Of a stretch of DNA of 64,000 nucleotides, positions 1 through 64,000 are shown piece after piece. The stretch is from assembly GCA_016744655.1 (NCBI GenBank), contig JADGDY010000006.1:1-64000 (forward strand). Reading direction: 5' to 3'. The notes below the pieces were generated by a model. The model was given only the letters and a program-made list of their open reading frames with translations. It was not told where the DNA came from and searched no databases. The position numbers were made by a program, and so were the translations under genes. This stretch comes from Bacteroidales bacterium. GTDB lineage: Bacteria > Bacteroidota > Bacteroidia > Bacteroidales > UBA12170. Positions within the stretch are counted from its first letter, which is position 1, and each line of letters begins with the position of its first letter.

Positions 1-12
1 GTTGATTTTTCG

Positions 13-20
13 TAATTTTG
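13..20 (+). promoter_or_regulatory. Candidate -7 promoter element of pgk
   Basis: The octamer TAATTTTG fits the TAnnTTTG -7 consensus of Bacteroidota primary-sigma promoters and lies 40 bases before the pgk start codon. The matching -33 element would fall outside the window. Confidence 0.55.
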
Positions 21-60
21 CAGAGCAAACACAATCAAAATATTTAAAAAAGATTTTATA

Positions 61-1251
61 ATGAAAACAATTGATGACATTTCTTTTGCCGGAAAAAGGG
101 CTTTGATAAGAGTGGATTTTAATGTGCCACTAAATGATAAATTTGAAATTACTGACGAAACCAGAATAAATGCTGCTATTCCTACTATAAAAAAAATTAT
201 AGCTGATGGTGGTTCTGTTATTCTAATGTCGCATTTAGGCCGTCCAAAAACTGGTCCAGAAGATAAATTCTCTTTAAAACACTTGGTGCCTACTTTATCT
301 AAAAAACTAGATACAGGAGTTATTTTTGCCGATGATTGTATTGGTGAAGATGCAGAAGCCTTAAGTGGTGCTTTAGCTCCTGGAGATGTTTTATTATTAG
401 AAAATCTTCGTTTCTATAAAGAAGAAACTAAAGGAGATAAAGATTTTGCTGAGAAATTAAGCAAGCATGGTGATATTTATGTAAACGATGCTTTTGGTAC
501 AGCTCATAGAGCACATGCCAGCACTGCAATTATAGCTGAGTTTTTTCCAAACGACAAAATGTTTGGTTATGTAATGGCAGGTGAGATAGGAAGTATTAAC
601 AAGGTCTTGAACGAATCACAAAAACCATTTACTGCTATTTTAGGTGGTGCTAAGGTTTCCGATAAAATTGGTATCATCGAGAATTTAATGGAGAGAGCCG
701 ACCATTTAATTATTGGTGGAGGAATGATGTTTACTTTCATCAAAGCCATGGGCGGTGAAATAGGAAATTCTTTAGTTGAAGAAGATTTATTAGATACAGC
801 AGTAGAACTATTTAAAAAAGCTGAGGAGCGTGGAGTTAAAATCCATATCCCTACTGATGCAGTTGTAGCTGATGATTTCAATAACGAGGCCAACAGAAAA
901 GAAGTAAGAGCCGACGAGATAGAATCAGGTTGGATGGGTTTAGATGTTGGACCAGAAACTCGCAAAGCTTTTGACGAAGTATTGCTAAAGAGCAAGACTA
1001 TCCTTTGGAATGGTCCAATGGGAGTTTTCGAAATGGAGAATTTCTCTCACGGAACAAAAGCAATTGCGCTAACAGTAGCCGCTTCTACAAAAGAAGGTGC
1101 TTATAGTTTAATTGGCGGTGGCGATTCAGTAGCAGCTATCAATAAATATAAATTAGCCGACCAAGTGAGCTATGTTTCTACCGGTGGAGGAGCTATGTTA
1201 GAATATATGGAAGGTAAAGTGCTTCCTGGTATTAAGGCTATTATGGATTAA
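61..1251 (+). CDS. pgk: Phosphoglycerate kinase
   Basis: Cytoplasmic glycolytic enzyme that transfers the 1-phosphate of 1,3-bisphosphoglycerate to ADP, giving ATP and 3-phosphoglycerate. The 396-residue product has the usual bacterial length. Visible signatures are DFNVPL near residue 19, SHLGRP near 57, the LLLENLRF segment near 110 and the C-terminal nucleotide-binding stretch GGGDSVAA near 351. The ATG follows an A-rich leader without a Shine-Dalgarno sequence, as is normal in this phylum. The gene stands alone: the next gene, hutI, is on the other strand and ends 430 bases downstream. A TAATTTTG promoter element lies just upstream. Nothing unusual; identity is secure. Confidence 0.98.
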
Positions 1252-1683
1252 TTAGTATTTGTCCATAAAGACCGACTTCTTCGTTACCCTTGCACTGAAA
1301 ACAAACATTTACAAAAGTAAATTTATCGTTATTCCGTGCTACACAAGCCTCGGATTCCAAATTCTGAATCAAACACCTTGATTTATAGACGGGTATTAAT
1401 TAATGAAAAGATGGAGGATTGAAGTACCAAGCAAGAAGCTTAGTAAAATATATAGAGCAGTTGAATTAATCTTTGACTGCTTTTTTATTTGTCCAGAACT
1501 AAAGGGTAGCAGAAACTTGAGGCAATTCAAAGTCGTTCAACATAAATATCAGCTCGTTTTAATCTATCCCAGAAGACGATTGTAATTCATTTGCAATTAT
1601 TGACTGTTCACGGAAAACTAAGGCAAACATTTTACTGTCAAATCATTAGCTGTAAACTGTTCACTATTAGCAATTAACTAAAA
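1252..1683. other. Intergenic region between pgk and hutI (convergent)
   Basis: The 3' ends of pgk and hutI face each other here. I see no convincing hairpin followed by a T-run, no RNA gene and no coding sequence. The only open frame is 60 codons with unremarkable composition and no promoter, and is probably chance. Confidence 0.6.
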
Positions 1684-2925
1684 CTACTTCCAAACCTCTC
1701 CATTCAAAATCACTCTATCTACCTTGTTATCACCAAATGAATAAGGCATATACTCATAACTTGGGATTTCTTTAGTGATATAGAAGCTCGCTCGTTTACC
1801 TTTACAAATACTTCCCATCTCTTTACTTAAATCCATGGCATAAGCAGTATTGATAGTTGTTGCATTGATAACCTCCTCTGGTGTCATGCGGTATAAAATA
1901 CTTCCCATAGCCATTATGAGCTGCATATTTCCAGATGGAGCAGAACCAGGATTAAAATCTGAGGCTAAAGCTACAGGTAAACCAGCATCCATCATTTCTC
2001 TTGCTGGTGCATAAGCCATATTTAAAAAGAAGGCAGCACCTGGTAAAATGGTAGGCATAGTATTAGAAGCTAGCAGACTTGCAATTTCTTCTTTTCCGGT
2101 AAATTCTAAATGATCTACAGAAAGAGCTTGATGCTTCACTCCAACTTGAATACCACCTGAATAATCTAATTCATTGGCATGAATTTTTGGTGTCAAACCA
2201 TATTTTGCTGCAGCCTCCAATATTCTATCAGTATCTTCTACTGAGAAAAATCCCTTGTCACAAAAAACATCGATATAATCGGCTAGATTTTCTTCAGCTA
2301 CTTTTGGAAGCATATCGTTGATAACGATATCTACATATTTTTCTTGCTGACCTTTATATTCCAATGGAATAGAATGTGCACCTAAAAAAGTAGATTTAAT
2401 CTGTAAAGGAGATAATTCTTTGAGTCTTTTGATGACTCTTAGCATCTTTAACTCCGATTCAGTATTTAATCCATAACCAGATTTAATTTCTACAGCCGCG
2501 GTTCCATATTCAGCAATGGTATTGAGTCTCACTAAAGCTTGTTCCACCAAATAGTCTTCACTAGCTTCAGCCATTTTTTTTGCTGAATTGAGAATTCCCC
2601 CTCCTCTTTCAGCAATCTCTTCGTAAGATAATCCTTTAATTTTGTCAATATACTCTATCTCTCTATTGGCTGCATAAACCAAATGAGTATGACTATCCAC
2701 AAAGCCTGGGAAAACCATTCTACCATTGGCATTTATTTCTTCATCAGCTTTTAAATCAGCAGGTAAATTATCCATGCTACCAAAGTCAGCTATTCGATCA
2801 CCTTTAGTTAAAAGCCAAGCATTCTTAATTGTTTTTAGTTTACTCATTTCGGCACCAGCTACCCATGTTTGTGCTGTTTCTTCTACTTGAACTAATTCTT
2901 TGATATTGCGGATAAGGATAGACAT
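1684..2925 (-). CDS. hutI: Imidazolonepropionase
   Basis: Zinc amidohydrolase of histidine degradation that opens 4-imidazolone-5-propanoate to N-formimino-L-glutamate. The amidohydrolase metal motif VDSHTHLVYA is near residue 76, followed by the IKSGYGL segment, HANEL and HLEF metal/substrate histidines, and SDFNPGS near the C-terminus, all as in HutI. I start at the ATG at 2925 (413 residues, MSILIRN...). An in-frame upstream TTG at 2952 would lie inside the putative -7 element and is unlikely to be used. No other hut gene is in the window, so the rest of the pathway must lie elsewhere. Confidence 0.96.
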   Translation of the reverse strand: MSILIRNIKELVQVEETAQTWVAGAEMSKLKTIKNAWLLTKGDRIADFGSMDNLPADLKADEEINANGRMVFPGFVDSHTHLVYAANREIEYIDKIKGLSYEEIAERGGGILNSAKKMAEASEDYLVEQALVRLNTIAEYGTAAVEIKSGYGLNTESELKMLRVIKRLKELSPLQIKSTFLGAHSIPLEYKGQQEKYVDIVINDMLPKVAEENLADYIDVFCDKGFFSVEDTDRILEAAAKYGLTPKIHANELDYSGGIQVGVKHQALSVDHLEFTGKEEIASLLASNTMPTILPGAAFFLNMAYAPAREMMDAGLPVALASDFNPGSAPSGNMQLIMAMGSILYRMTPEEVINATTINTAYAMDLSKEMGSICKGKRASFYITKEIPSYEYMPYSFGDNKVDRVILNGEVWK

Positions 2926-2949
2926 TATTCTTTGTTTTTTTGTGAGCTG

Positions 2950-2957
2950 CAAAAATA
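2950..2957 (-). promoter_or_regulatory. Candidate -7 promoter element of hutI
   Basis: On the minus strand this reads TATTTTTG, matching TAnnTTTG, 24 bases before the hutI ATG. It supports the start at 2925. I do not see a clear -33 TTG at the usual spacing. Confidence 0.45.
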
Positions 2958-3894
2958 TAAAATATCTAATTAGGGCCTATATATAAAGTCCGCTAATTTT
3001 CCCGGTTTTCGGGACAGGCTGTTACGCTTGCCCTCAAAATGGTCATCTTGCCTAAGGCTAGACTCACATATTGAGGGCTTCGCAAGCCTCATTCTCGAAG
3101 CTCTCTTATCAATCAATAAGAAAAATTATAGTTTTCATGAGGAAATAACTATCTCATAAGTTCATATCTCCCAAAGTTTATCGAGATTTGAGTAGTATTT
3201 AGAATGACTGCAGTTCATAAAGTGAAGGTTTGAGTTTTTTTTAAAATTAAAGTCATGGTAGCTGATTGGATTTCAATAGATACTAATAATGACATCCGTC
3301 TCCTTGGCGCACTTTGCGTAATTTTTCTTTGCGTTTTCTTTGCGAGAGATCTAAAAAATACTTGAAGCGACTTGAATGTATTAAATGCCTAGAATACTTG
3401 GAGTGTCTAAAGTTCATAAAGTAAGATAGTCTAGTCAAAGAACCTCCTGCTTAATGCATCGCGCCTCCTGTCTTCCTTCACCCTTCTTCCCGCTTCTAAC
3501 TTCAAGCCTTCTTCTAGTTAATTAACACTATTTAAGCATTTTAGGTATTTCACCCTAGGTGAGCTTACCAGACGAATCTGTAATCTAACTTACTATATTT
3601 GAATGTTTTAAAACGCATCTTTGTACTGTCTTCTTTTGGAGAGAAGATTAAGAATTAGGAGCTACTTTCTCCTCATAACTTTTGATGATAAATAAGCAAC
3701 TCAACAACTATAATTACCGAAAGTGCTCCTTTTTCTTTTTTCCTTTAACAATTTCCTCACACTGCTTTTTTTCTTTACTTTGCCATTGATTATTGAGCGC
3801 ATAATTAAATGATGAAAAACATCCTCATTTTTGGTCTCAACACTATTGTTCAAAGAGTTTACGGACAATATAATATTAAAAAATTCAAGATAAG
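2958..3894. other. Long non-coding divergent region between hutI and ettA
   Basis: About 940 bases without a credible gene. Bases 3025-3105 hold several short palindromes: GCCCTCAA answered by TTGAGGGC, and GGCTTCGCAAGCC. Bases 3300-3352 resemble a repeat seen elsewhere in the window. AGTTCATAAAGT occurs twice (near 3212 and 3410). The texture suggests decayed repeats or a gene relic. A 66-codon minus-strand frame running into ettA is not credible. Confidence 0.5.
3300..3352 (+). repeat. Degenerate copy of the CTTTGTG-type intergenic repeat
   Basis: This stretch repeats CTTTGCG three times and resembles the better-conserved copies at 26050-26098 and 59119-59160. It is the weakest member of the set. 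Confidence 0.35.
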
Positions 3895-5586
3895 ATGGCA
3901 CAAGATCCTTCAGAAGACAAGAAGATTATATTTTCAATGGAAGGGGTTTCCAAGAAATTTGGCCCCAGCAAACAAGTATTAAAAAACATTTACCTATCCT
4001 TTTATTATGGAGCTAAGATTGGTGTTATCGGACTAAATGGTTCTGGTAAATCTTCATTACTCAATATTATTTCTGGGAAAGACCAAGCTTTTGATGGTCA
4101 TGTGGTATTCTCCCCTGGCTATTCAGTGGGCATGCTAGACCAAGAGCCTATATTGGACGAAAACAAGACTGTAAAGGAAATTGTAGAGGAGGGTGTTCAG
4201 GAAGTAGTTGACATTCTTAAAGAATACGAAGAGGTAAATAATAAGTTTGCCGAGCCCATGTCGGACGACGAGATGAACAAGTTAATTGAACGTCAGGGAG
4301 AAATTACCGAATTACTCGATCAGCATGATGCTTGGGAACTCGATAATAAATTGGAAAGAGCCATGGATGCTTTGCGTTGTCCTTCAAGCGAAACACCTGT
4401 TCCTCATTTAAGTGGTGGAGAGCGTCGTAGAGTTGCCCTATGTCGTCTTTTATTACAAGAGCCAGATGTTCTATTACTCGATGAGCCTACCAACCACCTT
4501 GATGCTGAATCAATTCAATGGTTAGAGATTTTCCTTCAGCAATATAAAGGAACGGTAATTGCGGTGACTCACGATAGATATTTCTTGGATAATGCAGCGG
4601 GTTGGATTTTAGAATTAGATCGCGGAGAAGGTATTCCATGGAAAGGAAATTATAGCAGCTGGTTAGATCAAAAATCGAAAAGACTAGCTCAAGAAGAAAA
4701 GACAGCGAGTAAGCGAAGAAAAACGCTCGAGAGAGAATTAGAATGGGTGAAGATGGCTCCTAAAGCTCGTCATGCGAAATCTAAAGCTCGTCTGAACGCC
4801 TACGAATCCTTATTAAATGAAGACGTAAAAGAAACCGATGAGAAGTTGGAAATCTTTATTCCTAATGGACCTCGTTTAGGAAGTCAGGTGATAGAAGCCG
4901 TAAATGTTTCTAAAGGATTTGGAGATAAACTACTCTATGAAGATTTAAATTTTGTGCTTCCTCCAAATGGTATTGTGGGAATTATCGGACCAAATGGTGC
5001 TGGTAAAACTACCCTCTTCCGTTTGATTATGGAAATGGATAAAGCCGATAAAGGAGACTTTATTGTTGGTCCAACCGTAAAAGTAGGATATGTTGATCAA
5101 GCACATGCTGATATCGACCCAGAAAAAACAGTTTGGGAAGTGATTACAGAAGGAAATGAAAATATTCAGCTAGGAAATCGTACCATGAATTCCAGGGCTT
5201 ATGTTTCCCGTTTTAATTTTAGTGGTGCAGATCAGCAAAAGAAAGCCGGGGTATTATCTGGTGGAGAAAGAAACAGAATGCATTTAGCTTTAACTTTAAA
5301 GCAAGAAGCCAATGTTCTTTTACTGGATGAGCCTACCAATGATATCGATGTAAATACCCTTAGAGCGCTTGAAGAAGGATTAGAAAGTTTTGCAGGTTGT
5401 GCGGTAATTATTTCACACGATAGATGGTTCCTCGATAGAGTGGCTACACATATTCTTGCTTTTGAGGGCGATAGCCAAGTTTATTCTTTCGAAGGGTCTT
5501 ATTCAGAATATGAAGCCAACCGTAAGAAGCGTTTAGGTGATGAAGGACCAAAGCGTATCAAGTTCAAGAAACTAAAAGCTGATTAA
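3895..5586 (+). CDS. ettA: Energy-dependent translational throttle protein EttA (ABC-F ATPase)
   Basis: Cytoplasmic ABC-F ATPase that binds the ribosomal E site and gates entry into elongation according to ATP/ADP ratio. Two complete ATPase domains are present: Walker A GLNGSGKSS near residue 46 with signature LSGGERRRVALCRLL near 171, and GPNGAGKTT near 363 with LSGGERNRMHLAL near 454, each followed by a DEPTN Walker B. The helical arm near residues 90-140 and the segment GIPWKGNYSSWLDQK are typical of EttA rather than Uup or YheS. At 563 residues it is close to the usual length. It is monocistronic, with a 215-base gap before the next gene. Confidence 0.95.
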   Translation: MAQDPSEDKKIIFSMEGVSKKFGPSKQVLKNIYLSFYYGAKIGVIGLNGSGKSSLLNIISGKDQAFDGHVVFSPGYSVGMLDQEPILDENKTVKEIVEEGVQEVVDILKEYEEVNNKFAEPMSDDEMNKLIERQGEITELLDQHDAWELDNKLERAMDALRCPSSETPVPHLSGGERRRVALCRLLLQEPDVLLLDEPTNHLDAESIQWLEIFLQQYKGTVIAVTHDRYFLDNAAGWILELDRGEGIPWKGNYSSWLDQKSKRLAQEEKTASKRRKTLERELEWVKMAPKARHAKSKARLNAYESLLNEDVKETDEKLEIFIPNGPRLGSQVIEAVNVSKGFGDKLLYEDLNFVLPPNGIVGIIGPNGAGKTTLFRLIMEMDKADKGDFIVGPTVKVGYVDQAHADIDPEKTVWEVITEGNENIQLGNRTMNSRAYVSRFNFSGADQQKKAGVLSGGERNRMHLALTLKQEANVLLLDEPTNDIDVNTLRALEEGLESFAGCAVIISHDRWFLDRVATHILAFEGDSQVYSFEGSYSEYEANRKKRLGDEGPKRIKFKKLKAD

Positions 5587-5654
5587 TATTAACACAGGTC
5601 AGAATTATACTTTTTAAATAAATGACAAGTTTATAAACGAAAATTACATAGTGC

Positions 5655-5679
5655 TAGCGCGGAAATATTTTCCGTGCTA
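5655..5679. repeat. Strong hairpin between ettA and the sugar permease gene
   Basis: TAGCGCGGAAA is answered by TTTCCGTGCTA across a three-base loop, 11 pairs including one G-U. No T-run follows, so it is not a standard intrinsic terminator. It may still protect the ettA mRNA end. Confidence 0.5.
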
Positions 5680-5801
5680 ATACATTGTAAAAGAAGTCTA
5701 TTACAAATCCGCACAAGCGAGATCGAAAAAACCATAATTTCTAAAGTGTAAAATGGCACTGAAATAAATACTGAAATAAATCAAAACCAAATCGCAAAAT
5801 C

Positions 5802-7055
5802 ATGAATCAACAAAGCAAAACAGGCCCATTAATTATTATTGGATCTTTATTTTTTATTCTAGGTTTTATTACCTGGCTCAATGGAATATTAATCCCATAT
5901 CTTAAAACTGCTTGTGAGCTGACTGATTTTCAAGCTTTGTTTGTTGCTTTTGCTTTTTATATTAGCTATACTGTGATGGCATTGCCTGCTTCATGGATTC
6001 TTAAAAAGACTGGTTTTAAAAATGGGATGTCGGTTGGACTTTGGGTGATGGCCATAGGAGCTTTGGTGTTTATACCTGCTGCTTCTACTCGTATTTACTC
6101 CTTCTTTCTTCTTGGCTTATTTATTCTTGGAACTGGAATGTCTATTTTACAAACAGCTGTAAATCCATATATTACCATCCTCGGACCTATTGAGTCGGCA
6201 GCCAAAAGAATTAGTATGATGGGGATTGCCAATAAGGTAGCTGGAGCCATTGCACCATTGGTATTGGCGTATTTTGTGGTTCAAGACGGTGATGATGAAG
6301 CCATCAAAAACTTAGTAAATTTAAGTGCAATCGACAAAGAAGTATTTTTAGACGGATTAGCAGCGAGAGTTGTAAATCCATATATTGTAATGGCTATTGT
6401 ACTTTCTATAGTTGGATTAGGCTTAAAATTCTCTAATCTTCCTGAAGTAGACTCAGAAGGAAACGATGAGATTAACGATGCGAATCAAGAAGATAAAGCC
6501 AGTGTATTCTCTTATCCATATTTGGTTTTGGGCGTGCTTACATTATTCTTTTATGTGGGAGCAGAAGTAATAGCTGGAGATACCATTATTCAATATGGGA
6601 AGTCATTGGGGATTCCTATGGAACAAGCTAAAATGTTTACCACCTATACCATGGTTTCTATGTTAGTGGGTTATGTTTTGGGAATTTTATTTATCCCCAA
6701 ATATATCTCTCAACACAAGGCCTTACAAGCTTCTGCGGTATTAGGTATTGTATTCACAACACTAGCATTATTTACCAATGGCTTTGTATCCGTTCTGTTT
6801 ATTGCCTTATTGGGATTTGCCAATGCACTAGTTTGGCCAGCCATTTGGCCGCTTGCCATCAAAGGCCTAGGAAGACATATTAAAACTGGTTCTGCCATGT
6901 TGATTATGGCCATTTCCGGAGGAGCAATTCTACCTTTAGCTTGGGGTAAAATGAGCGACGTATTCGATAGTCAAACCGCTTATTTTGTGATGATTCCTTG
7001 TTATTTGGTGATTTTGTATTTCTCTACTTATGGGTATAAGATTAAGAAGTGGTAG
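5802..7055 (+). CDS. Sugar MFS permease of the FucP/GluP family
   Basis: Inner-membrane proton-coupled sugar importer of the fucose-galactose-glucose:H+ symporter family within the major facilitator superfamily. The 417-residue protein has about 12 hydrophobic helices with a polar central loop (residues 210-235). The first helix FFILGFITWLNGILIPYLK and the segment ILQTAVNPYITILGP are typical of FucP/GluP proteins. Substrate cannot be read from sequence: L-fucose, glucose, galactose and N-acetylglucosamine permeases all look like this. No sugar-catabolic gene is adjacent. Monocistronic; the next gene is on the other strand. Confidence 0.9.
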   Translation: MNQQSKTGPLIIIGSLFFILGFITWLNGILIPYLKTACELTDFQALFVAFAFYISYTVMALPASWILKKTGFKNGMSVGLWVMAIGALVFIPAASTRIYSFFLLGLFILGTGMSILQTAVNPYITILGPIESAAKRISMMGIANKVAGAIAPLVLAYFVVQDGDDEAIKNLVNLSAIDKEVFLDGLAARVVNPYIVMAIVLSIVGLGLKFSNLPEVDSEGNDEINDANQEDKASVFSYPYLVLGVLTLFFYVGAEVIAGDTIIQYGKSLGIPMEQAKMFTTYTMVSMLVGYVLGILFIPKYISQHKALQASAVLGIVFTTLALFTNGFVSVLFIALLGFANALVWPAIWPLAIKGLGRHIKTGSAMLIMAISGGAILPLAWGKMSDVFDSQTAYFVMIPCYLVILYFSTYGYKIKKW

Positions 7056-7727
7056 TTTAGATGACTAATTGAGGATCACCGATGTGTGGAGAGTTATCTG
7101 AGTGTTTTGGTATTCAAACTGCCAAACTTGAAGCTTGATACAGCCTTCAATAAATGTTATAGCTGTCATTGTGAAATATTTATACAAAGTGGTCTGTGGC
7201 GACAGTCAGGATGATATAATAGTTTGAAAGTCAGTTTTGGGACTCGTTAACTCATCTTTCTAAAAGTGATCGCTTTCTGCTAAAGTTGCATATATTAGAT
7301 TACATCATCGATCGACATAATTAATTTATCTCGCTCCTCTCAATTCGGATTTTAATTAGTCATAATTCATCATTTCAAAATAGGGAACTGTAACAGTATT
7401 TAGTCAACCTAATGAGTAATGATTATCCGTGGAACTGGTTGGTAATGAGGTTTATAATGGGTGTATTTAAATTTACCTTGCTTTTCTTTCTAATTCAGAA
7501 ACTTCATATCACCACCACAGAGCAAAACTCACACTTTAAGTTTACGTTTAGAAATCGACATGTATTTTAATAAAAAGAAAATTTATCCGCAGATTCCGTT
7601 AAAATTTTACGGTTTTTTTAGAACCAAGGGTCAGCAAGACTGATCATTGTTTCTAATCCACGTTAAATTGCGATAATCCGCGGACAAAAATAAAGTGTGC
7701 GTCTACTCTGATTACCACCAATATCTA
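7056..7727. other. Non-coding convergent region after the permease
   Basis: About 670 bases with no plausible gene. A near-palindrome with arms CCGT/ACGG at 7596-7612 followed by seven T is a possible weak terminator for the permease transcript. Three related strings, ATTATCCGTGGAA (7422), TTATCCGCAGATT (7583) and ATAATCCGCGGAC (7673), suggest a degenerate repeat. Confidence 0.45.
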
Positions 7728-8387
7728 TTAATTTGAAAAAACATACTGTAATATATTTGCGCCCATCTTTAAAGCTTCCATCCTTTTTTCTCCAGAATCA
7801 TTATGTACTTTTGAGTCTTCCCATCCATCTCCTAAATCACATTCATAAGTATAAAAGCAAACTAATCTTCCTTCATAAACCAAGCCAAAACCTTGAGGAG
7901 GTTTTTTATCATGCTCATGAATTTTAGGCAAACCATCGGGGAAATTATATTTCTGATGATAGATTGGATGATCAAAAGAAAGCTCAACAAAATTCAATTC
8001 CGGAAAAACCTTTTTCATTTCAGGGCGAATAAAAGGATCCATTCCATAATTATCATCAATATGCAAAAATCCACCTGACAAAAGATATTCTCTTAGATTG
8101 GCAGCTTCCTGCGTTGAAAACACCACGTTTCCATGTCCAGTCATATGAATAAATGGATGATTATAAATATCGCGACTACTTGGCTCTACAGTTTTATAAT
8201 CTTTATCTAAATCTGTTTTTAAATAAGTATTACAATAGGCTATTAAGTTAGGTAAGGCTGTTGGGTTTGCATACCAATCGCCTCCTCCATTGTATTTAAG
8301 TAATGCTATTTGCACCGGTTTTTGAGCAAAACTAGGAATCCCTAGCAAAAGGAGTATAGCTATTATTGAATATAGTTTTTTAGTCAT
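7728..8387 (-). CDS. DUF4159 domain protein, secreted or periplasmic
   Basis: 219 residues with a cleavable signal peptide (MTKKLYSIIAILLLLGIPSFAQ). The body matches the DUF4159 family as I recall it: NGGGDWYANPTALPNL near residue 33, HMTGHG near 81 and LLSGGFLHIDDNYG near 103, a glutamine-amidotransferase-like fold whose biochemical role is unknown. It is the last gene of a three-gene minus-strand operon, 8 bases after rsmE. Linkage with rsmE does not itself point to rRNA modification. Family assignment is fairly secure; function is not known. Confidence 0.88.
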   Translation of the reverse strand: MTKKLYSIIAILLLLGIPSFAQKPVQIALLKYNGGGDWYANPTALPNLIAYCNTYLKTDLDKDYKTVEPSSRDIYNHPFIHMTGHGNVVFSTQEAANLREYLLSGGFLHIDDNYGMDPFIRPEMKKVFPELNFVELSFDHPIYHQKYNFPDGLPKIHEHDKKPPQGFGLVYEGRLVCFYTYECDLGDGWEDSKVHNDSGEKRMEALKMGANILQYVFSN

Positions 8388-8395
8388 TGTATTTT

Positions 8396-9100
8396 CTAAG
8401 ATTGATTGATAAATGCCACGCTATGACAAGCAGCAACTGCCGCTGTTTCTGTTCTTAATCGTGAACTCGAAATACTCACTGGCTTAAAGCCTTGTTCTTC
8501 TGCATATTTTACTTCTTCGGGGGAAAATCCTCCCTCAGGACCAATAAGCATTAAAACTTGCTCTCCTCCTTTTACATATTTCTCTATTCTTTCTGTCTTT
8601 TCAGCTTCACACCAAGCTATTAATTTAATGCCTTCAAAATTTTGAATTACTAAATCGGCAAATTTAGTCATCTCCTTTAATTCAGGATGCCATGCTTTTA
8701 AAGATTGCTTCATGGCAGAAGTAATCACCTTTTGTAGTCTTGGCCATTTAATTTCCTTACGCTCCGAATGATCAGTTCGAATAGGTGTAATTACATCTAT
8801 CCCCATTTCGGTAGCCTTTTCCAAATACCATTCAAAACGATTGATATTCTTCGTGGGAGCCACTGCCATATGTAATTCATAGGGTCTTGAATTGAAGTCT
8901 GATTTGGTTTCTTTAACTTGAACCAAACATCTTTTGGGATGTGGATCAATAATTTCAGAAGTCATCCAATTTCCTTTACCATCAGTAAGAATAATTTCAT
9001 CACCCATACTTAGTCTGAGTACACGTGCAGCATGTTTCGATTCTTCCTCAGAAAGCTGATAGGTATTTCCCTTTATATCTGGTGTGTAAAATAAATGCAT
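8396..9100 (-). CDS. rsmE: 16S rRNA (uracil1498-N3)-methyltransferase
   Basis: SPOUT-class S-adenosylmethionine enzyme that methylates N3 of U1498 in 16S rRNA of the small subunit. The 234-residue length is typical. The N-terminal PUA-like part contains HAARVLRLSMGDEI (near residue 23). The C-terminal knot holds LMLIGPEGGFSPEE (near 180) and LRTETAAVAA (near 214), the RsmE hallmarks. The ATG shares one base with the stop of the upstream gene (TAATG), so translation is probably coupled to the T9SS-sorted protein gene. Confidence 0.96.
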   Translation of the reverse strand: MHLFYTPDIKGNTYQLSEEESKHAARVLRLSMGDEIILTDGKGNWMTSEIIDPHPKRCLVQVKETKSDFNSRPYELHMAVAPTKNINRFEWYLEKATEMGIDVITPIRTDHSERKEIKWPRLQKVITSAMKQSLKAWHPELKEMTKFADLVIQNFEGIKLIAWCEAEKTERIEKYVKGGEQVLMLIGPEGGFSPEEVKYAEEQGFKPVSISSSRLRTETAAVAACHSVAFINQS

Positions 9101-10077
9101 TATTGTTTTACAATTTTTATAGTTTGAGTTTTTTGAGAATTAGTTAAGGAAAGAAGATATACTCCCTTATTCAGTTCTAAGAGATTGATATGGTTTTGGT
9201 CTTCTGAAACTATTTGAGAGTATACTTTATGGCCTCCCAAACTATAAATATTAAGCTCAGAAACTTCATTATCTAATCCAAAACATGTTATTCCATCTAC
9301 GAAAGGATTTGGAAAAACATCAAATTGGCTCATATATTGGTCATTAAGACCAGTACAGGTATTTATGATAAAACTTTGTACAAACACAGGACTTGTATAC
9401 TGATCTTCTTCTACATATAGTGTAATACTATCTAAGCCAGATGCACTGTTTGGTTGAACCATATATGGCCCTTGTCCTTCTCCACTAACAACGTTAATAC
9501 TTTCACCAAATTCCCAATGATAAGTTGCATCAGAACTTGCGTTTCCAGTATAGTTGACCTCATAAGCATCACCATAACACATGATATTTCCATCTTCTAA
9601 ATTAATATTAAAATCAGCATGTATCTGAGGCAAAACCGTTACAACAGATGAAGAGTCCACTATTTCACCAGCACTAATCACCACTCCAAATAAATCAATA
9701 AAAACTTCAATGGTAATGTAAAGTTTGTAATCTCCCCAACTATTCACATCAGGTGTTCCAAAAACATTAACACATTTAGGTACTTGAGGATAAAATGAGC
9801 AATTATTATCTTGACATTGATAATTCATTCCTGGAGGAATATTATTAATAGTTACAATTTCTATATGATCTAACTCTACTCCATCTTGTTCTGTTGGAGA
9901 AATTATAGTCAAGACCTGTTCATAATACTCATCCTCAATTGCACTTGGGAATTCTGTAGGACAAAACTCGCCATCTCCTTCTGGGTCGGTACAATTAGGG
10001 TCGGGAGTGCATTGGGCATATATTATATTGGCACTTAACAGCGTTGAAATGATCAGCAAAAGTAGACTTCGATTCAT
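9100..10077 (-). CDS. Secreted protein with C-terminal T9SS type A sorting domain
   Basis: 325 residues. A signal peptide (MNRSLLLLIISTLLSANIIYAQ) is followed by a Cys/Pro/Asp-rich stretch (CTPDPNCTDPEGDGEFCPTEF), a beta-rich centre with a PKD-like YHWEFGE segment, and a C-terminal domain starting at FDVFPNPF and ending KGVYLLSLTNSQKTQTIKIVKQ. That ending is the type IX secretion signal, cleaved and anchored at the outer surface in this phylum. No catalytic motif is visible; adhesion or a structural role is possible but not shown. It leads the operon with rsmE and DUF4159 and has its own -7 element. Confidence 0.85.
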   Translation of the reverse strand: MNRSLLLLIISTLLSANIIYAQCTPDPNCTDPEGDGEFCPTEFPSAIEDEYYEQVLTIISPTEQDGVELDHIEIVTINNIPPGMNYQCQDNNCSFYPQVPKCVNVFGTPDVNSWGDYKLYITIEVFIDLFGVVISAGEIVDSSSVVTVLPQIHADFNINLEDGNIMCYGDAYEVNYTGNASSDATYHWEFGESINVVSGEGQGPYMVQPNSASGLDSITLYVEEDQYTSPVFVQSFIINTCTGLNDQYMSQFDVFPNPFVDGITCFGLDNEVSELNIYSLGGHKVYSQIVSEDQNHINLLELNKGVYLLSLTNSQKTQTIKIVKQ

Positions 10078-10161
10078 CGTTAAATTTTTATGGATTAAAC
10101 CATCAATATATCAAGAATTTTAATCCTATGATTTAAGAAGGCTTAACAGATTTTTGTTAAA

Positions 10162-10169
10162 CAAAATTA
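10162..10169 (-). promoter_or_regulatory. Candidate -7 element of the T9SS-protein/rsmE/DUF4159 operon
   Basis: Minus-strand reading TAATTTTG fits TAnnTTTG, 84 bases before the start codon. It lies back to back with the plus-strand element at 10183, so the region would be a compact divergent promoter. Confidence 0.4.
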
Positions 10170-10182
10170 CTAAAAACTCTTG

Positions 10183-10190
10183 TATCTTTG
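10183..10190 (+). promoter_or_regulatory. Candidate -7 promoter element of the M28 peptidase gene
   Basis: TATCTTTG matches TAnnTTTG, 18 bases before the ATG at 10209. Its last three bases (10188-10190) form an in-frame TTG that would otherwise be read as a longer start. A transcript starting just downstream cannot include that TTG. Confidence 0.6.
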
Positions 10191-10208
10191 CATCCTAAAA
10201 AAAACTCT

Positions 10209-11990
10209 ATGCTTAACAAATATTCTATTCTTTCCATGTTTGGCTTCGTGGCTATTATGCTAAGCTCATGCGGTCCAAATCCGGAAATCACAAAAGAAGA
10301 ACTTCATGATCATATCGATTACTTGTCATCAGATTCATTAAAAGGACGTTTTCCTGGAACCCCAGAAATGGAGTTGGCAGCAGATTACATTCGAAATACT
10401 TACACTGAAGCTGGATTAAAACTTCTTGCTGAACAAGGTTTACAAGAATTCGAGGTCACTACAGATATTTCTAGAGGAGAAAACAATAATTTAAAAGTAG
10501 GTGATACTATTTATTCTGCTGGAAAGGACTTTGTTCCTTATTCTTTCACTGCCAATAAGGAGTTAAATGCTGAAATTGTTTTTGCAGGATATGGTTTCAA
10601 TTTTAATAAAAAGGGCGTTAAATGGAATGATTTTGAAGGAATTGATGTTAAAGGAAAATGGGTGTTGATGTTGACTGGAGATCCCGAAATTGATAGTGCC
10701 AGCTCTATTTATGCAGCATATTCTGGTGATAGAGAAAAAACACTTACAGCAACCGATGCTGGAGCACTAGGAGTTTTATTGGTTAGTGGTCCGGTTATGG
10801 ATAGAAGAGATAAGCTCATTAGTCTTCATTTTGATAAAACACAAGGAAACTCAGGTGTTCCAGTATTAAATATCAAAAGGAAAGTTGCAAATGAGATATT
10901 AAAAAATAGTGGATTCACTGTTGCAGATTTAGAAGAAAAACTAAACACATCTCGTCAAGCAAATAGCTTTGTAATAGAAGCACAAGTTAACGGGAGTGCA
11001 GAAGTAAATCAAGTTAAGGTAAATACCCATAATGTTTTAGGCTTAATTGAAGGAACCGATCCTGTTTTAAAAGATGAAATTATTGTTATTGGAGCACATT
11101 ATGACCACCTAGGATTTGGTGGACCAGAATCAGGTTCTAGAATGCCAGATACCATTGCTATTCATAATGGTGCTGATGATAATGCAAGTGGAGTTGCTGC
11201 TATTATAGAAATTGCTGAGAAACTTGCACAACAAGACAATAAAAGAAGCCTCCTCGTTATCGCTTTTAGTGCTGAGGAAATGGGTCTTTTGGGCTCTAAG
11301 TATTTTGTAAATCATCCTGAATTTGATGTTAAGCAATTTAAGGCCATGATTAATTTAGACATGGTAGGAAGAATGAAAGAAGACAATGGAATATTATTGG
11401 CAGGAGTTGGAACTTCTATTGAAGGAGAAGCTATGCTGAAAGAATTAGAATCAGTTGACACAAGTCTTCATTTTGGATATTCTCCAGATGGCTATGGTCC
11501 TTCCGATCATGCTGCATTTTATTCGGAGGGAGTTCCAGTATTTTTCTTATCAACTGGTGCACATGATGAATACCATACTCCGTTTGATGATATTGAAAAG
11601 ATTAATATTGAGGGAGAAAAGAAATTATCTGATTATTCTTTTGCTTTGACTGACAAGCTCCTTAATATGGAAAAAAGTCTGACATATCAGGAAAACGATA
11701 TGACAGATCAAAGAAAAAGAGGAAGAAGAGGTTTTAGTGTTACATTTGGCATTATGCCAGACTATGCAGGTGCAGAAAACTCAGGATTAAGAATTGATGG
11801 AGTTAGAAATGGTGGTCCTGCCGATAAAGCAGGAATGAAAAAAGGAGATATCATAACCGCTATTGATGGTAAAGAAATCAAGAACATCTATGACTATATG
11901 CATCGTTTAAATACCTTAGAAAAAGGAAAAACGGCCTCTGTTGATATCATCAGAAATAAAGAAAAACAAATTTTACTCGTTCAACTTTAG
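10209..11990 (+). CDS. M28 family zinc aminopeptidase lipoprotein with PA and PDZ domains
   Basis: Envelope-anchored exopeptidase. With the ATG at 10209 the product is 593 residues with a lipobox (MLSSCGPN). A protease-associated insert spans about 95-230. The M28 co-catalytic zinc motifs follow: HYDHLGF (His near 297), NGADDNASGV, SAEEMGLLGS, NLDMVGRM and a late SDHAAF. A PDZ domain (GGPADKAGMKKGDIITAIDGKEI) ends the protein. All metal ligands and the catalytic Glu appear intact. gtrA follows after 9 bases, so the two are probably co-transcribed. Peptide specificity cannot be told from sequence. Confidence 0.94.
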   Translation: MLNKYSILSMFGFVAIMLSSCGPNPEITKEELHDHIDYLSSDSLKGRFPGTPEMELAADYIRNTYTEAGLKLLAEQGLQEFEVTTDISRGENNNLKVGDTIYSAGKDFVPYSFTANKELNAEIVFAGYGFNFNKKGVKWNDFEGIDVKGKWVLMLTGDPEIDSASSIYAAYSGDREKTLTATDAGALGVLLVSGPVMDRRDKLISLHFDKTQGNSGVPVLNIKRKVANEILKNSGFTVADLEEKLNTSRQANSFVIEAQVNGSAEVNQVKVNTHNVLGLIEGTDPVLKDEIIVIGAHYDHLGFGGPESGSRMPDTIAIHNGADDNASGVAAIIEIAEKLAQQDNKRSLLVIAFSAEEMGLLGSKYFVNHPEFDVKQFKAMINLDMVGRMKEDNGILLAGVGTSIEGEAMLKELESVDTSLHFGYSPDGYGPSDHAAFYSEGVPVFFLSTGAHDEYHTPFDDIEKINIEGEKKLSDYSFALTDKLLNMEKSLTYQENDMTDQRKRGRRGFSVTFGIMPDYAGAENSGLRIDGVRNGGPADKAGMKKGDIITAIDGKEIKNIYDYMHRLNTLEKGKTASVDIIRNKEKQILLVQL

Positions 11991-11999
11991 GAATAGCAC

Positions 12000-12398
12000 A
12001 TGCTACTATTTGAATTATCTCAAGAGCTGATTAAAAAATTCCTTAAATTTGGAATAGTAGGCTTTAGTGGTTTATTTATTGACTTTGGATTTACTTACCT
12101 TTCTAAAGAGAAGTTGAGAATTCAGAAATACTTATCTAATGCTATTGGTTTTTTAATGGCTGCCAGTTCTAATTATATCTTAAATAGAATTTGGACATTC
12201 CATAGTGAAGATCCTGAAGTATTAGTTGAGTATGGTCAATTTATGCTGATTAGTTTTATTGGGCTCCTTATCAATACTTTAGTGTTGTGGTTGATTGTAT
12301 CTAAACTAAGATGGAATTTTTATATTTCCAAGCTAGTAGCCATTGCGGTGGTTACCATATGGAACTTTGGAGCAAATATTTTAATCACTTTTGCTTAG
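12000..12398 (+). CDS. GtrA family four-helix membrane protein
   Basis: 132-residue inner-membrane protein with four predicted helices. It has the family's opening FLKFGIVGFSGLFIDFGFTY, the central NYILNRIWTF motif and a basic C-terminal helix region. GtrA proteins are thought to move or present undecaprenyl-linked sugars during cell-envelope glycosylation. Here no glycosyltransferase is adjacent; the gene follows the M28 peptidase by 9 bases. Family is secure, the transported substrate is not. Confidence 0.9.
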   Translation: MLLFELSQELIKKFLKFGIVGFSGLFIDFGFTYLSKEKLRIQKYLSNAIGFLMAASSNYILNRIWTFHSEDPEVLVEYGQFMLISFIGLLINTLVLWLIVSKLRWNFYISKLVAIAVVTIWNFGANILITFA

Positions 12399-12492
12399 AG
12401 TAATTCTAAATATTTAAAAACAGAAGAGATATTATACAATTTGGTACTTTAATACGTAAATATTGTGGATATTTGCACAAAAGAAAACAATC

Positions 12493-12675
12493 ATGGAAAA
12501 TAAAGAACAAGTTTGTGTTTTTTGCAAACGAAATCAGAACGAAGTACCTTTGGTACAATTAGCTTATCAGGAATCTCAATATTGGATTTGTCCTCAACAT
12601 ATTCCTGTATTAATTCACGATCCTGCCAAATTATCAGGAATGTTACCTGGTGCAGAAAACATGCAGGCTGGATAA
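12493..12675 (+). CDS. Small zinc-finger-like protein, 60 residues
   Basis: The ATG at 12493 gives MENKEQVCVFCKRNQ..., with a Cys-x2-Cys (residues 8 and 11) and a later Cys-x2-His in WICPQH. That is a plausible four-ligand zinc site of the C2-CH type. I recall similar tiny proteins in other Bacteroidota but no described function. An upstream in-frame TTG (12463) is less likely. GATATTTG at 12468-12475 is a near match to the -7 consensus. The gene ends shortly before a clear terminator, as expected of a small autonomous transcript. Candidate roles (nucleic-acid or protein binding) are guesses. Confidence 0.75.
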   Translation: MENKEQVCVFCKRNQNEVPLVQLAYQESQYWICPQHIPVLIHDPAKLSGMLPGAENMQAG

Positions 12676-12699
12676 CAAAAGCTAAAGAAAAGAAACTCT

Positions 12700-12725
12700 A
12701 AGCCTGACTTGTTCAGGCTTTTTTT
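12700..12725 (+). terminator. Intrinsic terminator of the small zinc-finger gene
   Basis: AAGCCTGA pairs with TCAGGCTT across a five-base loop and is followed by seven T in all. It sits 24 bases after the stop codon. Confidence 0.85.
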
Positions 12726-12730
12726 ATGCA

Positions 12731-12756
12731 TAAAAAAAGCCATCAAAAAGATGGCT
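12731..12756 (-). terminator. Minus-strand intrinsic terminator facing the previous one
   Basis: On the minus strand AGCCATC-TTTTT-GATGGCT is followed by seven T. It shares the 26-base palindrome 12716-12741 with the plus-strand terminator. No minus-strand gene is recognisable to its right, so the transcript it would end is unidentified. Confidence 0.65.
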
Positions 12757-13122
12757 ACTAATGAACTTGAGAATTTTGAACGATTCAATGGTTAAAACTT
12801 CTTTTGAATTTGAATGAATAAAGCTTTTACCAAAGATTTCAATTATTTCCTGTCTCCAGGGTTTTGTTTTTTTGTGCAATTAATGATTGACTCAATCTCT
12901 TAATATTTTTCACTAACTATCATCAGAATTACACAATTATCATTCTAATTAAAATTGAAATACACTTATTCGTTTCAATAAAAACTGAAATAAGTTTCAA
13001 TAATCAACTCAACTGATCTACTATAATGACACGAGAAAACAAAGAAGTTGCCTCAATCAATCATTTTTTTTATTTTATTTGAGATTTTAAGCCCCACCAA
13101 TCAAAAGAAACAGAAAAAATAG
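12757..13122. other. Non-coding region before the TonB receptor gene
   Basis: No open frame of useful length on either strand and no recognisable RNA. Because a minus-strand terminator ends here, a short minus-strand RNA could start in this region. AATCTTTG read on the minus strand near 12830 is one base off the -7 consensus. Confidence 0.35.
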
Positions 13123-13130
13123 TACTTTTG
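13123..13130 (+). promoter_or_regulatory. Candidate -7 promoter element of the TonB receptor gene
   Basis: TACTTTTG matches TAnnTTTG and would give a leader of about 78 bases before the ATG at 13214. Confidence 0.45.
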
Positions 13131-13213
13131 AAAATATTTAATAATTGTTAATTTTTGACACATATAATACCATCATAAATCATTGTTGAATTATCAACGT
13201 AATATTAATACCC

Positions 13214-15511
13214 ATGAGAAAAAAGACTCTTTTAAGCTTTTTACTATTATTTATTGGATTAGCTACATTTGCTCAAACAGCGGGAATCAAAGGATTCGTA
13301 TACGAGAAATCTACTGGTGAGCCTTCAATCTTTGTCAATGTTTATCTAGAAGGAACAACCATAGGTTCTTCCACTGATGATAATGGATATTTTGTTATCA
13401 ATAAAGTTCCTGCAGGATCTTACCAATTATTGGTAACTGCACTTGGATATGATACCATTAGAGAAACAGTAACATTAGCTCCTGATCAGTTATTGAGTAA
13501 GAAATTTTATGTTAGTGAAGGTAGTATTAATCTTAAAACCGTATTTGTATCTGCTGAACGTCAATCATTAAAAACAGATACTAAAATATCCGTAACAAAG
13601 GTAACACCAAAACAAATTGAACAGATCCCTAGTATAGGTGGTCAAGCAGATTTAGCTCAATATCTTCAAGTATTGCCTGGTGTGGTCTTCACGGGTGACC
13701 AAGGTGGCCAGCTCTATATCCGTGGAGGTTCTCCTATTCAAAATAAAGTATTACTTGACGGAATGGTGATTTATAACCCTTTCCACTCTATAGGTTTATT
13801 CTCTGTATTTGAAACGGATATCATGCGAAATGCTGATATTTACACAGGTGGATTTGGTGCTGAATATGGTGGGCGAATTTCATCTATTATGGACATTACT
13901 ACTCGAGATGGAAATAAAAAAAGAGTTTCAGGTAAACTAAGTGCATCTACTTTTGGTGCTAATGTTTTGCTAGAAGGACCTCTCAAAAAACAAAAAGAAG
14001 ATGGTGGCAGTAGTTCATCATTTATTTTATCTGCCAAACATTCTTATTTAGACAAAACATCAGAAAGTTTATATAGTTATGTTGATGAAGAAGGTCTTCC
14101 TTTTAGTTATACCGATTTATATGGTAAGGCATCTCTAAACTGGGGAAGTGGTTCGAAAATTAATTTCTTTGGTTTTAGTTTCAATGATAATGTAAAAGAC
14201 TACAAATCATTAGCTAATTTCTCTTGGAAAAGTTTTGGTGGAGGATCTAACTTCGTTGTAATTCCAGCGACTAGTTCAGTACTAATTGAAGGTCATGTTT
14301 CATACAGTAATTATGAAATTGAATTAGATGAAGATCAAGCAACTCCACGGAATTCGCAAATTAACGATTTTAATATTGGTCTTGATTTAACTTATTTCCT
14401 TGGTGCAGACGAATTAAAATATGGTATTGAGATTTTAGGATTTACTACTGATTATTCATTTTACAATGCTGCAAACAGAAAAATTGAAGAAAGACAAAGT
14501 ACAACAGAATTTGGTGCTTATGCTAAATATAAATGGTCTACTGGAAAATGGATTATTGAACCTAGTTTTAGAATTCAGTTTTACCCAAGTTTAAGTACAA
14601 TTTCTCCTGAACCAAGATTAGCAATGAAATTCAAAGCTACCGACAGAATGAGAATTAAATTTGCCGGTGGATACTATACACAAAATCTAATTGCAGCTAC
14701 TTCTGATAGAGATGTAGTTAATTTATTCTATGGCTTCTTAGCAGGTCCAGAAAGTATTCCTGAAACATTTGAAGGTAAGGATGTTAGTGATAAATTACAA
14801 AAAGCACAACATGCTATTTTAGGAGTTGAATTTGATTTGAATAACAGATTAACTTTAAATGTTGAAGGTTATTACAAGAACTTTAGCCAGTTGACCAACC
14901 TCAACAGAAATAAAGTTTATAATAGCAGCACACAAGGTGTTCCTGATGAGTTGAAATTAGATTTCATAGTAGAAAAAGGAAATGCAAAAGGTGTTGATTT
15001 CTCTTTGAAATATGATTATGATAGACTATTTGTTTGGGCTGTGTATTCTCTTGGTTATGTGGAAAGAACAGATCCAACAATGACTTATAATCCGCATTTC
15101 GATCGTAGACATAATATTAACTTCTTATCTAGTTTAAAACTTGGTGGTGCTTATGATTGGGAAGTTAGTATCAGATACAACTTCGGTTCAGGATTCCCAT
15201 TTACTCCTATGGCTGGTAACTACGAACAAGTTGGTTTTACAGGTGGAATTAATGAAGATTACACCACAACTAATGGTGATATGAGTTTCCTTTATGGTGA
15301 CTATAACAGCCAAAGATTACCTAATTACCATAGAGTTGATGCTTCAGTAAAAAAGACATTTGAATTAGGTGAATTCTCCACATTAGAAGCTAACTTTAGT
15401 ATTACAAATATTTTAGATAGAGAGAATATATTCTATGTAAATATTTATAATAGAGAGGTCGTAAACCAATTACCTATTATGCCTTCTTTTGGTGTTACTT
15501 TGAGATTTTAA
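13214..15511 (+). CDS. TonB-dependent outer-membrane receptor with carboxypeptidase-like N-terminal domain
   Basis: 765 residues. A signal peptide ending LATFAQ is followed by a CarboxypepD_reg-like beta-sandwich (GIKGFVYEKSTGEPSIFVNV to about residue 100). A plug domain comes next, with LAQYLQVLPGVVFTGDQGG and LYIRGGSPIQNKVLLDGM, then a long beta-barrel ending in FGVTLRF, the terminal Phe recognised by the BAM machinery. It is shorter than SusC-type receptors and has no SusD partner next to it, so a siderophore, vitamin or peptide ligand is as likely as a glycan. It is monocistronic between a promoter-like element and a strong terminator. Confidence 0.93.
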   Translation: MRKKTLLSFLLLFIGLATFAQTAGIKGFVYEKSTGEPSIFVNVYLEGTTIGSSTDDNGYFVINKVPAGSYQLLVTALGYDTIRETVTLAPDQLLSKKFYVSEGSINLKTVFVSAERQSLKTDTKISVTKVTPKQIEQIPSIGGQADLAQYLQVLPGVVFTGDQGGQLYIRGGSPIQNKVLLDGMVIYNPFHSIGLFSVFETDIMRNADIYTGGFGAEYGGRISSIMDITTRDGNKKRVSGKLSASTFGANVLLEGPLKKQKEDGGSSSSFILSAKHSYLDKTSESLYSYVDEEGLPFSYTDLYGKASLNWGSGSKINFFGFSFNDNVKDYKSLANFSWKSFGGGSNFVVIPATSSVLIEGHVSYSNYEIELDEDQATPRNSQINDFNIGLDLTYFLGADELKYGIEILGFTTDYSFYNAANRKIEERQSTTEFGAYAKYKWSTGKWIIEPSFRIQFYPSLSTISPEPRLAMKFKATDRMRIKFAGGYYTQNLIAATSDRDVVNLFYGFLAGPESIPETFEGKDVSDKLQKAQHAILGVEFDLNNRLTLNVEGYYKNFSQLTNLNRNKVYNSSTQGVPDELKLDFIVEKGNAKGVDFSLKYDYDRLFVWAVYSLGYVERTDPTMTYNPHFDRRHNINFLSSLKLGGAYDWEVSIRYNFGSGFPFTPMAGNYEQVGFTGGINEDYTTTNGDMSFLYGDYNSQRLPNYHRVDASVKKTFELGEFSTLEANFSITNILDRENIFYVNIYNREVVNQLPIMPSFGVTLRF

Positions 15512-15533
15512 TGAAAAATAAATTGAGATTAGA

Positions 15534-15566
15534 AAAGAGGTTGTCTGAAAAGACAACCTCTTTTTT
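15534..15566 (+). terminator. Strong intrinsic terminator after the TonB receptor
   Basis: A 13-pair perfect stem (AAAGAGGTTGTCT with its complement) closes on a GAAA tetraloop and runs into a T-tract. It begins 23 bases after the stop codon. Confidence 0.93.
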
Positions 15567-15637
15567 ATTGAGCTAATTCTTAAACCGTAACCATTTCAAC
15601 AAAATACCATCTAATTATTGAAATCAAAGAAAGACAG

Positions 15638-16843
15638 ATGGGTATTCAAACTAAGGAACTACCGAATGGGCAAAAACCTATTCCGGGGAAGTTCACGAAA
15701 ATACTATGGTGGTTTTCTACTGCTATACCAGAATTAATAAGAGATTGTACAACTGACAGATATAGGGCCAGGATAATTGGAGCAGGAGTTGTTTTTACTT
15801 GGGTTTATGCCACTGTTGCTTGGATTTATTTTTGGTCATTAAACATATTTTCACCTTTTCTATTTGTCCCACTTGGTATATTAATTGGATTTGGGATTTT
15901 GAGTATCGATAGAATGCTTATTGCGAGTATCAGCAAAAACAAGAAAAGTAAAATAGCTATTACTTTTAGAATTCTTTTAGCCATTCTTTTGGGTTCATTT
16001 ATTGCTCAGCCCATTTTACTTTGGATGTTTGAGAAAGACATTAGCCAAGAAATTTCTATAGTTCAAGAAGAGAAGGTACAAGAAAAAAGAACGGAGGTGC
16101 AAGCCATCTATCAATCAGAAAAAGAAAACCTCATCGCAAAGAAAAACTCCTTATACATTGATAAATCAATAAAATATAGTGCTCTTGAAAAAGCTGAGAA
16201 AGAATATATTGATGAAATAGATGGAACAGGTGGCTCTAAGAAATTCGGGATTGCCGGAATCGCTCGCGAAAAAGAAAAAGCATATTTAAGAACTCAGCAA
16301 GCTTATCAAGATATGGAGGAGTCTCAAAAGAAAGAACTTTCTAGAATTGAAAAAAGATTAATGAATATCGATAGCACTATCAACAGTGGAACAGAGGATT
16401 TTAAAACCAACAAACTCTCCGAAGGTTTTCTCATTAGAGTCGATGCATTGCAAAGTTTATTTGAGAAAGACGAGCACTATGCCCTTCAAAAAAGATACTA
16501 CCTCATCTTGCTCATCTTAGTACTGTTTGAACTCATTCCTATTATCAGCAAACTATATTTGCCTACTGGTTCTTATGACGAGAAAGTAAAGCTCCAAGAT
16601 GAATTAGAGCTAAAACTCGCTCAACTCAACCAAGAACAAAATATAGATTTGCATGAACATACTTTTTCTGTAGCACAAGAATCGGATAAATTAATATCCT
16701 CAGAGATCTATAATCAAGCTCCTCAAAAACAAAAGGAAAAACTAGAAGAGTTGATGCAAGAATGGAAAGCTTCGCCTCAATTAAGTTTTGAGGAATTTCT
16801 TAATCAGGTAAAGTTTAAGATGATGCGAAACCGGGAAGTATAA
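15638..16843 (+). CDS. DUF4407 domain membrane protein
   Basis: 401 residues. The layout is a cytoplasmic start, helices near 45-65, 67-90 and 108-130, a long charged and helical middle (about 135-280, rich in Glu/Lys and likely coiled coil), a fourth helix near 288-305, and a charged tail. The opening ILWWFSTAIPELI and GFGILSIDRMLIAS match the DUF4407 family as I recall it. Function is unknown; a membrane scaffold is only a guess. It lies just upstream of the trp leader region but has no evident link to tryptophan metabolism. Confidence 0.85.
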   Translation: MGIQTKELPNGQKPIPGKFTKILWWFSTAIPELIRDCTTDRYRARIIGAGVVFTWVYATVAWIYFWSLNIFSPFLFVPLGILIGFGILSIDRMLIASISKNKKSKIAITFRILLAILLGSFIAQPILLWMFEKDISQEISIVQEEKVQEKRTEVQAIYQSEKENLIAKKNSLYIDKSIKYSALEKAEKEYIDEIDGTGGSKKFGIAGIAREKEKAYLRTQQAYQDMEESQKKELSRIEKRLMNIDSTINSGTEDFKTNKLSEGFLIRVDALQSLFEKDEHYALQKRYYLILLILVLFELIPIISKLYLPTGSYDEKVKLQDELELKLAQLNQEQNIDLHEHTFSVAQESDKLISSEIYNQAPQKQKEKLEELMQEWKASPQLSFEEFLNQVKFKMMRNREV

Positions 16844-16883
16844 AACAATTAGTGTTAACAGAAGATTAATTTAATCAAGCACA

Positions 16884-16914
16884 TTTTGACAATTAAAAAA
16901 AATGGCTACATTTG
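16884..16914 (+). promoter_or_regulatory. Promoter of the trp operon
   Basis: TTTTG (16884-16888), an 18-base spacer, then TACATTTG (16907-16914) fits the TTG / TAnnTTTG arrangement of Bacteroidota promoters. Transcription should start only a few bases before the first leader ATG at 16923, so the first leader peptide has almost no 5' untranslated region. Confidence 0.8.
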
Positions 16915-16922
16915 TCCTCGAA

Positions 16923-16970
16923 ATGAATAACAACATGAACATAAATAATTGGTGGCTTTTAGACTTATAA
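16923..16970 (+). CDS. trp leader peptide 1 (15 residues, Trp-Trp)
   Basis: MNNNMNINNWWLLDL is too short for ordinary gene finding. Two adjacent TGG codons (16950-16955) sit just before the first arm of a hairpin. It starts about 8 bases after the -7 element and is followed by a terminator, the classical layout of a ribosome-mediated tryptophan attenuator. When Trp-tRNA is scarce the ribosome stalls at the TGG pair, freeing segment 2 to pair with segment 3. The M-x3-M opening recurs in leader peptide 2. Confidence 0.88.
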   Translation: MNNNMNINNWWLLDL

Positions 16971-17036
16971 TCTAAGAAGCAGCTATATTTATATAAAATA
17001 TTTTACAAGACCTGCTTTTATAGCAGGTCTTTTTTT
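16955..17036 (+). promoter_or_regulatory. Attenuator 1 of the trp operon, including terminator
   Basis: Three exclusive pairings can be drawn by eye. 1:2 pairs 16955-16963 with 16971-16980 (9 pairs, one bulged G). 2:3 pairs 16975-16982 with 17012-17019 (8 pairs, one G-U). 3:4 pairs 17007-17016 with 17022-17031 (10 pairs) followed by a T-run, the intrinsic terminator. Segment 1 begins at the last base of the second Trp codon. This is inference from complementarity; no folding program was run. Confidence 0.82.
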
Positions 17037-17057
17037 ATGCAAAAAAATTAAACAATC

Positions 17058-17120
17058 ATGACAAGAACGATGACAAATACAGCAAAATTTTGGTGGCACA
17101 ACTCAGGAACTCGAACCTAA
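17058..17120 (+). CDS. trp leader peptide 2 (20 residues, Trp-Trp)
   Basis: MTRTMTNTAKFWWHNSGTRT, with adjacent TGG codons at 17091-17096. It begins 22 bases after the first terminator's T-run, with no promoter of its own, so it is reached only by transcripts that read through attenuator 1. The two leaders share Met at positions 1 and 5, the Trp pair, and a CTAAGAAGC string at or just past the stop codon, which suggests they arose by duplication. Confidence 0.85.
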   Translation: MTRTMTNTAKFWWHNSGTRT

Positions 17121-17182
17121 GAAGCCCCAGTGTATTATATATAAATCAAATATAAAGCCTGCTTCTAGCAGGCTTTTTTTAT
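17091..17182 (+). promoter_or_regulatory. Attenuator 2 of the trp operon, including terminator
   Basis: 1:2 pairs 17091-17097 (the Trp codons themselves, T17094 bulged) with 17124-17129. 2:3 pairs AGAAGC 17120-17125 with GCTTCT 17161-17166. 3:4 pairs AAGCCTGCT 17155-17163 with AGCAGGCTT 17167-17175 (three-base loop) followed by a T-run. trpE starts at 17195, directly after the T-run. A five-codon frame (ATG 17181) ends in a 4-base ATGA overlap with the trpE start. Confidence 0.8.
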
Positions 17183-17194
17183 GCTCAATAAATT

Positions 17195-18607
17195 ATGAAA
17201 AGAAAAGTATATACAAGTTATATAAAGACTATCGCCGACCTCATCACACCTGTGGGAGTATATAGCGCCCTTAGAGACCATTACCCAAATGCGCTCTTAC
17301 TTGAAAGTGCCGATTATCACGACAGAAGCGATAGTAAAAGCTTTATCTGCCTTAATCCAATTGCGGGATTTGAAGCCACTCAAAAAAACTATGAAATACA
17401 TTATCTCGGAGAGGAGTCTCAAAAAGTAGTCGCTACTAAAAACGAAGACATCCTCCATTCTTTTAAAAGATTCCTAGAGTCTTTTGAGCCTGTGGAAACT
17501 GATTTACCCTTCAATAGCTCTGGATTATTTGGGTTTTCCTCTTTTGAATCTGTTCAATATATGGAAGACATTGAAATGACCAACCCTAGTGATATCATGA
17601 AAGATAATCCAGATATGAAATATCAGCTTTTTGAATTTATTCTAGTCTTCGACCATTTTAAAAATGAGCTGTATATCACTCAAAATAGCATTGACAAAAA
17701 CATAGAAAGTCCAAAAGAATTAGAAAAGTTTAAAGGGTTTTTGAGATTACAAAGCGACCCAGAATTCAAGTTCAATAAAGTAGAAGAGGAATCTGCAAAT
17801 ATTGATGCCAATACTTTTAAGGCCAATGTAAAAAAAGGGATTCATCATTGCTTAAGAGGAGATGTATTCCAGTTGGTATTGTCACGCCGATTTCAACAGA
17901 AATTCAAAGGCGACGATTTCAATGTTTACCGCAGTTTAAGAAGCATCAATCCTTCACCTTATCTCTTTTATTTCGATTATGGGAATTTCAAAATCATGGG
18001 CTCCTCACCTGAATCTCAATTAAAGATTAACAAAGGAATGGCTATTATAAATCCCATTGCAGGAACAGTTTTAAGAAGTCAAAATTCGGCAGAAGATGCT
18101 GAAAGAGCAAAAGCTTTACAAAACGACCCCAAAGAAAAAGCAGAACACGTAATGCTTGTAGACTTGGCAAGAAACGATTTGAGTAAGAACTCAGACAAAG
18201 TGAATGTGGAGACATATGCTGAAATTCAATATTTCTCTCATGTAATTCATATGGTAAGCCAAGTGAGTGGGAAGCTGAACAAAGATGCCAATGGTTTAGA
18301 CATTTATGCCGACACATTCCCTGCAGGAACACTATCTGGTGCACCAAAATATAGAGCCTTAGAAATCATAAATGAAACAGAAACATCTACTCGTAATTTC
18401 TATGGTGGTGCTCTAGGATTTATGGGTTTCGATGGCAGTATCAATCATGCCATCATCATACGCTCTTTATTGAGTAAAAACCAAACTTTAAATTACCAAG
18501 CTGGAGCCGGAATAGTCGCTCACAGTACTCCAGAAGGAGAATTACAAGAAGTAGACAATAAAGTAGCTGCCTTAAGGAAAGCCATTGAAATAGCACAAAC
18601 ACTATAA
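17195..18607 (+). CDS. trpE: Anthranilate synthase component I
   Basis: Chorismate-binding subunit that, with TrpG, makes anthranilate from chorismate and glutamine or ammonia. The 470 residues include LLESADYH near residue 34, the tryptophan feedback-site motif (LLES) of TrpE, and SPYLFYFDYG near 250. GTLSGAPKYRALEIINETE near 376 and the glycine-rich C-terminal GAGIVAHSTPEGE complete the chorismate-binding fold. The LLES motif separates it from PabB and implies feedback inhibition by tryptophan. It is the first structural gene after the double attenuator; trpG follows after 3 bases. Confidence 0.97.
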   Translation: MKRKVYTSYIKTIADLITPVGVYSALRDHYPNALLLESADYHDRSDSKSFICLNPIAGFEATQKNYEIHYLGEESQKVVATKNEDILHSFKRFLESFEPVETDLPFNSSGLFGFSSFESVQYMEDIEMTNPSDIMKDNPDMKYQLFEFILVFDHFKNELYITQNSIDKNIESPKELEKFKGFLRLQSDPEFKFNKVEEESANIDANTFKANVKKGIHHCLRGDVFQLVLSRRFQQKFKGDDFNVYRSLRSINPSPYLFYFDYGNFKIMGSSPESQLKINKGMAIINPIAGTVLRSQNSAEDAERAKALQNDPKEKAEHVMLVDLARNDLSKNSDKVNVETYAEIQYFSHVIHMVSQVSGKLNKDANGLDIYADTFPAGTLSGAPKYRALEIINETETSTRNFYGGALGFMGFDGSINHAIIIRSLLSKNQTLNYQAGAGIVAHSTPEGELQEVDNKVAALRKAIEIAQTL

Positions 18608-18610
18608 GAA

Positions 18611-19195
18611 ATGAAAATATTAGTATTAGATAATTACGATAGCTTCACCTATAATTTGGTTTATATATTGAAGCAAAACAATCTAGATTTTGATGTCTTA
18701 AGGAATGATAAGATTACCAAAGAAGAAGCTCTAGATTATGATGGAATTCTATTGTCTCCAGGCCCAGGAATTCCAGAGGAAGCAGGAAACATGCCTAGTA
18801 TTATTGAAGCTTGCGCAGGACGAATTCCAATACTCGGTATTTGTCTGGGACACCAAGCCATTGCTCAATATCTTGGAGGCGAAATCATCAATAGAAACGA
18901 TGTACTTCATGGTATGCAAACTCCCATTCTTCTCACCAAAAAGGACTCTCCAATTTTTAGAAATGTTCCAGAATCTTTTGAAGCCGGTCGGTATCATTCA
19001 TGGGAACTAAACAAAGGTGAAGTTCCAGAGAAAATAGAAGCTACTGCTATTGATGAGCAAGGAAGTATTATGGCGCTACAAAATCTAGATTTGAATCTAT
19101 ATGGATTCCAATTTCATCCTGAAAGCATCATGACCCCAGAAGGAAAGACAATGGTAGATAATTTTATAGAAATCTGTAAAACTCAGGCCTCATGA
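18611..19195 (+). CDS. trpG: Anthranilate synthase component II (glutamine amidotransferase)
   Basis: Glutaminase subunit that supplies ammonia to TrpE; a class I amidotransferase of 194 residues. The catalytic Cys78 is in GICLGHQ, with the partner His and Glu in FQFHPESIMT near residue 168. The start YDSFTYNLV and GPGIPEEAG near 52 are typical. It may also serve PabB if no separate PabA exists, which cannot be judged here. Its stop overlaps the trpD start by four bases (ATGA), indicating translational coupling. Confidence 0.97.
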   Translation: MKILVLDNYDSFTYNLVYILKQNNLDFDVLRNDKITKEEALDYDGILLSPGPGIPEEAGNMPSIIEACAGRIPILGICLGHQAIAQYLGGEIINRNDVLHGMQTPILLTKKDSPIFRNVPESFEAGRYHSWELNKGEVPEKIEATAIDEQGSIMALQNLDLNLYGFQFHPESIMTPEGKTMVDNFIEICKTQAS

Positions 19196-20181
19196 AAAAG
19201 ATTTTAGAAAGACTATTTCATCATCAGAAATTAAGTCGAGAGGAGGCTAAAGATATACTAGGCTTCATCTCCGAAGGAAAATTCAGTGCTTGTGAAGTGA
19301 GTGCCTTCCTCACTGTTTTTCGTATGAGGAGTATCACCGTTGATGAGCTATGCGGTTTCAGAGATGGAATGATAGAGCGTTGTATTCCAATTGACTTGGG
19401 TGAATTTAATCCAGTGGATTTATGCGGAACAGGTGGCGATGGCAAAGATACTTTTAACATCAGTACTTTGGCATCTTTCGTAACAGCTGGGGCTGGAATT
19501 AAAGTGGCTAAACATGGAAACTATGGGGTGAGTTCTTCTTGTGGTTCCTCCAATGTAATGGAACATTTAGGCTACCAATTTACCAATCAGACTGACTTGC
19601 TCAAACAACAAATAGATAAAAGCGGAATCTGCTTCCTTCACGCTCCTCTATTTCATCCATCCATGAAAAATGTGGCTCCAATTAGAAGAGAAATAGGTGT
19701 CAAAACCTTCTTCAATATGCTAGGCCCAATGGTAAATCCAGCATCTCCCAAAAACCAAATGGTGGGAGTATATTCCTTGGAGTTACAGCGCTACTACAAA
19801 TACATTTATGAGCAAGAAAACAAGAATTATCGCATTGTTCATAGTATGGATGGATATGATGAAATCAGCTTAACCGCTCCGACTAAGGTTATCAGCCCTA
19901 AGAAAGAATATATGCTAAGTCCAGACCTCATCAGTAAAGAAAAAATAAATCCAGTAGATTTAATGGGAGGAAAAACAGTGGCAGAATCAGCAAACATATT
20001 CACAAGAATATTAAATGGTGAAGGAACTTATGCCCAAAACAGAGCCGTAATTGCAAATGCAGCCATGGCCATTAAAGCGCTACATTCAGAAAAATCCTTT
20101 GAAGATTGCCTAAATATGGCACAAGAATCTTTGGAAAGTAAAAAAGCACAACAAGCCCTAAAAACCTTAATTTCATCATGA
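19192..20181 (+). CDS. trpD: Anthranilate phosphoribosyltransferase
   Basis: Transfers the phosphoribosyl group of PRPP to anthranilate, the second committed step of tryptophan synthesis. 329 residues. The PRPP-binding loop GTGGDGKDTFNIST starts near residue 80, KHGNYGVSSSCGSSNVME near 105, and RREIGVKTFFNMLGPMVNP near 164. Family length is about 335-345, so it is complete. It is coupled by 4-base overlaps to both trpG and trpC. Confidence 0.97.
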   Translation: MKKILERLFHHQKLSREEAKDILGFISEGKFSACEVSAFLTVFRMRSITVDELCGFRDGMIERCIPIDLGEFNPVDLCGTGGDGKDTFNISTLASFVTAGAGIKVAKHGNYGVSSSCGSSNVMEHLGYQFTNQTDLLKQQIDKSGICFLHAPLFHPSMKNVAPIRREIGVKTFFNMLGPMVNPASPKNQMVGVYSLELQRYYKYIYEQENKNYRIVHSMDGYDEISLTAPTKVISPKKEYMLSPDLISKEKINPVDLMGGKTVAESANIFTRILNGEGTYAQNRAVIANAAMAIKALHSEKSFEDCLNMAQESLESKKAQQALKTLISS

Positions 20182-20975
20182 CCATTTTAGAAAAAATCAT
20201 CGCTACAAAACAGCAAGAAGTAGCCCATAACAAATCAATAACTCCAGTAAAGCTTCTGGAAAGCAGTATTTATTTCGAGACCGAAAAAGTCTCCATGAAA
20301 GAATACCTATTGCGCCCAGACAAAGTGGGAATTATTGCGGAAATCAAAAGGAAATCGCCAAGTACGGGTGAGCTAAAATCTAGTGTTAATATAGAAGAGT
20401 TAAGCATTGGCTATATGCAAGCTGGAGCTACTGCACTTTCTGTTTTAACCGACAACACCTATTTTGGAGGACAAAACAAAGACCTTACTGAAGCTAGAAA
20501 ATTCAACTATTGCCCCATCCTTCGAAAAGATTTCATCATCGACGAATATCAAATTCTTGAAGCCAAAAGCATAGGCGCCGATTGCATTCTCTTAATAGCT
20601 GCAAATCTAAGCCCACAAAGATGTTTGGAGTTGGCGAAATTCGCCCATAAACTTGGTTTAGAGGTCTTAATGGAGGTTCACTCCAAAGAAGAATTAGACA
20701 GCCATTGTAATGTACATTTGGATATTGTAGGGGTTAATAATAGAAACCTCCACGATTTCAGCACAAATATTGAGACCTCCATGAAACTATCGGAGTTTAT
20801 TCCTGAGGAGTTCGTGAAAATTAGTGAAAGTGGAATTACAGAAGCCGAACAAGTCCTTCAGTTAAAAGAATATGGTTTTAAAGGCTTTTTGGTGGGTGGT
20901 CATTTTATGAAAATGGCCGAACCAGTAGTAGCATGCCGTGAATTAATTTCCAACATTCAACACCAACTGTCATGA
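20178..20975 (+). CDS. trpC: Indole-3-glycerol phosphate synthase
   Basis: TIM-barrel enzyme that closes the indole ring from carboxyphenylaminodeoxyribulose phosphate with loss of CO2. The 265-residue chain shows IAEIKRKSPSTGELK near residue 52 (catalytic Lys and phosphate contacts), ILRKDFIIDEYQI near 114, IVGVNNRNLHDF near 186 and ISESGI near 215. It is a separate gene, not fused to trpF as in enterobacteria. It overlaps trpD and trpF by four bases each. Confidence 0.97.
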   Translation: MTILEKIIATKQQEVAHNKSITPVKLLESSIYFETEKVSMKEYLLRPDKVGIIAEIKRKSPSTGELKSSVNIEELSIGYMQAGATALSVLTDNTYFGGQNKDLTEARKFNYCPILRKDFIIDEYQILEAKSIGADCILLIAANLSPQRCLELAKFAHKLGLEVLMEVHSKEELDSHCNVHLDIVGVNNRNLHDFSTNIETSMKLSEFIPEEFVKISESGITEAEQVLQLKEYGFKGFLVGGHFMKMAEPVVACRELISNIQHQLS

Positions 20976-21595
20976 TTTTGAAAGTCTGTGGGATGAAATA
21001 TCCTGATAATATTTTACCGCTTGCTGAAGAAAAGCCAGATATGATGGGCTTTATATTCTATCCAAAGTCAAAGCGGTATGTGGATAAAAAAGACCTTAAG
21101 AAGACCTTTTTAAAATGTGATAAAAATATTGATAAAGTGGCTGTGTTTGTAAATGAACCTGCCAAATTCATCGCTTCAGAATTGGAGGGATTGAACTTTA
21201 AATACATCCAATTACATGGCAAAGAAACAGTAGATGAAATTATAAAACTCAAGAAATGCGGCTATAAAATCATAAAGGCTTTTCCAATGAGTAATGATTT
21301 TGATTGGTCTCTTACTAAAGAATATGAGCAATATTGTGAATATTTCGTGTTTGACACCTCCACACCAAAACATGGAGGAAGTGGACTACAATTTGACTGG
21401 AACTTACTCAAAAACTATACCGACCAAACTCCATTTCTATTAAGCGGAGGAATTTCCATTCAAGATATGGAGCGTATTAAAATATTTCAGCATCCTCAGT
21501 TTTCGGGCATCGATATCAACAGTAAATTTGAAATAGAACCAGGATTAAAAAACATTGATTTAGTTAAAAGAATGATTAAAGAATTTAGAAAATGA
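20972..21595 (+). CDS. trpF: Phosphoribosylanthranilate isomerase
   Basis: Amadori isomerase of the third pathway step; a TIM barrel of 207 residues. [12 protein letters not shown] at the start holds the catalytic Cys, and [17 protein letters not shown] near residue 125 carries the catalytic Asp and a phosphate loop. LLSGGIS near 151 and [17 protein letters not shown] near 176 complete the barrel's C-terminal half. It sits between trpC and trpB with ATGA overlaps on both sides, so six genes from trpG to trpB form one unbroken coupled block. Confidence 0.97.
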
Positions 21596-22773
21596 ACAAG
21601 GAAAAAACATCTAATCATATAGACAATGAAGGGTTTTATGGCGAATTTGGCGGTGCCTTTATTCCCGAAATGCTTCATCCAAATATTGAAGAATTAAAAT
21701 CTTCCTACATCAATATTATTGAAGCTGAAGAATTTCAAAAAGAGTTTAAAGAACTTCTAAGAAATTATGTGGGACGCCCCACTCCAATTTATCATGCAAA
21801 AAGATTAAGTGAGCATTATCAAACGCAAATTTTTCTGAAACGCGAAGACCTTTGTCATACGGGTGCACATAAAATCAATAATGCTCTAGGGCAAATATTA
21901 TTGGCTCAAAAACTCAATAAAACCAGAATTATTGCCGAAACTGGCGCTGGACAACATGGGGTGGCCACTGCAACGGCTTGTGCATTAATGGGTATGAAAT
22001 GTGTAGTTTATATGGGTGCAGTAGATGTGGAAAGACAAGCTCCAAATGTAGCCAGAATGAAAATGCTAGGAGCTGAAGTGATTCCTGTGGAAAGTGGTAG
22101 TAAAACCTTAAAAGATGCGACCAATGAAGCCATTCGTGATTGGATAACTAATCCTAGAGATACGCATTATATTATTGGTTCAGTGGTTGGACCGCATCCG
22201 TATCCAGATTTAGTGGCTCGATTGCAATCTGTTATCAGTGAGGAAATCATGAGCCAGATGCCGGAGGAGCCTAGTCATATTATTGCTTGTGTAGGAGGAG
22301 GCAGCAATGCCATTGGAGCATTTTATCACTTTTTAGATAAGGAGCAAGTGGAGTTAATTGGAGTGGAAGCAGCCGGAAAAGGTATTCATTCCAACGAAAC
22401 TGCTGCAACTTTAACATTAGGCAACACTGGAGTTTTACATGCCAGCATGACCACTTTATTACAAACCAAAGATGGACAAGTCATTGAACCGCACAGTATT
22501 TCTGCCGGATTAGATTATCCCGGAATTGGTCCTCAACATGCACATTTACATCAAAATAAAAGAGTGAAATATGTAAGTGCAACCGATGATGAGGCGGTTA
22601 AAGCAGCTTTTCTATTAACCCAAAAAGAAGGGATTATTCCTGCTCTAGAATCGGCCCATGCCTTTGCCTATTTGGAACAGCAAAAATGGAAATCAACTGA
22701 TAGAGTGCTCATTAATTTAAGTGGTCGTGGAGACAAAGACCTCAGTACGTATACCAAATACAATCCATATTGA
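21592..22773 (+). CDS. trpB: Tryptophan synthase beta chain
   Basis: PLP enzyme that condenses indole with L-serine to tryptophan. The 393 residues include GGAFIPEML near residue 20, [19 protein letters not shown] with the PLP Lys94, [12 protein letters not shown] near 121 and GGGSNAIG (phosphate loop) near 237. It has the TrpB1 type architecture, matching a TrpA encoded downstream. Unlike the overlapping genes before it, trpB is separated from trpA by 157 bases containing a large hairpin. Confidence 0.98.
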
Positions 22774-22805
22774 TTGATATAAATCGTTTCTATTTCCCTT
22801 TCTTA

Positions 22806-22857
22806 TTGAAATAAAATAGTTCCATAGCTAAGGCTATGCAAAGATTTTATTTCTCAA
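22806..22857. repeat. Long imperfect hairpin in the trpB-trpA gap
   Basis: GAAATAAAAT (22808-22817) is perfectly answered by ATTTTATTTC (22844-22853). An inner stem CATAGC/GCTATG (22823-22828 and 22833-22838) closes on TAAG. No T-run follows, so a simple terminator is unlikely; an mRNA processing or stability element, or a small palindromic insertion, fits better. Confidence 0.65.
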
Positions 22858-22930
22858 TTAAAAAAAATATAAACCAATTTATCTATCCATCATATGGAAT
22901 AGTAATTGGTATGACTCAAAATTTATTTAA

Positions 22931-23692
22931 ATGCGATTAGAAGAATTATTAAAACAAGAAACAAAGCCGCTTTTGAGTATTTATTTCTCTGCTGGTTTTC
23001 CTCAGATTGATAGTCTTCCTGTGCTTCTCGAATCACTAGAAAGCGCTGGAGCAGATATGGTAGAAATTGGGATTCCCTATTCCGACCCCATTAGCGATGG
23101 CCCCACTATTCAGCACAGCAATAGCATTGCTCTGGAAAATGGAATTTCCTTAGAACTCATATTTCAACAATTGGAAAGTTCCTCCACTACCATCCCAAAA
23201 ATAATGATGGGATATTTTAATTCTATTCTGCAATTTGGAGTAGAAGCTTTTTGTGAGAGATGCTCTGAAACTGGGATTACGGGTATTATTCTTCCCGATT
23301 TGCCCCTGGAAATCTATCAAAAGAAATATCAAAAGACCTTTGAAAAACATCAACTTAGTTTCATCCTTCTTATTACTCCTGAAACTAGTGAAGAACGAAT
23401 CCGGTTGATTGATAATCACTCTACTTCATTTATATATGCAGTAAGTAGCGCAGGAACTACTGGTACAAAAAAAGGTATTCAAGGAGCTAAAAAATATCTT
23501 CAAAAAATTCAATCATTAAATCTAAAAACCCCGGTAATGGTAGGTTTCAATATTAGCAGACCAGAAGATTTCAAATTCGCCAGCAAATACACTAGAGGAG
23601 GAATCATAGGAAGCGCCTTCATTAAACATATCGAGAACAGTAATCATTTATCACAAGACACCCATCAATTTATCAAATATATTAAATCCTAA
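22931..23692 (+). CDS. trpA: Tryptophan synthase alpha chain
   Basis: Cleaves indole-3-glycerol phosphate to indole and glyceraldehyde-3-phosphate, passing indole to TrpB through the inter-subunit channel. 253 residues, a little short for the family. Motifs: ADMVEIGIPYSDPISDGP near residue 40 (catalytic Glu and Asp), MGYFNSILQFG near 93, ILPDLPLEI near 118, YAVSSAGTTG near 165 and VGFNISRPED near 200. It follows the 157-base gap after trpB and lies 3 bases before the DAHP synthase gene. Confidence 0.97.
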   Translation: MRLEELLKQETKPLLSIYFSAGFPQIDSLPVLLESLESAGADMVEIGIPYSDPISDGPTIQHSNSIALENGISLELIFQQLESSSTTIPKIMMGYFNSILQFGVEAFCERCSETGITGIILPDLPLEIYQKKYQKTFEKHQLSFILLITPETSEERIRLIDNHSTSFIYAVSSAGTTGTKKGIQGAKKYLQKIQSLNLKTPVMVGFNISRPEDFKFASKYTRGGIIGSAFIKHIENSNHLSQDTHQFIKYIKS

Positions 23693-23695
23693 ATC

Positions 23696-24712
23696 ATGAT
23701 TATACAATTAAACAAAAATATAGAATCAGGAGAAAACCTACAATTAGAACAAACTTTAGCTCAACAAAACATTCCATTTTACCCAGTAAATACACAGCTA
23801 GGTGAATATATTATCTGCACCCCAAATCAAGATTTCGATATCAGAAAAATTGGTCAATTAAAAGGAATTAAAGATGTACATAGAGTGAATGGAACCCACA
23901 AAATGGTCAGCAATAAATGGAAGGTGAAAAGAAGTAAAATAGATGTTGGTGATGGAATAGAAATTGGGGCTGGCGAAATGACAATAATGGCTGGTCCCTG
24001 TAGTATTGAAGACGAATCTCAAATTATAAAAACAGTGGAGCAATTAAAGAAAAATGGGGTAAAAATCATGCGAGGAGGAGTCTATAAACCCAGAACCAGT
24101 CCCTATAGTTTTAGAGGTCATGGTATGGAAGGGCTCAAAATGTTTCATAAGGTATGCCAAGCCAACGATATTAAAATCATTACAGAAGTGATGGAAACCG
24201 GACAAATTGATGCCATGGCACCATATGTGGATATTTTTCAGGTGGGCGCGAGAAACTCTCAAAACTTCAACCTTCTTGAAGCATTAGGACAAATAGACAA
24301 ACCAGTAATGATAAAACGTGGAATCAGCGGTAGTATTGACGAGTTACTGTATTCTGCAGAGTATGTTTTCAAAAATGGAAACGAAAAACTCATTCTTTGT
24401 GAAAGAGGAATCCGAACCTATGAGAAAGCTTATAGGAATACTTTAGATTTAAATGCTGTTCCTATTTTGAAAGAAAAATCACACTTACCTGTAATTGTAG
24501 ATCCTAGTCATGGAATTGGATTAAGAAAACACATTGTACCCATGACATTAGCCAGTATGGCCTCAGGTGCCGATGGAGTGATTATCGAGATGCATGAAAC
24601 CCCAGAAAAAGCAGCTACCGACGGACAACAAACCATCGATTATAGCGAATTTAATTCGTTGATGGGGAAACTGAATACGCTGTCTGGAGTTTTGAATGGC
24701 TGGTATAATTAG
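23696..24712 (+). CDS. aroF: 3-Deoxy-7-phosphoheptulonate synthase (DAHP synthase, type I-beta) with N-terminal regulatory domain
   Basis: First enzyme of the shikimate pathway, condensing phosphoenolpyruvate and erythrose 4-phosphate. The 338 residues split into a ferredoxin-like/ACT-like regulatory part (about 1-75) and a TIM barrel. The barrel shows MAGPCSIEDE near residue 98, RGGVYKPRTSPYSFRG near 126, GARNSQNF near 184, KRGISGS near 207 and VDPSHGIG near 264. In characterised I-beta enzymes the N-terminal domain mediates feedback inhibition by aromatic amino acids; which one acts here is unknown. As the last gene of the trp unit it would be attenuated with the rest, tying supply of chorismate to tryptophan demand. 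Confidence 0.94.
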   Translation: MIIQLNKNIESGENLQLEQTLAQQNIPFYPVNTQLGEYIICTPNQDFDIRKIGQLKGIKDVHRVNGTHKMVSNKWKVKRSKIDVGDGIEIGAGEMTIMAGPCSIEDESQIIKTVEQLKKNGVKIMRGGVYKPRTSPYSFRGHGMEGLKMFHKVCQANDIKIITEVMETGQIDAMAPYVDIFQVGARNSQNFNLLEALGQIDKPVMIKRGISGSIDELLYSAEYVFKNGNEKLILCERGIRTYEKAYRNTLDLNAVPILKEKSHLPVIVDPSHGIGLRKHIVPMTLASMASGADGVIIEMHETPEKAATDGQQTIDYSEFNSLMGKLNTLSGVLNGWYN

Positions 24713-25011
24713 TAAACAAGTAACATAAAACTCTGGTTAGAGGGTCTGATAAATAGAAAACTAGATATACTTAATATTAATATGGTTTTTAAATGGTATT
24801 ATTGCCTCCTGAAAGAAAAACTAGTTCTTTCAGAATCCAGGGCCTCAATCCTTTCGCTATGCTCAAGGCTTTGATCCCTCATATAATGTAAAGGATGATA
24901 GCCTTGAAGTATGAAAGGATAGCGTCCTTGGATTTGTGCCCTCGAGGGAAGACATCCCTAGTCTATCCGACTCCCGCAAAAAAACATTACTCAAACTAAG
25001 ATATTATTTCC
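24713..25011. other. Structured non-coding region after the trp operon
   Basis: Holds a hairpin CTGAAAGAA/TTCTTTCAG (24809-24833, seven-base loop, no T-run) and a larger imperfect inverted repeat of about 21 bases (24848-24870 with 24900-24920). No gene is visible. One of these structures may end or stabilise the trp transcript. Confidence 0.5.
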
Positions 25012-25019
25012 TATTTTTG
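25012..25019 (+). promoter_or_regulatory. Candidate -7 promoter element of the DUF1028 gene
   Basis: TATTTTTG fits TAnnTTTG, 20 bases before the ATG at 25040. No clear -33 partner. Confidence 0.4.
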
Positions 25020-25039
25020 AGACATTAAAAAACACAATC

Positions 25040-26044
25040 ATGAACAATTATACAAAATCCATTTTATTAGGCTTCATCTTGTTATTTAGCCTCAACTCCT
25101 TCTCACAAGATACCTTTTCTATTGTAGCTGTTGATTCAGTGACCGGAGAGGTTGGAAGTGCAGGAGCATCTTGTGTTGATTTAATAAACTACCCAGGTAT
25201 GACCAATCATTTTTTGGGTGAACTATTCCCAGGTGTGGGAGCTATTAACTGCCAAGCCTATTATTTAGAAAGCAATCAGGTGAATGCTAGAAATAGGATG
25301 AATGAGGGGATGACCCCAAGTGAAATTATTACTTGGCTAGAGGAAAATGATGTTCAAAACAATCCTCATCAAAGGCAATATGGAATTGTAGCTATGGTAG
25401 ATGGTTCACCAGAATCAGCAGGATATACAGGAGTAAATACCGATGATTACAAAAACCATGTAACTGGTCCTAATTATTCCATCCAAGGAAATATTCTTTT
25501 AGGGCAAATGGTTTTGGACAGCATGGAAGCCCAATTCCTCAGAGCAGAAGGAGATTTAGCTTGTAAGCTTATGGCAGCATTGCAAGGTGCGAATATGGTA
25601 GGAGCTGATACTCGTTGCACTAGTAATGGAACCTCTTCTCTTTTCTCCTTTGTAAAAGTGGCTCACCCCGATGATGTTTTTGGTAGCCCATCCTTTGTTT
25701 TAGGATTAAGAACGGCAAACAATGCAGGTATCGAACCTATCGATTCACTTCAGGTATTATTTGATGAAGTACAGTACTGCCCAAGTGTAGGTATAGAGGA
25801 GTCTAATAATTTTGAAAACTACTTTACATTAAAACCCAATCCTGTTGATGATATATTGTCTTTAGAATCTGACTTAGATGGAGTATTCCAAGTGAGAATA
25901 GTTGACATCAATGGAAAACAAGTCTTACAAAGTTCCATCCTCAAAAACTTAAGCTTCGATGTGAGTCATTTAGATTCTGGCATGTACTTCATTCAAATCT
26001 ATAATGAGCAACAAAATTTCATCAAGAAAATAATCAAGAAATAA
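25040..26044 (+). CDS. Secreted DUF1028 (Ntn-hydrolase-like) protein with T9SS sorting domain
   Basis: 334 residues. A signal peptide ends LNSFSQ. The DUF1028 domain begins DTFSIVAVDSVTGEVGSAGASC, giving an N-terminal Asp/Thr after cleavage, and continues through GVGAINCQAYYLESN and RQYGIVAM to SLFSFVKVAHPDD, about residues 23-240. DUF1028 proteins are placed in the Ntn-hydrolase superfamily, but I know of no settled substrate. A C-terminal type A sorting domain (YFTLKPNPVDD to FIKKIIKK) marks it for type IX export to the cell surface or medium. It stands alone with a promoter-like element upstream. Confidence 0.9.
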   Translation: MNNYTKSILLGFILLFSLNSFSQDTFSIVAVDSVTGEVGSAGASCVDLINYPGMTNHFLGELFPGVGAINCQAYYLESNQVNARNRMNEGMTPSEIITWLEENDVQNNPHQRQYGIVAMVDGSPESAGYTGVNTDDYKNHVTGPNYSIQGNILLGQMVLDSMEAQFLRAEGDLACKLMAALQGANMVGADTRCTSNGTSSLFSFVKVAHPDDVFGSPSFVLGLRTANNAGIEPIDSLQVLFDEVQYCPSVGIEESNNFENYFTLKPNPVDDILSLESDLDGVFQVRIVDINGKQVLQSSILKNLSFDVSHLDSGMYFIQIYNEQQNFIKKIIKK

Positions 26045-26049
26045 ATAAA

Positions 26050-26098
26050 TTGGCCACTAAGACAGAAAGGCGCAAAGACAACACAAAGAAAGGTGAAT
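26050..26098 (-). repeat. Copy of the CTTTGTG/CTTAGTGGC intergenic repeat (inverted orientation)
   Basis: Its reverse complement reads TTTCTTTGTGT, then GTCTTTG, then GTCTTAGTGGC, closely matching 59119-59160 in the same order. It follows directly on the DUF1028 stop codon. Confidence 0.6.
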
Positions 26099-26259
26099 TA
26101 ATTGTTTTTCATCCTTATGTATATTTAAGACAAGGAAATTGATTTGACTAGATTTTTTCACTCCCTTTAGACTCGAAGCAAACAAAAGATCAATAATCAA
26201 GAAATAAACATTCAATAGCCTAAGCAAATTGCCAAAGGCCAATAGCTAAAAATAAATAA

Positions 26260-26619
26260 ATGCAAACAATACTCATCATCATAAACGATGCTCCTTACGG
26301 AACAGAAAAAGCCTATAATGCCTTAAGAATGGCCATGAGATTACAAAAAGACCACGGCGATAAAGCTAAAGTCAATATCTTTCTTTTGGCTGATGCGGTT
26401 TTCTGCGGACTTCCAAATCAGAAAACACCAAATGGCTTTTATAATATTGAACGCATGATGAAGTCGGTAGTTAATAATGGTGCCGAAATAAAAAGTTGTG
26501 GTGGATGTTCCGAGGCTCGAGGAATTGACAAATTAGAGACCATCGAAGGCGTTCAGTTGAGTAATATGAAAGAATTTGCCCAGTGGACTGTTGATTGTGA
26601 CAAAGTACTAACTTTCTAA
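26260..26619 (+). CDS. DsrE family small cytoplasmic protein
   Basis: 119 residues with the DsrE-like Rossmann-type opening TILIIINDAPYGTEKAYNALRMA, the loop FLLADAVFCGLPNQ near residue 46 and a Cys-x2-Cys in SCGGCSEARG near 78. In the Dsr/Tus family such cysteines carry persulfides between sulfur-relay proteins. Here there is no tus or dsr gene nearby, so a generic sulfur-handling or redox role is inferred only from the family. It is followed after 9 bases by a small lipoprotein gene, probably co-transcribed. Confidence 0.85.
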   Translation: MQTILIIINDAPYGTEKAYNALRMAMRLQKDHGDKAKVNIFLLADAVFCGLPNQKTPNGFYNIERMMKSVVNNGAEIKSCGGCSEARGIDKLETIEGVQLSNMKEFAQWTVDCDKVLTF

Positions 26620-26628
26620 AACTTAACC

Positions 26629-27021
26629 ATGAGAAGAATAGGAATAATATTAAGCACCATGATTTTAATGATTCTCATGCAATCTTGTGAGGAAAAAGAA
26701 GACATTAATGGTCAATGGGAGCTGATACAAGTGGAAACTAATGCTGGTATTTTAATCCCTCAAGTAGATTTTCTTGTCCAGGTTGAGGATAAAAAAATCA
26801 ATTTCAATCTCGATGTAAATTCATGTTTCACCGATATAGAAATTAGGAATGATAGCATCATTTATCAGTTTGCTGCTTGCACAAAAATGTGCTGTGATGG
26901 AAACACGGATCCTATTGGTGCTTTCTTGAATTATAGTGGTGCTTATTCATTCAAGGATGGGTATTTATATATTCAGAATGAGAATCTCTATAAGCTTAGA
27001 AAGATAGAGTTACCAGAATAA
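26629..27021 (+). CDS. Small lipoprotein, lipocalin-like, unknown function
   Basis: 130 residues with a lipobox ending MQSCEEKED. The acid/lysine-rich residues right after the Cys resemble the surface-export signal described for Bacteroidota lipoproteins. The rest is predicted beta strands starting INGQWELIQVETN and ending GYLYIQNENLYKLRKI, the pattern of small lipocalin-like proteins that measure deviation from a reference state, but the family is not certain. Internal cysteines (CTKMCCDG) are notable. It converges with the next gene, with two bases between stop codons. Confidence 0.75.
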   Translation: MRRIGIILSTMILMILMQSCEEKEDINGQWELIQVETNAGILIPQVDFLVQVEDKKINFNLDVNSCFTDIEIRNDSIIYQFAACTKMCCDGNTDPIGAFLNYSGAYSFKDGYLYIQNENLYKLRKIELPE

Positions 27022-27023
27022 AT

Positions 27024-27425
27024 CTAATTTATTTGTCTTCTAAATAGATGTCTTGTTAAGAAGATTCCCTGTCTTTTAGTATCTGTATTTAGAGCTGTTG
27101 AAGTAATACTAAACAACTCCCATCCATCAGATTCAGTATCACTAATAAGTTGGACGATAGTTTTTTCATTGGTTTGGACATTACCAAAATTTATCCCAGC
27201 CGCACTGAAAAAATTCTTTAATTCATAATCGTTAAGAACATTGGTTTCTCCTTTTACTGTCTCAATGACCGAAGACCTACCAAGCCCTGCTCCTACAACC
27301 GACTCTAGAGTTGCTATCTGTTTCCATTCATAGCTTGGTACTGGTTTTTCAGCACTATTAAATCCCAATATTCCTAAAGCGATAATAAATACTAATGCAA
27401 TTAAAGTAAAATTTGAGTTTTTCAT
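27024..27425 (-). CDS. Membrane-anchored small protein, possibly DUF4177-like
   Basis: 133 residues with an N-terminal hydrophobic segment (FTLIALVFIIALGILGF) that could be an anchor or an uncleaved signal. The body has YEWKQIATLESVV and a late SDGWELFSITSTA, the spaced aromatic pattern of DUF4177 proteins (Y/W-K ... GWEL). The resemblance is weak. Monocistronic on the minus strand, stop to stop with the lipoprotein gene. Function unknown. Confidence 0.65.
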   Translation of the reverse strand: MKNSNFTLIALVFIIALGILGFNSAEKPVPSYEWKQIATLESVVGAGLGRSSVIETVKGETNVLNDYELKNFFSAAGINFGNVQTNEKTIVQLISDTESDGWELFSITSTALNTDTKRQGIFLTRHLFRRQIN

Positions 27426-27616
27426 TTTATTAGTTTTTAATTATAAATATAATTAAAAAATCAATATTAAACTAGGTGATACCTATTACGTATTGAACAA
27501 TTACAATGTGTATTTCTACGTCCGCATTTCATATCAGTTTACTACTTTTACTACATTTGTTTTTATCAAATAATTACTCCACTTTTGCTCATTATAATAC
27601 AATCACAAAACAAAAT

Positions 27617-28693
27617 ATGCGTAATCTTTTAATACTGTTAAGCGGTTTCATTCTATTATTTAGCTCTTGTAAAAACACTGCTATTACTGAAAACCAAAAT
27701 CCTTCCGAACCATTTACTATAGTATTTTACAATGTAGAAAACTTGTTTGACACCATTGATGCACCAGATAAATGGGATGAAGAATTCACTCCTCAATCTG
27801 AAAAAAATTGGGATAGTAAAAAATATTTTAAAAAGTTATCAAATATAGCTGATGTATTTGACAGTATAGGAAATCACGGATTACCTGCCATTATTGGACT
27901 TGAAGAGGTGGAGAATAGAGCTGTTTTAGAAGATTTAGTAAAACAAGAAAAGCTAGAAGCTGCCAATTATGAAATCATTCATTATGAATCTCCTGATTTT
28001 AGAGGAATAGATAATGCATTGCTTTATAACCCCAATATTTTCACTGTTCTTCATCAAGAAGCAATTCCTGTAAATATGCCAGAGGAGATTGCCTATCGTA
28101 AGGGTCAAAAAATGACAAGTAGAGATATCCTATATGTGAAAGGGTTAATCAATAATAGAGATACGCTTCACGTTTTTGTCAACCATTGGACTAGCATGTA
28201 TTATGGCGAAGAAGAAACCATTCCTCACAGAGCTTATTGTGCTTCAGTATTACGAGATAAAATCAACACTATCTTTGCAAAAAACCGCGAAGCAAATATA
28301 ATAGCAGGTGGTGATTTTAACGAAGACAATTTTGGCCCAGCTGTAAATAATGTATTAAAAGCTGATACAATTCTAGAGCAGTTTGAAGTTGGACATCTTT
28401 ACAGCTTAACAAATTATCTAAACACTGTTAAAGGAAAATCTACTTATAACTATAGAGGAGAATGGGGTATTTTAGACCACATTGTAGTAAGTGGAAGTCT
28501 CCTCCAAACTAATAAGTCGTTATTTACTCATAAAGATGCCATTAATGTTTTTGATTCCGATTTAGTACTGAATTATTATAATAACAAATATGGTAAAGGA
28601 AATCGTCCTAATAGAAGTTATGCAGGGAATAGATATTTTGGTGGATATAGTGACCATTTAGCTATTTACATTGAATTCAACAGTTTACCATAG
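27617..28693 (+). CDS. Endonuclease/exonuclease/phosphatase family lipoprotein
   Basis: I start at the ATG at 27617 (358 residues), which gives a clean lipoprotein signal MRNLLILLSGFILLFSSCKN; a longer frame from 27506 adds an implausible 37-residue extension. The EEP fold motifs are present: FYNVENLFDT near residue 36, GLEEVENR near 92, VNHWTSM near 188, GGDFNED near 230 and a terminal SDHLAIYIEF with the catalytic Asp-His. These metal-dependent phosphodiesterases cut DNA, phospholipid or inositol phosphates; an envelope location argues for an extracellular substrate. A 20-base gap separates it from the acyltransferase. Confidence 0.88.
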   Translation: MRNLLILLSGFILLFSSCKNTAITENQNPSEPFTIVFYNVENLFDTIDAPDKWDEEFTPQSEKNWDSKKYFKKLSNIADVFDSIGNHGLPAIIGLEEVENRAVLEDLVKQEKLEAANYEIIHYESPDFRGIDNALLYNPNIFTVLHQEAIPVNMPEEIAYRKGQKMTSRDILYVKGLINNRDTLHVFVNHWTSMYYGEEETIPHRAYCASVLRDKINTIFAKNREANIIAGGDFNEDNFGPAVNNVLKADTILEQFEVGHLYSLTNYLNTVKGKSTYNYRGEWGILDHIVVSGSLLQTNKSLFTHKDAINVFDSDLVLNYYNNKYGKGNRPNRSYAGNRYFGGYSDHLAIYIEFNSLP

Positions 28694-28713
28694 ATAAGAA
28701 ATACAAAAACCTG

Positions 28714-29283
28714 ATGAGTATAAACAAAACAATAGCTTCTAGCATTCTTAAACTTTGGGGATGGAAAGTGAAAGGAGAAAAGCCTAAGTTTAAGAAGTAT
28801 GTCTTTTTAGCTGCTCCTCACACTTCAAATTGGGACTTTCCTATTGGTCGTTTATCCACCACTGTTATGGGAATAGATAATAAAGTGCTCATGAAAAAAT
28901 CATGGTTTTTCTTTCCACTGGGATATATCTTTAAATGGCTTGGAGCCATGCCTATTGACAGAAGTAAATCGGGGACTGTAATTGACTACATACTTAGGCT
29001 TTTTGAAGAAAAAGATGAATTTGTTTTTGCCATTACTCCAGAAGGAACACGATCTTATGTTGAGTCTTGGAAAACAGGATTCTATACCATTGCAACTCGA
29101 GCTAACGTGCCTGTAGTACTTGGTTATCTTGATTTTGCCAAAAAAGAAACTGGAGTTGGTCCTACCATTTATTTAACCGGTGATAAAAAAGCTGATTTTG
29201 AAAAAATAATGCAGTTTTATAGAACGATAGGTGCAAAACATCCGGAAAAATTCAATCATAACCCTAGTTTAGGACGTAAATAA
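28714..29283 (+). CDS. 1-Acyl-glycerol-3-phosphate acyltransferase-like protein
   Basis: 189-residue PlsC-superfamily protein with motif I as APHTSNWDFPIGR (HTSNWD, near residue 30), KKSWFFFPLGYIFKWLGAMPIDR near 57 and motif III TPEGTRS near 109. It lacks the long N-terminal helix of PlsC and belongs to the compact cytoplasmic-face group often annotated simply as acyltransferase. The acceptor may be lysophosphatidate or another lipid. It probably shares a transcript with the EEP-family gene. Confidence 0.85.
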   Translation: MSINKTIASSILKLWGWKVKGEKPKFKKYVFLAAPHTSNWDFPIGRLSTTVMGIDNKVLMKKSWFFFPLGYIFKWLGAMPIDRSKSGTVIDYILRLFEEKDEFVFAITPEGTRSYVESWKTGFYTIATRANVPVVLGYLDFAKKETGVGPTIYLTGDKKADFEKIMQFYRTIGAKHPEKFNHNPSLGRK

Positions 29284-29446
29284 AAACATAACATTGCATA
29301 TTATTGCCACCCTTAAATAATACACTTGGCAAATACAATTCAATCATTTGTAAATCAGCCGTATACCCTATCGAGTTTATAATTTAGACCATGTATAAAT
29401 TGCAAAATTTCGGCATCAAAAGCCTTAATCACTCGTAATCATTCTT

Positions 29447-29454
29447 TACATTTG
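29447..29454 (+). promoter_or_regulatory. Candidate -7 promoter element of nhaD
   Basis: TACATTTG matches TAnnTTTG, 36 bases upstream of the ATG at 29491. Confidence 0.5.
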
Positions 29455-29490
29455 CGAAAAATCTAAAAAAAACTTAAACAACAAAAAATC

Positions 29491-30885
29491 ATGTTTATAT
29501 TAATGGTGATTATTTTTGTTCTAGGATATGCAGCAATTGCACTAGAGCATCCCTTAAAAATTGATAAGGCAGCTTCTGCTTTATTAATTGGAGTTTTAAC
29601 ATGGACCGTATATGTTCTCAATGGACATACCATTCTAAGTTTAGGCTATAATACTAGCTGGAATGATTTAATTGCTGGTTCTCATGGAGCAAATCACGAC
29701 ACATTTCATTTCATCAAGCATGAATTGGAACATCATTTAGTTGAGATTGCAGAAATCTTATTCTTCCTTTTAGGAGCAATGACTATTGTTGAAGTTGTTG
29801 ACCGTCATGGAGGATTCAGAATCATTACTGACAAAATCAAGACTTTAAACAAAGTCAAGTTATTATGGATCTTCTCTATCCTTACTTTCTTCATGTCTGC
29901 TGCTCTTGATAACTTAACTACAACTATTGTAATGTTAGCATTGATTAGAAAAATCATGGCTAATAAAGAAGACAAGTGGTTCTTTGCTTCAATGGTAGTA
30001 TTAGCATCTAATGCTGGTGGTGCATGGTCTCCAATTGGTGATGTAACAACTATTATGCTTTGGATTGGTGAGCAAATTACTGCTCAAAGAATTATTATCG
30101 ATACTATTGTACCTTCATTTGTAACTATGGTAGTTCCTGTAATCATTATGAGCTTCTTTATGAAAGGTGATGTTGAACCTGCACAGATTTCTGAACACGA
30201 TGAAGATAATGGTGAATCAATTTCTAGTGGTCAGAGAAATTTCATCTTTGGTTTAGGTGTGGCTTCTTTATTATTTGTTCCTGTTTTTAAAACGGTGACA
30301 CACCTTCCTCCTTACATGGGAATGTTATTAGGATTAGGAAATATGTGGTTAGCTACAGAGATTATTTTGAAAAATAAATCGGCTGCCTTCAAAAAGAAAT
30401 ATAATGTAATAGGAATTATCAAGCATGTTGATGTAGCTACTGTATTCTTCTTTATGGGAATTCTAACAGCTGTTGCTTCATTACAATCGGCTGGGCATTT
30501 AGCTATTATGGCTGGTTTCTTAGATACCAATCTACATAACATATATGCAATTAATATAGCTATTGGTGTACTTTCTGCTATTGTAGATAATGTACCTTTA
30601 GTAGCAGGTTCTATGGGGATGTATGAGATATTCACACCAGAAATGGTTAGAGCTGCCGCCGACCAAGCTTATGCTGCTGAATTCATGCAAGATGGTAACT
30701 TCTGGAAGTTCTTAGCATTCTGTGCTGGAACAGGTGGATCAATATTAATCATTGGTTCCGCTGCTGGTGTTGCTGCTATGGGAATTGAAAAAATTGACTT
30801 TATCTGGTATTTCAAGAAAATTAGTCTTCTTGCATTAATCGGATATTTATCGGGTGCTTTCACCTATTGGTTAATGTTCGCATAA
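29491..30885 (+). CDS. nhaD: NhaD-type Na+/H+ antiporter
   Basis: Inner-membrane antiporter of the ion transporter superfamily that expels sodium (and lithium) in exchange for protons; fits a saline habitat. 464 residues with about 12 helices. Family signatures are HLVEIAEILFFLLGAMTIVE near residue 85, SAALDNLTTTIVM near 136, ASNAGGAWSPIGDVTT near 172, IVDNVPLVAGSMGMY near 364 and CAGTGGSILIIGSAAGVAAM near 410. The conserved Asp in DNLTTT and Asn/Pro in DNVPLV are intact. Monocistronic with promoter-like element and terminator. Confidence 0.93.
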   Translation: MFILMVIIFVLGYAAIALEHPLKIDKAASALLIGVLTWTVYVLNGHTILSLGYNTSWNDLIAGSHGANHDTFHFIKHELEHHLVEIAEILFFLLGAMTIVEVVDRHGGFRIITDKIKTLNKVKLLWIFSILTFFMSAALDNLTTTIVMLALIRKIMANKEDKWFFASMVVLASNAGGAWSPIGDVTTIMLWIGEQITAQRIIIDTIVPSFVTMVVPVIIMSFFMKGDVEPAQISEHDEDNGESISSGQRNFIFGLGVASLLFVPVFKTVTHLPPYMGMLLGLGNMWLATEIILKNKSAAFKKKYNVIGIIKHVDVATVFFFMGILTAVASLQSAGHLAIMAGFLDTNLHNIYAINIAIGVLSAIVDNVPLVAGSMGMYEIFTPEMVRAAADQAYAAEFMQDGNFWKFLAFCAGTGGSILIIGSAAGVAAMGIEKIDFIWYFKKISLLALIGYLSGAFTYWLMFA

Positions 30886-30906
30886 TAAAATCAATATATA
30901 TTATTG

Positions 30907-30937
30907 AGGCTCTCTTTTTTAAAGGGAGCCTTTTTTG
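30907..30937 (+). terminator. Intrinsic terminator of nhaD
   Basis: AGGCTCTC pairs with GGGAGCCT (one G-U) and runs into six T, 21 bases after the stop codon. Confidence 0.9.
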
Positions 30938-31090
30938 TACTTCAAACTAAAAGTTAACTGTTAATGGTATTACTTTAGATTGAATACTATTCCTAGCTCC
31001 GATTCTCCAACCTATGAAACAAAATCGATGAGTTAAAAAAGAGAGAACAGATTTAAATATCGGTTATTAGCTTTTCACTATTACCTAAAA

Positions 31091-32629
31091 TCAAGAACCC
31101 CAATTATCTCTATCCAAGCTACGATAATTAATAGCTTCAGCCAAATGGTCATTCTGAATAATTTCTGAGGATTCTAGATCAGCGATGGTTCTGGCTACTT
31201 TTAAGATCCTGTCGTAGGCTCTGGCAGAAAGGCTTAGTCGTTCCATGGCGTTTTTTAGTAAATCTCGTCCTCCCTCGTCCAACTTACAATAAACTTGTAA
31301 TTGCTTACTCGACATTTGAGCATTGGCATGTACTTTAGCATCCTCATTAAATCTAACTTGTTGAACTTCTCTAGCTTTTATTACCCTTTCTCTAACTAGA
31401 TGACTTTTCTCACCCTGCTCCACACTATTCATTTCTCTAAAAGGAACGGGAACTACTTCCACATGAATATCGATTCTATCCAATAAAGGTCCTGAGATTT
31501 TATTCAAGTATTTCTGCACAATTCCTGGCGCACAAACACAATCTTTGTCAGGGTGGTTATAAAAGCCGCAAGGGCATGGATTCATAGCCGCAATCAGCAT
31601 GAAGTTTGCAGGATATTCAACGCTAATTTTTGCTCTGGAAATGGTCACAACTCTATCTTCCATGGGTTGCCGCATGACTTCTAAGACGGTTCTCTTAAAT
31701 TCTGGGAGTTCATCAAGGAATAATACTCCATTTTGCGCCAATGAAATTTCCCCTGGCTGTGGATAAGTTCCTCCGCCTACTAGTCCTGCATCCGAAATGG
31801 TATGATGGGGCGCTCTAAATGGGCGAATGGAAACCAAAGCATCTGTTCTTCTCAATTTACCTGTTACCGAATGAATTTTTGTAGTTTCTAGTGCTTCATG
31901 CAAACTTAGAGGTGGTAATATGCTTGGCATCCTCTTGGCCAACATGGTTTTTCCTGCTCCTGGAGGACCAATGAAAATAACATTATGGCCACCGGCTGCC
32001 GCTATTTCTAATGCCCTTTTAATGTTTACTTGTCCTTTTACGTCCTCAAAGTCGAATTCGTAATCGTTGAGACTGGCATAAAACTCTTTTCTGGTATCAA
32101 GAATTTCTTTTTCTATACTGGGTTTGCCATCAAAAAAATCTATAACTTCTTTAATATTTTCTGCTCCATAAACATCTATATTATTTACAATGGCAGCTTC
32201 TTTTGCATTTTGCTTAGGTAAAATGAATCCTTTGAAACCCTCCTCTCGAGCTTGTATGGCTATTGATAAGGCACCTTTTATTGGTTGTAAGCTCCCGTCT
32301 AATGAAAGTTCACCCATAATGATAAACTTGTCTATATCTTTTGATTGCATTTGCTCTGAGGCGGCTAAGATACCTGCGGCTATTGTTAAGTCATAGGCAG
32401 AGCCTTCTTTACGGATATCAGCTGGAGCCATATTAATCACAATCTTTTTTCCGGGCAAACGATATCCAATGTGTTTTAGTGCAGATTCTATTCTTTGATG
32501 GCTTTCTTTAACTGCACTGTCAGGCAGTCCAACTAAATAAAAATTGACACCTTGATCTACATTTACTTCTACTGTGATGGTAATGGCATTGACTCCAATC
32601 AGAGTGCTACCAAAGGTTTTAATGAGCAT
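31091..32629 (-). CDS. comM: YifB/ComM family AAA+ ATPase (Mg-chelatase-like)
   Basis: Cytoplasmic hexameric helicase; in naturally competent bacteria ComM drives branch migration during transformation. The ATG at 32629 gives 512 residues (MLIKTFGSTLIGV...). A Lon-protease-like N-terminal domain (VNFYLVGLPDSAVKES, then ELSLDGSLQPIKGAL) is followed by the AAA+ core with Walker A GPPGAGKTML near residue 204. The rest of the core shows RPFRAPHHTIS, LDELPEF and the cysteine cluster CPCGFYNHPDKDC, then the C-terminal Mg-chelatase segment. Whether this host is competent is unknown; the family is very widely conserved. Confidence 0.94.
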   Translation of the reverse strand: MLIKTFGSTLIGVNAITITVEVNVDQGVNFYLVGLPDSAVKESHQRIESALKHIGYRLPGKKIVINMAPADIRKEGSAYDLTIAAGILAASEQMQSKDIDKFIIMGELSLDGSLQPIKGALSIAIQAREEGFKGFILPKQNAKEAAIVNNIDVYGAENIKEVIDFFDGKPSIEKEILDTRKEFYASLNDYEFDFEDVKGQVNIKRALEIAAAGGHNVIFIGPPGAGKTMLAKRMPSILPPLSLHEALETTKIHSVTGKLRRTDALVSIRPFRAPHHTISDAGLVGGGTYPQPGEISLAQNGVLFLDELPEFKRTVLEVMRQPMEDRVVTISRAKISVEYPANFMLIAAMNPCPCGFYNHPDKDCVCAPGIVQKYLNKISGPLLDRIDIHVEVVPVPFREMNSVEQGEKSHLVRERVIKAREVQQVRFNEDAKVHANAQMSSKQLQVYCKLDEGGRDLLKNAMERLSLSARAYDRILKVARTIADLESSEIIQNDHLAEAINYRSLDRDNWGS

Positions 32630-32749
32630 AATAGTGAGAATTTGGGATGCTAAGTGGCTAAGGTACAAAATTTCATGCAATAATAATTGATGAAACGATA
32701 AGAAGTAAGAAAAATGACAGGAGGCTTTTAGTAGGTTTTTTGGAGAGTA

Positions 32750-33808
32750 CTAGTAAAGAAAAAACAGTTTCATCCAGTTTCTTTTCTTTATGGGAAATCG
32801 ATATCCAACAAATAGCTTTAAATAGGTATATGAAGTTGTGGTAAATTTATCTGCTAATAAATCACTGGCATAAATATCCGCTACTCCAAAAACTCCACCA
32901 TAAAACTTATTTCCATTATAGCCAGCAGATATTCTACTATAAATAGAACCTCCAAAACTATTTGAAAAATGAATTTCTGACTCATCATGCAACAATACAT
33001 CACCGTAACTATATAATAAACCTGGAATGAGGGCCGCATGTATATAGAATTTCTTTTTAATACTGAAGGTGTACATATATCCTGCATTCATTCCTATTTT
33101 CAGATATTCAGCAGAATTAATATTCAAATATGAATTTTGCAAGCTATCAACCTGAATAATAGGAGTCGGAGAGTATATTCCTTCCATATTTGCTAAAATT
33201 CCAATAACTGGGGAGCCAGCACTTTTTTTCTGACGAGCACTTGGCCTCAACGCTGCTTTATTTGAAAATTTCTTATGATTGAAAGTATAATATACACTTA
33301 AATTAAAGGTTCTATTTTGCAAATTCTTTAAATATGGATAATACTTCTCATTTAAAAACCAATCAGGATATAATCCCTCCACATTCTCATGGGTAAAGCC
33401 TCGTGTTGCTCTATAATAGGCATTGGCTCTGAACATTCTACCAGAGATTCCTAATTTAATTGCAAAGCTTTCAGAATCTCCCTTTGCTTCATTATTCATT
33501 TCGAGACCAGGAATTGCATAAGTGATTTCCAAAGCTAGCCACTCATAATCTAATCCAATTCCATAACGCATGGGCGTGTTTGAAACAAATCGGTAGCGGT
33601 ATTCTGTTTCTGTGTTAACTAAATCAATACCTGTTTGCTGACTAACTCCAATGATAGCTAAATGGAGTTCATCACTTATATCATCAATATAATTGGTATC
33701 ATATTTTAGTGGTTTGGTTTTAAAACTGGTATCAATATCAAAAGCCCATAAACCCTCGCTAAAGAGTATAAGAAATACCAAAAATATGTGTTTGCAATTA
33801 AGATGCAT
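32750..33808 (-). CDS. DUF4421 predicted outer-membrane beta-barrel protein
   Basis: 352 residues with a signal peptide ending SEGLWA, then alternating amphipathic strands and many Tyr/Phe, ending in LKLFVGYRFP and a basic/aromatic tail. The segment TKPLKYDTNYIDDISDELHLAIIGVSQQ is typical of DUF4421 as I recall it. Predicted to sit in the outer membrane; no substrate known. It is transcribed alone, 165 bases downstream of the hybrid kinase gene on the same strand. Confidence 0.8.
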   Translation of the reverse strand: MHLNCKHIFLVFLILFSEGLWAFDIDTSFKTKPLKYDTNYIDDISDELHLAIIGVSQQTGIDLVNTETEYRYRFVSNTPMRYGIGLDYEWLALEITYAIPGLEMNNEAKGDSESFAIKLGISGRMFRANAYYRATRGFTHENVEGLYPDWFLNEKYYPYLKNLQNRTFNLSVYYTFNHKKFSNKAALRPSARQKKSAGSPVIGILANMEGIYSPTPIIQVDSLQNSYLNINSAEYLKIGMNAGYMYTFSIKKKFYIHAALIPGLLYSYGDVLLHDESEIHFSNSFGGSIYSRISAGYNGNKFYGGVFGVADIYASDLLADKFTTTSYTYLKLFVGYRFPIKKRNWMKLFFLY

Positions 33809-33973
33809 TATTGAACAACTATAAAATTTAGGCTTTAGTATTTAAATGGTATAATTCTGCGAAATTACTTTTATAAACGTAATTTATAGAAGATATTAGG
33901 ATATTTTAACCAATATTTTGAGGCTCGCTTTTAGTTGGATAGTAGTATGGTTTGAAATATTCACGCTACTCTT

Positions 33974-36046
33974 TTAAACAAATTTACTTAAAGTTTCTAA
34001 AAGTTGATCTTGTTTAAATGGTTTACTGATGAAATCATTCATTCCCGCTTCTATACTTCTATCCATATCTACTTTCATGGCATTAGCTGTCATACTGATT
34101 ATTGGAATAGCTTTGAGAGTTTTTTCATTTTCGTATTCTCTGATTATACGAGTGGCTTCTAGGCCATCCATTTCGGGCATTTGCATATCCATTAAGATCA
34201 CATGGTACTTGTTTTGCTCAAATTTCTGGACTGCTTGTAAACCATTCTCAGCTATATCGACCTGATGTCCTAATTTCTCCAGAACTGTAATAGCAACCTT
34301 CTGATTTATCAAATTATCCTCCGCTAATAAAATTTTTAGAGGAGGGATTTTATATTTATTCTGCTTAGTTTTTTTCTCTTTCTGCTCCACTAGTTCTTCA
34401 CTAAACAACACATGCATTAAAGTACGCTTGAGTTGGTCGAGTCTAATGGGTTTATAAAGATAAGCCTGGAATCCTGCCGTTTGAAACTCCTTTTTTAAAC
34501 TAAGTTGAGTCATAGAAGAGAGTAGTATCATTACAGCATTCTTCGTCTTAGGATTGTTTCTCACCATTTTTGAAAATCCGAAACCATCAATATCAGGCAT
34601 CATATAATCTGATAGCACAAAATCATAGGGTTGATGGTTATCATAAGACTCCTCAAGAAATTTAAAGGCCTCGTAGGCGGAATATGCTGAATCGCTCTTA
34701 CAGCCCCAAAAACCTAAATACTTCTCTAAGATTTTCACATTAGTTGCATTGTCATCGAGGATGAGCGCTTTTAAACCAGCTAATTCTATTTCTGGTTCTT
34801 CGTAGGTTTTGTTCATGTCCATCTTTAGTTTTGCGGTAAAGCTAAAAATAGAACCTTCCCCCATTTCACTTTCAACAGCAACATCACCCTTCATTTGATT
34901 GGCAAGTCTTTTTGCAATAATTAATCCTAAACCAGTTCCACCAAACTTTCGAGTGGTAGAAGCATCAACTTGACTAAAGGGTTTGAAGAGTTTCTTCATT
35001 CCTTCTTTGGATATTCCTACGCCTGTATCTTGAATTTTAAACAGAATCTCAACCTCATCGTATACAATTTCGGTAATCTCTGCAGAAATCAACACTTCTC
35101 CACCCTCAGGTGTAAACTTGATCGCATTATTAGCAAAATTGATCATAATCTGTTTCAATCGTACAGGGTCTCCTAGCAACTGGTGTTTGACATCAATTTG
35201 GGTATAGGTAATTAATTCTATCTTTTTCTGTTCTGCTTTAAACACTAGTAGATCTGCAATTTCACTAACTACTTCATCAATAATTATTGGGGTTTGCTCT
35301 AGTTCTATCTTGCCAGCCTCAATTTTAGAAAAATCTAGGATGTCGTTGATAATACTCAAGAGATTATTCGCTGAAGTATTGATCACATCAAGATATTCTA
35401 TTTGCTCTTTATCGAGTTTGGTTTGTTTTAGAATTTCTGTCATTCCCATGATTCCATTCATGGGAGTTCTAATCTCATGACTCATATTGGCTAGGAAAGC
35501 ACTTTTTGTTTTATTGGCCAAAATGGCCTTCTCTTTGGCCTCCACCAAGTCGTTCATCAGTTTTTTACGCTCTGTGATATCAGTGATAAAAGTGAGAACT
35601 TTAGGTTCACCATCCTCTCCAGTTATTAAAGTGGTATCAGCCAAAACAAAGCGCTCCTCTTTATCTTTCGACATCAATTGCCAATCTCTTCTGATGTCGT
35701 TTTTTCCTCTATATAAATCGAAATAATCTTTTTGTATTTGTTCCATTTGGCTTTTATGGAAAATGCTCCAAATATCTTGTCCTTTTAAATCGAATAAGGA
35801 ACAGTTCATCAGCTCACAGAAAGCTGGATTTACATATTCAAATACAGCATTTTCATCAGACACAGACATTCCAATAGGCGTATTTTCAATGATATTCCGA
35901 ATACGCTTTTCACTTTCTTTTAGTTTACCGGCAGAGGTTTTATATAGTTTTTCAATATTTTTCCACTGCTTCATGGCCTGTTTTAGAAAGGTATTTTCTT
36001 TCTCCAAGCTTTTTAATCTCTTTTGAAATTCGTCTGATGTTTCCAT
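33974..36046 (-). CDS. Cytoplasmic hybrid sensor histidine kinase (PAS, HisKA, HATPase, two receiver domains)
   Basis: 690 residues and no transmembrane segment. Order: N-terminal coiled coil (1-40), PAS/PAC domain (about 45-160), HisKA with [15 protein letters not shown] near 190, HATPase with NFANNAIKF and [15 protein letters not shown], a first receiver (LILDDNATN, phospho-Asp in [11 protein letters not shown], near 430-545) and a second (LLAEDNLIN, phospho-Asp in [11 protein letters not shown], about 570-690). Output is not DNA binding, so a partner must act downstream. It starts 4 bases after the ODP gene, making an ODP-kinase operon; the metalloprotein is the likely source of the signal. 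Confidence 0.93.
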
Positions 36047-36050
36047 AATT

Positions 36051-36854
36051 CTAATGACTTAGTTCAGGATAAACGATGTCTAATCCACATCTTAAATCTT
36101 CAAGATATTTAATGGCTTCCACCACAAACTCTTTTGGTATGATACTTCCATGTTGAGGTAAAATGCATCCTATTTTTAGGTCTTGAATTTTCAAGGCAAA
36201 TCCTTTTGCTGCAATATTTGAAGCCATATAATCTAGATGAAAGAGGTCTAATTTCATGGTATGCTCATCAAAATCATCTACCACCAATTTCCAATTGATG
36301 TCTAATGCTGCCCAAATATCTCCGCTCAACATAAAATTGCTTTCCTTATCTAGGGTAGTAAAAGCCCCAGGGAAATGAAGAAATGGTGCTTCAATAAATT
36401 CTAGAACATTTCCATTGGAAAAGCGGTATTTAAAATCATTATCCTCGCCAATGCTATAGAAATCATAGTCTTCCACACCATAATGAGGCAATAATACTTG
36501 TGTTCTATCGGAGGAGATGATTTTTAGTTCTGGCTTTAAAGCCAACCAGTCGATCATAGAACCTGCCACATCTGGATCTTGGTGACAAAGTACAATTCCT
36601 TTTAATTGTTCTAATGGAATGACTTCCTCAACTCGTTTTCTCACAAAGTCGAAATAGGCTCTACTTCCTGGATCGAATAATATGGCTTCTTCTCCACTTA
36701 CAATTAAATAAGTATTGCACCTGAAAGCAGTATCCTCAGGAATTCCAAGCCAATAAATGGTATGATGTGCATCATTATAAAAAACAGGGCAGGGCTTGCT
36801 AGTGAGTTGGTCTATAGGGATGTTTAGGTCACCTAAATTTATTTGGTTTTTCAT
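36051..36854 (-). CDS. ODP-type (oxygen-binding diiron protein) metallo-beta-lactamase-fold protein
   Basis: 267-residue MBL-fold protein related to the diiron domain of flavodiiron proteins. Ligand pattern: HQDPDVAGS near residue 91 (His, Asp, Asp, without the second His of ordinary HxHxDH hydrolases), FLHFPGAF near 150, LSGD near 171 and PQHGS near 233. This fits the H-x-[ED]-x-D...H...D...H diiron set. No flavodoxin domain is attached. ODPs have been described as O2-binding sensors feeding chemoreceptors; pairing with a kinase gene 4 bases downstream argues for a similar sensing job, with NO or O2 as candidate ligands. Confidence 0.87.
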
Positions 36855-36868
36855 AATTCAAAAGATTG

Positions 36869-36889
36869 TTCACTATCAAATATAGTGAA
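36869..36889. promoter_or_regulatory. Palindromic operator candidate over the ODP-kinase promoter
   Basis: TTCACTAT and ATAGTGAA form a perfect 8-base inverted repeat with a 5-base centre. It covers the -7 element of the ODP gene, where a bound dimer would block initiation. Size and symmetry suit a CRP/FNR- or other winged-helix-type dimer, but the cognate protein is not in the window. Confidence 0.55.
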
Positions 36890-36907
36890 AAACTTCCTAA
36901 ACTGCAA
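36877..36907 (-). promoter_or_regulatory. Promoter of the ODP-kinase operon
   Basis: Minus strand: TTG at 36907-36905, a 20-base spacer, then TATATTTG at 36884-36877. Spacing and both elements fit the Bacteroidota consensus; the ATG lies 22 bases downstream at 36854. Confidence 0.65.
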
Positions 36908-36950
36908 GAGGAAACAAAAATCATCAAATTGTTAAGGTCTGGCTATTTTT

Positions 36951-37405
36951 TATTTTGATGTGCCGCAGTTAATTTGCAGCATACCGTTTGGATTATTGCT
37001 CTTTTTATAGAGGTGAGTTCGCAAGGTCCGTGACAAAACATCAAATATTATGTGTCTTTAAAAACATATTTATTTCATACCTTTTTTGAATTGACATTAT
37101 GACGTCGCTTTACTTCCAGCTTCTTTTTAACACTAATCTGGCGACTTTATTTTCCTCATTATATATCTGTTTTTATAGATATTGCGGTGCTCTGCACCTT
37201 AAAATTGAAGCAATAAAGAATAATTATTATAAGGGTCAGAGATCGGAACGATGCTGCACCAATGCGTCTGCACCCGCTTACCTCTATAAAAAAATCAAAA
37301 AAAGAAAAATAAGCTACAGAGTAGCGGAACTACAAAAAGGCTATTTATCGTTTTTTTGGCTACCACAATAGAGAAAAAAACCACATTGCTTAGCGCATCA
37401 AAATA
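36951..37405. repeat. Non-coding element bounded by two nested inverted repeats
   Basis: Outer arms TATTTTGATGTGC (36951-36963) and GCGCATCAAAATA (37393-37405) match at 12 of 13 positions. Inner arms, 16 bases beginning TTTTTATAGAGGT (37002-37017), are answered at 37277-37292 with one G-U. The interior has CTGCACC three times (near 37190, 37253 and 37268). A 90-codon frame inside (37099-37371) looks like chance. A decayed non-autonomous transposon or a structured RNA are the two readings. Confidence 0.45.
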
Positions 37406-37453
37406 GGATTTAGCTCTACCTCAACAGTCATAAATAATGACTTTCTAGTAGTA

Positions 37454-37960
37454 TCAAACACCATTTACAATAACTACTGAGTTCTCCTTCGTGGTTAGGT
37501 TAATTGTGATAGTCCAATAACAATTTCCACCATCATTTACTACAAAAAGTTTGTTTCTCCAATCGAAGGGCTCCCAAACGGTTTTTTCATCAACTTCTAT
37601 TGGTGTTTGGAGGATTCTACAAAACGCATTAATTCTAACTATTTTATGATTATTATCATCAAAGTAGAAAACGTATTGTCTGTAGTAATCTTTGATTTGT
37701 AATAATATTGGTTCTTTTAAAAAATTAAATTCCCCATTTTTAATTGTTTTCTTAAGAATGTTTTCAGTATCATTGAAGTCATCCATTGTGGGTTGGAATA
37801 GTCTGTAATTATTGCTACTTAACCATTTTTTGGTTACTTCATCTGAGATAACAGCAACTTTATCATCATCTAATTCTTCAATACATGAATTATTGTTACA
37901 ATTCTCAGACAACAAACAAGATGTAAGAAATATTATTAAAATAAATGCAAGCTTTTTCAT
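37454..37960 (-). CDS. Small lipoprotein of unknown function
   Basis: 168 residues with a lipobox (LIIFLTSCLLSENCN); several Cys occur just after it (SENCNNNSC). The remaining sequence is mixed alpha/beta with no motif I recognise: DEVTKKWLSSNNYRLFQP, then a beta-rich C-terminal half ending SVVIVNGV. It lies 19 bases downstream of the response-regulator kinase gene on the same strand, so it may be the third gene of the DUF4136-kinase transcript. No function can be proposed. Confidence 0.7.
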   Translation of the reverse strand: MKKLAFILIIFLTSCLLSENCNNNSCIEELDDDKVAVISDEVTKKWLSSNNYRLFQPTMDDFNDTENILKKTIKNGEFNFLKEPILLQIKDYYRQYVFYFDDNNHKIVRINAFCRILQTPIEVDEKTVWEPFDWRNKLFVVNDGGNCYWTITINLTTKENSVVIVNGV

Positions 37961-37979
37961 TTCTTAAACTGTGAGAAAA

Positions 37980-39113
37980 CTACTTACACAATCTAAAACG
38001 AGTGGTGAATGTAAAGCAAGAACCTTCACCCTTTTTACTTTCCAGTTTTATATCTCCACCCATAATTTGACTTAACCTTTTGGAAATACTTAAACCAAGA
38101 CCACTACCACCAAATCTTCTGGTAATGGTTTGATTGCTTTGGGAGAATGGTCTAAAAATGTCTTTTTGCTCATCTGGACTCATCCCTATTCCATTGTCAC
38201 ACACTTCGGTATTGATGATTAAATGATTCTCGCTATGGCTATCTATTTTCACAGTTAGTTTCACTTCGCCATCTTTCGTAAACTTATTGGCGTTCCCCAA
38301 TAGGTTATATAAAATTTGCTTGTAACGCGTGATGTCTCCAGATAATAATGTTGGAATATCCTCCTCAATTTTTAAAACAAATCTATTATTATTGGTAGTG
38401 TTTTGTATTTCGTAGGATTTAATCATCAATTCCAGATCTTTCTTCAAATTGAAATGAGATCTATCTAATTCAATCTGGCCCATCTCAATTTTAGAATAAT
38501 CCACTAAGTCATTCAATAAACGCGACATATGATCAGTAGAAGAGGTAAGAATATTAAGATAGGTAAGTAATTCAGGATCTTTAATATCATCTCTCATTAA
38601 ATCAGCAATACTTGATATCACGCCTAAAGGGTTTCTAATTTCATGGCTTACTGTTCCAACTGCTAAAATCTTATCTTCAAGTGCTTTTAGTGATTTTGCT
38701 TTTTCAAGCTCAAGGTCTCTACGTGCTTGTTCAATCTCAAGGAAAATAAGTACCTTAGATTGTAAGATTTCCATGTTAAGGGGTTTGGTCATATAATCCA
38801 CCCCACCTTTTCTATAACCCTTAAAAATACTGAACTCATCGAAATAAACTCCACTAATGAAAATGATTGGTGTTTTGCTATTTCTATAACCACTCTGGAT
38901 AATTTCTGCCAATTGATATCCGTCCATTTCTGGCATTTGAACATCGAAGATCAGTAGTGCATAATTCTTACTATTGATCCAATATATAGCTTCTTTAGCT
39001 TTGGTAGTAGTATCAATAGTTGCATCTAAATGCCTTAATGCTGCGGCAGTGGTTACTAAGTTTTGCCTGTCATCATCAACTATTAATACACATGGTTTTT
39101 CACTGAGTTCCAT
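37980..39113 (-). CDS. Response regulator-histidine kinase fusion (REC, HisKA, HATPase)
   Basis: 377-residue soluble protein with the receiver first: LIVDDDRQN near residue 11, phospho-Asp in IFDVQMPEMDG, TKPLNMEIL. A short helical linker leads to HisKA with VSHEIRNPLGVIS near 155 and HATPase with LLGNANKF and FGGSGLGLSISKRLS. This layout marks an internal member of a phosphorelay whose kinase activity is set by phosphorylation of its own receiver rather than by a sensory domain. It begins 6 bases after the DUF4136 lipoprotein gene, suggesting one operon. A cross-talk partner could be the nearby hybrid kinase, but nothing proves this. Confidence 0.9.
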   Translation of the reverse strand: MELSEKPCVLIVDDDRQNLVTTAAALRHLDATIDTTTKAKEAIYWINSKNYALLIFDVQMPEMDGYQLAEIIQSGYRNSKTPIIFISGVYFDEFSIFKGYRKGGVDYMTKPLNMEILQSKVLIFLEIEQARRDLELEKAKSLKALEDKILAVGTVSHEIRNPLGVISSIADLMRDDIKDPELLTYLNILTSSTDHMSRLLNDLVDYSKIEMGQIELDRSHFNLKKDLELMIKSYEIQNTTNNNRFVLKIEEDIPTLLSGDITRYKQILYNLLGNANKFTKDGEVKLTVKIDSHSENHLIINTEVCDNGIGMSPDEQKDIFRPFSQSNQTITRRFGGSGLGLSISKRLSQIMGGDIKLESKKGEGSCFTFTTRFRLCK

Positions 39114-39119
39114 TTGGGT

Positions 39120-39698
39120 TTATTTTGTGGCTTCGAGCGGAAAGTCTTTAAATAGTTTTTGCATCACTAGTTTAATTCCTTCTCCATCACCCTTACCTTT
39201 TTTGTGAGATTTTATAGTCTTCTTAGCAATTCCTTGCCAAGCTAGTTGTTTCTTTTTCACATCTAATAAATCTACAATTAATGTTCCTTCTTCGTAATCG
39301 TAGCTGTGCATGGTTCCTGCTACAGAAACACCACCTGGGTTGTTATATCCCCAAGGGCCATAATAGTATCCAACAGTAGGTCCTGAAGAATAGAAATCGT
39401 TATAAGTTGCGGTTCCTGTTTTCTGATCAACAATTAGAAATAGATTCACAACTAAGTCTGTTTTTCCTTCTCCTTTTACAAATCCTAATTTTTCCAATTC
39501 AAATGATGTGGCATCTCTAAATCTTTTTTTATCACGCTCACTTAAAATTTCATCACTTTGTTTATTCCATTGTACGTAAGAGTATGTTTTGTATTGTTTA
39601 AAGTCGACTTGAGGATCGTAATCAACGGTAACCTTAGTAAGGTTGCATGATGTAAATGCAAGAGCAAGAATAATTAGTAATGGGAAAAGTTTATTCAT
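39120..39698 (-). CDS. DUF4136 domain lipoprotein
   Basis: 192 residues, lipobox ALAFTSCNL, then VDYDPQVDFKQYKTYSYVQW, the usual DUF4136 opening. ELEKLGFVKGEGKTDLVVNLFLIV and a C-terminal LLDVKKKQLAWQGIAKKTI follow. A Gly/Tyr-rich loop (GYYYGPWGYNNPGG) lies in the middle. The family consists of periplasm-facing lipoproteins of unknown role. It leads an operon with the response-regulator kinase. Confidence 0.88.
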   Translation of the reverse strand: MNKLFPLLIILALAFTSCNLTKVTVDYDPQVDFKQYKTYSYVQWNKQSDEILSERDKKRFRDATSFELEKLGFVKGEGKTDLVVNLFLIVDQKTGTATYNDFYSSGPTVGYYYGPWGYNNPGGVSVAGTMHSYDYEEGTLIVDLLDVKKKQLAWQGIAKKTIKSHKKGKGDGEGIKLVMQKLFKDFPLEATK

Positions 39699-39821
39699 AA
39701 TGGATAATTTAATTCGGTTTATAATATTAAAGATACTTGTTTATACAAAGAAAATCAAATATTTTCAATTTATCTTGAAAAACTTGAAAAAGGAATGCTA
39801 TGAAAATAGGGGATGATGTAA

Positions 39822-40430
39822 CTATATTTTGTCTTTAGATTCTTTAAGAACATTGTAGAGGAATTCACGAGCTCTAAATAATTGAGCTTTAACAGTTCCT
39901 AGAGGAAGCTCTAATTCTTCTGATATTTCTTCATAGGAATACTCCTTAAAATATCTCAACTCCACCAAGGTTTTATAATGAGGCTTTAGCTTGTCGACGA
40001 TTCCTCTCATCAACTGAATTTTTTGTTGCTTGATAAATGATTCCTCTGGGTCTAATCCTCCAGATTCAATGTTTTGAGCCATATCTGGGCCCTCCTCATT
40101 GTTTGAGAATGGTTTGTCGATACTTAAAGTACGCTGCTTCTTCTTTCTAATGAAATCGATAGCATTATTGGTAGCTATCTTAAAAAGCCAAGTACTAAAA
40201 GCATATTTAGGAGAATAGGATTTAATATTTTTAAATGCCTTACCAAAAGCCTCAATGGTTAAATCTTCAGCATCGGTAGCATTATTTGTCATTTTGAGGA
40301 GCATGAAGTAAAGGCTATCCCTATAGTTTTTCATCAAGTCGGCGTATGCGTCCTGATTACCTTTTAGGGCCAGTAAAACTAATTCGTAGTCTCTTTGAGC
40401 TTTATGAGTCAGCTTATTGTTTACTTCCAT
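39822..40430 (-). CDS. ECF-type RNA polymerase sigma factor
   Basis: 202 residues with sigma region 2 (YRDSLYFMLLKMTNNATDAEDLTIEAFGKAFKN, near residue 40; TWLFKIATNNAIDFIRKKKQ near 83) and region 4 (LVELRYFKEYSYEEISEELELPLGTVKAQLFRAREFL, near 155). A charged acidic linker joins them. No anti-sigma factor gene is adjacent, so its control is not visible here. The gene overlaps the end of the glycosyltransferase gene by 10 bases and ought to be translated from the same mRNA. Confidence 0.93.
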   Translation of the reverse strand: MEVNNKLTHKAQRDYELVLLALKGNQDAYADLMKNYRDSLYFMLLKMTNNATDAEDLTIEAFGKAFKNIKSYSPKYAFSTWLFKIATNNAIDFIRKKKQRTLSIDKPFSNNEEGPDMAQNIESGGLDPEESFIKQQKIQLMRGIVDKLKPHYKTLVELRYFKEYSYEEISEELELPLGTVKAQLFRAREFLYNVLKESKDKI

Positions 40431-41542
40431 TGATTTTTAGTGTAGATAGTGTTACTCATTACCAATAAACTATTGAGTAAAAAGATAAACAATTCTAATA
40501 TTGGCGAAGGTAAAAATAATTTCTTTTCGTTGAGCTTATTCATGCTAGTTTTCTGGATAACCATAAAACTAATTAATCGAACACCCAAAATTCCTAATAC
40601 ATAGTAAAATAGAAAGCCACTAAACATTTGATATGCAAATAGAGAATAAAATACTAATAGACTAAAAGGGTATAAACTCAATACCAATTGGTGTCTTTTC
40701 TTGTATAATTTGCCTGCAGAGAGGTGTCTTTTCTTTTGTTTTATCCACTGTCCAAATGTGGTTTTAGGAACACTATAGGTAAAACTATCTGGATTTACAC
40801 AAATTTTCACATTATTGCTTTTTGCTGTTTCGTTTACAAATAAATCGTCATCGCCAGAAGCAACTTTGTAATGCGAAATAAAACCATTGTTCTTATAAAA
40901 CAAAGATTTGGTATAGGCTAAATTTCTACCAACACCCATATATGGCATTTTTGCCAATGCAAAAGATAAATATTGAAGTGCAGTAAAATAACTATAATAT
41001 CTAATTAGAGAATTTAATATTCCTTTTTGTGGTTGATATGGTCCATAACCCAGTATGATTTGAGTTTGATCATCAAATCCCATTTGCATATTCCTGATCC
41101 AATTTTTGCTATTTACCTGGCAATCAGAATCTGTAAGTAGTAATATTTCGTGTTTTGCGGATTTTATACCTATAGAAAGAGGGAATTTCTTTCCTGGATA
41201 AAAGCTAACACTGTGGTTCATATTCACTACTTTTAGATGGTCGTATTGATTACTCAATCTATCAAGAAGCGCCATGGTTTCATCGTCCGAGCGATCATTC
41301 ACCACCACCACTTCATATTCTGGATAGTCTTGTGTTAAAATACTAGGTAAGTGTTTTTGTAAGAAGAAGTAGTCATCACGAGTAGTAATTACTACAGAAA
41401 CTGGTTTCTCGATTCGTTTATCCACTTTGGGTTTATAAAAAGCCAAGCGACCAAATATAAACCAGATATAAATCATCTGGATTAGAAAGGTCAGTGAAAA
41501 AACACCAAAAACAATTATGTTTATGTCGTAGAAATTGATCAT
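40421..41542 (-). CDS. Membrane-bound family 2 glycosyltransferase
   Basis: 373 residues. One helix near the start (IIVFGVFSLTFLIQMIYIWFIF), a cytosolic GT-A domain (SVVITTRDDYFFLQKHLPSIL; TDSDCQVN as the DxD metal motif; SGDDDLF; QWIKQKKRH as the acceptor/QxxRW-like motif), and about three C-terminal helices. It resembles processive or polyprenyl-linked family 2 enzymes; the sugar and acceptor are unknown. It is the upstream partner of the ECF sigma gene, with the last 10 bases shared. Confidence 0.9.
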   Translation of the reverse strand: MINFYDINIIVFGVFSLTFLIQMIYIWFIFGRLAFYKPKVDKRIEKPVSVVITTRDDYFFLQKHLPSILTQDYPEYEVVVVNDRSDDETMALLDRLSNQYDHLKVVNMNHSVSFYPGKKFPLSIGIKSAKHEILLLTDSDCQVNSKNWIRNMQMGFDDQTQIILGYGPYQPQKGILNSLIRYYSYFTALQYLSFALAKMPYMGVGRNLAYTKSLFYKNNGFISHYKVASGDDDLFVNETAKSNNVKICVNPDSFTYSVPKTTFGQWIKQKKRHLSAGKLYKKRHQLVLSLYPFSLLVFYSLFAYQMFSGFLFYYVLGILGVRLISFMVIQKTSMNKLNEKKLFLPSPILELFIFLLNSLLVMSNTIYTKNQWK

Positions 41543-41717
41543 TTAAGCTTTTTTTACAAGAAACGAAAGTACAAAAGCCAAGGACATTATTTTTACGTCC
41601 AGAGCATATTTACTAAAGACCATTTGTTGATAAAAATGAATGCATGGAAGAATCACTTTTTCTTGAAATCGTTAACAATTAATAACTTACAAAAATAGCA
41701 GACAAAGAGGCATTTTC

Positions 41718-41725
41718 TATCTTTG
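41718..41725 (+). promoter_or_regulatory. Candidate -7 promoter element of tgt-lptF/G
   Basis: TATCTTTG matches TAnnTTTG, 16 bases before the tgt ATG at 41742. Confidence 0.55.
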
Positions 41726-41741
41726 CAAAAAATAGAATAAC

Positions 41742-42872
41742 ATGGATTTTCGGATTGATAAAATAGACGATAAAAGTAAAGCAAGAGCGGGGGAAATCAC
41801 AACCGATCATGGGAAAATACAAACTCCAATATTTATGCCTGTGGGTACTGCCGGTGCAGTAAAAGCAGTTCATATGCGTGATATAAAGGAAGATACCGAT
41901 GCGCAAATCATATTAGGAAATACTTACCATTTGTATTTACGTCCAGGTATGGAGATTATGGAAGCAGCTGGAGGATTGCATAAATTTAATGGTTGGGACC
42001 GTCCCATTCTTACGGATAGCGGGGGATACCAAGTTTATAGTTTAGCGGGCACGAGAAAGCTTACTGAGGAGGGTGTTCTTTTTCAATCTCATATTGATGG
42101 TTCAAGGCATATGTTTACTCCAGAAAGAGTAATGGATATTGAAAGAAGCATTGGAGCTGATATTATGATGGCTTTTGATGAATGTACTCCTTATCCTTGT
42201 GATTACGATTATGCTAGAAAATCCATGGAAATGACCCACCGTTGGTTAGACCGATGTGTGAATCAATTTAAAAACACAGATGATAAATATGGACACAAGC
42301 AAGCCCTATTCCCAATTGTACAGGGAAGTACTTATAACGATTTAAGAAAGCGTTCGGCAGAATATATTGCCAATGTTGGAGCTGAGGGAAATGCCATAGG
42401 TGGTTTATCGGTTGGTGAGCCAGCAGAGATGATGTATGAAATGACCGAGCAGGTTTGTGATATTTTACCGAAGGATAAACCTCGTTATTTGATGGGAGTT
42501 GGAACTCCAGTTAATATTTTAGAAGGAATAGCTTTGGGAGTGGATATGTTTGACTGTGTGATGCCTACTCGAAATGGAAGAAATGGAATGTTGTTCACCA
42601 GCGAAGGAATCATTAATATAAAAAATAAGAAATGGGAGAAAGACTTTAGCCCAGTTGATCCAAATGGATTTTCTTTTGTGGATAGTATTTATACAAAAGC
42701 CTATATCCGCCATTTATTTGTAGCTAAAGAAACCTTAGGCCCAATGGCTGCTAGTTTACATAATCTTCGCTTTTATTTATGGTTGGTAGCAGAGGCTAGA
42801 AAACATATCTTAGCAGGCGATTTCGCTACTTGGAAAAACATGATGGTACCCAAACTACAGAACAGACTATAA
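41742..42872 (+). CDS. tgt: tRNA-guanine transglycosylase (queuosine pathway)
   Basis: Exchanges guanine-34 of GUN-anticodon tRNAs for preQ1. 376 residues. Active-site features: DSGGYQV near residue 89, FDECTPYP near 144, GGLSVGEP near 220 and the nucleophile region FDCVMPTRNGRNG near 267. The usual C-terminal zinc site (Cys-x-Cys-x2-Cys, then His) is not there: the place where it should be, near residue 305, reads DPNGFSFVDS with no Cys, although the later AYIRHLF His remains. So this enzyme probably folds without zinc; whether this holds for the whole clade should be checked. It is co-transcribed with the LptF/G gene 3 bases on. Confidence 0.96.
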   Translation: MDFRIDKIDDKSKARAGEITTDHGKIQTPIFMPVGTAGAVKAVHMRDIKEDTDAQIILGNTYHLYLRPGMEIMEAAGGLHKFNGWDRPILTDSGGYQVYSLAGTRKLTEEGVLFQSHIDGSRHMFTPERVMDIERSIGADIMMAFDECTPYPCDYDYARKSMEMTHRWLDRCVNQFKNTDDKYGHKQALFPIVQGSTYNDLRKRSAEYIANVGAEGNAIGGLSVGEPAEMMYEMTEQVCDILPKDKPRYLMGVGTPVNILEGIALGVDMFDCVMPTRNGRNGMLFTSEGIINIKNKKWEKDFSPVDPNGFSFVDSIYTKAYIRHLFVAKETLGPMAASLHNLRFYLWLVAEARKHILAGDFATWKNMMVPKLQNRL

Positions 42873-42875
42873 TAC

Positions 42876-43958
42876 ATGCTTAAGAAGATTGATAGATACA
42901 TCATTAAGAAGTTTTTAGGGACTTTCTTTTATGCCATTACACTATTGGCAGGTGTGATTATTGTTTTTGATTTATCGGAAAAGATTCAGGATTTATTGGA
43001 GAATAAAGCTCCAGTTTATGAGATTATCTTCTCGTATTACTTGAACTTCTTGCCTTACTTTATCAATCTTTTTAGCTATTTATTTGTCTTTATTTCCGTG
43101 ATATTCTTCACTTCTAAATTGGCTACTAATACCGAAATTATTGCCATCCTCAGTAGTGGAGTTAGTTTTAGGAGGCTCTTGAGACCCTATATGATTGCCG
43201 CTACTTTTTTGGCGCTCATGTCTTTTGTTTTAGGAAACTTTGTGATCCCACATACCAATGTGAAGATGCGGGAATTCAAGCAGAAATACATTTCCAACTT
43301 GAAGATGGATCGGGGCCAAAATATTCATTTTCAGATATCGCGGAATAATTTTGTTTATGTGGAACGATATGATCCAAGAACCATGTCGGCTATGAAGTTT
43401 TCCTTGGAACAATTTGATGATGAGGGGAGTCTAATTTATAAACTCAACAGTGGAAAAGCCATATACGATACTATAGATGGAAATTGGACCATTAAAGATT
43501 TTTATATCCGCGAAATTGATGGGCTAAAAGAAGTACTTACCAAAGGCTCCGAAATGGATACTACCTTAGCTTTGATTCCAAAGGATTTGATTTTGATCAA
43601 GGAGGATTACGAGGTCATGGATTTCTTTGAAATCAATAAGTTCATCAAAGATCAGAAGATGAAAGGCGCTGGAAATGTGATTCAGTACGAAGTGGAACAA
43701 CAAAAGCGAACTGCCTATCCGTTTGCAGCACTTATTCTCACATTAATTGGAGTTTCACTTTCTTCTAGGAAGGTAAGAGGAGGAATGGGTATGCATTTAG
43801 GTCTTGGAATTGCTCTCACCTTTATCTATATCCTCTTTATGCAATTTGCGACGGTATTTGCGGTATATGGAGGCTTGTCACCAATTTTAGCTGCTTGGAT
43901 TCCTAATATTGTGTTTTCTTTTATTGCTTTTTATTTAGTTAGGAATGCTCCTAAGTAA
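42876..43958 (+). CDS. LptF/LptG family lipopolysaccharide-export permease
   Basis: Inner-membrane subunit of the LptB2FG ABC transporter, which extracts LPS and feeds it to the Lpt bridge. 360 residues: two helices near 15-35 and 55-80, a third near 103-125, a periplasmic beta-jellyroll domain (about 130-270) and three C-terminal helices with AFPFAALILTLIGVSLSSRK-like wording. Start MLKKIDRYIIKKFLGTFFYAI is characteristic. F and G cannot be told apart with confidence. Linkage to tgt is common in this phylum. Confidence 0.92.
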   Translation: MLKKIDRYIIKKFLGTFFYAITLLAGVIIVFDLSEKIQDLLENKAPVYEIIFSYYLNFLPYFINLFSYLFVFISVIFFTSKLATNTEIIAILSSGVSFRRLLRPYMIAATFLALMSFVLGNFVIPHTNVKMREFKQKYISNLKMDRGQNIHFQISRNNFVYVERYDPRTMSAMKFSLEQFDDEGSLIYKLNSGKAIYDTIDGNWTIKDFYIREIDGLKEVLTKGSEMDTTLALIPKDLILIKEDYEVMDFFEINKFIKDQKMKGAGNVIQYEVEQQKRTAYPFAALILTLIGVSLSSRKVRGGMGMHLGLGIALTFIYILFMQFATVFAVYGGLSPILAAWIPNIVFSFIAFYLVRNAPK

Positions 43959-44132
43959 GAAAAATGATTTTCTATAGTTGATATTTAAGCTTCATGCGTT
44001 AGAGGTAAATTAGAAAAAAACTCTCAATATTTAAAAACAAAAATCGAATCCAAAAAGAAAGAAATTCACTTTTGGCACGGTTCTAGAATATTTTAGTAGC
44101 AGATTTCTATTATTAACTAAAACCCATGCCTT

Positions 44133-45362
44133 ATGAAAAAGCTAATCGTAATACTCGTAATAAGCCTTATTAGTTTGAGTCAATTAATGGCTCAAAATGT
44201 TACAACAATAGAGGCAAAATCTTTTGATATAAGTGATAATCTAGATCTAGATGCTGTAGCTTCCATTTTTGGAGAAGCTAGGAATTTGGAGGATTTTGAG
44301 AACAAACTCAACAATCCACGATTACGATTGTCCAATTTAGATTTAAATGAGGATGGTTTGGTAGATTATCTTCGTGTTATTGAAACATCAGAATATGGTA
44401 TCAATCTCATTACTATTCAAGCACTAGTTGCAAGAGATTTATTTCAAGATGTAGCAGTAATTAGTGTTGAGAAAGATTATAGAGGACATACTACAGTTCA
44501 GGTGGTTGGAGATGTTTATATGTACGGACCCAATTATATTATTCAACCTGTCTATGTTCATACACCTGTGATTTGGGCATGGTTTAGAGGTCCTTATTAT
44601 AGTTCTTGGAGATCACCTTACCATTGGGGATATTACCCTACATATTATCACCACCGCAGAGCTTGTCATCCACATCAATATCATAACAATGTGTATGTTC
44701 ATATCAATGTACATAACTCCTATCACAGAACACATCATAGAGTTTCCACTGCTTCTGTTCATATGCAGAAAAGAAATAGAAGTAATGATTATGGACGAAA
44801 TAACCCACATAGATCATTTGCAAAGAGAAACAATGGTGTTAAAAACAGAGCCGATTTAAACAGAAGAAGAGGTATTGCAACAGCATCCACTTCAAATAGA
44901 AACAGTAGGAATAATGTATATTCACAAAGAACTAGAACTAATGTTTCTTCCAGTAGAGATGTGCAAAATCAACGAGGGACTTCTTCTGTTAGAAAAGGAA
45001 GAAATACACAAGTAAGAAACGTTAGGCAAACCGTATCAAGCAACAGAACTGGCAGAAATGCCCAAAATCAATATAGACAAGCCTCTACCCAACAAAGAAG
45101 AGGAAGTTCAAGTAGATCAACAATGAGTAGTTCATCAGTTCAAAGACAGGATAGAAAGTCAAGCCAAGCTCAGTATACCAGTAGACAAAATACTAAGTCC
45201 AATAGAAATCAATCATCTAGAACACGATCTGCTGTGTCTAATTCTTCTAGGTCAAATGCTAAAGCAACAGTATCAGCTAATAGGCAATCAACTCAAAAAC
45301 GAATTGCAAAATCCAATAGCAGATCTGCAAACTCTAGAAAAGCAACAAGAAGCAACGGATAA
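44133..45362 (+). CDS. Secreted EF-hand-like protein with aromatic segment and basic low-complexity tail (paralogue 1)
   Basis: 409 residues. A signal peptide ends LSQLMAQ. The conserved head (21-135) contains SNLDLNEDGLVDYLRVIE, a Ca-binding DxNxDGxxD loop, and VISVEKDYRGHTTVQVVGDVYMYG. An aromatic stretch (WAWFRGPYYSSWRSPYHWGYYP) and a His-rich part follow. From about 205 to the end the chain is disordered and very rich in Arg, Ser, Asn and Gln. I do not recognise a named family. The product should be exported and strongly positive, so binding to polysaccharide, DNA or the cell surface is conceivable. A close paralogue follows at 45628. Confidence 0.8.
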   Translation: MKKLIVILVISLISLSQLMAQNVTTIEAKSFDISDNLDLDAVASIFGEARNLEDFENKLNNPRLRLSNLDLNEDGLVDYLRVIETSEYGINLITIQALVARDLFQDVAVISVEKDYRGHTTVQVVGDVYMYGPNYIIQPVYVHTPVIWAWFRGPYYSSWRSPYHWGYYPTYYHHRRACHPHQYHNNVYVHINVHNSYHRTHHRVSTASVHMQKRNRSNDYGRNNPHRSFAKRNNGVKNRADLNRRRGIATASTSNRNSRNNVYSQRTRTNVSSSRDVQNQRGTSSVRKGRNTQVRNVRQTVSSNRTGRNAQNQYRQASTQQRRGSSSRSTMSSSSVQRQDRKSSQAQYTSRQNTKSNRNQSSRTRSAVSNSSRSNAKATVSANRQSTQKRIAKSNSRSANSRKATRSNG

Positions 45363-45418
45363 GGTAGGGCTCTTTGATAACCTAGAAACCTATATAATTA
45401 AGAAGTAAATTGTTTAAT

Positions 45419-45465
45419 AACCTATTATATCACTAGACTCTCAGAATCTAGTGATATAATAGGTT
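45419..45465. repeat. Perfect 19-base inverted repeat between the two paralogues
   Basis: AACCTATTATATCACTAGA (45419-45437) is perfectly answered at 45447-45465 with a 9-base loop. Only three T follow, so it may act as a bidirectional AT-rich terminator or mark an old insertion. Confidence 0.7.
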
Positions 45466-45599
45466 TATTGTAATTGATTGATTAGATTCCCTTCTCAAAT
45501 AAAAACCATGATTTAGAATGTCAATGAGAATATTCTTTTATGGTTGATTTTATTGCGTCAAAAATTATTTTATTAAGACTTATGAAATACAAAATCAAT

Positions 45600-45607
45600 T
45601 ACATTTG
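45600..45607 (+). promoter_or_regulatory. Candidate -7 promoter element of paralogue 2
   Basis: TACATTTG matches TAnnTTTG, 20 bases before the ATG at 45628, suggesting the second paralogue is transcribed independently of the first. Confidence 0.5.
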
Positions 45608-45627
45608 TATCAAAATAATTTTAAATT

Positions 45628-46635
45628 ATGAAAAAACTATTAGCCCTACTTTTTATCAGTGCATTCACAATTGGTGTTGTGTCTTCACAAGATATAACTA
45701 CAGTTGAAGCTAAGTCTACTGACATTAGCGAGAACTTAGACCTAGAAGCAGTAGCTTCTATTTTTGGGGAAGCTGAAGATTTAGAAGATTTTGAAAAGAA
45801 ACTAAACGACCCAGAACTTCAAATATCTAACCTCGATTTAAATGAGGATGGTGAAGTTGACTACATTCGCGTAACAGAAGCATCTAAAGACAATACCCAT
45901 GTTGTAACACTACAAGCCACCATAGGAAAAGATCTATACCAAGATGTGGCCATTATTAGCGTTGAAAAAGATGATAAAGGTGAAACACAAGTACAGGTAG
46001 TTGGTGATGTTTATATGTATGGACCTGATTATATTATTCAACCTGTCTATGTTCATCCTCCTGTTATATGGGTTTGGTTTTGGGGACCACTTTATAGCCC
46101 TTGGCATTCTCCTTATTATTGGGGATATTATCCTCCATATTACAGACCTTGGACACCCTATCCTCCCCATAGATATCAAACCAATGTCCATATCCATGTT
46201 AATGTGAGTAATACTTATTCTAGGACAACTGTAAGAACCAGTAAAACATCTGTTAATATTCAGAATAAAAACAGAAGAAACGATTTTGGCTCCAAAAATC
46301 CTGACCGTTCTTATGAGAATAGGGCAAATAGTAAAGGTGTTAAAAGCAAAGATGCCAATAAACCTTCTACAAAACCAAATCGTGATGATAAAACTTCCAC
46401 TAGCCGTGAGGTAAATGACGATTGGAAACCTGCATCTGAGCGCTCTGGCGAGAAATCAAAAGTAAAAGACAACAAGGTGAGTACTCCTACTAAAAAACCT
46501 ACCACCACAAAGACAGATATAAAGCCTACAAGCAACCCAGCAAAAACTCCTACTAAAAGCTCAAATAAAACTACAACACAACAAAAAAGAACTGGTGCAG
46601 CAAAAGGAGCCAAAAAAGGTGGTGGAAGGAGATAA
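45628..46635 (+). CDS. Secreted EF-hand-like protein with aromatic segment and basic low-complexity tail (paralogue 2)
   Basis: 335 residues; signal peptide ending VVSSQ. The head matches the gene before it almost line by line (TDISENLDLEAVASIFGEAEDLEDFEKKLNDPEL in two runs, DLNEDGEVDYIRV, VVGDVYMYGPDYIIQPVYVH). The DNA is also very similar around 44545 and 46030, so the duplication is fairly recent. The tail has diverged: here it is rich in Lys, Thr, Ser and Pro (TPTKKPTTTKTDIKP) instead of Arg/Ser/Asn, and ends GAKKGGGRR. The Ca-loop residues are retained. Function unknown. Confidence 0.8.
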   Translation: MKKLLALLFISAFTIGVVSSQDITTVEAKSTDISENLDLEAVASIFGEAEDLEDFEKKLNDPELQISNLDLNEDGEVDYIRVTEASKDNTHVVTLQATIGKDLYQDVAIISVEKDDKGETQVQVVGDVYMYGPDYIIQPVYVHPPVIWVWFWGPLYSPWHSPYYWGYYPPYYRPWTPYPPHRYQTNVHIHVNVSNTYSRTTVRTSKTSVNIQNKNRRNDFGSKNPDRSYENRANSKGVKSKDANKPSTKPNRDDKTSTSREVNDDWKPASERSGEKSKVKDNKVSTPTKKPTTTKTDIKPTSNPAKTPTKSSNKTTTQQKRTGAAKGAKKGGGRR

Positions 46636-46661
46636 TTTTTATCTTTGGATTTAATAAATAC

Positions 46662-46694
46662 AAGAGCTTTTATTATAGGAGCTCTTTTTTTTAG
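46662..46694 (+). terminator. Intrinsic terminator after paralogue 2
   Basis: AAGAGCT pairs with AGCTCTT across an 11-base loop and runs into eight T. It lies 26 bases after the stop codon and just 10 bases before the racemase ATG. Confidence 0.8.
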
Positions 46695-46704
46695 AAAAGG
46701 CAAT

Positions 46705-47400
46705 ATGAAAACATTAGGACTAATAGGTGGAATGAGTTGGGAATCCTCAGCTGTATATTACGATTTAATCAATAAAAAGGTAAGAAAAGAACTGGGAGGT
46801 CATCACTCTTGCGATAGCATATTGCTGACAGTGGATTTTGCTGAAATAGTGAAATTACAACATGAAGGTGATTGGAAAACCTTAGATGCAATGATGGCTA
46901 AAGCTGCGCTGCAACTTGAAAAAGCAGGTGCTGAAATCATTGTTCTTTGTACCAATACCATGCATTTATGTACTCCTGCTATTAAAGAAGCCATCAACGT
47001 TCCATTTCTTCATATTGCAGAAGCTACAGCCTTAGCAATAAAGCAAAAAGGATTAAAAAAAGTAGCACTTTTAGGAACAAAGTTCACCATGGAAAAAGAG
47101 TTCTACAAAGATTATATAGCTCAAAACTTCGGTATTGAAGTCATTATTCCAAACCTGGAGGAGCGTGATGAAGTACATCGTATTATCTATAATGAATTAG
47201 TCCAAGGCGAGATTAAAGAGGAATCCAAAGAAATATACAAGAATATCATTAGTATATTAGAGTCAAATGGAGCGGAAGGAGTAATTTTAGGTTGCACTGA
47301 AATTCCTTTGCTTATAAAAGCAGAAGATGTAAATATCCCAATTTTTGATACTACAACTATTCACGCAGAAATGGCTGTGGAATGGGCTTTGAAGAAGTAA
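46705..47400 (+). CDS. Aspartate/glutamate racemase family protein (YgeA-like)
   Basis: The ATG at 46705 gives 231 residues beginning MKTLGLIGGMSWESSAVYYD; the longer frame from 46645 starts with TTG inside a promoter-like string and is unlikely. Two catalytic cysteines are in place, in LCTNTMHLCT near residue 81 and ILGCTEIPLL near 193, as in PLP-independent Asp/Glu/hydantoin racemases of the YgeA group. It likely makes a D-amino acid for peptidoglycan or signalling; the substrate is not determined by sequence. It is separated from its upstream neighbour by a terminator and is the only metabolic gene in a run of envelope genes. Confidence 0.9.
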   Translation: MKTLGLIGGMSWESSAVYYDLINKKVRKELGGHHSCDSILLTVDFAEIVKLQHEGDWKTLDAMMAKAALQLEKAGAEIIVLCTNTMHLCTPAIKEAINVPFLHIAEATALAIKQKGLKKVALLGTKFTMEKEFYKDYIAQNFGIEVIIPNLEERDEVHRIIYNELVQGEIKEESKEIYKNIISILESNGAEGVILGCTEIPLLIKAEDVNIPIFDTTTIHAEMAVEWALKK

Positions 47401-47514
47401 TATTTCTTGTTCTTTTTGAATGCATCGTTAAAAACGAATACAAAAAAATGATTCATTTTTACTCTTTTAGGATTCAGGACAATAAAAAAGAGAGCCAGTA
47501 ACTATTGAATTATA

Positions 47515-47522
47515 TAACTTTG
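47515..47522 (+). promoter_or_regulatory. Candidate -7 promoter element of the patatin gene
   Basis: TAACTTTG matches TAnnTTTG, 36 bases before the ATG at 47559. Confidence 0.45.
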
Positions 47523-47558
47523 TTTTAGTGTCCTTGTGTCTTAAAAATATCTGAGTCT

Positions 47559-48464
47559 ATGAAAAAAAGAGTAAGTTTAGTTTTATCAGGAGGAGGAGCC
47601 AGAGGCATGGCTCATGTTGGAGTTATTGAGGAACTCGAAAATGCAGGCTATGAAATTCATTCTGTAGTAGGTACTTCAATGGGTGCATTAGTCGGTGGTA
47701 TGTATGCCATGGGCCAGATGGAAACCTTTAAAAAATGGATGTGTAGCCTCGATAAAATGAAAGTCTTTAACTTGGTAGACTTTACCATAAGCTCCCATGG
47801 CGTAGTCAAAGGTGATAAGGTGTTTAGTAGAATGGAAGAACTCATACCAGATAAAAAAATAGAAAAGCTCTCCATATACTTTGCGGCATTGGCTGTTGAT
47901 TTAATAAAAAGAGACGAAGTTAAGTTTGAAAAGGGAAGTTTCTATAAAGCTGTGAGGGCCAGTATGGCGATTCCTAATGTTTTGAAGCCTGTAATAACTA
48001 AAAAGCAATTACTTGTAGACGGAGGGCTTATGCATAACCTTCCCTTATTGCACGCCAAAAGAGAGGAAGGTGATATTCTAATCGCCGTAGATGTAGGAGC
48101 AAATGTTCCGGTCATCAAAAGTTCCCTTATGCTCAAAGAAACCCAAGAGCAAGAATCAGTCTATCATAAGACAGTTAACGAGTTTTATCAACGAGTTCAA
48201 AAATGGATTCCCTTCGATAGAGAAGACGGTGAAGAGAAAATAGAAAAACTTGGTTATTTAGACTTGATGAATAGTACTGTTAATTTGATGATGGAGCATC
48301 AAACCAAATTGCAAATTCTCAACACACCACCAGATATCTTAGTTCAGATTTCTAGGGACACCTGTGGTACTTATGATTTCCATTGTACCGCAGATGTAAT
48401 AGAAGCGGGTAGATTGGCATTTCTTGCCGAAATGGAGAAAAGAGATAACATTGATACTTTATAA
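47559..48464 (+). CDS. Patatin-like phospholipase
   Basis: Serine acyl hydrolase of 301 residues without a signal peptide. The oxyanion motif GGGARGMAHVG is near residue 11, the nucleophile Ser40 is in GTSMG, and the catalytic Asp is in DGGLMHNLPL near 155, so the dyad is complete. It resembles the cytoplasmic RssA/YchK group. Lipid substrate unknown. Monocistronic with its own -7-like element; flanking genes encode an amino-acid racemase and envelope lipoproteins. Confidence 0.92.
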   Translation: MKKRVSLVLSGGGARGMAHVGVIEELENAGYEIHSVVGTSMGALVGGMYAMGQMETFKKWMCSLDKMKVFNLVDFTISSHGVVKGDKVFSRMEELIPDKKIEKLSIYFAALAVDLIKRDEVKFEKGSFYKAVRASMAIPNVLKPVITKKQLLVDGGLMHNLPLLHAKREEGDILIAVDVGANVPVIKSSLMLKETQEQESVYHKTVNEFYQRVQKWIPFDREDGEEKIEKLGYLDLMNSTVNLMMEHQTKLQILNTPPDILVQISRDTCGTYDFHCTADVIEAGRLAFLAEMEKRDNIDTL

Positions 48465-48618
48465 AAACAAGCTATTATTATGATTAGCGTTTCTTAACAC
48501 ATAAATATTTCTTGATTTTATTGGGCTTTGGAATTTTTCTTAAATTTGATTTTCCTTTTTATCTCAAAGGTATAGAGATGGATAAGTCTTTTAAACTATT
48601 AAACTTAAAAATTCCCTT

Positions 48619-49344
48619 ATGAAGTATCACCTCGTGTATTTGTTGCTTGGAGTCCTTTTTCTTACTTCCTGCAATTGTGAAAAACCAAAATATCTAGAAG
48701 AAGAAGCCATATCAGCTTTTGATGAAATGAGCACAACTATTGGTGAAATGAACTCTTGTAGTTATACCATCACCATAAAAGCATTAAAACCTGATGCTGA
48801 GTTTCGTGATGTAACTCATGATGTTTATTTTAAAGGCCCTGACAAAATGTATATCTACTCAAGTTCGGAGGATATGTCTAGGGGGTATTGGTATAATGGA
48901 AATCAATTTGCCTATTATAATTTCTTAAATGCTACCTTTGATACTTTAGCAGCACCAGGGAATATTCTTGAAACCATTGAAGCCATTCATGATAAGTATG
49001 GTATTTATTTTCCTGCTGCCGATTTTTTCTATCCTACCTTTACCGATGATATGATAGATAATTTTGATTCTATATTATATTTAAATGATGAGAAATTAAA
49101 ACAAAGAACCATCATTGATATTGCTGGACTGAATGCCAAAAAGGAAGTGTATTTTACTCTAGAGAAAGATAAAATAGGGATACTACCAATAGGATTAAGC
49201 ATTTATGAAAAATCTGAGGGAGTTAATTTGGCCTATGAAGCAAATATTAGCAATTGGCGTTATAATCCTAATTTACTCGATCGCCTTTTCAATTTTAAGC
49301 CTAGAGAATCAGATACACGAGTAAAATTAGAACCCAAAAAATAA
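48619..49344 (+). CDS. DUF2092-like lipoprotein
   Basis: 241 residues with a lipobox (VLFLTSCNCEK). The mature part reads like the DUF2092/LolA-type half-barrel: MNSCSYTITIKALKPD near residue 42, YFKGPDKMYIYSSS near 70, GYWYNGNQFAYYN near 89 and a C-terminal LEKDKIGILPIGLSIYEKSEGVNLAYEANISNW (two runs). Such proteins may carry or sense lipid or lipoprotein in the periplasm. The DUF6515 gene begins 5 bases after its stop, an arrangement I associate with these two families, so they probably act together. Confidence 0.78.
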   Translation: MKYHLVYLLLGVLFLTSCNCEKPKYLEEEAISAFDEMSTTIGEMNSCSYTITIKALKPDAEFRDVTHDVYFKGPDKMYIYSSSEDMSRGYWYNGNQFAYYNFLNATFDTLAAPGNILETIEAIHDKYGIYFPAADFFYPTFTDDMIDNFDSILYLNDEKLKQRTIIDIAGLNAKKEVYFTLEKDKIGILPIGLSIYEKSEGVNLAYEANISNWRYNPNLLDRLFNFKPRESDTRVKLEPKK

Positions 49345-49349
49345 GACCC

Positions 49350-50369
49350 ATGAAAAAGTATATATATATCACCTTAACAATCTTGTTATTTATAGGGATG
49401 TCTGTGACAGAAGTCATGGCTCAAAGAATGAATCATAGCCGTGGTGGAGGTTCTAGAGGAGGCGGAAGTAGCGTGAATAGAAGTAGTGGTGCTAATCGTT
49501 CTGTAAATGGAGGAGCCCAAAGATCGCAATCACGCCCACAAACTCAGCAAAGAAGCACCAATCAGAATAGAAATAAAAGTGCTACAAAGGCTAATAGAAG
49601 TCAAACGCAGAATAGAAATAAAGGAGCTCAAACCAGAGACCATTCTAATGTGCAAAGAAAGAATACGAATAATAAAGTCAAAGCATCTGATAGAAGTGGA
49701 AATAACAACCGCAGTGGAAATGTATCTAATAGAACCGGAAACAATTCCAATAACAGAAGCGGTAATAATGTAAATAATCGCTCCGGTAACAAAGTGAATA
49801 TTGATAACAGCAGAACTAATGTCAACGTAAATGTAAACAGGAATGTTCATGTGAGTTCTCACCATCATGGTCGCTATTATAATGGGCACCGAGGTTATCG
49901 CCCTTATTATTACCATCCTTATCGTCCTTATTATTATGGACCTCGTTGGCATCCTGTTGGTTTCTTTATTACAACTATGGTAGCTACCGCAGTAATTGTT
50001 TCCATTCACAATCAACAGTATTATTACGATTCTGGAGTCTATTATGTTCAAGCAACCAGTGGATACACAGTGGTGCCTGCTCCTGTTAACATAATTGTTG
50101 TGGAGGTGCCTGAGGAGAAAGAAGCAATTCCCATGGATGACTTAACTTATTATTATTTTGGAGGAGCTTTCTATGAGAAAGTTGATGATGGATATAAAGT
50201 TATTGCAGCACCGGATGGAGCTATCGTTTCAACCATCCCAGAAGGAGGAGAAGAAGTAGAAATAGGTGAACAAAAATATGTATTCTATAATGATATTTAT
50301 TTCCAGCCTTTATCACAAGATGGAAAAGATGTTTATCAAGTGGTGGAAATGGAACCTATTGAGGAATAA
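49350..50369 (+). CDS. DUF6515-like secreted protein with Asn/Arg/Ser-rich region
   Basis: 339 residues. A signal peptide ends EVMAQ. Residues 27-170 are a disordered Arg/Asn/Ser/Gly/Gln tract with repeats such as NRSGNNVNNRSGN. Next come a Tyr/His/Pro-rich stretch (YRPYYYHPYRPYYYGPRWHP), a hydrophobic segment (VGFFITTMVATAVIVSI) and two small repeats of the type YYYDSGVYYVQ / YYYFGGAFYEKVDDGYKVIAAP. These are typical of DUF6515. Partner of the DUF2092-like lipoprotein just upstream. Tail composition is like that of the paralogue pair at 44-46.6 kb, although the conserved domains differ. Function unknown. Confidence 0.8.
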   Translation: MKKYIYITLTILLFIGMSVTEVMAQRMNHSRGGGSRGGGSSVNRSSGANRSVNGGAQRSQSRPQTQQRSTNQNRNKSATKANRSQTQNRNKGAQTRDHSNVQRKNTNNKVKASDRSGNNNRSGNVSNRTGNNSNNRSGNNVNNRSGNKVNIDNSRTNVNVNVNRNVHVSSHHHGRYYNGHRGYRPYYYHPYRPYYYGPRWHPVGFFITTMVATAVIVSIHNQQYYYDSGVYYVQATSGYTVVPAPVNIIVVEVPEEKEAIPMDDLTYYYFGGAFYEKVDDGYKVIAAPDGAIVSTIPEGGEEVEIGEQKYVFYNDIYFQPLSQDGKDVYQVVEMEPIEE

Positions 50370-50390
50370 TATAAAAAATATTAAATCAAA

Positions 50391-50423
50391 ATCCCTGAAT
50401 CAAAATGATTTAGGGGTTTTTTT
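50391..50423 (+). terminator. Intrinsic terminator of the DUF2092-DUF6515 operon
   Basis: A 12-pair stem (ATCCCTGAATCA with TGATTTAGGGGT, two G-U) closes on AAA and runs into a T-tract, 22 bases after the stop codon. Confidence 0.9.
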
Positions 50424-50639
50424 GTGAGCATGGTTTTTATAAATCAACCTCCATAAAATATGGATGAAGTATCCACAAATAGAATAATCTACATGTCAGA
50501 GGATTAATAGAGTTTGCAAGAAAATATAAATGTGCACCCAATTCAGCAATCCAGCAATCAATAATTTGTTAAAAGATAAGACTCTATCGTGAATCCAATT
50601 TAAGTATTTAGCTTAATTCGTTTTCTTGAAAATCCATTT
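50424..50639. other. Non-coding convergent stretch
   Basis: Between the DUF6515 terminator and the small minus-strand gene. I see no structure or coding sequence of note. Confidence 0.5.
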
Positions 50640-50846
50640 TTAGTAAATCGGTGGTTTTTTATTTGATGTTCTGATAAGAATGAATACTATTCTGATGAGC
50701 TGTTCATCTTTTACATTTTCCGCTATTAGCTTTGTTTCATGAATTGTAAATCCCTTGTCTAAGTATTCATTTACTTTATGGTGGGTTTGAAAACCTGATT
50801 CAAAACTATAGTCCAGTAAGGTGTGTATTGTAATTACTTCTTTCAT
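50640..50846 (-). CDS. Small hypothetical protein, 68 residues
   Basis: MKEVITIHTLLDYSFESGFQ then a stretch KVNEYLDKGFTIHETKLIAENV with a clean amphipathic helix-strand rhythm and a late IRIVFILIRTSN strand, reading like a real short fold rather than noise. The pattern of a helix followed by GFTIHETKLI is reminiscent of small DUF4177-like proteins but is not diagnostic. No overlapping gene competes for this DNA. It is transcribed divergently from the alpha-2-macroglobulin gene. Moderate confidence that it is expressed. Confidence 0.55.
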   Translation of the reverse strand: MKEVITIHTLLDYSFESGFQTHHKVNEYLDKGFTIHETKLIAENVKDEQLIRIVFILIRTSNKKPPIY

Positions 50847-51032
50847 TTTATTTGAGTTTTTTAAGAGCAGTAAAGTTAATGAAAGTATAATGTAGAATAA
50901 TAGAATGGAGAAATAAAAAAAAACTCGGCAGGTAGGCTAATGTTTGGATGACTTTTTACTTACATTTTACCACTAAAAAGTATGGAGAGTGTTTTCTATT
51001 GTTTATCTTTACTGCAAATAAAATCCTCCATT

Positions 51033-54000
51033 ATGAATCGCTTTTCAGCTAATAAACTAGGCTTTATTTTAGCCCTTTTCGTATTCTTAATTCTATTCAC
51101 CAATTGTAAAGATGAGAAGAGTCCCAAAAAAACAGATCCAGCTTACACCAGCTATATTACCGCTTTTACTGGTGATGTGGTTAGTAATCAGTCTAACATC
51201 AAAGTTCGCTTATCACAAAATCATTCTGGAGCTATTACTGGAGAAGCAATAGTTGAGCCTGTTTTTCAGTTTAGTCCTAAAATTGCAGGACAAGCTTTTT
51301 GGCTCGATGCACAAACCATAGAGTTTCGACCCGAAGAAAATTTGCCTTCTGGGAAATTATATACAGTGGAGTTTATGCTTGGGAAATTGCTTCAAGTGCC
51401 AAAGGATTTAGATAAATTCGAATTCCAATTTCAAGTGATGAAGCAATCCATGGATATCAACTTCGAAGCCATAAATACTTATGATAAAAACCAATTAAAA
51501 TGGCAAGCTTTAGAAGGAATGGCATTAACTTATGATTTCGGGAAAACAGAGGCTTTAGAATCTGGCATTTCAGCTTATCAAAATGGAAAGAAATTAAATA
51601 TCAAATGGAAGCATCAAGATGGAGGAAAGATGCATTATTTTACCATTGATAGTGTAGAAAGAAAGGCAAAAGCGGAAGAAGTAGTATTACACTGGAGTGG
51701 AAAAGAACTAGGTATCAATGAGGAGGGTGAAAAGAAATTCAAAGTTCCTTCACTGAATGATTTTAGTATTCTAGATGTTAAGGTTATACAAATGACTGAA
51801 CCTTCTATTTTAGTTCAATTTTCGGACCCTATAAATGAGAAACAAGATTTAACTGGCTTGGTTCATTTTAGCCCAGAACTCAGTATCAAAACATTGGTAG
51901 AGGGCAATCAGATTAAAATATTTCCAAACGAGAAAGTTACAGGAAGTTATAAACTGAAGGTGAATGGTTCTATCCAAAACAAAGAAGCCTATCAACTCGG
52001 TGAAACCTATGAAAAGATAGTCAGTTTTAAAAGCTTAAAACCTGCTGTGGAATTGATAGGAGAAGGGAATATTCTACCCTCCTCCAATGGACTTGTCTTT
52101 CCTTTTAAGGCTGTTGGCTTAAGTGCAGTAAATATTAAAATCATCAAGGTTTTTGAAGATAATATCATGCAGTTCCTTCAAAATAATCAAGTCAGTGGAA
52201 CCAATGAACTGAAGCGCGTTGGTAGACTAGTTTATAAAGGAGAATTAACATTGAAATCTGAGGAGGCCATCGATTATGGTCAGTGGAATAATTTCGCTAT
52301 CGACCTATCAAGCTATATAGAAGTGGACCCAGGAGCCATTTATAGAATAGTGCTCAGCTTTGATAAAAACCAATCCTTATATGTTTGTGATGACAATGGT
52401 GAAGAAACGAGTTTACAAGCCGATGTAGTTAACGATAATAGCGAAGACTGGGACAATTCATCAGGATATTACTATTATTACGATTCTGGTAATAATTCTT
52501 ATTATGGAGCCAATTATAATTATTATGAAAGAGACGACCCTTGCAAAATTTCCTATTACCTAAATGGCAACAGAGTTGTTGGGAGAAATATCTTGGCTTC
52601 TGATTTGGGGATAATTGCTAAAGGAGGGCATGGAAATCATCTATTAATAGCTGTTACAGATCTGAGAAACACTTTGCCAATGGCCGAAGTAGATGTGGAA
52701 ATATATAATTTTCAACAGCAATTAATAGAAACTCAAAAAACCGATATCAATGGTTTTGTTCAAATAGATTTACATAAAAAGCCTTATTTACTCATTGCAA
52801 AATACGAAAAGCAAAGAGGCTATCTGCGCTTAGATGATGGTTCTGCATTATCGCTAAGCATGTTTGATATTGGTGGTCAGAGAAATGAAAAAGGTATCAA
52901 GGGTTATATGTATGGTGAGCGTGGCGTTTGGCGTCCTGGAGATTCTCTTTATATGGCCTTTATGCTGGAAGATAGAGACAGAACATTACCTCTAAACCAC
53001 CCTGTGGTATTTGAGCTATACACTCCTCGTCAGCAATTGTTTTATAGAACTGTAGCAAATAGTTCAGTTGGTGGAATCTACGATTTCAGAACCTCTACTC
53101 CTCAAGATACTGAAACTGGAATGTGGCGAGCAAAAGTAAAAGTTGGAGGTGCTATTTTTACTAAGAACCTGAGGATTGAAGCCATTAAACCCAATCGCTT
53201 AAAAGTAAAACTCGACTTTGGAAAAGAGTTATTATCAAAAGGGAATCCAAATGTAGGAGAGATTGAGGTAAAATGGCTACATGGGGCCATTGCCAGCGAT
53301 TTGCAAACCGATGTGGAGATGAAACTATATCCTGACAATAATGCTTTCCCTAAATATAAAGGCTATAGTTTCCAGGATAAATCTCGCTCCTTTTATTCTG
53401 AAACCCAAATGGTTTTCGATGGAAAAGTAAATGAGAATGGAATTGCAGAAATGCAGCCCAATATTAATGTGGGAGAAAATGCCCCTGGGATGTTAAAGGC
53501 AAATTTCAAAATCAGAGCCTTCGAAAAAGGGGGTGATTTTTCAGTGAATAGAAGGAGTATTTCTTACTCTCCATATTCTAGTTATGTGGGTGTGAAAATC
53601 CCAGAAGGAAAAGGCTGGAATGGTGCATTATATTCAGACGAAGACCAGGTAATTCCTATCGTTACAATAGATGAAAATGGAAACCCAATTGATAGACAAG
53701 GACTAAAAATAGAAATCTATAATGTATATTGGAGATGGTGGTGGGAAAGCTCTTCAGATAATGATTTGGCTCACTATGTATCCAATAGACATGAATATCT
53801 ATTACAAACTGAAACTATTGACACCAAAGATGGAAAAGCTCAATTCAAGATGAATCTGGGTGGACATTATTACGGCAGAAAATATATGAGGGTCGTCGAC
53901 CCTGTTTCTGGACATAGCACCGGAAAAGAATTCTATGTGACTTATAATGGATGGAATGATTCAGGTGAAAATCCTGGAGGAGCCGAAATGCTAACTTTTT

Positions 54001-56600
54001 CCACTGATAAAGAGAAATACCAAATTGGAGATGATATCAAAGTAAATATGCCAACTGCAAAAGGAGGTCGTATACTAGTGAGTGTAGAAACTGGAGCTAG
54101 AATAATCAAAAGTTTCTGGGTGAATCTTTCCGAAGGTGAAAAACATTTTGAGTTGAAAGCTAAAGAAGAAATGAGCCCTAATGTTTATCTACATCTGACT
54201 TTACTACAGCCACACAATCAAATGAAAAACGATTTACCTATTCGTATGTTTGGTGTACAATCTATTTCAGTGGAAAATGCAGATTCACATCTCCATCCAA
54301 AACTCAGCATGCCAAAAACGCTAGAGCCTGAAACTAAGTTTAAGGTAAAAGTGGAGGAGGCTAATGGACGAAAAATGTCCTATACATTAGCTGTAGTTGA
54401 AGATGGTTTATTAGATTTAACCAATTTCAAAACCCCATCTCCTTGGTATCATTTTAATGCCAAAGAAGCCTTAAGTGTTCGTACTTGGGATATGTATTCC
54501 TATGTGATGGGTGCCTTCACGGGAAAAATGGCAGGTCTTTTAGCCATCGGTGGTGATGAAGCTGCTAAAGAGGATGGTGGTGCCAAAGCCAATCGTTTTA
54601 AACCAGTTGTGAAATTCCTCGGACCTTTTGAATTAGCTGCTAAAGGAAAGAATGAACATGAAATACTCATGCCTAATTACGTTGGTTCTGTAAGAACTAT
54701 GGTAATAGCCAAAGATGGAACAGCTTATGGCTCTGTAGATGAAACTTGCCCTGTAAAAAAGCCTTTAATGGTGTTGGCCACATTGCCAAGAGTGGTTGGC
54801 CCAAATGAAACTGTCACCCTTCCAGTGACTGTTTTTGCCATGGAAGACCATATTAAAAATGTGAAAATAAGGGTGGAGGCCAATAAAATGTTTGAGGTAT
54901 TGGAATCCAATCAACAAAGTATAACTTTTGAAAGACAAGGAGACCAAGTCGCGAATTTCCAATTGAAGGTGGCTGATGGTATAGGATTAGGCAAAGTAAA
55001 AATAGAAGTTAGTAGTGGGAGCGAAAAAGCATTTTATGATGTGGAACTTGATGTTAGAGCTCCTAATCCTAGAATAACAGATGTGGAATCAGCAGTGCTA
55101 GAGGCTGGTCAAACTTGGACCTCTAATTATTCACCTGTTGGAATAGAAGGAACCAATACAGGTATGCTTGAAGTTTCTAGTATTCCTCCTCTAAACCTTG
55201 AAAAAAGATTGAATTATCTCATTCGTTATCCCCATGGTTGCATTGAGCAAACTACTTCGGCAGTATTTGCACAGTTATATTTAGATCATTTTATAGAGCT
55301 TTCTCCTCAACAAACGTTAAAAACAGAAAGAAATATAAAAGCAGCAATCAATAAACTCCGTTCCTTCCAAACCTATTTGGGTGGTTTTAGTTATTGGCCA
55401 GGAGGCGAACGTAATAACCCCTGGGGAACTAATTATGCTGGACATTTTATTCTTGAAGCTAAGAATAAAGGTTACGACCTTCCTCCAGGTTTATTACATA
55501 ATTGGATTAATTTCCAAAAGCAAGAAGCTAATAGTTGGACGAGCGAAGGAAGTGCATTTTATCAATCAGAAAGCCAATTGACACAGGCTTACAGACTCTA
55601 CACTTTAGCATTGGCAGATGCTCCAGTTTTAGGAGCAATGAACAGATTGAAAAACAGAACGGATTTAACAGTAGTTACCCAATATTATTTGGCATCGGCT
55701 TATTATTTAATAGGGAAAAAATCGATTGCAGAGAGCATGATAAAAGATGCAGGAATAAATGTTGCAACTAATTACAGATATTCAAATACCTATGGTAGTG
55801 AAGACAGAAATAAAGCCATTATTCTAGAAGCTTTAGCTCTTCTTGGTGAAAAAGGTAAAGCAAAAATCCTCTTTGATGAACTAAGTGGTAGCCTAGCTTC
55901 CGAATCTTGGATGAGCACTCAAACTACGGCTTATTCTTTATTAGCGATTTCAAAATTTATAGGTAATTCTGATATAGGTAAACAAGAATTATCATTTCAA
56001 TTAAACTCTGATCAGAAAGCTATTGAAAAAGTAAAAAGCACTACAAGTATCAAGCAAATTGCCTTGGATTTTGAGGGCACAAAACAGAGGAGCCTATCTG
56101 TCGAAAACACCACAAATAATACAATATTTATTAGATTGCAATTGGAAGGTATTCCTGCAATTGGTGATTCTACAAATGCACAAAGTGATTTAAAAATGAC
56201 TGTGGTGTATCGCGATTTAGATGGAAATAATATCGATCCGAAGAATATAAAACAGGGAAGTGATTTTATGGCCCAAGTGGAAGTTCAACACCCAGGTGTA
56301 AGACAAAAATATAAGGATATGGCATTGACTCAGATTTTTCCTTCAGGTTGGGAAATCAGGAATATGAGAATGGACGAAGGCTTCTCGGAGTCTTCTGAAA
56401 GTCCATTTACCTATCAAGATATTCGCGATGATAGAGTTTTAACCTATTTTGATTTGGAAAGAGGTCAAAGAAAAACTTTTACTGTTTTATTGAACGCTTC
56501 GTATAAAGGAAAGTATTATTTGCCAACCACCTATTGCGAAGCCATGTACGATCACAATATCAATGTTCGAGTTGCTGGTGAGTGGGTTGAGGTAAATTAA
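51033..56600 (+). CDS. Bacterial alpha-2-macroglobulin family lipoprotein
   Basis: 1,855 residues from the ATG at 51033, which gives the lipoprotein signal ending LILFTNCKDEKS. MG-type beta domains fill the first two thirds (for example RGVWRPGDSLYMAFML and the bait-region area around 1150-1200). The thioester motif YPHGCIEQTTS is intact, with Cys1403 and Gln1406. The thioester domain helices and receptor-like C-terminal domain follow. It traps proteases that reach the envelope. The CKDEK start looks like a lipoprotein surface-export signal, implying exposure outside the cell. pbpC follows 195 bases on, the usual partner. Confidence 0.94.
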   Translation: MNRFSANKLGFILALFVFLILFTNCKDEKSPKKTDPAYTSYITAFTGDVVSNQSNIKVRLSQNHSGAITGEAIVEPVFQFSPKIAGQAFWLDAQTIEFRPEENLPSGKLYTVEFMLGKLLQVPKDLDKFEFQFQVMKQSMDINFEAINTYDKNQLKWQALEGMALTYDFGKTEALESGISAYQNGKKLNIKWKHQDGGKMHYFTIDSVERKAKAEEVVLHWSGKELGINEEGEKKFKVPSLNDFSILDVKVIQMTEPSILVQFSDPINEKQDLTGLVHFSPELSIKTLVEGNQIKIFPNEKVTGSYKLKVNGSIQNKEAYQLGETYEKIVSFKSLKPAVELIGEGNILPSSNGLVFPFKAVGLSAVNIKIIKVFEDNIMQFLQNNQVSGTNELKRVGRLVYKGELTLKSEEAIDYGQWNNFAIDLSSYIEVDPGAIYRIVLSFDKNQSLYVCDDNGEETSLQADVVNDNSEDWDNSSGYYYYYDSGNNSYYGANYNYYERDDPCKISYYLNGNRVVGRNILASDLGIIAKGGHGNHLLIAVTDLRNTLPMAEVDVEIYNFQQQLIETQKTDINGFVQIDLHKKPYLLIAKYEKQRGYLRLDDGSALSLSMFDIGGQRNEKGIKGYMYGERGVWRPGDSLYMAFMLEDRDRTLPLNHPVVFELYTPRQQLFYRTVANSSVGGIYDFRTSTPQDTETGMWRAKVKVGGAIFTKNLRIEAIKPNRLKVKLDFGKELLSKGNPNVGEIEVKWLHGAIASDLQTDVEMKLYPDNNAFPKYKGYSFQDKSRSFYSETQMVFDGKVNENGIAEMQPNINVGENAPGMLKANFKIRAFEKGGDFSVNRRSISYSPYSSYVGVKIPEGKGWNGALYSDEDQVIPIVTIDENGNPIDRQGLKIEIYNVYWRWWWESSSDNDLAHYVSNRHEYLLQTETIDTKDGKAQFKMNLGGHYYGRKYMRVVDPVSGHSTGKEFYVTYNGWNDSGENPGGAEMLTFSTDKEKYQIGDDIKVNMPTAKGGRILVSVETGARIIKSFWVNLSEGEKHFELKAKEEMSPNVYLHLTLLQPHNQMKNDLPIRMFGVQSISVENADSHLHPKLSMPKTLEPETKFKVKVEEANGRKMSYTLAVVEDGLLDLTNFKTPSPWYHFNAKEALSVRTWDMYSYVMGAFTGKMAGLLAIGGDEAAKEDGGAKANRFKPVVKFLGPFELAAKGKNEHEILMPNYVGSVRTMVIAKDGTAYGSVDETCPVKKPLMVLATLPRVVGPNETVTLPVTVFAMEDHIKNVKIRVEANKMFEVLESNQQSITFERQGDQVANFQLKVADGIGLGKVKIEVSSGSEKAFYDVELDVRAPNPRITDVESAVLEAGQTWTSNYSPVGIEGTNTGMLEVSSIPPLNLEKRLNYLIRYPHGCIEQTTSAVFAQLYLDHFIELSPQQTLKTERNIKAAINKLRSFQTYLGGFSYWPGGERNNPWGTNYAGHFILEAKNKGYDLPPGLLHNWINFQKQEANSWTSEGSAFYQSESQLTQAYRLYTLALADAPVLGAMNRLKNRTDLTVVTQYYLASAYYLIGKKSIAESMIKDAGINVATNYRYSNTYGSEDRNKAIILEALALLGEKGKAKILFDELSGSLASESWMSTQTTAYSLLAISKFIGNSDIGKQELSFQLNSDQKAIEKVKSTTSIKQIALDFEGTKQRSLSVENTTNNTIFIRLQLEGIPAIGDSTNAQSDLKMTVVYRDLDGNNIDPKNIKQGSDFMAQVEVQHPGVRQKYKDMALTQIFPSGWEIRNMRMDEGFSESSESPFTYQDIRDDRVLTYFDLERGQRKTFTVLLNASYKGKYYLPTTYCEAMYDHNINVRVAGEWVEVN

Positions 56601-56683
56601 TAATTGGTTTTTGTGTTTACTTTGAGTGCCTCATTGCAATAACAGAAATGATAAAAATAAATTAAGGTATCCAATTAAACTTG

Positions 56684-56728
56684 ATTTTTTTTTCGCTCCC
56701 TTTAGGGTCAGGGCAAGCAAAAAAAAAT
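56684..56728. repeat. Copy of the CTCCCTTTAGGG-type intergenic repeat
   Basis: T-tract, GCTCCCTTTAGGGTCAGGGC, then an A-tract. The core folds into a small hairpin. Related strings occur at 26148-26178, 59266-59297 and 59349-59390. Confidence 0.5.
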
Positions 56729-56795
56729 GATAAATGGGTCTTATAATTAATTTGGTTTAGTTATTTACCTCTAAAAGTAAATTTGAACAATTTTA

Positions 56796-59114
56796 ATGCG
56801 AAAGCAGATTAAAAAATACAAGTATCATATACTCGGAGGCATAAGTTTAATCTTTGTGCTCTGGTTTTATTTATTAATACCAATGCCTTTGTTTCATGAG
56901 CCATATAGTACCGTTTTAAATGCTAGAGATGGCCGTTTGTTATCAGCTAGAATTGCTGATGATGGTCAATGGCGTTTTCCTATGTCTGATAGCTTACCCG
57001 ATAAATTTATTCAATGTATTACCTATTTTGAGGATGAATATTTTTATAAGCATCCTGGGGTGAATCCTTTTTCTTTATTTAGAGCATTTAGGCAGAATAT
57101 TGAGGCCGGTAGTATTGTGAGTGGTGGGAGCACCTTGAGTATGCAGACCATTCGCTTGGCTCGGAAAGCAAAGAATAGAAGTCTGTGGCAAAAGACCATC
57201 GAAATGCTTTGGGCTTTTAGAATGGAGTTGGCTTTTAGCAAAACAGAAATACTACAAATGTATGCGGCTCACGCTCCTTTTGGAGGCAATGTGGTGGGAT
57301 TAGAAACAGCAGCATGGCGTTATTATGGTCGAAGCACTTATTTGCTTTCTTGGGGCGAAATGGCAACGCTTGCGGTCTTACCCAATGCGCCTTCTTTAAT
57401 GTATCCAGGTAAAAATCAAGAGAAGTTATTCCTCAAAAGGAACCGATTATTAGATAAGCTTCAGCGCAATGGAATCATTGATCCAGAGACTTGTGATTTG
57501 GCAAAATCTGAAGCCATTGTTTCCAAAGCCAAATCAGTGAAATCTCAAGCGCCGCATTTGTTGGATAGATTGATGTCAGAAGGAAAGAAAGGGGAGCGCA
57601 TCCATTCCAGTATCGATAAAGAACTCCAGTATAAGCTGAGTCGAATTGTGGCAGATTATCATCAGCAATATAGCCAGAATGAAGTTCACAATATGGCAGC
57701 TTTGGTATTGGATGTGAAGAAATCAGAAGTGTTGGCCTATGTCGGGAATACAAAGTGTGTACAAGAGTATTGTGGAAGAGATGTGGATATTATTCAAGCG
57801 CCCAGAAGCACCGGAAGTGTATTGAAACCTTTCCTATATGCTTTTATGTTGGAGGATGGTTTTTTACTTCCCAAATCTTTGGTGGAAGATATTCCAACAC
57901 AGATTTCTGGCTATGCCCCTCGGAACTTTGAAGAAACTTACGATGGTATGGTTCCCGCTGATGAAGCTTTGGCTCGTTCACTCAATATTCCTGCGGTACG
58001 AAATCTTCAACATTACGGATTAGATCGATTTTCTACTCGATTGAAAAAGCTGCAGCTGCATCACATCAATAAAACCTCCTCTCATTATGGCTTGTCTGTT
58101 ATTCTGGGTGGTGCCGAATCTAGCTTATGGGATTTGTCCAACGCCTATATGAGGATGGCCCAGCGATTAAATGATAATGGTTCTGATTTCCCTGCTCATT
58201 TTGATTTGAAAGAAGCGCAAAAAAAAATAGAAGAGGATGACGCTTTTAATGTGGGTGCATTGTGGTGGACAGCAGAAGCCCTAAGTCAGGTAAAGCGGCC
58301 ATGGCAAGAAAGTGGATGGCAAGAATTTCAATCAGCAAAAAATATAGCATGGAAAACTGGAACGAGTTTCGGGCATAGAGATGCTTGGGCCATTGGTTTC
58401 ACTCCAGACTACGTGGTTGCAGTTTGGGTAGGGAATGCCGACGGAGAAGGAAGACCGGGTTTAACAGGTTTAAGTATGGCAGCTCCAGTGATGTTTAAGG
58501 TATTTAATGATCTCCCAAAAGGAGAGTGGTTTGAGAAACCCGAGTGGGATTTGATTTCTCAGTCTGTATGCAAGAAAAGTGGTTTTTTGGCTGGTGAGCA
58601 ATGCGCAGAAATAGAGGAGGTCCTTTTACCAAAGAAATCAGCAAATACTAAAATCTGTCCATATCATCAAATGATTCATTTAGATAAGAGCGAGCGATTT
58701 AGAGTGACGAGTTCTTGCTATTCTGTAAGTGAAATGAAGACTAAGTCTTGGTTTGTACTTCCTCCAATTCCAGAATGGTATTATAAAAAGAACAATCCTT
58801 TCTATAAGGCCTTACCTGCCTATAAAACAGGATGTCTTCAGTCCTCAAAAAATGAAATGGATATCATCTATCCTAAGGATTATACTAAAATTCTAATCCC
58901 ACGAGAGCTAGATGGAAGCAAAGGAAGGGTGGTTTTTGAAGTGGTTCATCGACAAAGCAATCAGATCATTTATTGGCATTTAGATTACGAATATTTAGGC
59001 CAAACCCAAGGTCAACACCGCATAGAATTAAATACCGAAATTGGAAAACATCAAATGACTCTTATGGATGAGAGTGGGGAGGTTTTGGAGTGGTGGTTTG
59101 AGGTGGTGGACTAG
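56796..59114 (+). CDS. pbpC: Penicillin-binding protein 1C
   Basis: Bifunctional peptidoglycan synthase of 772 residues. One N-terminal helix (ILGGISLIFVLWFYLLIPM) is followed by the GT51 transglycosylase domain (CITYFEDEYFYKHPGVNPF near residue 70, GGSTLSMQTIRL near 110). The transpeptidase domain has the nucleophile in STGSVLKPF (Ser near 341), ARSLNIPAV near 390 and KTGTSFGHRD near 527. The BiPBP C-terminal domain ends it. All catalytic residues are present. Linkage to alpha-2-macroglobulin is a widely conserved pair, suggesting repair of the cell wall after envelope breach. Confidence 0.96.
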   Translation: MRKQIKKYKYHILGGISLIFVLWFYLLIPMPLFHEPYSTVLNARDGRLLSARIADDGQWRFPMSDSLPDKFIQCITYFEDEYFYKHPGVNPFSLFRAFRQNIEAGSIVSGGSTLSMQTIRLARKAKNRSLWQKTIEMLWAFRMELAFSKTEILQMYAAHAPFGGNVVGLETAAWRYYGRSTYLLSWGEMATLAVLPNAPSLMYPGKNQEKLFLKRNRLLDKLQRNGIIDPETCDLAKSEAIVSKAKSVKSQAPHLLDRLMSEGKKGERIHSSIDKELQYKLSRIVADYHQQYSQNEVHNMAALVLDVKKSEVLAYVGNTKCVQEYCGRDVDIIQAPRSTGSVLKPFLYAFMLEDGFLLPKSLVEDIPTQISGYAPRNFEETYDGMVPADEALARSLNIPAVRNLQHYGLDRFSTRLKKLQLHHINKTSSHYGLSVILGGAESSLWDLSNAYMRMAQRLNDNGSDFPAHFDLKEAQKKIEEDDAFNVGALWWTAEALSQVKRPWQESGWQEFQSAKNIAWKTGTSFGHRDAWAIGFTPDYVVAVWVGNADGEGRPGLTGLSMAAPVMFKVFNDLPKGEWFEKPEWDLISQSVCKKSGFLAGEQCAEIEEVLLPKKSANTKICPYHQMIHLDKSERFRVTSSCYSVSEMKTKSWFVLPPIPEWYYKKNNPFYKALPAYKTGCLQSSKNEMDIIYPKDYTKILIPRELDGSKGRVVFEVVHRQSNQIIYWHLDYEYLGQTQGQHRIELNTEIGKHQMTLMDESGEVLEWWFEVVD

Positions 59115-59118
59115 GGTG

Positions 59119-59160
59119 TTTTCTTTGTGTAGCTTTGAGTCTTAGTGTCTTAGTGGCATA
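59119..59160 (+). repeat. Copy of the CTTTGTG/CTTAGTGGC intergenic repeat
   Basis: TTTCTTTGTGT, then CTTTGAGTCTTAGTGTCTTAGTGGC, beginning 5 bases after the pbpC stop. Closest relative in the window is 26050-26098 (inverted). Confidence 0.6.
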
Positions 59161-59265
59161 TTAATTTTAATCATTCGATTTAGATCAATATTCAAAGTAA
59201 GTTGAGTGTTACTAATCAGCCAAGTGTCAATTTACTGTAGTTGCCCATAATAAATGTTTTTTTTG

Positions 59266-59390
59266 TTTTGCCCCTTCCCCGTGGGGAGCCAAAAAAATCA
59301 AATTAGAATAGAATATTAAATTTTTCAATCTAATCATTTTGCTGAATCTTTTTCCTGACTCCCCTTGGGGTTGGGGAAATCAGGGAAAAT
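59266..59390. repeat. Two inverted copies of the CCCC/GGGG repeat around an AT-rich centre
   Basis: Arm 1 (59271-59288, CCCCTTCCCCGTGGGGAG) and arm 2 (59359-59376, CTCCCCTTGGGGTTGGGG) are complementary at 14 of 18 positions. Each also forms a small hairpin by itself. The 70 bases between are A/T-rich and non-coding. Confidence 0.55.
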
Positions 59391-59437
59391 TAAACTATAG
59401 TATTTCTTACTGATTAGTAACAGTCAAGTTTCATTCG

Positions 59438-59475
59438 TCAAAAAAAGGCAAAGCTCCAAATAGGAGCCTCGCCTT
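59438..59475 (-). terminator. Intrinsic terminator of the DUF5692 operon (minus strand)
   Basis: Read on the minus strand, a 13-pair stem (AAGGCGAGGCTCC with GGAGCTTTGCCTT, two G-U) closes on a 5-base loop and is followed by seven T. It lies 44 bases after the last DUF5692 stop. Confidence 0.92.
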
Positions 59476-59518
59476 ACCATTTCACAAAAAAACTCTAATC
59501 AAAAAAACTATTTATCTT

Positions 59519-60691
59519 CTATGTTAATTGTCTCTTAGGAGACCATTTATCTTTAAAAACCACATATGCTAATATGAGATTAGCCACGATGCTAATCACT
59601 CCTGATGCCAACATTAAGAAATCGGTTCTTGGTAATGGAACCAAGTGTGTTTCTACCGCTGTTGGGCTGATGAAATAATACATAAACCATGCGGCCAATG
59701 TAAAAGCTCTGGCTTGTAGCCAAGTTCCTTGTTTGATAAATAAGGATGGAATGGTACAAGAAAGAAGTACTAAGAACTGATTGGCTGCAGAACCTGGGAA
59801 ATTCAAGTAAACGAACACAAAATTCCAGATGTCATAAGCCACAATCCATAGCGTGGTCATGGCTGGCCAAACCATATCTTTTTCTTTACTGTCATCAATT
59901 TGTATGTCTTTCCAGCCTGTTAGTGTGATAATGGATAAAATACCTGCAATGGCATTTAAGATATTCGCTACAAATCCCATAGAGAAATCTTGACCTACAG
60001 CCTCAGCAATGTTAATGGCTAGAAAAGCTGCAGCAACAAACCTTGCTGATTTAGCAAATCCTAGCTTGGTATATCTCATAAATGAAAACCAGATAGCAGC
60101 AAAAACCACAGAATACAGTTTCACCCATTTAAACCAATAGCTCACTTCTGTATAGCCCAAATAGGCAATCAGAGGAATCACCAAAAATGGAATGATAATG
60201 TAGAAAGCAAATGTAGGTACTTTATATTTTCTAAATAGCTCATTGAGAAGGATGAGTAGTACAAGCATTCCCACCCAGTGCAAAGCTGTTTGCCAAGCAT
60301 TAAATTTATGGATATAAAACTGATGATGTTCTTTATTGTATTTGATTTTCTTAGTACTTAAGAGCTCAATACTCGCACCATCAAAGTCACGGATTTCGTC
60401 GCCCGTTTTACTCGTGATACTAATGAAGTCTCCATCCTGCTTCCACGATTTTACTTCCTTGAGATTGTTTCCACCATACTGCTTGGTAACTTCTATCAAG
60501 CCCTCCTCCATAAAATCTAATCGGAAGAATAAGCCTCCTTCTCCAGGGTCACCATCTAAAACACCTTGGTACATCCCAATTTGAACATCGACAGTTTCGC
60601 CATTGGTTTCACTTGCAGAAAGAACATTCCACTGAGCAAGTATGATTACTAAACCCAGTAGAATGCTTTTAATCTTGTTTGTTGCTCTCAT
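59519..60691 (-). CDS. DUF5692-like integral membrane protein with periplasmic N-terminal domain (paralogue B)
   Basis: 390 residues. A signal-like helix (LLGLVIILAQWNVLSA) precedes a soluble beta-rich part of about 110 residues (YQGVLDGDPGEGGLFFRLDF...), then about eight membrane helices. The membrane part aligns with the next gene upstream: YWFKWVKLYSVVFAAIW, AINIAEAVGQDFSMGFVANILNA and WIVAYDIWNFVFVYL correspond to WFRWAKTLSVLVP, LNIAEATLKDFEAGYLPNAIVG and FLYTTWNLAFVFG. Its start overlaps that gene's stop by one base (TAATG). The family has no known activity; a channel or transporter is plausible. Confidence 0.82.
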   Translation of the reverse strand: MRATNKIKSILLGLVIILAQWNVLSASETNGETVDVQIGMYQGVLDGDPGEGGLFFRLDFMEEGLIEVTKQYGGNNLKEVKSWKQDGDFISITSKTGDEIRDFDGASIELLSTKKIKYNKEHHQFYIHKFNAWQTALHWVGMLVLLILLNELFRKYKVPTFAFYIIIPFLVIPLIAYLGYTEVSYWFKWVKLYSVVFAAIWFSFMRYTKLGFAKSARFVAAAFLAINIAEAVGQDFSMGFVANILNAIAGILSIITLTGWKDIQIDDSKEKDMVWPAMTTLWIVAYDIWNFVFVYLNFPGSAANQFLVLLSCTIPSLFIKQGTWLQARAFTLAAWFMYYFISPTAVETHLVPLPRTDFLMLASGVISIVANLILAYVVFKDKWSPKRQLT

Positions 60692-61521
60692 TATGCGGCT
60701 AGTTTTAAATCTGCATCTCTACGGCGCTTTACTACATTTCTAATCCACACAATAGTGAAAGGAAGGGCGATGGCTAGGTTGATCCATCCCCAGTATGCTA
60801 AAGCTGTTGGATTGGCCCATGATGATGAATCCATGGTAGGAGTGAAGACATCATAAGTAGCTCTGATGAGAATATGGAGTGCTAGAGTATATACTCGCGC
60901 TGTTACATATAATTCAGGGCGCTTCTTGATAATAGGGTAGAGCTCAGCTGCAATAAGTATGCAGAAAGAACTGGCAAAGAATCCTGCATTTTCACCAAAT
61001 ACAAAAGCGAGGTTCCAGGTGGTATACAAGAAGTTCCATCCTGCTGTGGTATAGGCCAATAAGTCGCCGGGTTTGTCTTTGCTAAATACCCAAGCTTGTT
61101 TCTGCCCTTTAGCATAAACTAGAGGAATGCTGATACTCAGAACAACTCCAACTATGGCATTGGGAAGATATCCAGCTTCGAAATCTTTTAGAGTAGCTTC
61201 TGCAATATTGAGGAATAAAACCCCGTATACTGCCCAAAGTATCCAATCCTTTTTAAAGAATTTCCAGAACCCTTGTCGGTCTTCATAGTTGGCTATTCTT
61301 CCAAAGCCCACCAATAGTGCTGTTGGTACTAATACACTCAGTGTTTTAGCCCACCTGAACCAGCCATCTAAATTATGGCTCCAAAGTGGGAAGGTAAATA
61401 ATGCTGCAATCCAAAATACGAAAGCAAAACGATGGTTTTTTCTCATGCCCTCTACCATCAAGAGGAGGATGACTATATATATGGTCATCGATAAAGCATA
61501 TTGCCAAATAGGTATGTCCAT
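60691..61521 (-). CDS. DUF5692 family integral membrane protein (paralogue A)
   Basis: 276 residues with about eight helices and short loops, and a basic C-terminus (VVKRRRDADLKLAA) placing the tail in the cytoplasm. Conserved polar residues inside helices include the NIAEA and DF pair near 108 and WNFLYTTWN near 170. It lacks the soluble N-terminal part of its downstream paralogue. The pair is translationally coupled, implying that the two make one hetero-oligomeric membrane complex. A TetR gene lies 50 bases upstream on the same strand, with a palindrome in between. Confidence 0.84.
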   Translation of the reverse strand: MDIPIWQYALSMTIYIVILLLMVEGMRKNHRFAFVFWIAALFTFPLWSHNLDGWFRWAKTLSVLVPTALLVGFGRIANYEDRQGFWKFFKKDWILWAVYGVLFLNIAEATLKDFEAGYLPNAIVGVVLSISIPLVYAKGQKQAWVFSKDKPGDLLAYTTAGWNFLYTTWNLAFVFGENAGFFASSFCILIAAELYPIIKKRPELYVTARVYTLALHILIRATYDVFTPTMDSSSWANPTALAYWGWINLAIALPFTIVWIRNVVKRRRDADLKLAA

Positions 61522-61536
61522 GATATGTTGTTTTAA

Positions 61537-61558
61537 AATGAATAAAAGTTCATTATAT
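61537..61558. promoter_or_regulatory. TetR-type operator candidate before the DUF5692 pair
   Basis: AATGAA and TTCATT form an inverted repeat within a 22-base block that matches the site before tetR (62159-62180) at 18 of 22 positions, in the same plus-strand orientation. Confidence 0.65.
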
Positions 61559-61571
61559 ATGTAAAAAAAAT

Positions 61572-62147
61572 TTAATTCGTTATCATTTTCCAGCTCAATT
61601 CATAAGCTTGGTCTATTCTATTTTGGATCATCATGAAGCGATTCTCGATATGCTCGTCAGCCAATTCACGAATAAATCCAATCATGGCAGAGAATAGCAT
61701 TTCTGTTTCTATCTTTTTTGTAATCAAGCCTTCCTCTTTTCCTCTGTTGATGATGTTGTAAACAGGCTTTTTCATTTCTTCGGCCAGTTGTTTTTGTGCT
61801 ATAGTAATATAGGAAGAGTAATAATACTGTTCCATAAAAATACTTTCTTCATGAAAATTGATTCTGTGTTTTAGATAATTAACCCAAATGATTTTTAAGC
61901 ATTGTTTGAATTCCAAATCAGGATTATAGCCTTGAACAAATCGGGCTGATGCATCTTTTTCTATTTTATGATATAAAGCATTAATCAGTTCTTCTTTATT
62001 TTTAAAGTAAATATAAAGAGTTCCTGTAGCTAGAGAAGATTCTTTCGCTATCTTTGACATAGTGATTCCTGCTATCCCTTGACTTTTGATCAGCTTTAGG
62101 GTAGATTTGAAAATCAGGTCTATTTTTGAAAAATCTTTTACTCTCAT
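61572..62147 (-). CDS. TetR/AcrR family transcriptional regulator
   Basis: 191 residues. The N-terminal helix-turn-helix is clear: IFKSTLKLIKSQGIAGITMS, then KIAKESSLATGTLYIYFKNKEELINALY (residues 12-60). A variable ligand-binding C-terminal domain follows, with LISTDSDG-type motifs absent, so the inducer cannot be guessed. It lies immediately upstream of the DUF5692 pair on the same strand and has an operator-like palindrome on each side, which argues for autoregulation and control of the pair. Confidence 0.93.
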   Translation of the reverse strand: MRVKDFSKIDLIFKSTLKLIKSQGIAGITMSKIAKESSLATGTLYIYFKNKEELINALYHKIEKDASARFVQGYNPDLEFKQCLKIIWVNYLKHRINFHEESIFMEQYYYSSYITIAQKQLAEEMKKPVYNIINRGKEEGLITKKIETEMLFSAMIGFIRELADEHIENRFMMIQNRIDQAYELSWKMITN

Positions 62148-62151
62148 GCTG

Positions 62152-62159
62152 CAAATATA
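62152..62159 (-). promoter_or_regulatory. -7 promoter element of tetR
   Basis: Minus strand TATATTTG matches TAnnTTTG and ends only 4 bases before the ATG, so the mRNA would be nearly leaderless. The operator candidate 62159-62180 fills the spacer region just upstream. Confidence 0.6.
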
Positions 62160-62180
62160 ATAAATAAATATTCATTATAG
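62159..62180. promoter_or_regulatory. TetR-type operator candidate before tetR
   Basis: A 22-base block (AATAAATAAA, then TATTCATTATAG) matching the block at 61537-61558. It occupies the stretch between the -7 and -33 positions of the tetR promoter. Confidence 0.65.
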
Positions 62181-62292
62181 GATTTTATTGTTAATTTAAG
62201 AACAATCTATGTGTTTGGTAATCAAAATAAATTAGCTGAAAGTCAGGCCGAATAAGGCTTTTGATGCTAAAAAGATCCTAAAAAAAAATTAA

Positions 62293-62325
62293 TTGTTTTT
62301 TATAAGCAATGAAAAAGTAACTTTG
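62293..62325 (+). promoter_or_regulatory. Promoter of the SulP transporter gene
   Basis: TTG at 62293-62295, a 22-base spacer, then TAACTTTG at 62318-62325, 41 bases before the ATG at 62367. Confidence 0.6.
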
Positions 62326-62366
62326 CCGACTTTTTGAACCATTAAACCAAGAGACTTAAATAGCTT

Positions 62367-63980
62367 ATGAAGCAACTCATTAGAAACTTTACACACAACC
62401 CAAAGAACGATATTTTATCTGGATTTACTGTGGCATTAGCCTTAGTGCCAGAAGCAGTAGCATTTTCATTCGTAGCAGGAATAGATCCACTTGTTGGATT
62501 ATATGGTGCCTTTATGATGGGAATTATCACTTCCTTATTTGGTGGAAGACCAGGTATGATTTCCGGAGCAACAGGAGCAATGGCGATAGTGATGGTGCAT
62601 TTAATTCAACAAGGAAATCAGGTGGGTTTGACTTTAGATAGTCCCATTGAAAATCTTGGTTTGCAATGGCTATTTATCACCTTATTATTTGTAGGAGCCA
62701 TACAAATGTTAGCAGGTTTCTTTAAGTTAGGTAAGTTTGTTCGATTGATTCCTCATCCTGTGATGCTAGGTTTTGTTAATGGTTTGGCCATTGTGATTTT
62801 CCTATCGCAAATGAGTTTGTTTAAAGTGAATGCTAATGGAGTTCAGGAATGGATGCAAGGAAGTCAGTTATGGATTATGTTGGGATTGATTGCTTTAACC
62901 ATGGGGATTATTCAATTCCTTCCTAAGCTAACCAAGAAAATCCCGGCCTCTTTAGTAGCCATTTTGGTGATTGCCACCATTACAAATCTTGGTGGACTTG
63001 ATGTAAGTACTGTAGGCTCTTTTATAGCAGATGGAGGAGGAAATGGTATTCAAGGCTCTCTTCCAACTTTCCAAATTCAGATTTTTAGTTTGTTCGATAC
63101 CATCTCCGGACATTGGGGCTTGGTTTTCTCCACAGCATTTTTATTAGCCGCAGTAGGTTTAATAGAAAGCTTAATGACATTAAACTTAGTGGATGAATTA
63201 ACAGAAACACGAGGCAGTGGAAACAGAGAAGCAGTAGCTCAAGGTGGTGCCAACTTCATCAATGGTTTATTTGGTGGTATGGGTGGCTGTGCCATGATTG
63301 GTCAGTCTGTGATTAATGTGAATTCTGGTGGACGTGGTAGATTATCTGGAGTATTTGCATCTTTATCATTATTGGTATTTATTCTTTTTGCTTCTACATA
63401 TATCGAAAGTATTCCTATTGCAGCTTTAGTTGGAGTGATGTTTATGGTGGTGATTGGAACATTTGCATGGAGTAGTTTTAGAATCATGCATAAGATTCCA
63501 AAATCGGATGCTTTGGTGTTGATTGTGGTATCAGCTATTACAGTTTGGCAAGATTTGGCTATCGCTGTTATTTCTGGTGTGATTATCTCAGCTGTGGTGT
63601 TCTCATGGAAAAATGCAACTATGATTAGAGCTAGAAAAAGAATGAAAGAGGATGGTACTAAGGTTTATGAAATCTGGGGACCATTATTCTTTGGCTCCGT
63701 ACAAACATTCAATACGAAATTTGATGTAAAAGGAGATCCTGAGAAGGTGGAGTTAGATTTTATCGAGTCAAAAGTGAGTGATCATAGTGGTATCGAAGCA
63801 TTGCTCAACTTGACCAATAAATATATCGCTAGCGGCAAACAGGTGACTTTAACTCACCTGAGCCCTGAATGTCAAAAGCTGATTGTAAAAGCCAACCCAG
63901 AGATGGCAGGCCTCATTGAGAAGTCTATTGATGATCCACGTTATTATGTGGTTACTGATATGTTGGATGCTGAGGTTTAG
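62367..63980 (+). CDS. SulP family anion transporter with STAS domain
   Basis: 537 residues. The membrane part (about 1-410) opens NDILSGFTVALALVPEAVAFSFVAGIDPLVGLYG, given here in two runs, and contains GGRPGMISGATGAMAIVM near residue 55 and FGGMGGCAMIGQSVINVNSGGRGRLSG near 303, as in SulP permeases. A cytoplasmic STAS domain runs from about 430 to the end. Substrates in the family include sulfate, bicarbonate and dicarboxylates; which applies here is not evident. In marine bacteria bicarbonate uptake with sodium is a common annotation for this type, but that is inference. Complete; the stop is 20 bases before the window end. Confidence 0.93.
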   Translation: MKQLIRNFTHNPKNDILSGFTVALALVPEAVAFSFVAGIDPLVGLYGAFMMGIITSLFGGRPGMISGATGAMAIVMVHLIQQGNQVGLTLDSPIENLGLQWLFITLLFVGAIQMLAGFFKLGKFVRLIPHPVMLGFVNGLAIVIFLSQMSLFKVNANGVQEWMQGSQLWIMLGLIALTMGIIQFLPKLTKKIPASLVAILVIATITNLGGLDVSTVGSFIADGGGNGIQGSLPTFQIQIFSLFDTISGHWGLVFSTAFLLAAVGLIESLMTLNLVDELTETRGSGNREAVAQGGANFINGLFGGMGGCAMIGQSVINVNSGGRGRLSGVFASLSLLVFILFASTYIESIPIAALVGVMFMVVIGTFAWSSFRIMHKIPKSDALVLIVVSAITVWQDLAIAVISGVIISAVVFSWKNATMIRARKRMKEDGTKVYEIWGPLFFGSVQTFNTKFDVKGDPEKVELDFIESKVSDHSGIEALLNLTNKYIASGKQVTLTHLSPECQKLIVKANPEMAGLIEKSIDDPRYYVVTDMLDAEV

Positions 63981-64000
63981 ATGTAAGATGACCGATGACC

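Follow-up and report, generated by a model that had tools for sequence, protein, structure and literature searches.

Two putative tryptophan attenuators in series upstream of trpE in a Bacteroidales genome

Single leader-peptide attenuators of trp genes are known in proteobacteria. They have also been described in Actinobacteria (PMC1262725) and, as the Bacteroid-trp motif (RF01692), in Bacteroidetes (Weinberg 2010, PMC2864571). In Firmicutes, trp operons can be preceded by tandem T-boxes, that is, two and, in one Streptococcus, three serial sensors of tRNA-Trp (PMC12452182). Two leader ORFs and two serial attenuators within one leader are found in Salmonella mgtCBR (Lee and Groisman 2012, PMC3641672).

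Here we describe the region upstream of trpE in a 64-kb stretch of DNA (the window) from a Bacteroidales bacterium, which very probably carries two complete ribosome-mediated, Trp-sensing transcription attenuators in series, as judged by comparative sequence analysis. As in E. coli trpL (RF00513), trpE is preceded by a leader ORF in which Trp codons are adjacent, by hairpins that exclude one another, and by an intrinsic terminator. Unlike trpL, however, the window has two serial units, a near-leaderless leader 1, no TrpR above cut-off, and a short antiterminator that overlaps the leader stop codon, and its units score below the Rfam gathering threshold. The Bacteroid-trp motif is likewise a Bacteroidetes trp leader RNA with a UGGUGG peptide, but it was described as a motif, with no mention of a tandem in the main text (PMC2864571), and the window units fall below its threshold as well. 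The tandem trp T-boxes likewise place two or three sensors of one signal, charged tRNA-Trp, in series ahead of trp genes; a T-box binds the tRNA directly, whereas the sensor in the window would be the translating ribosome. The signals of mgtCBR are ATP and proline, with additive effects and no canonical intrinsic terminators, while the window leaders share one signal, both having adjacent Trp codons, and are followed by two intrinsic terminators. No report of same-signal serial leader-peptide attenuators was found in a literature search that omitted most subscription journals, and we regard this form of tandem attenuation as provisionally new. If true, the tandem design that T-boxes show at trp genes would have arisen a second time, with a different sensor. 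Attenuation theory handles one leader at a time.

Organization of the trpE leader region

Between position 16880 and the start of trpE at 17195, a promoter-like pair, leader 1, terminator 1, leader 2, and terminator 2 follow one another in this order, with a 21-nt spacer from terminator 1 to leader 2 (Table 1). A previous sequence-only reading had proposed two leader peptides of 15 and 20 residues with TGG TGG codons, each followed by a terminator with a T-run; both peptides were recovered, as were both terminators, whose 10-bp stems are also covered by the covariance model matches given below. The operon behind the leader comprises trpEGDCFBA and an aroF-type DAHP synthase gene, i.e., the entire trp pathway, the genes being named by their best NCBIfam match, which for some, trpE included, is below the curated cut-off.

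Table 1. Features predicted in the trpE leader region and the operon behind it (window coordinates)
Feature	Position	Strand	Details
Bacteroidota-type promoter, predicted	16884–16914	+	TTTTG (-33) 16884–16888, 18-nt spacer, TACATTTG (-7) 16907–16914
Leader peptide 1	16923–16970	+	MNNNMNINNWWLLDL, 15 aa; TGGTGG 16950–16955
Unit 1 pause hairpin (1:2)	16950–16984	+	CUUUUAGA 16956–16963 with UCUAAGAAG 16971–16979; MFE fold
Unit 1 antiterminator (2:3)	16974–17020	+	AAGAAGCAG 16974–16982 with CUGCUUUU 17012–17019
Terminator 1 (3:4)	17007–17036	+	AAGACCUGCU/AGCAGGUCUU, 10-bp stem and T-run; folding and covariance model
Leader peptide 2	17058–17120	+	MTRTMTNTAKFWWHNSGTRT, 20 aa; TGGTGG 17091–17096
Unit 2 pause hairpin (1:2)	17090–17130	+	UUGG-GGC with GCC-CCAG; MFE fold
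Unit 2 antiterminator (2:3)	17119–17166	+	AGAAGC 17120–17125 with GCUUCU 17161–17166
Terminator 2 (3:4)	17154–17180	+	AAAGCCUGCU/AGCAGGCUUU, 10-bp stem and T-run; folding and covariance model
trpE	17195–18607	+	Best NCBIfam match TIGR00564 trpE_most, E 2.2e-127, below curated cut-off
trpG, trpD, trpC, trpF, trpB, trpA, aroF-type DAHP synthase	18611–24712	+	Best NCBIfam matches

The -7 box TACATTTG ends 8 nt 5' of ATG1, and the promoter-like TTTTG/TACATTTG pair is kept in the sister genome, G009. A similar -7 box lies 12–16 nt 5' of leader 1 in seven of the nine multi-unit loci described below, none of which has a -7-type box before a later leader. Because such a box precedes leader 1 alone, in line with the single promoter that had been proposed for both units, and because the next ATG follows each terminator too closely to leave room for a separate promoter outside the terminator, the later units are most likely reached only via read-through. 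An in-frame upstream ATG at 16902 (MATFVLE...) was rejected as the start of leader 1 since it sits within the promoter. On the 5' side of the -33 box, the block TGTTAACAGAAGATTAATTTAA (16853–16873), which may be an UP element or the site of a regulator, is kept in the sister genome, and the DNA farther upstream is unalignable.

The two units were also found with a covariance model built from 35 trp leaders outside the TrpE clade of the window, with no window sequence inside. Its best match in the 64-kb window was 16938–17039 (44.8 bits, E 7.6e-8) and its second best 17078–17182 (36.3 bits, E 4.9e-6). No Rfam family matched the window at the gathering threshold; the two units scored 34.3 and 27.3 bits with RF00513 (Trp_leader; gathering 41 bits), and 34.9 and 31.3 bits with RF01692 (gathering 49 bits). 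T-boxes gave no match in the window at gathering, nor in 16700–17400 at E ≤ 10. An R1/R2 match at 46581–46693 was rejected as an ordinary terminator. In a survey of the phylum by covariance model with strict filters, two adjacent strong matches were seen, among the matches listed, only in the genome of the window.

Alternative pairings within each unit

When the full leader was folded, each unit formed a 1:2 pause hairpin and a 3:4 terminator. The fold of unit 1 had a z of -4.2 (0 of 200 shuffles equally good) and that of unit 2 a z of -2.6 (3 of 200). The 2:3 hairpin was never the MFE structure after region 4 had been transcribed; with ribosome footprints set at the usual textbook distances, it was lost when a ribosome would sit over the stop codon. 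In both units, it became the MFE structure with region 1 removed and region 4 incomplete; folding with region 1 masked had been suggested as a check. In unit 1, the pairing of AAGAAGCAG and CUGCUUUU amounts to about -7 kcal/mol.

Across 106 non-redundant units, region 2 pairs with the top of its own terminator at a mean of -15.2 kcal/mol, compared with -11.5 for the terminators of other units (0 of 20,000 permutations equally good), and the mean z against its own shuffles is -1.76. Within the clade of the window, the 2:3 pairing covaries, as GAGAAG:CTTCTC, AAGAAG:CTTCTT, GGAAAG:CTTTCC (L142 unit 2), and GGGCAG:CTGCC (L145 unit 2); compensatory changes in this stem had been proposed as a test. 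The folds of both units thus contain the competing 1:2, 2:3, and 3:4 pairings of the sequence-only reading, but the unit 2 antiterminator is the weakest of them: its 2:3 pairing in the window is indistinguishable from shuffled sequence (39% of shuffles equally good). In the sister species, the corresponding value is 8%.

Multi-unit leaders among relatives and their history

The comparison covered 182 trpE upstream regions with enough upstream DNA, mostly from Bacteroidota and skewed to close TrpE relatives, so that the counts are not a rate for the phylum. A unit was called where a short ORF containing WW preceded a terminator; this detector gave 0 hits in 710 shuffled upstream regions. No unit was found in 23 regions, one in 150, two in eight, and three in one; a search for the tandem in related genomes had been recommended. 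The tandem loci are the window, G009 (same genus, TrpE 92%), L031 (an uncultured Flavobacteriales), L032 (an isolate of Brumimicrobium salinarum), L111, L142, L261, and L007, and the triple locus is L145. An assembly artefact was rejected, given that two separate genomes of the genus carry the tandem, as does the genome of the B. salinarum isolate. Two calls were excluded by hand: the apparent second unit of L008 sits in the preceding gene, and the unit of L021 is a stray WW ORF. In L145 (reverse strand), the three leaders and three terminators (MKRNNLNTMNIWWLSI, MHSFKVQSWQWWLYRNR, MSILTINSNSWWWCTLNQQI) extend from about 400 to 1 nt 5' of trpE. L261 is a very tight tandem, in which the ATG of leader 2 directly follows the T-run of terminator 1 (CCTTTTTTTATGG).

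In the TrpE tree, eight of the nine multi-unit loci belong to one clade of 13 members (SH-aLRT 99), with L007 elsewhere. This clade mixes Saprospiraceae, Crocinitomicaceae, and the genus of the window, and its other five members have one unit each, which indicates that two units are not essential. A tree of the units, built on about 100 nt per unit, placed the first units of the window, G009, L032, L111, and L145 together (94/94), and the last units with the single units of L033 and L141 (91/91), a group that also contains the first unit of L142. The first units of the clade are closer to one another than to their own second units, and can still be recognised in different genera whose TrpE identity is about 62%. 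Since the first units of separate genera group with each other, the tandem probably derives from an old duplication that was inherited and sometimes lost. The duplication origin put forward previously is therefore supported by the unit tree, but the event would be older than had been implied. The two units of L007 are sisters (87/87), and there is, on this tree, at least one separate duplication, at that locus. TrpE is present in three of 11 genomes of the genus (the window, G004, and G009), and that of the window groups with copies from Saprospiraceae and Crocinitomicaceae; this patchiness and grouping suggest that the operon and its leader moved horizontally.

Between the window and G009, trpE has 82% nucleotide identity. 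Leader 1 differs at 2 nt, both in synonymous codons. Leader 2, with 12 substitutions in 63 positions, has no indel and retains TGGTGG and the stop, and region 2 and the terminator of the unit are kept as well; with as many substitutions placed randomly, the ORF stayed intact in 3.6% of neutral simulations. Its codons otherwise vary freely between the sister species, and the Met positions shared by the two leaders, once taken as a sign of duplication, are accordingly weak evidence of it.

These data bear on whether only one unit works, the other being left over from the duplication or acting as a partial terminator that is always on and merely lowers expression. Regulatory DNA does become duplicated and the copies do decay, single units are common even within the clade, and the 2:3 pairing of window unit 2 is weak, all as a remnant would have it. 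However, neither unit of any of the eight tandem loci, and none of the three in L145, has lost its leader ORF, its adjacent Trp codons, or its terminator, first units have stayed recognisable across genera despite the TrpE divergence noted above, and leader 2 is intact despite 19% divergence, which makes a remnant improbable in our judgment.

A model of serial attenuation and its variants

The sequence-only proposal of two complete attenuators in series behind one promoter held up against the covariance model, the folding, the conservation in the sister species and in other families, the triple locus, and the unit tree. In the preferred reading, two working attenuators in series, RNA polymerase would start just 5' of leader 1. 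When the supply of charged tRNA-Trp is ample, the ribosome would reach the stop codon and cover region 2, the 3:4 hairpin would form, and transcription would stop near 17036. When charged tRNA-Trp runs short, the ribosome would stall at TGGTGG and regions 2 and 3 would pair before region 4 is made, allowing read-through. A polymerase past terminator 1 would then meet the same Trp test at leader 2. As trpE would be transcribed only if both terminators are passed, the read-through probabilities should multiply, which could give a larger on/off ratio and a steeper response. Sequence and comparison show the anatomy, the order of the units after a single promoter-like box, their conservation, and an old duplication; that both sites terminate, that Trp controls both units, and that read-through multiplies, we infer. 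Kept across several bacterial families, the serial arrangement should widen the response of the operon relative to a single switch. For unit 2, a new ribosome would have to initiate in time at ATG2, which lies some 20 nt past terminator 1; if this were slow, termination at unit 2 would be independent of Trp.

A steeper switch and two Trp-tRNA thresholds are both plausible. A graded two-step response, in which the units read the same tRNA at different thresholds, set for instance by two versus three Trp codons or by unequal rates of leader initiation, would be compatible with serial attenuation as a variant of it, and we hold it as a tentative and rather doubtful one. It is suggested by L032, L111, and L145, whose first unit has WW and last unit WWW, and by the position of leader 1, at most about 10 nt from the likely mRNA 5' end, compared with the internal leader 2. 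On the other hand, Trp codons are equal in the two units of the window (two each) and of L031, L142, and L261 (three each), and the stricter unit in a series would dominate.

It is far less probable that the units form a composite switch, in which the antiterminator strand freed in unit 1 also disarms terminator 2 at long range. In the window, L002, L032, L111, and L261, region 2 of unit 1 does outpair that of unit 2 at terminator 2; in the window, 16974–16982 would pair with the top of terminator 2 (17159–17166) at -13.7, against -10.5 for unit 2's own region 2. This match is accounted for by the common descent of the units, however, and the pattern is absent in L031, L142, and L145; moreover, unit 1 would already be using its region 2.

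Serial attenuation may also be related to the repressor. In E. coli, much of the control range of trp comes from TrpR. TrpR was not detected above the Pfam cut-off in any of 12 genomes, eight of them with tandem or triple leaders, while the E. coli control was positive. Given this and the share of TrpR in the range of E. coli, stacked attenuators may replace it. We lean towards the view that a Bacteroidota lineage stacked two to three same-signal attenuators in place of the repressor, as a digital switch parallel to the trp T-boxes of Firmicutes. Since related genomes in which TrpR was not detected have one, two, or three units ahead of the same gene, the benefit of stacking, be it in range, steepness, or noise, is directly testable.
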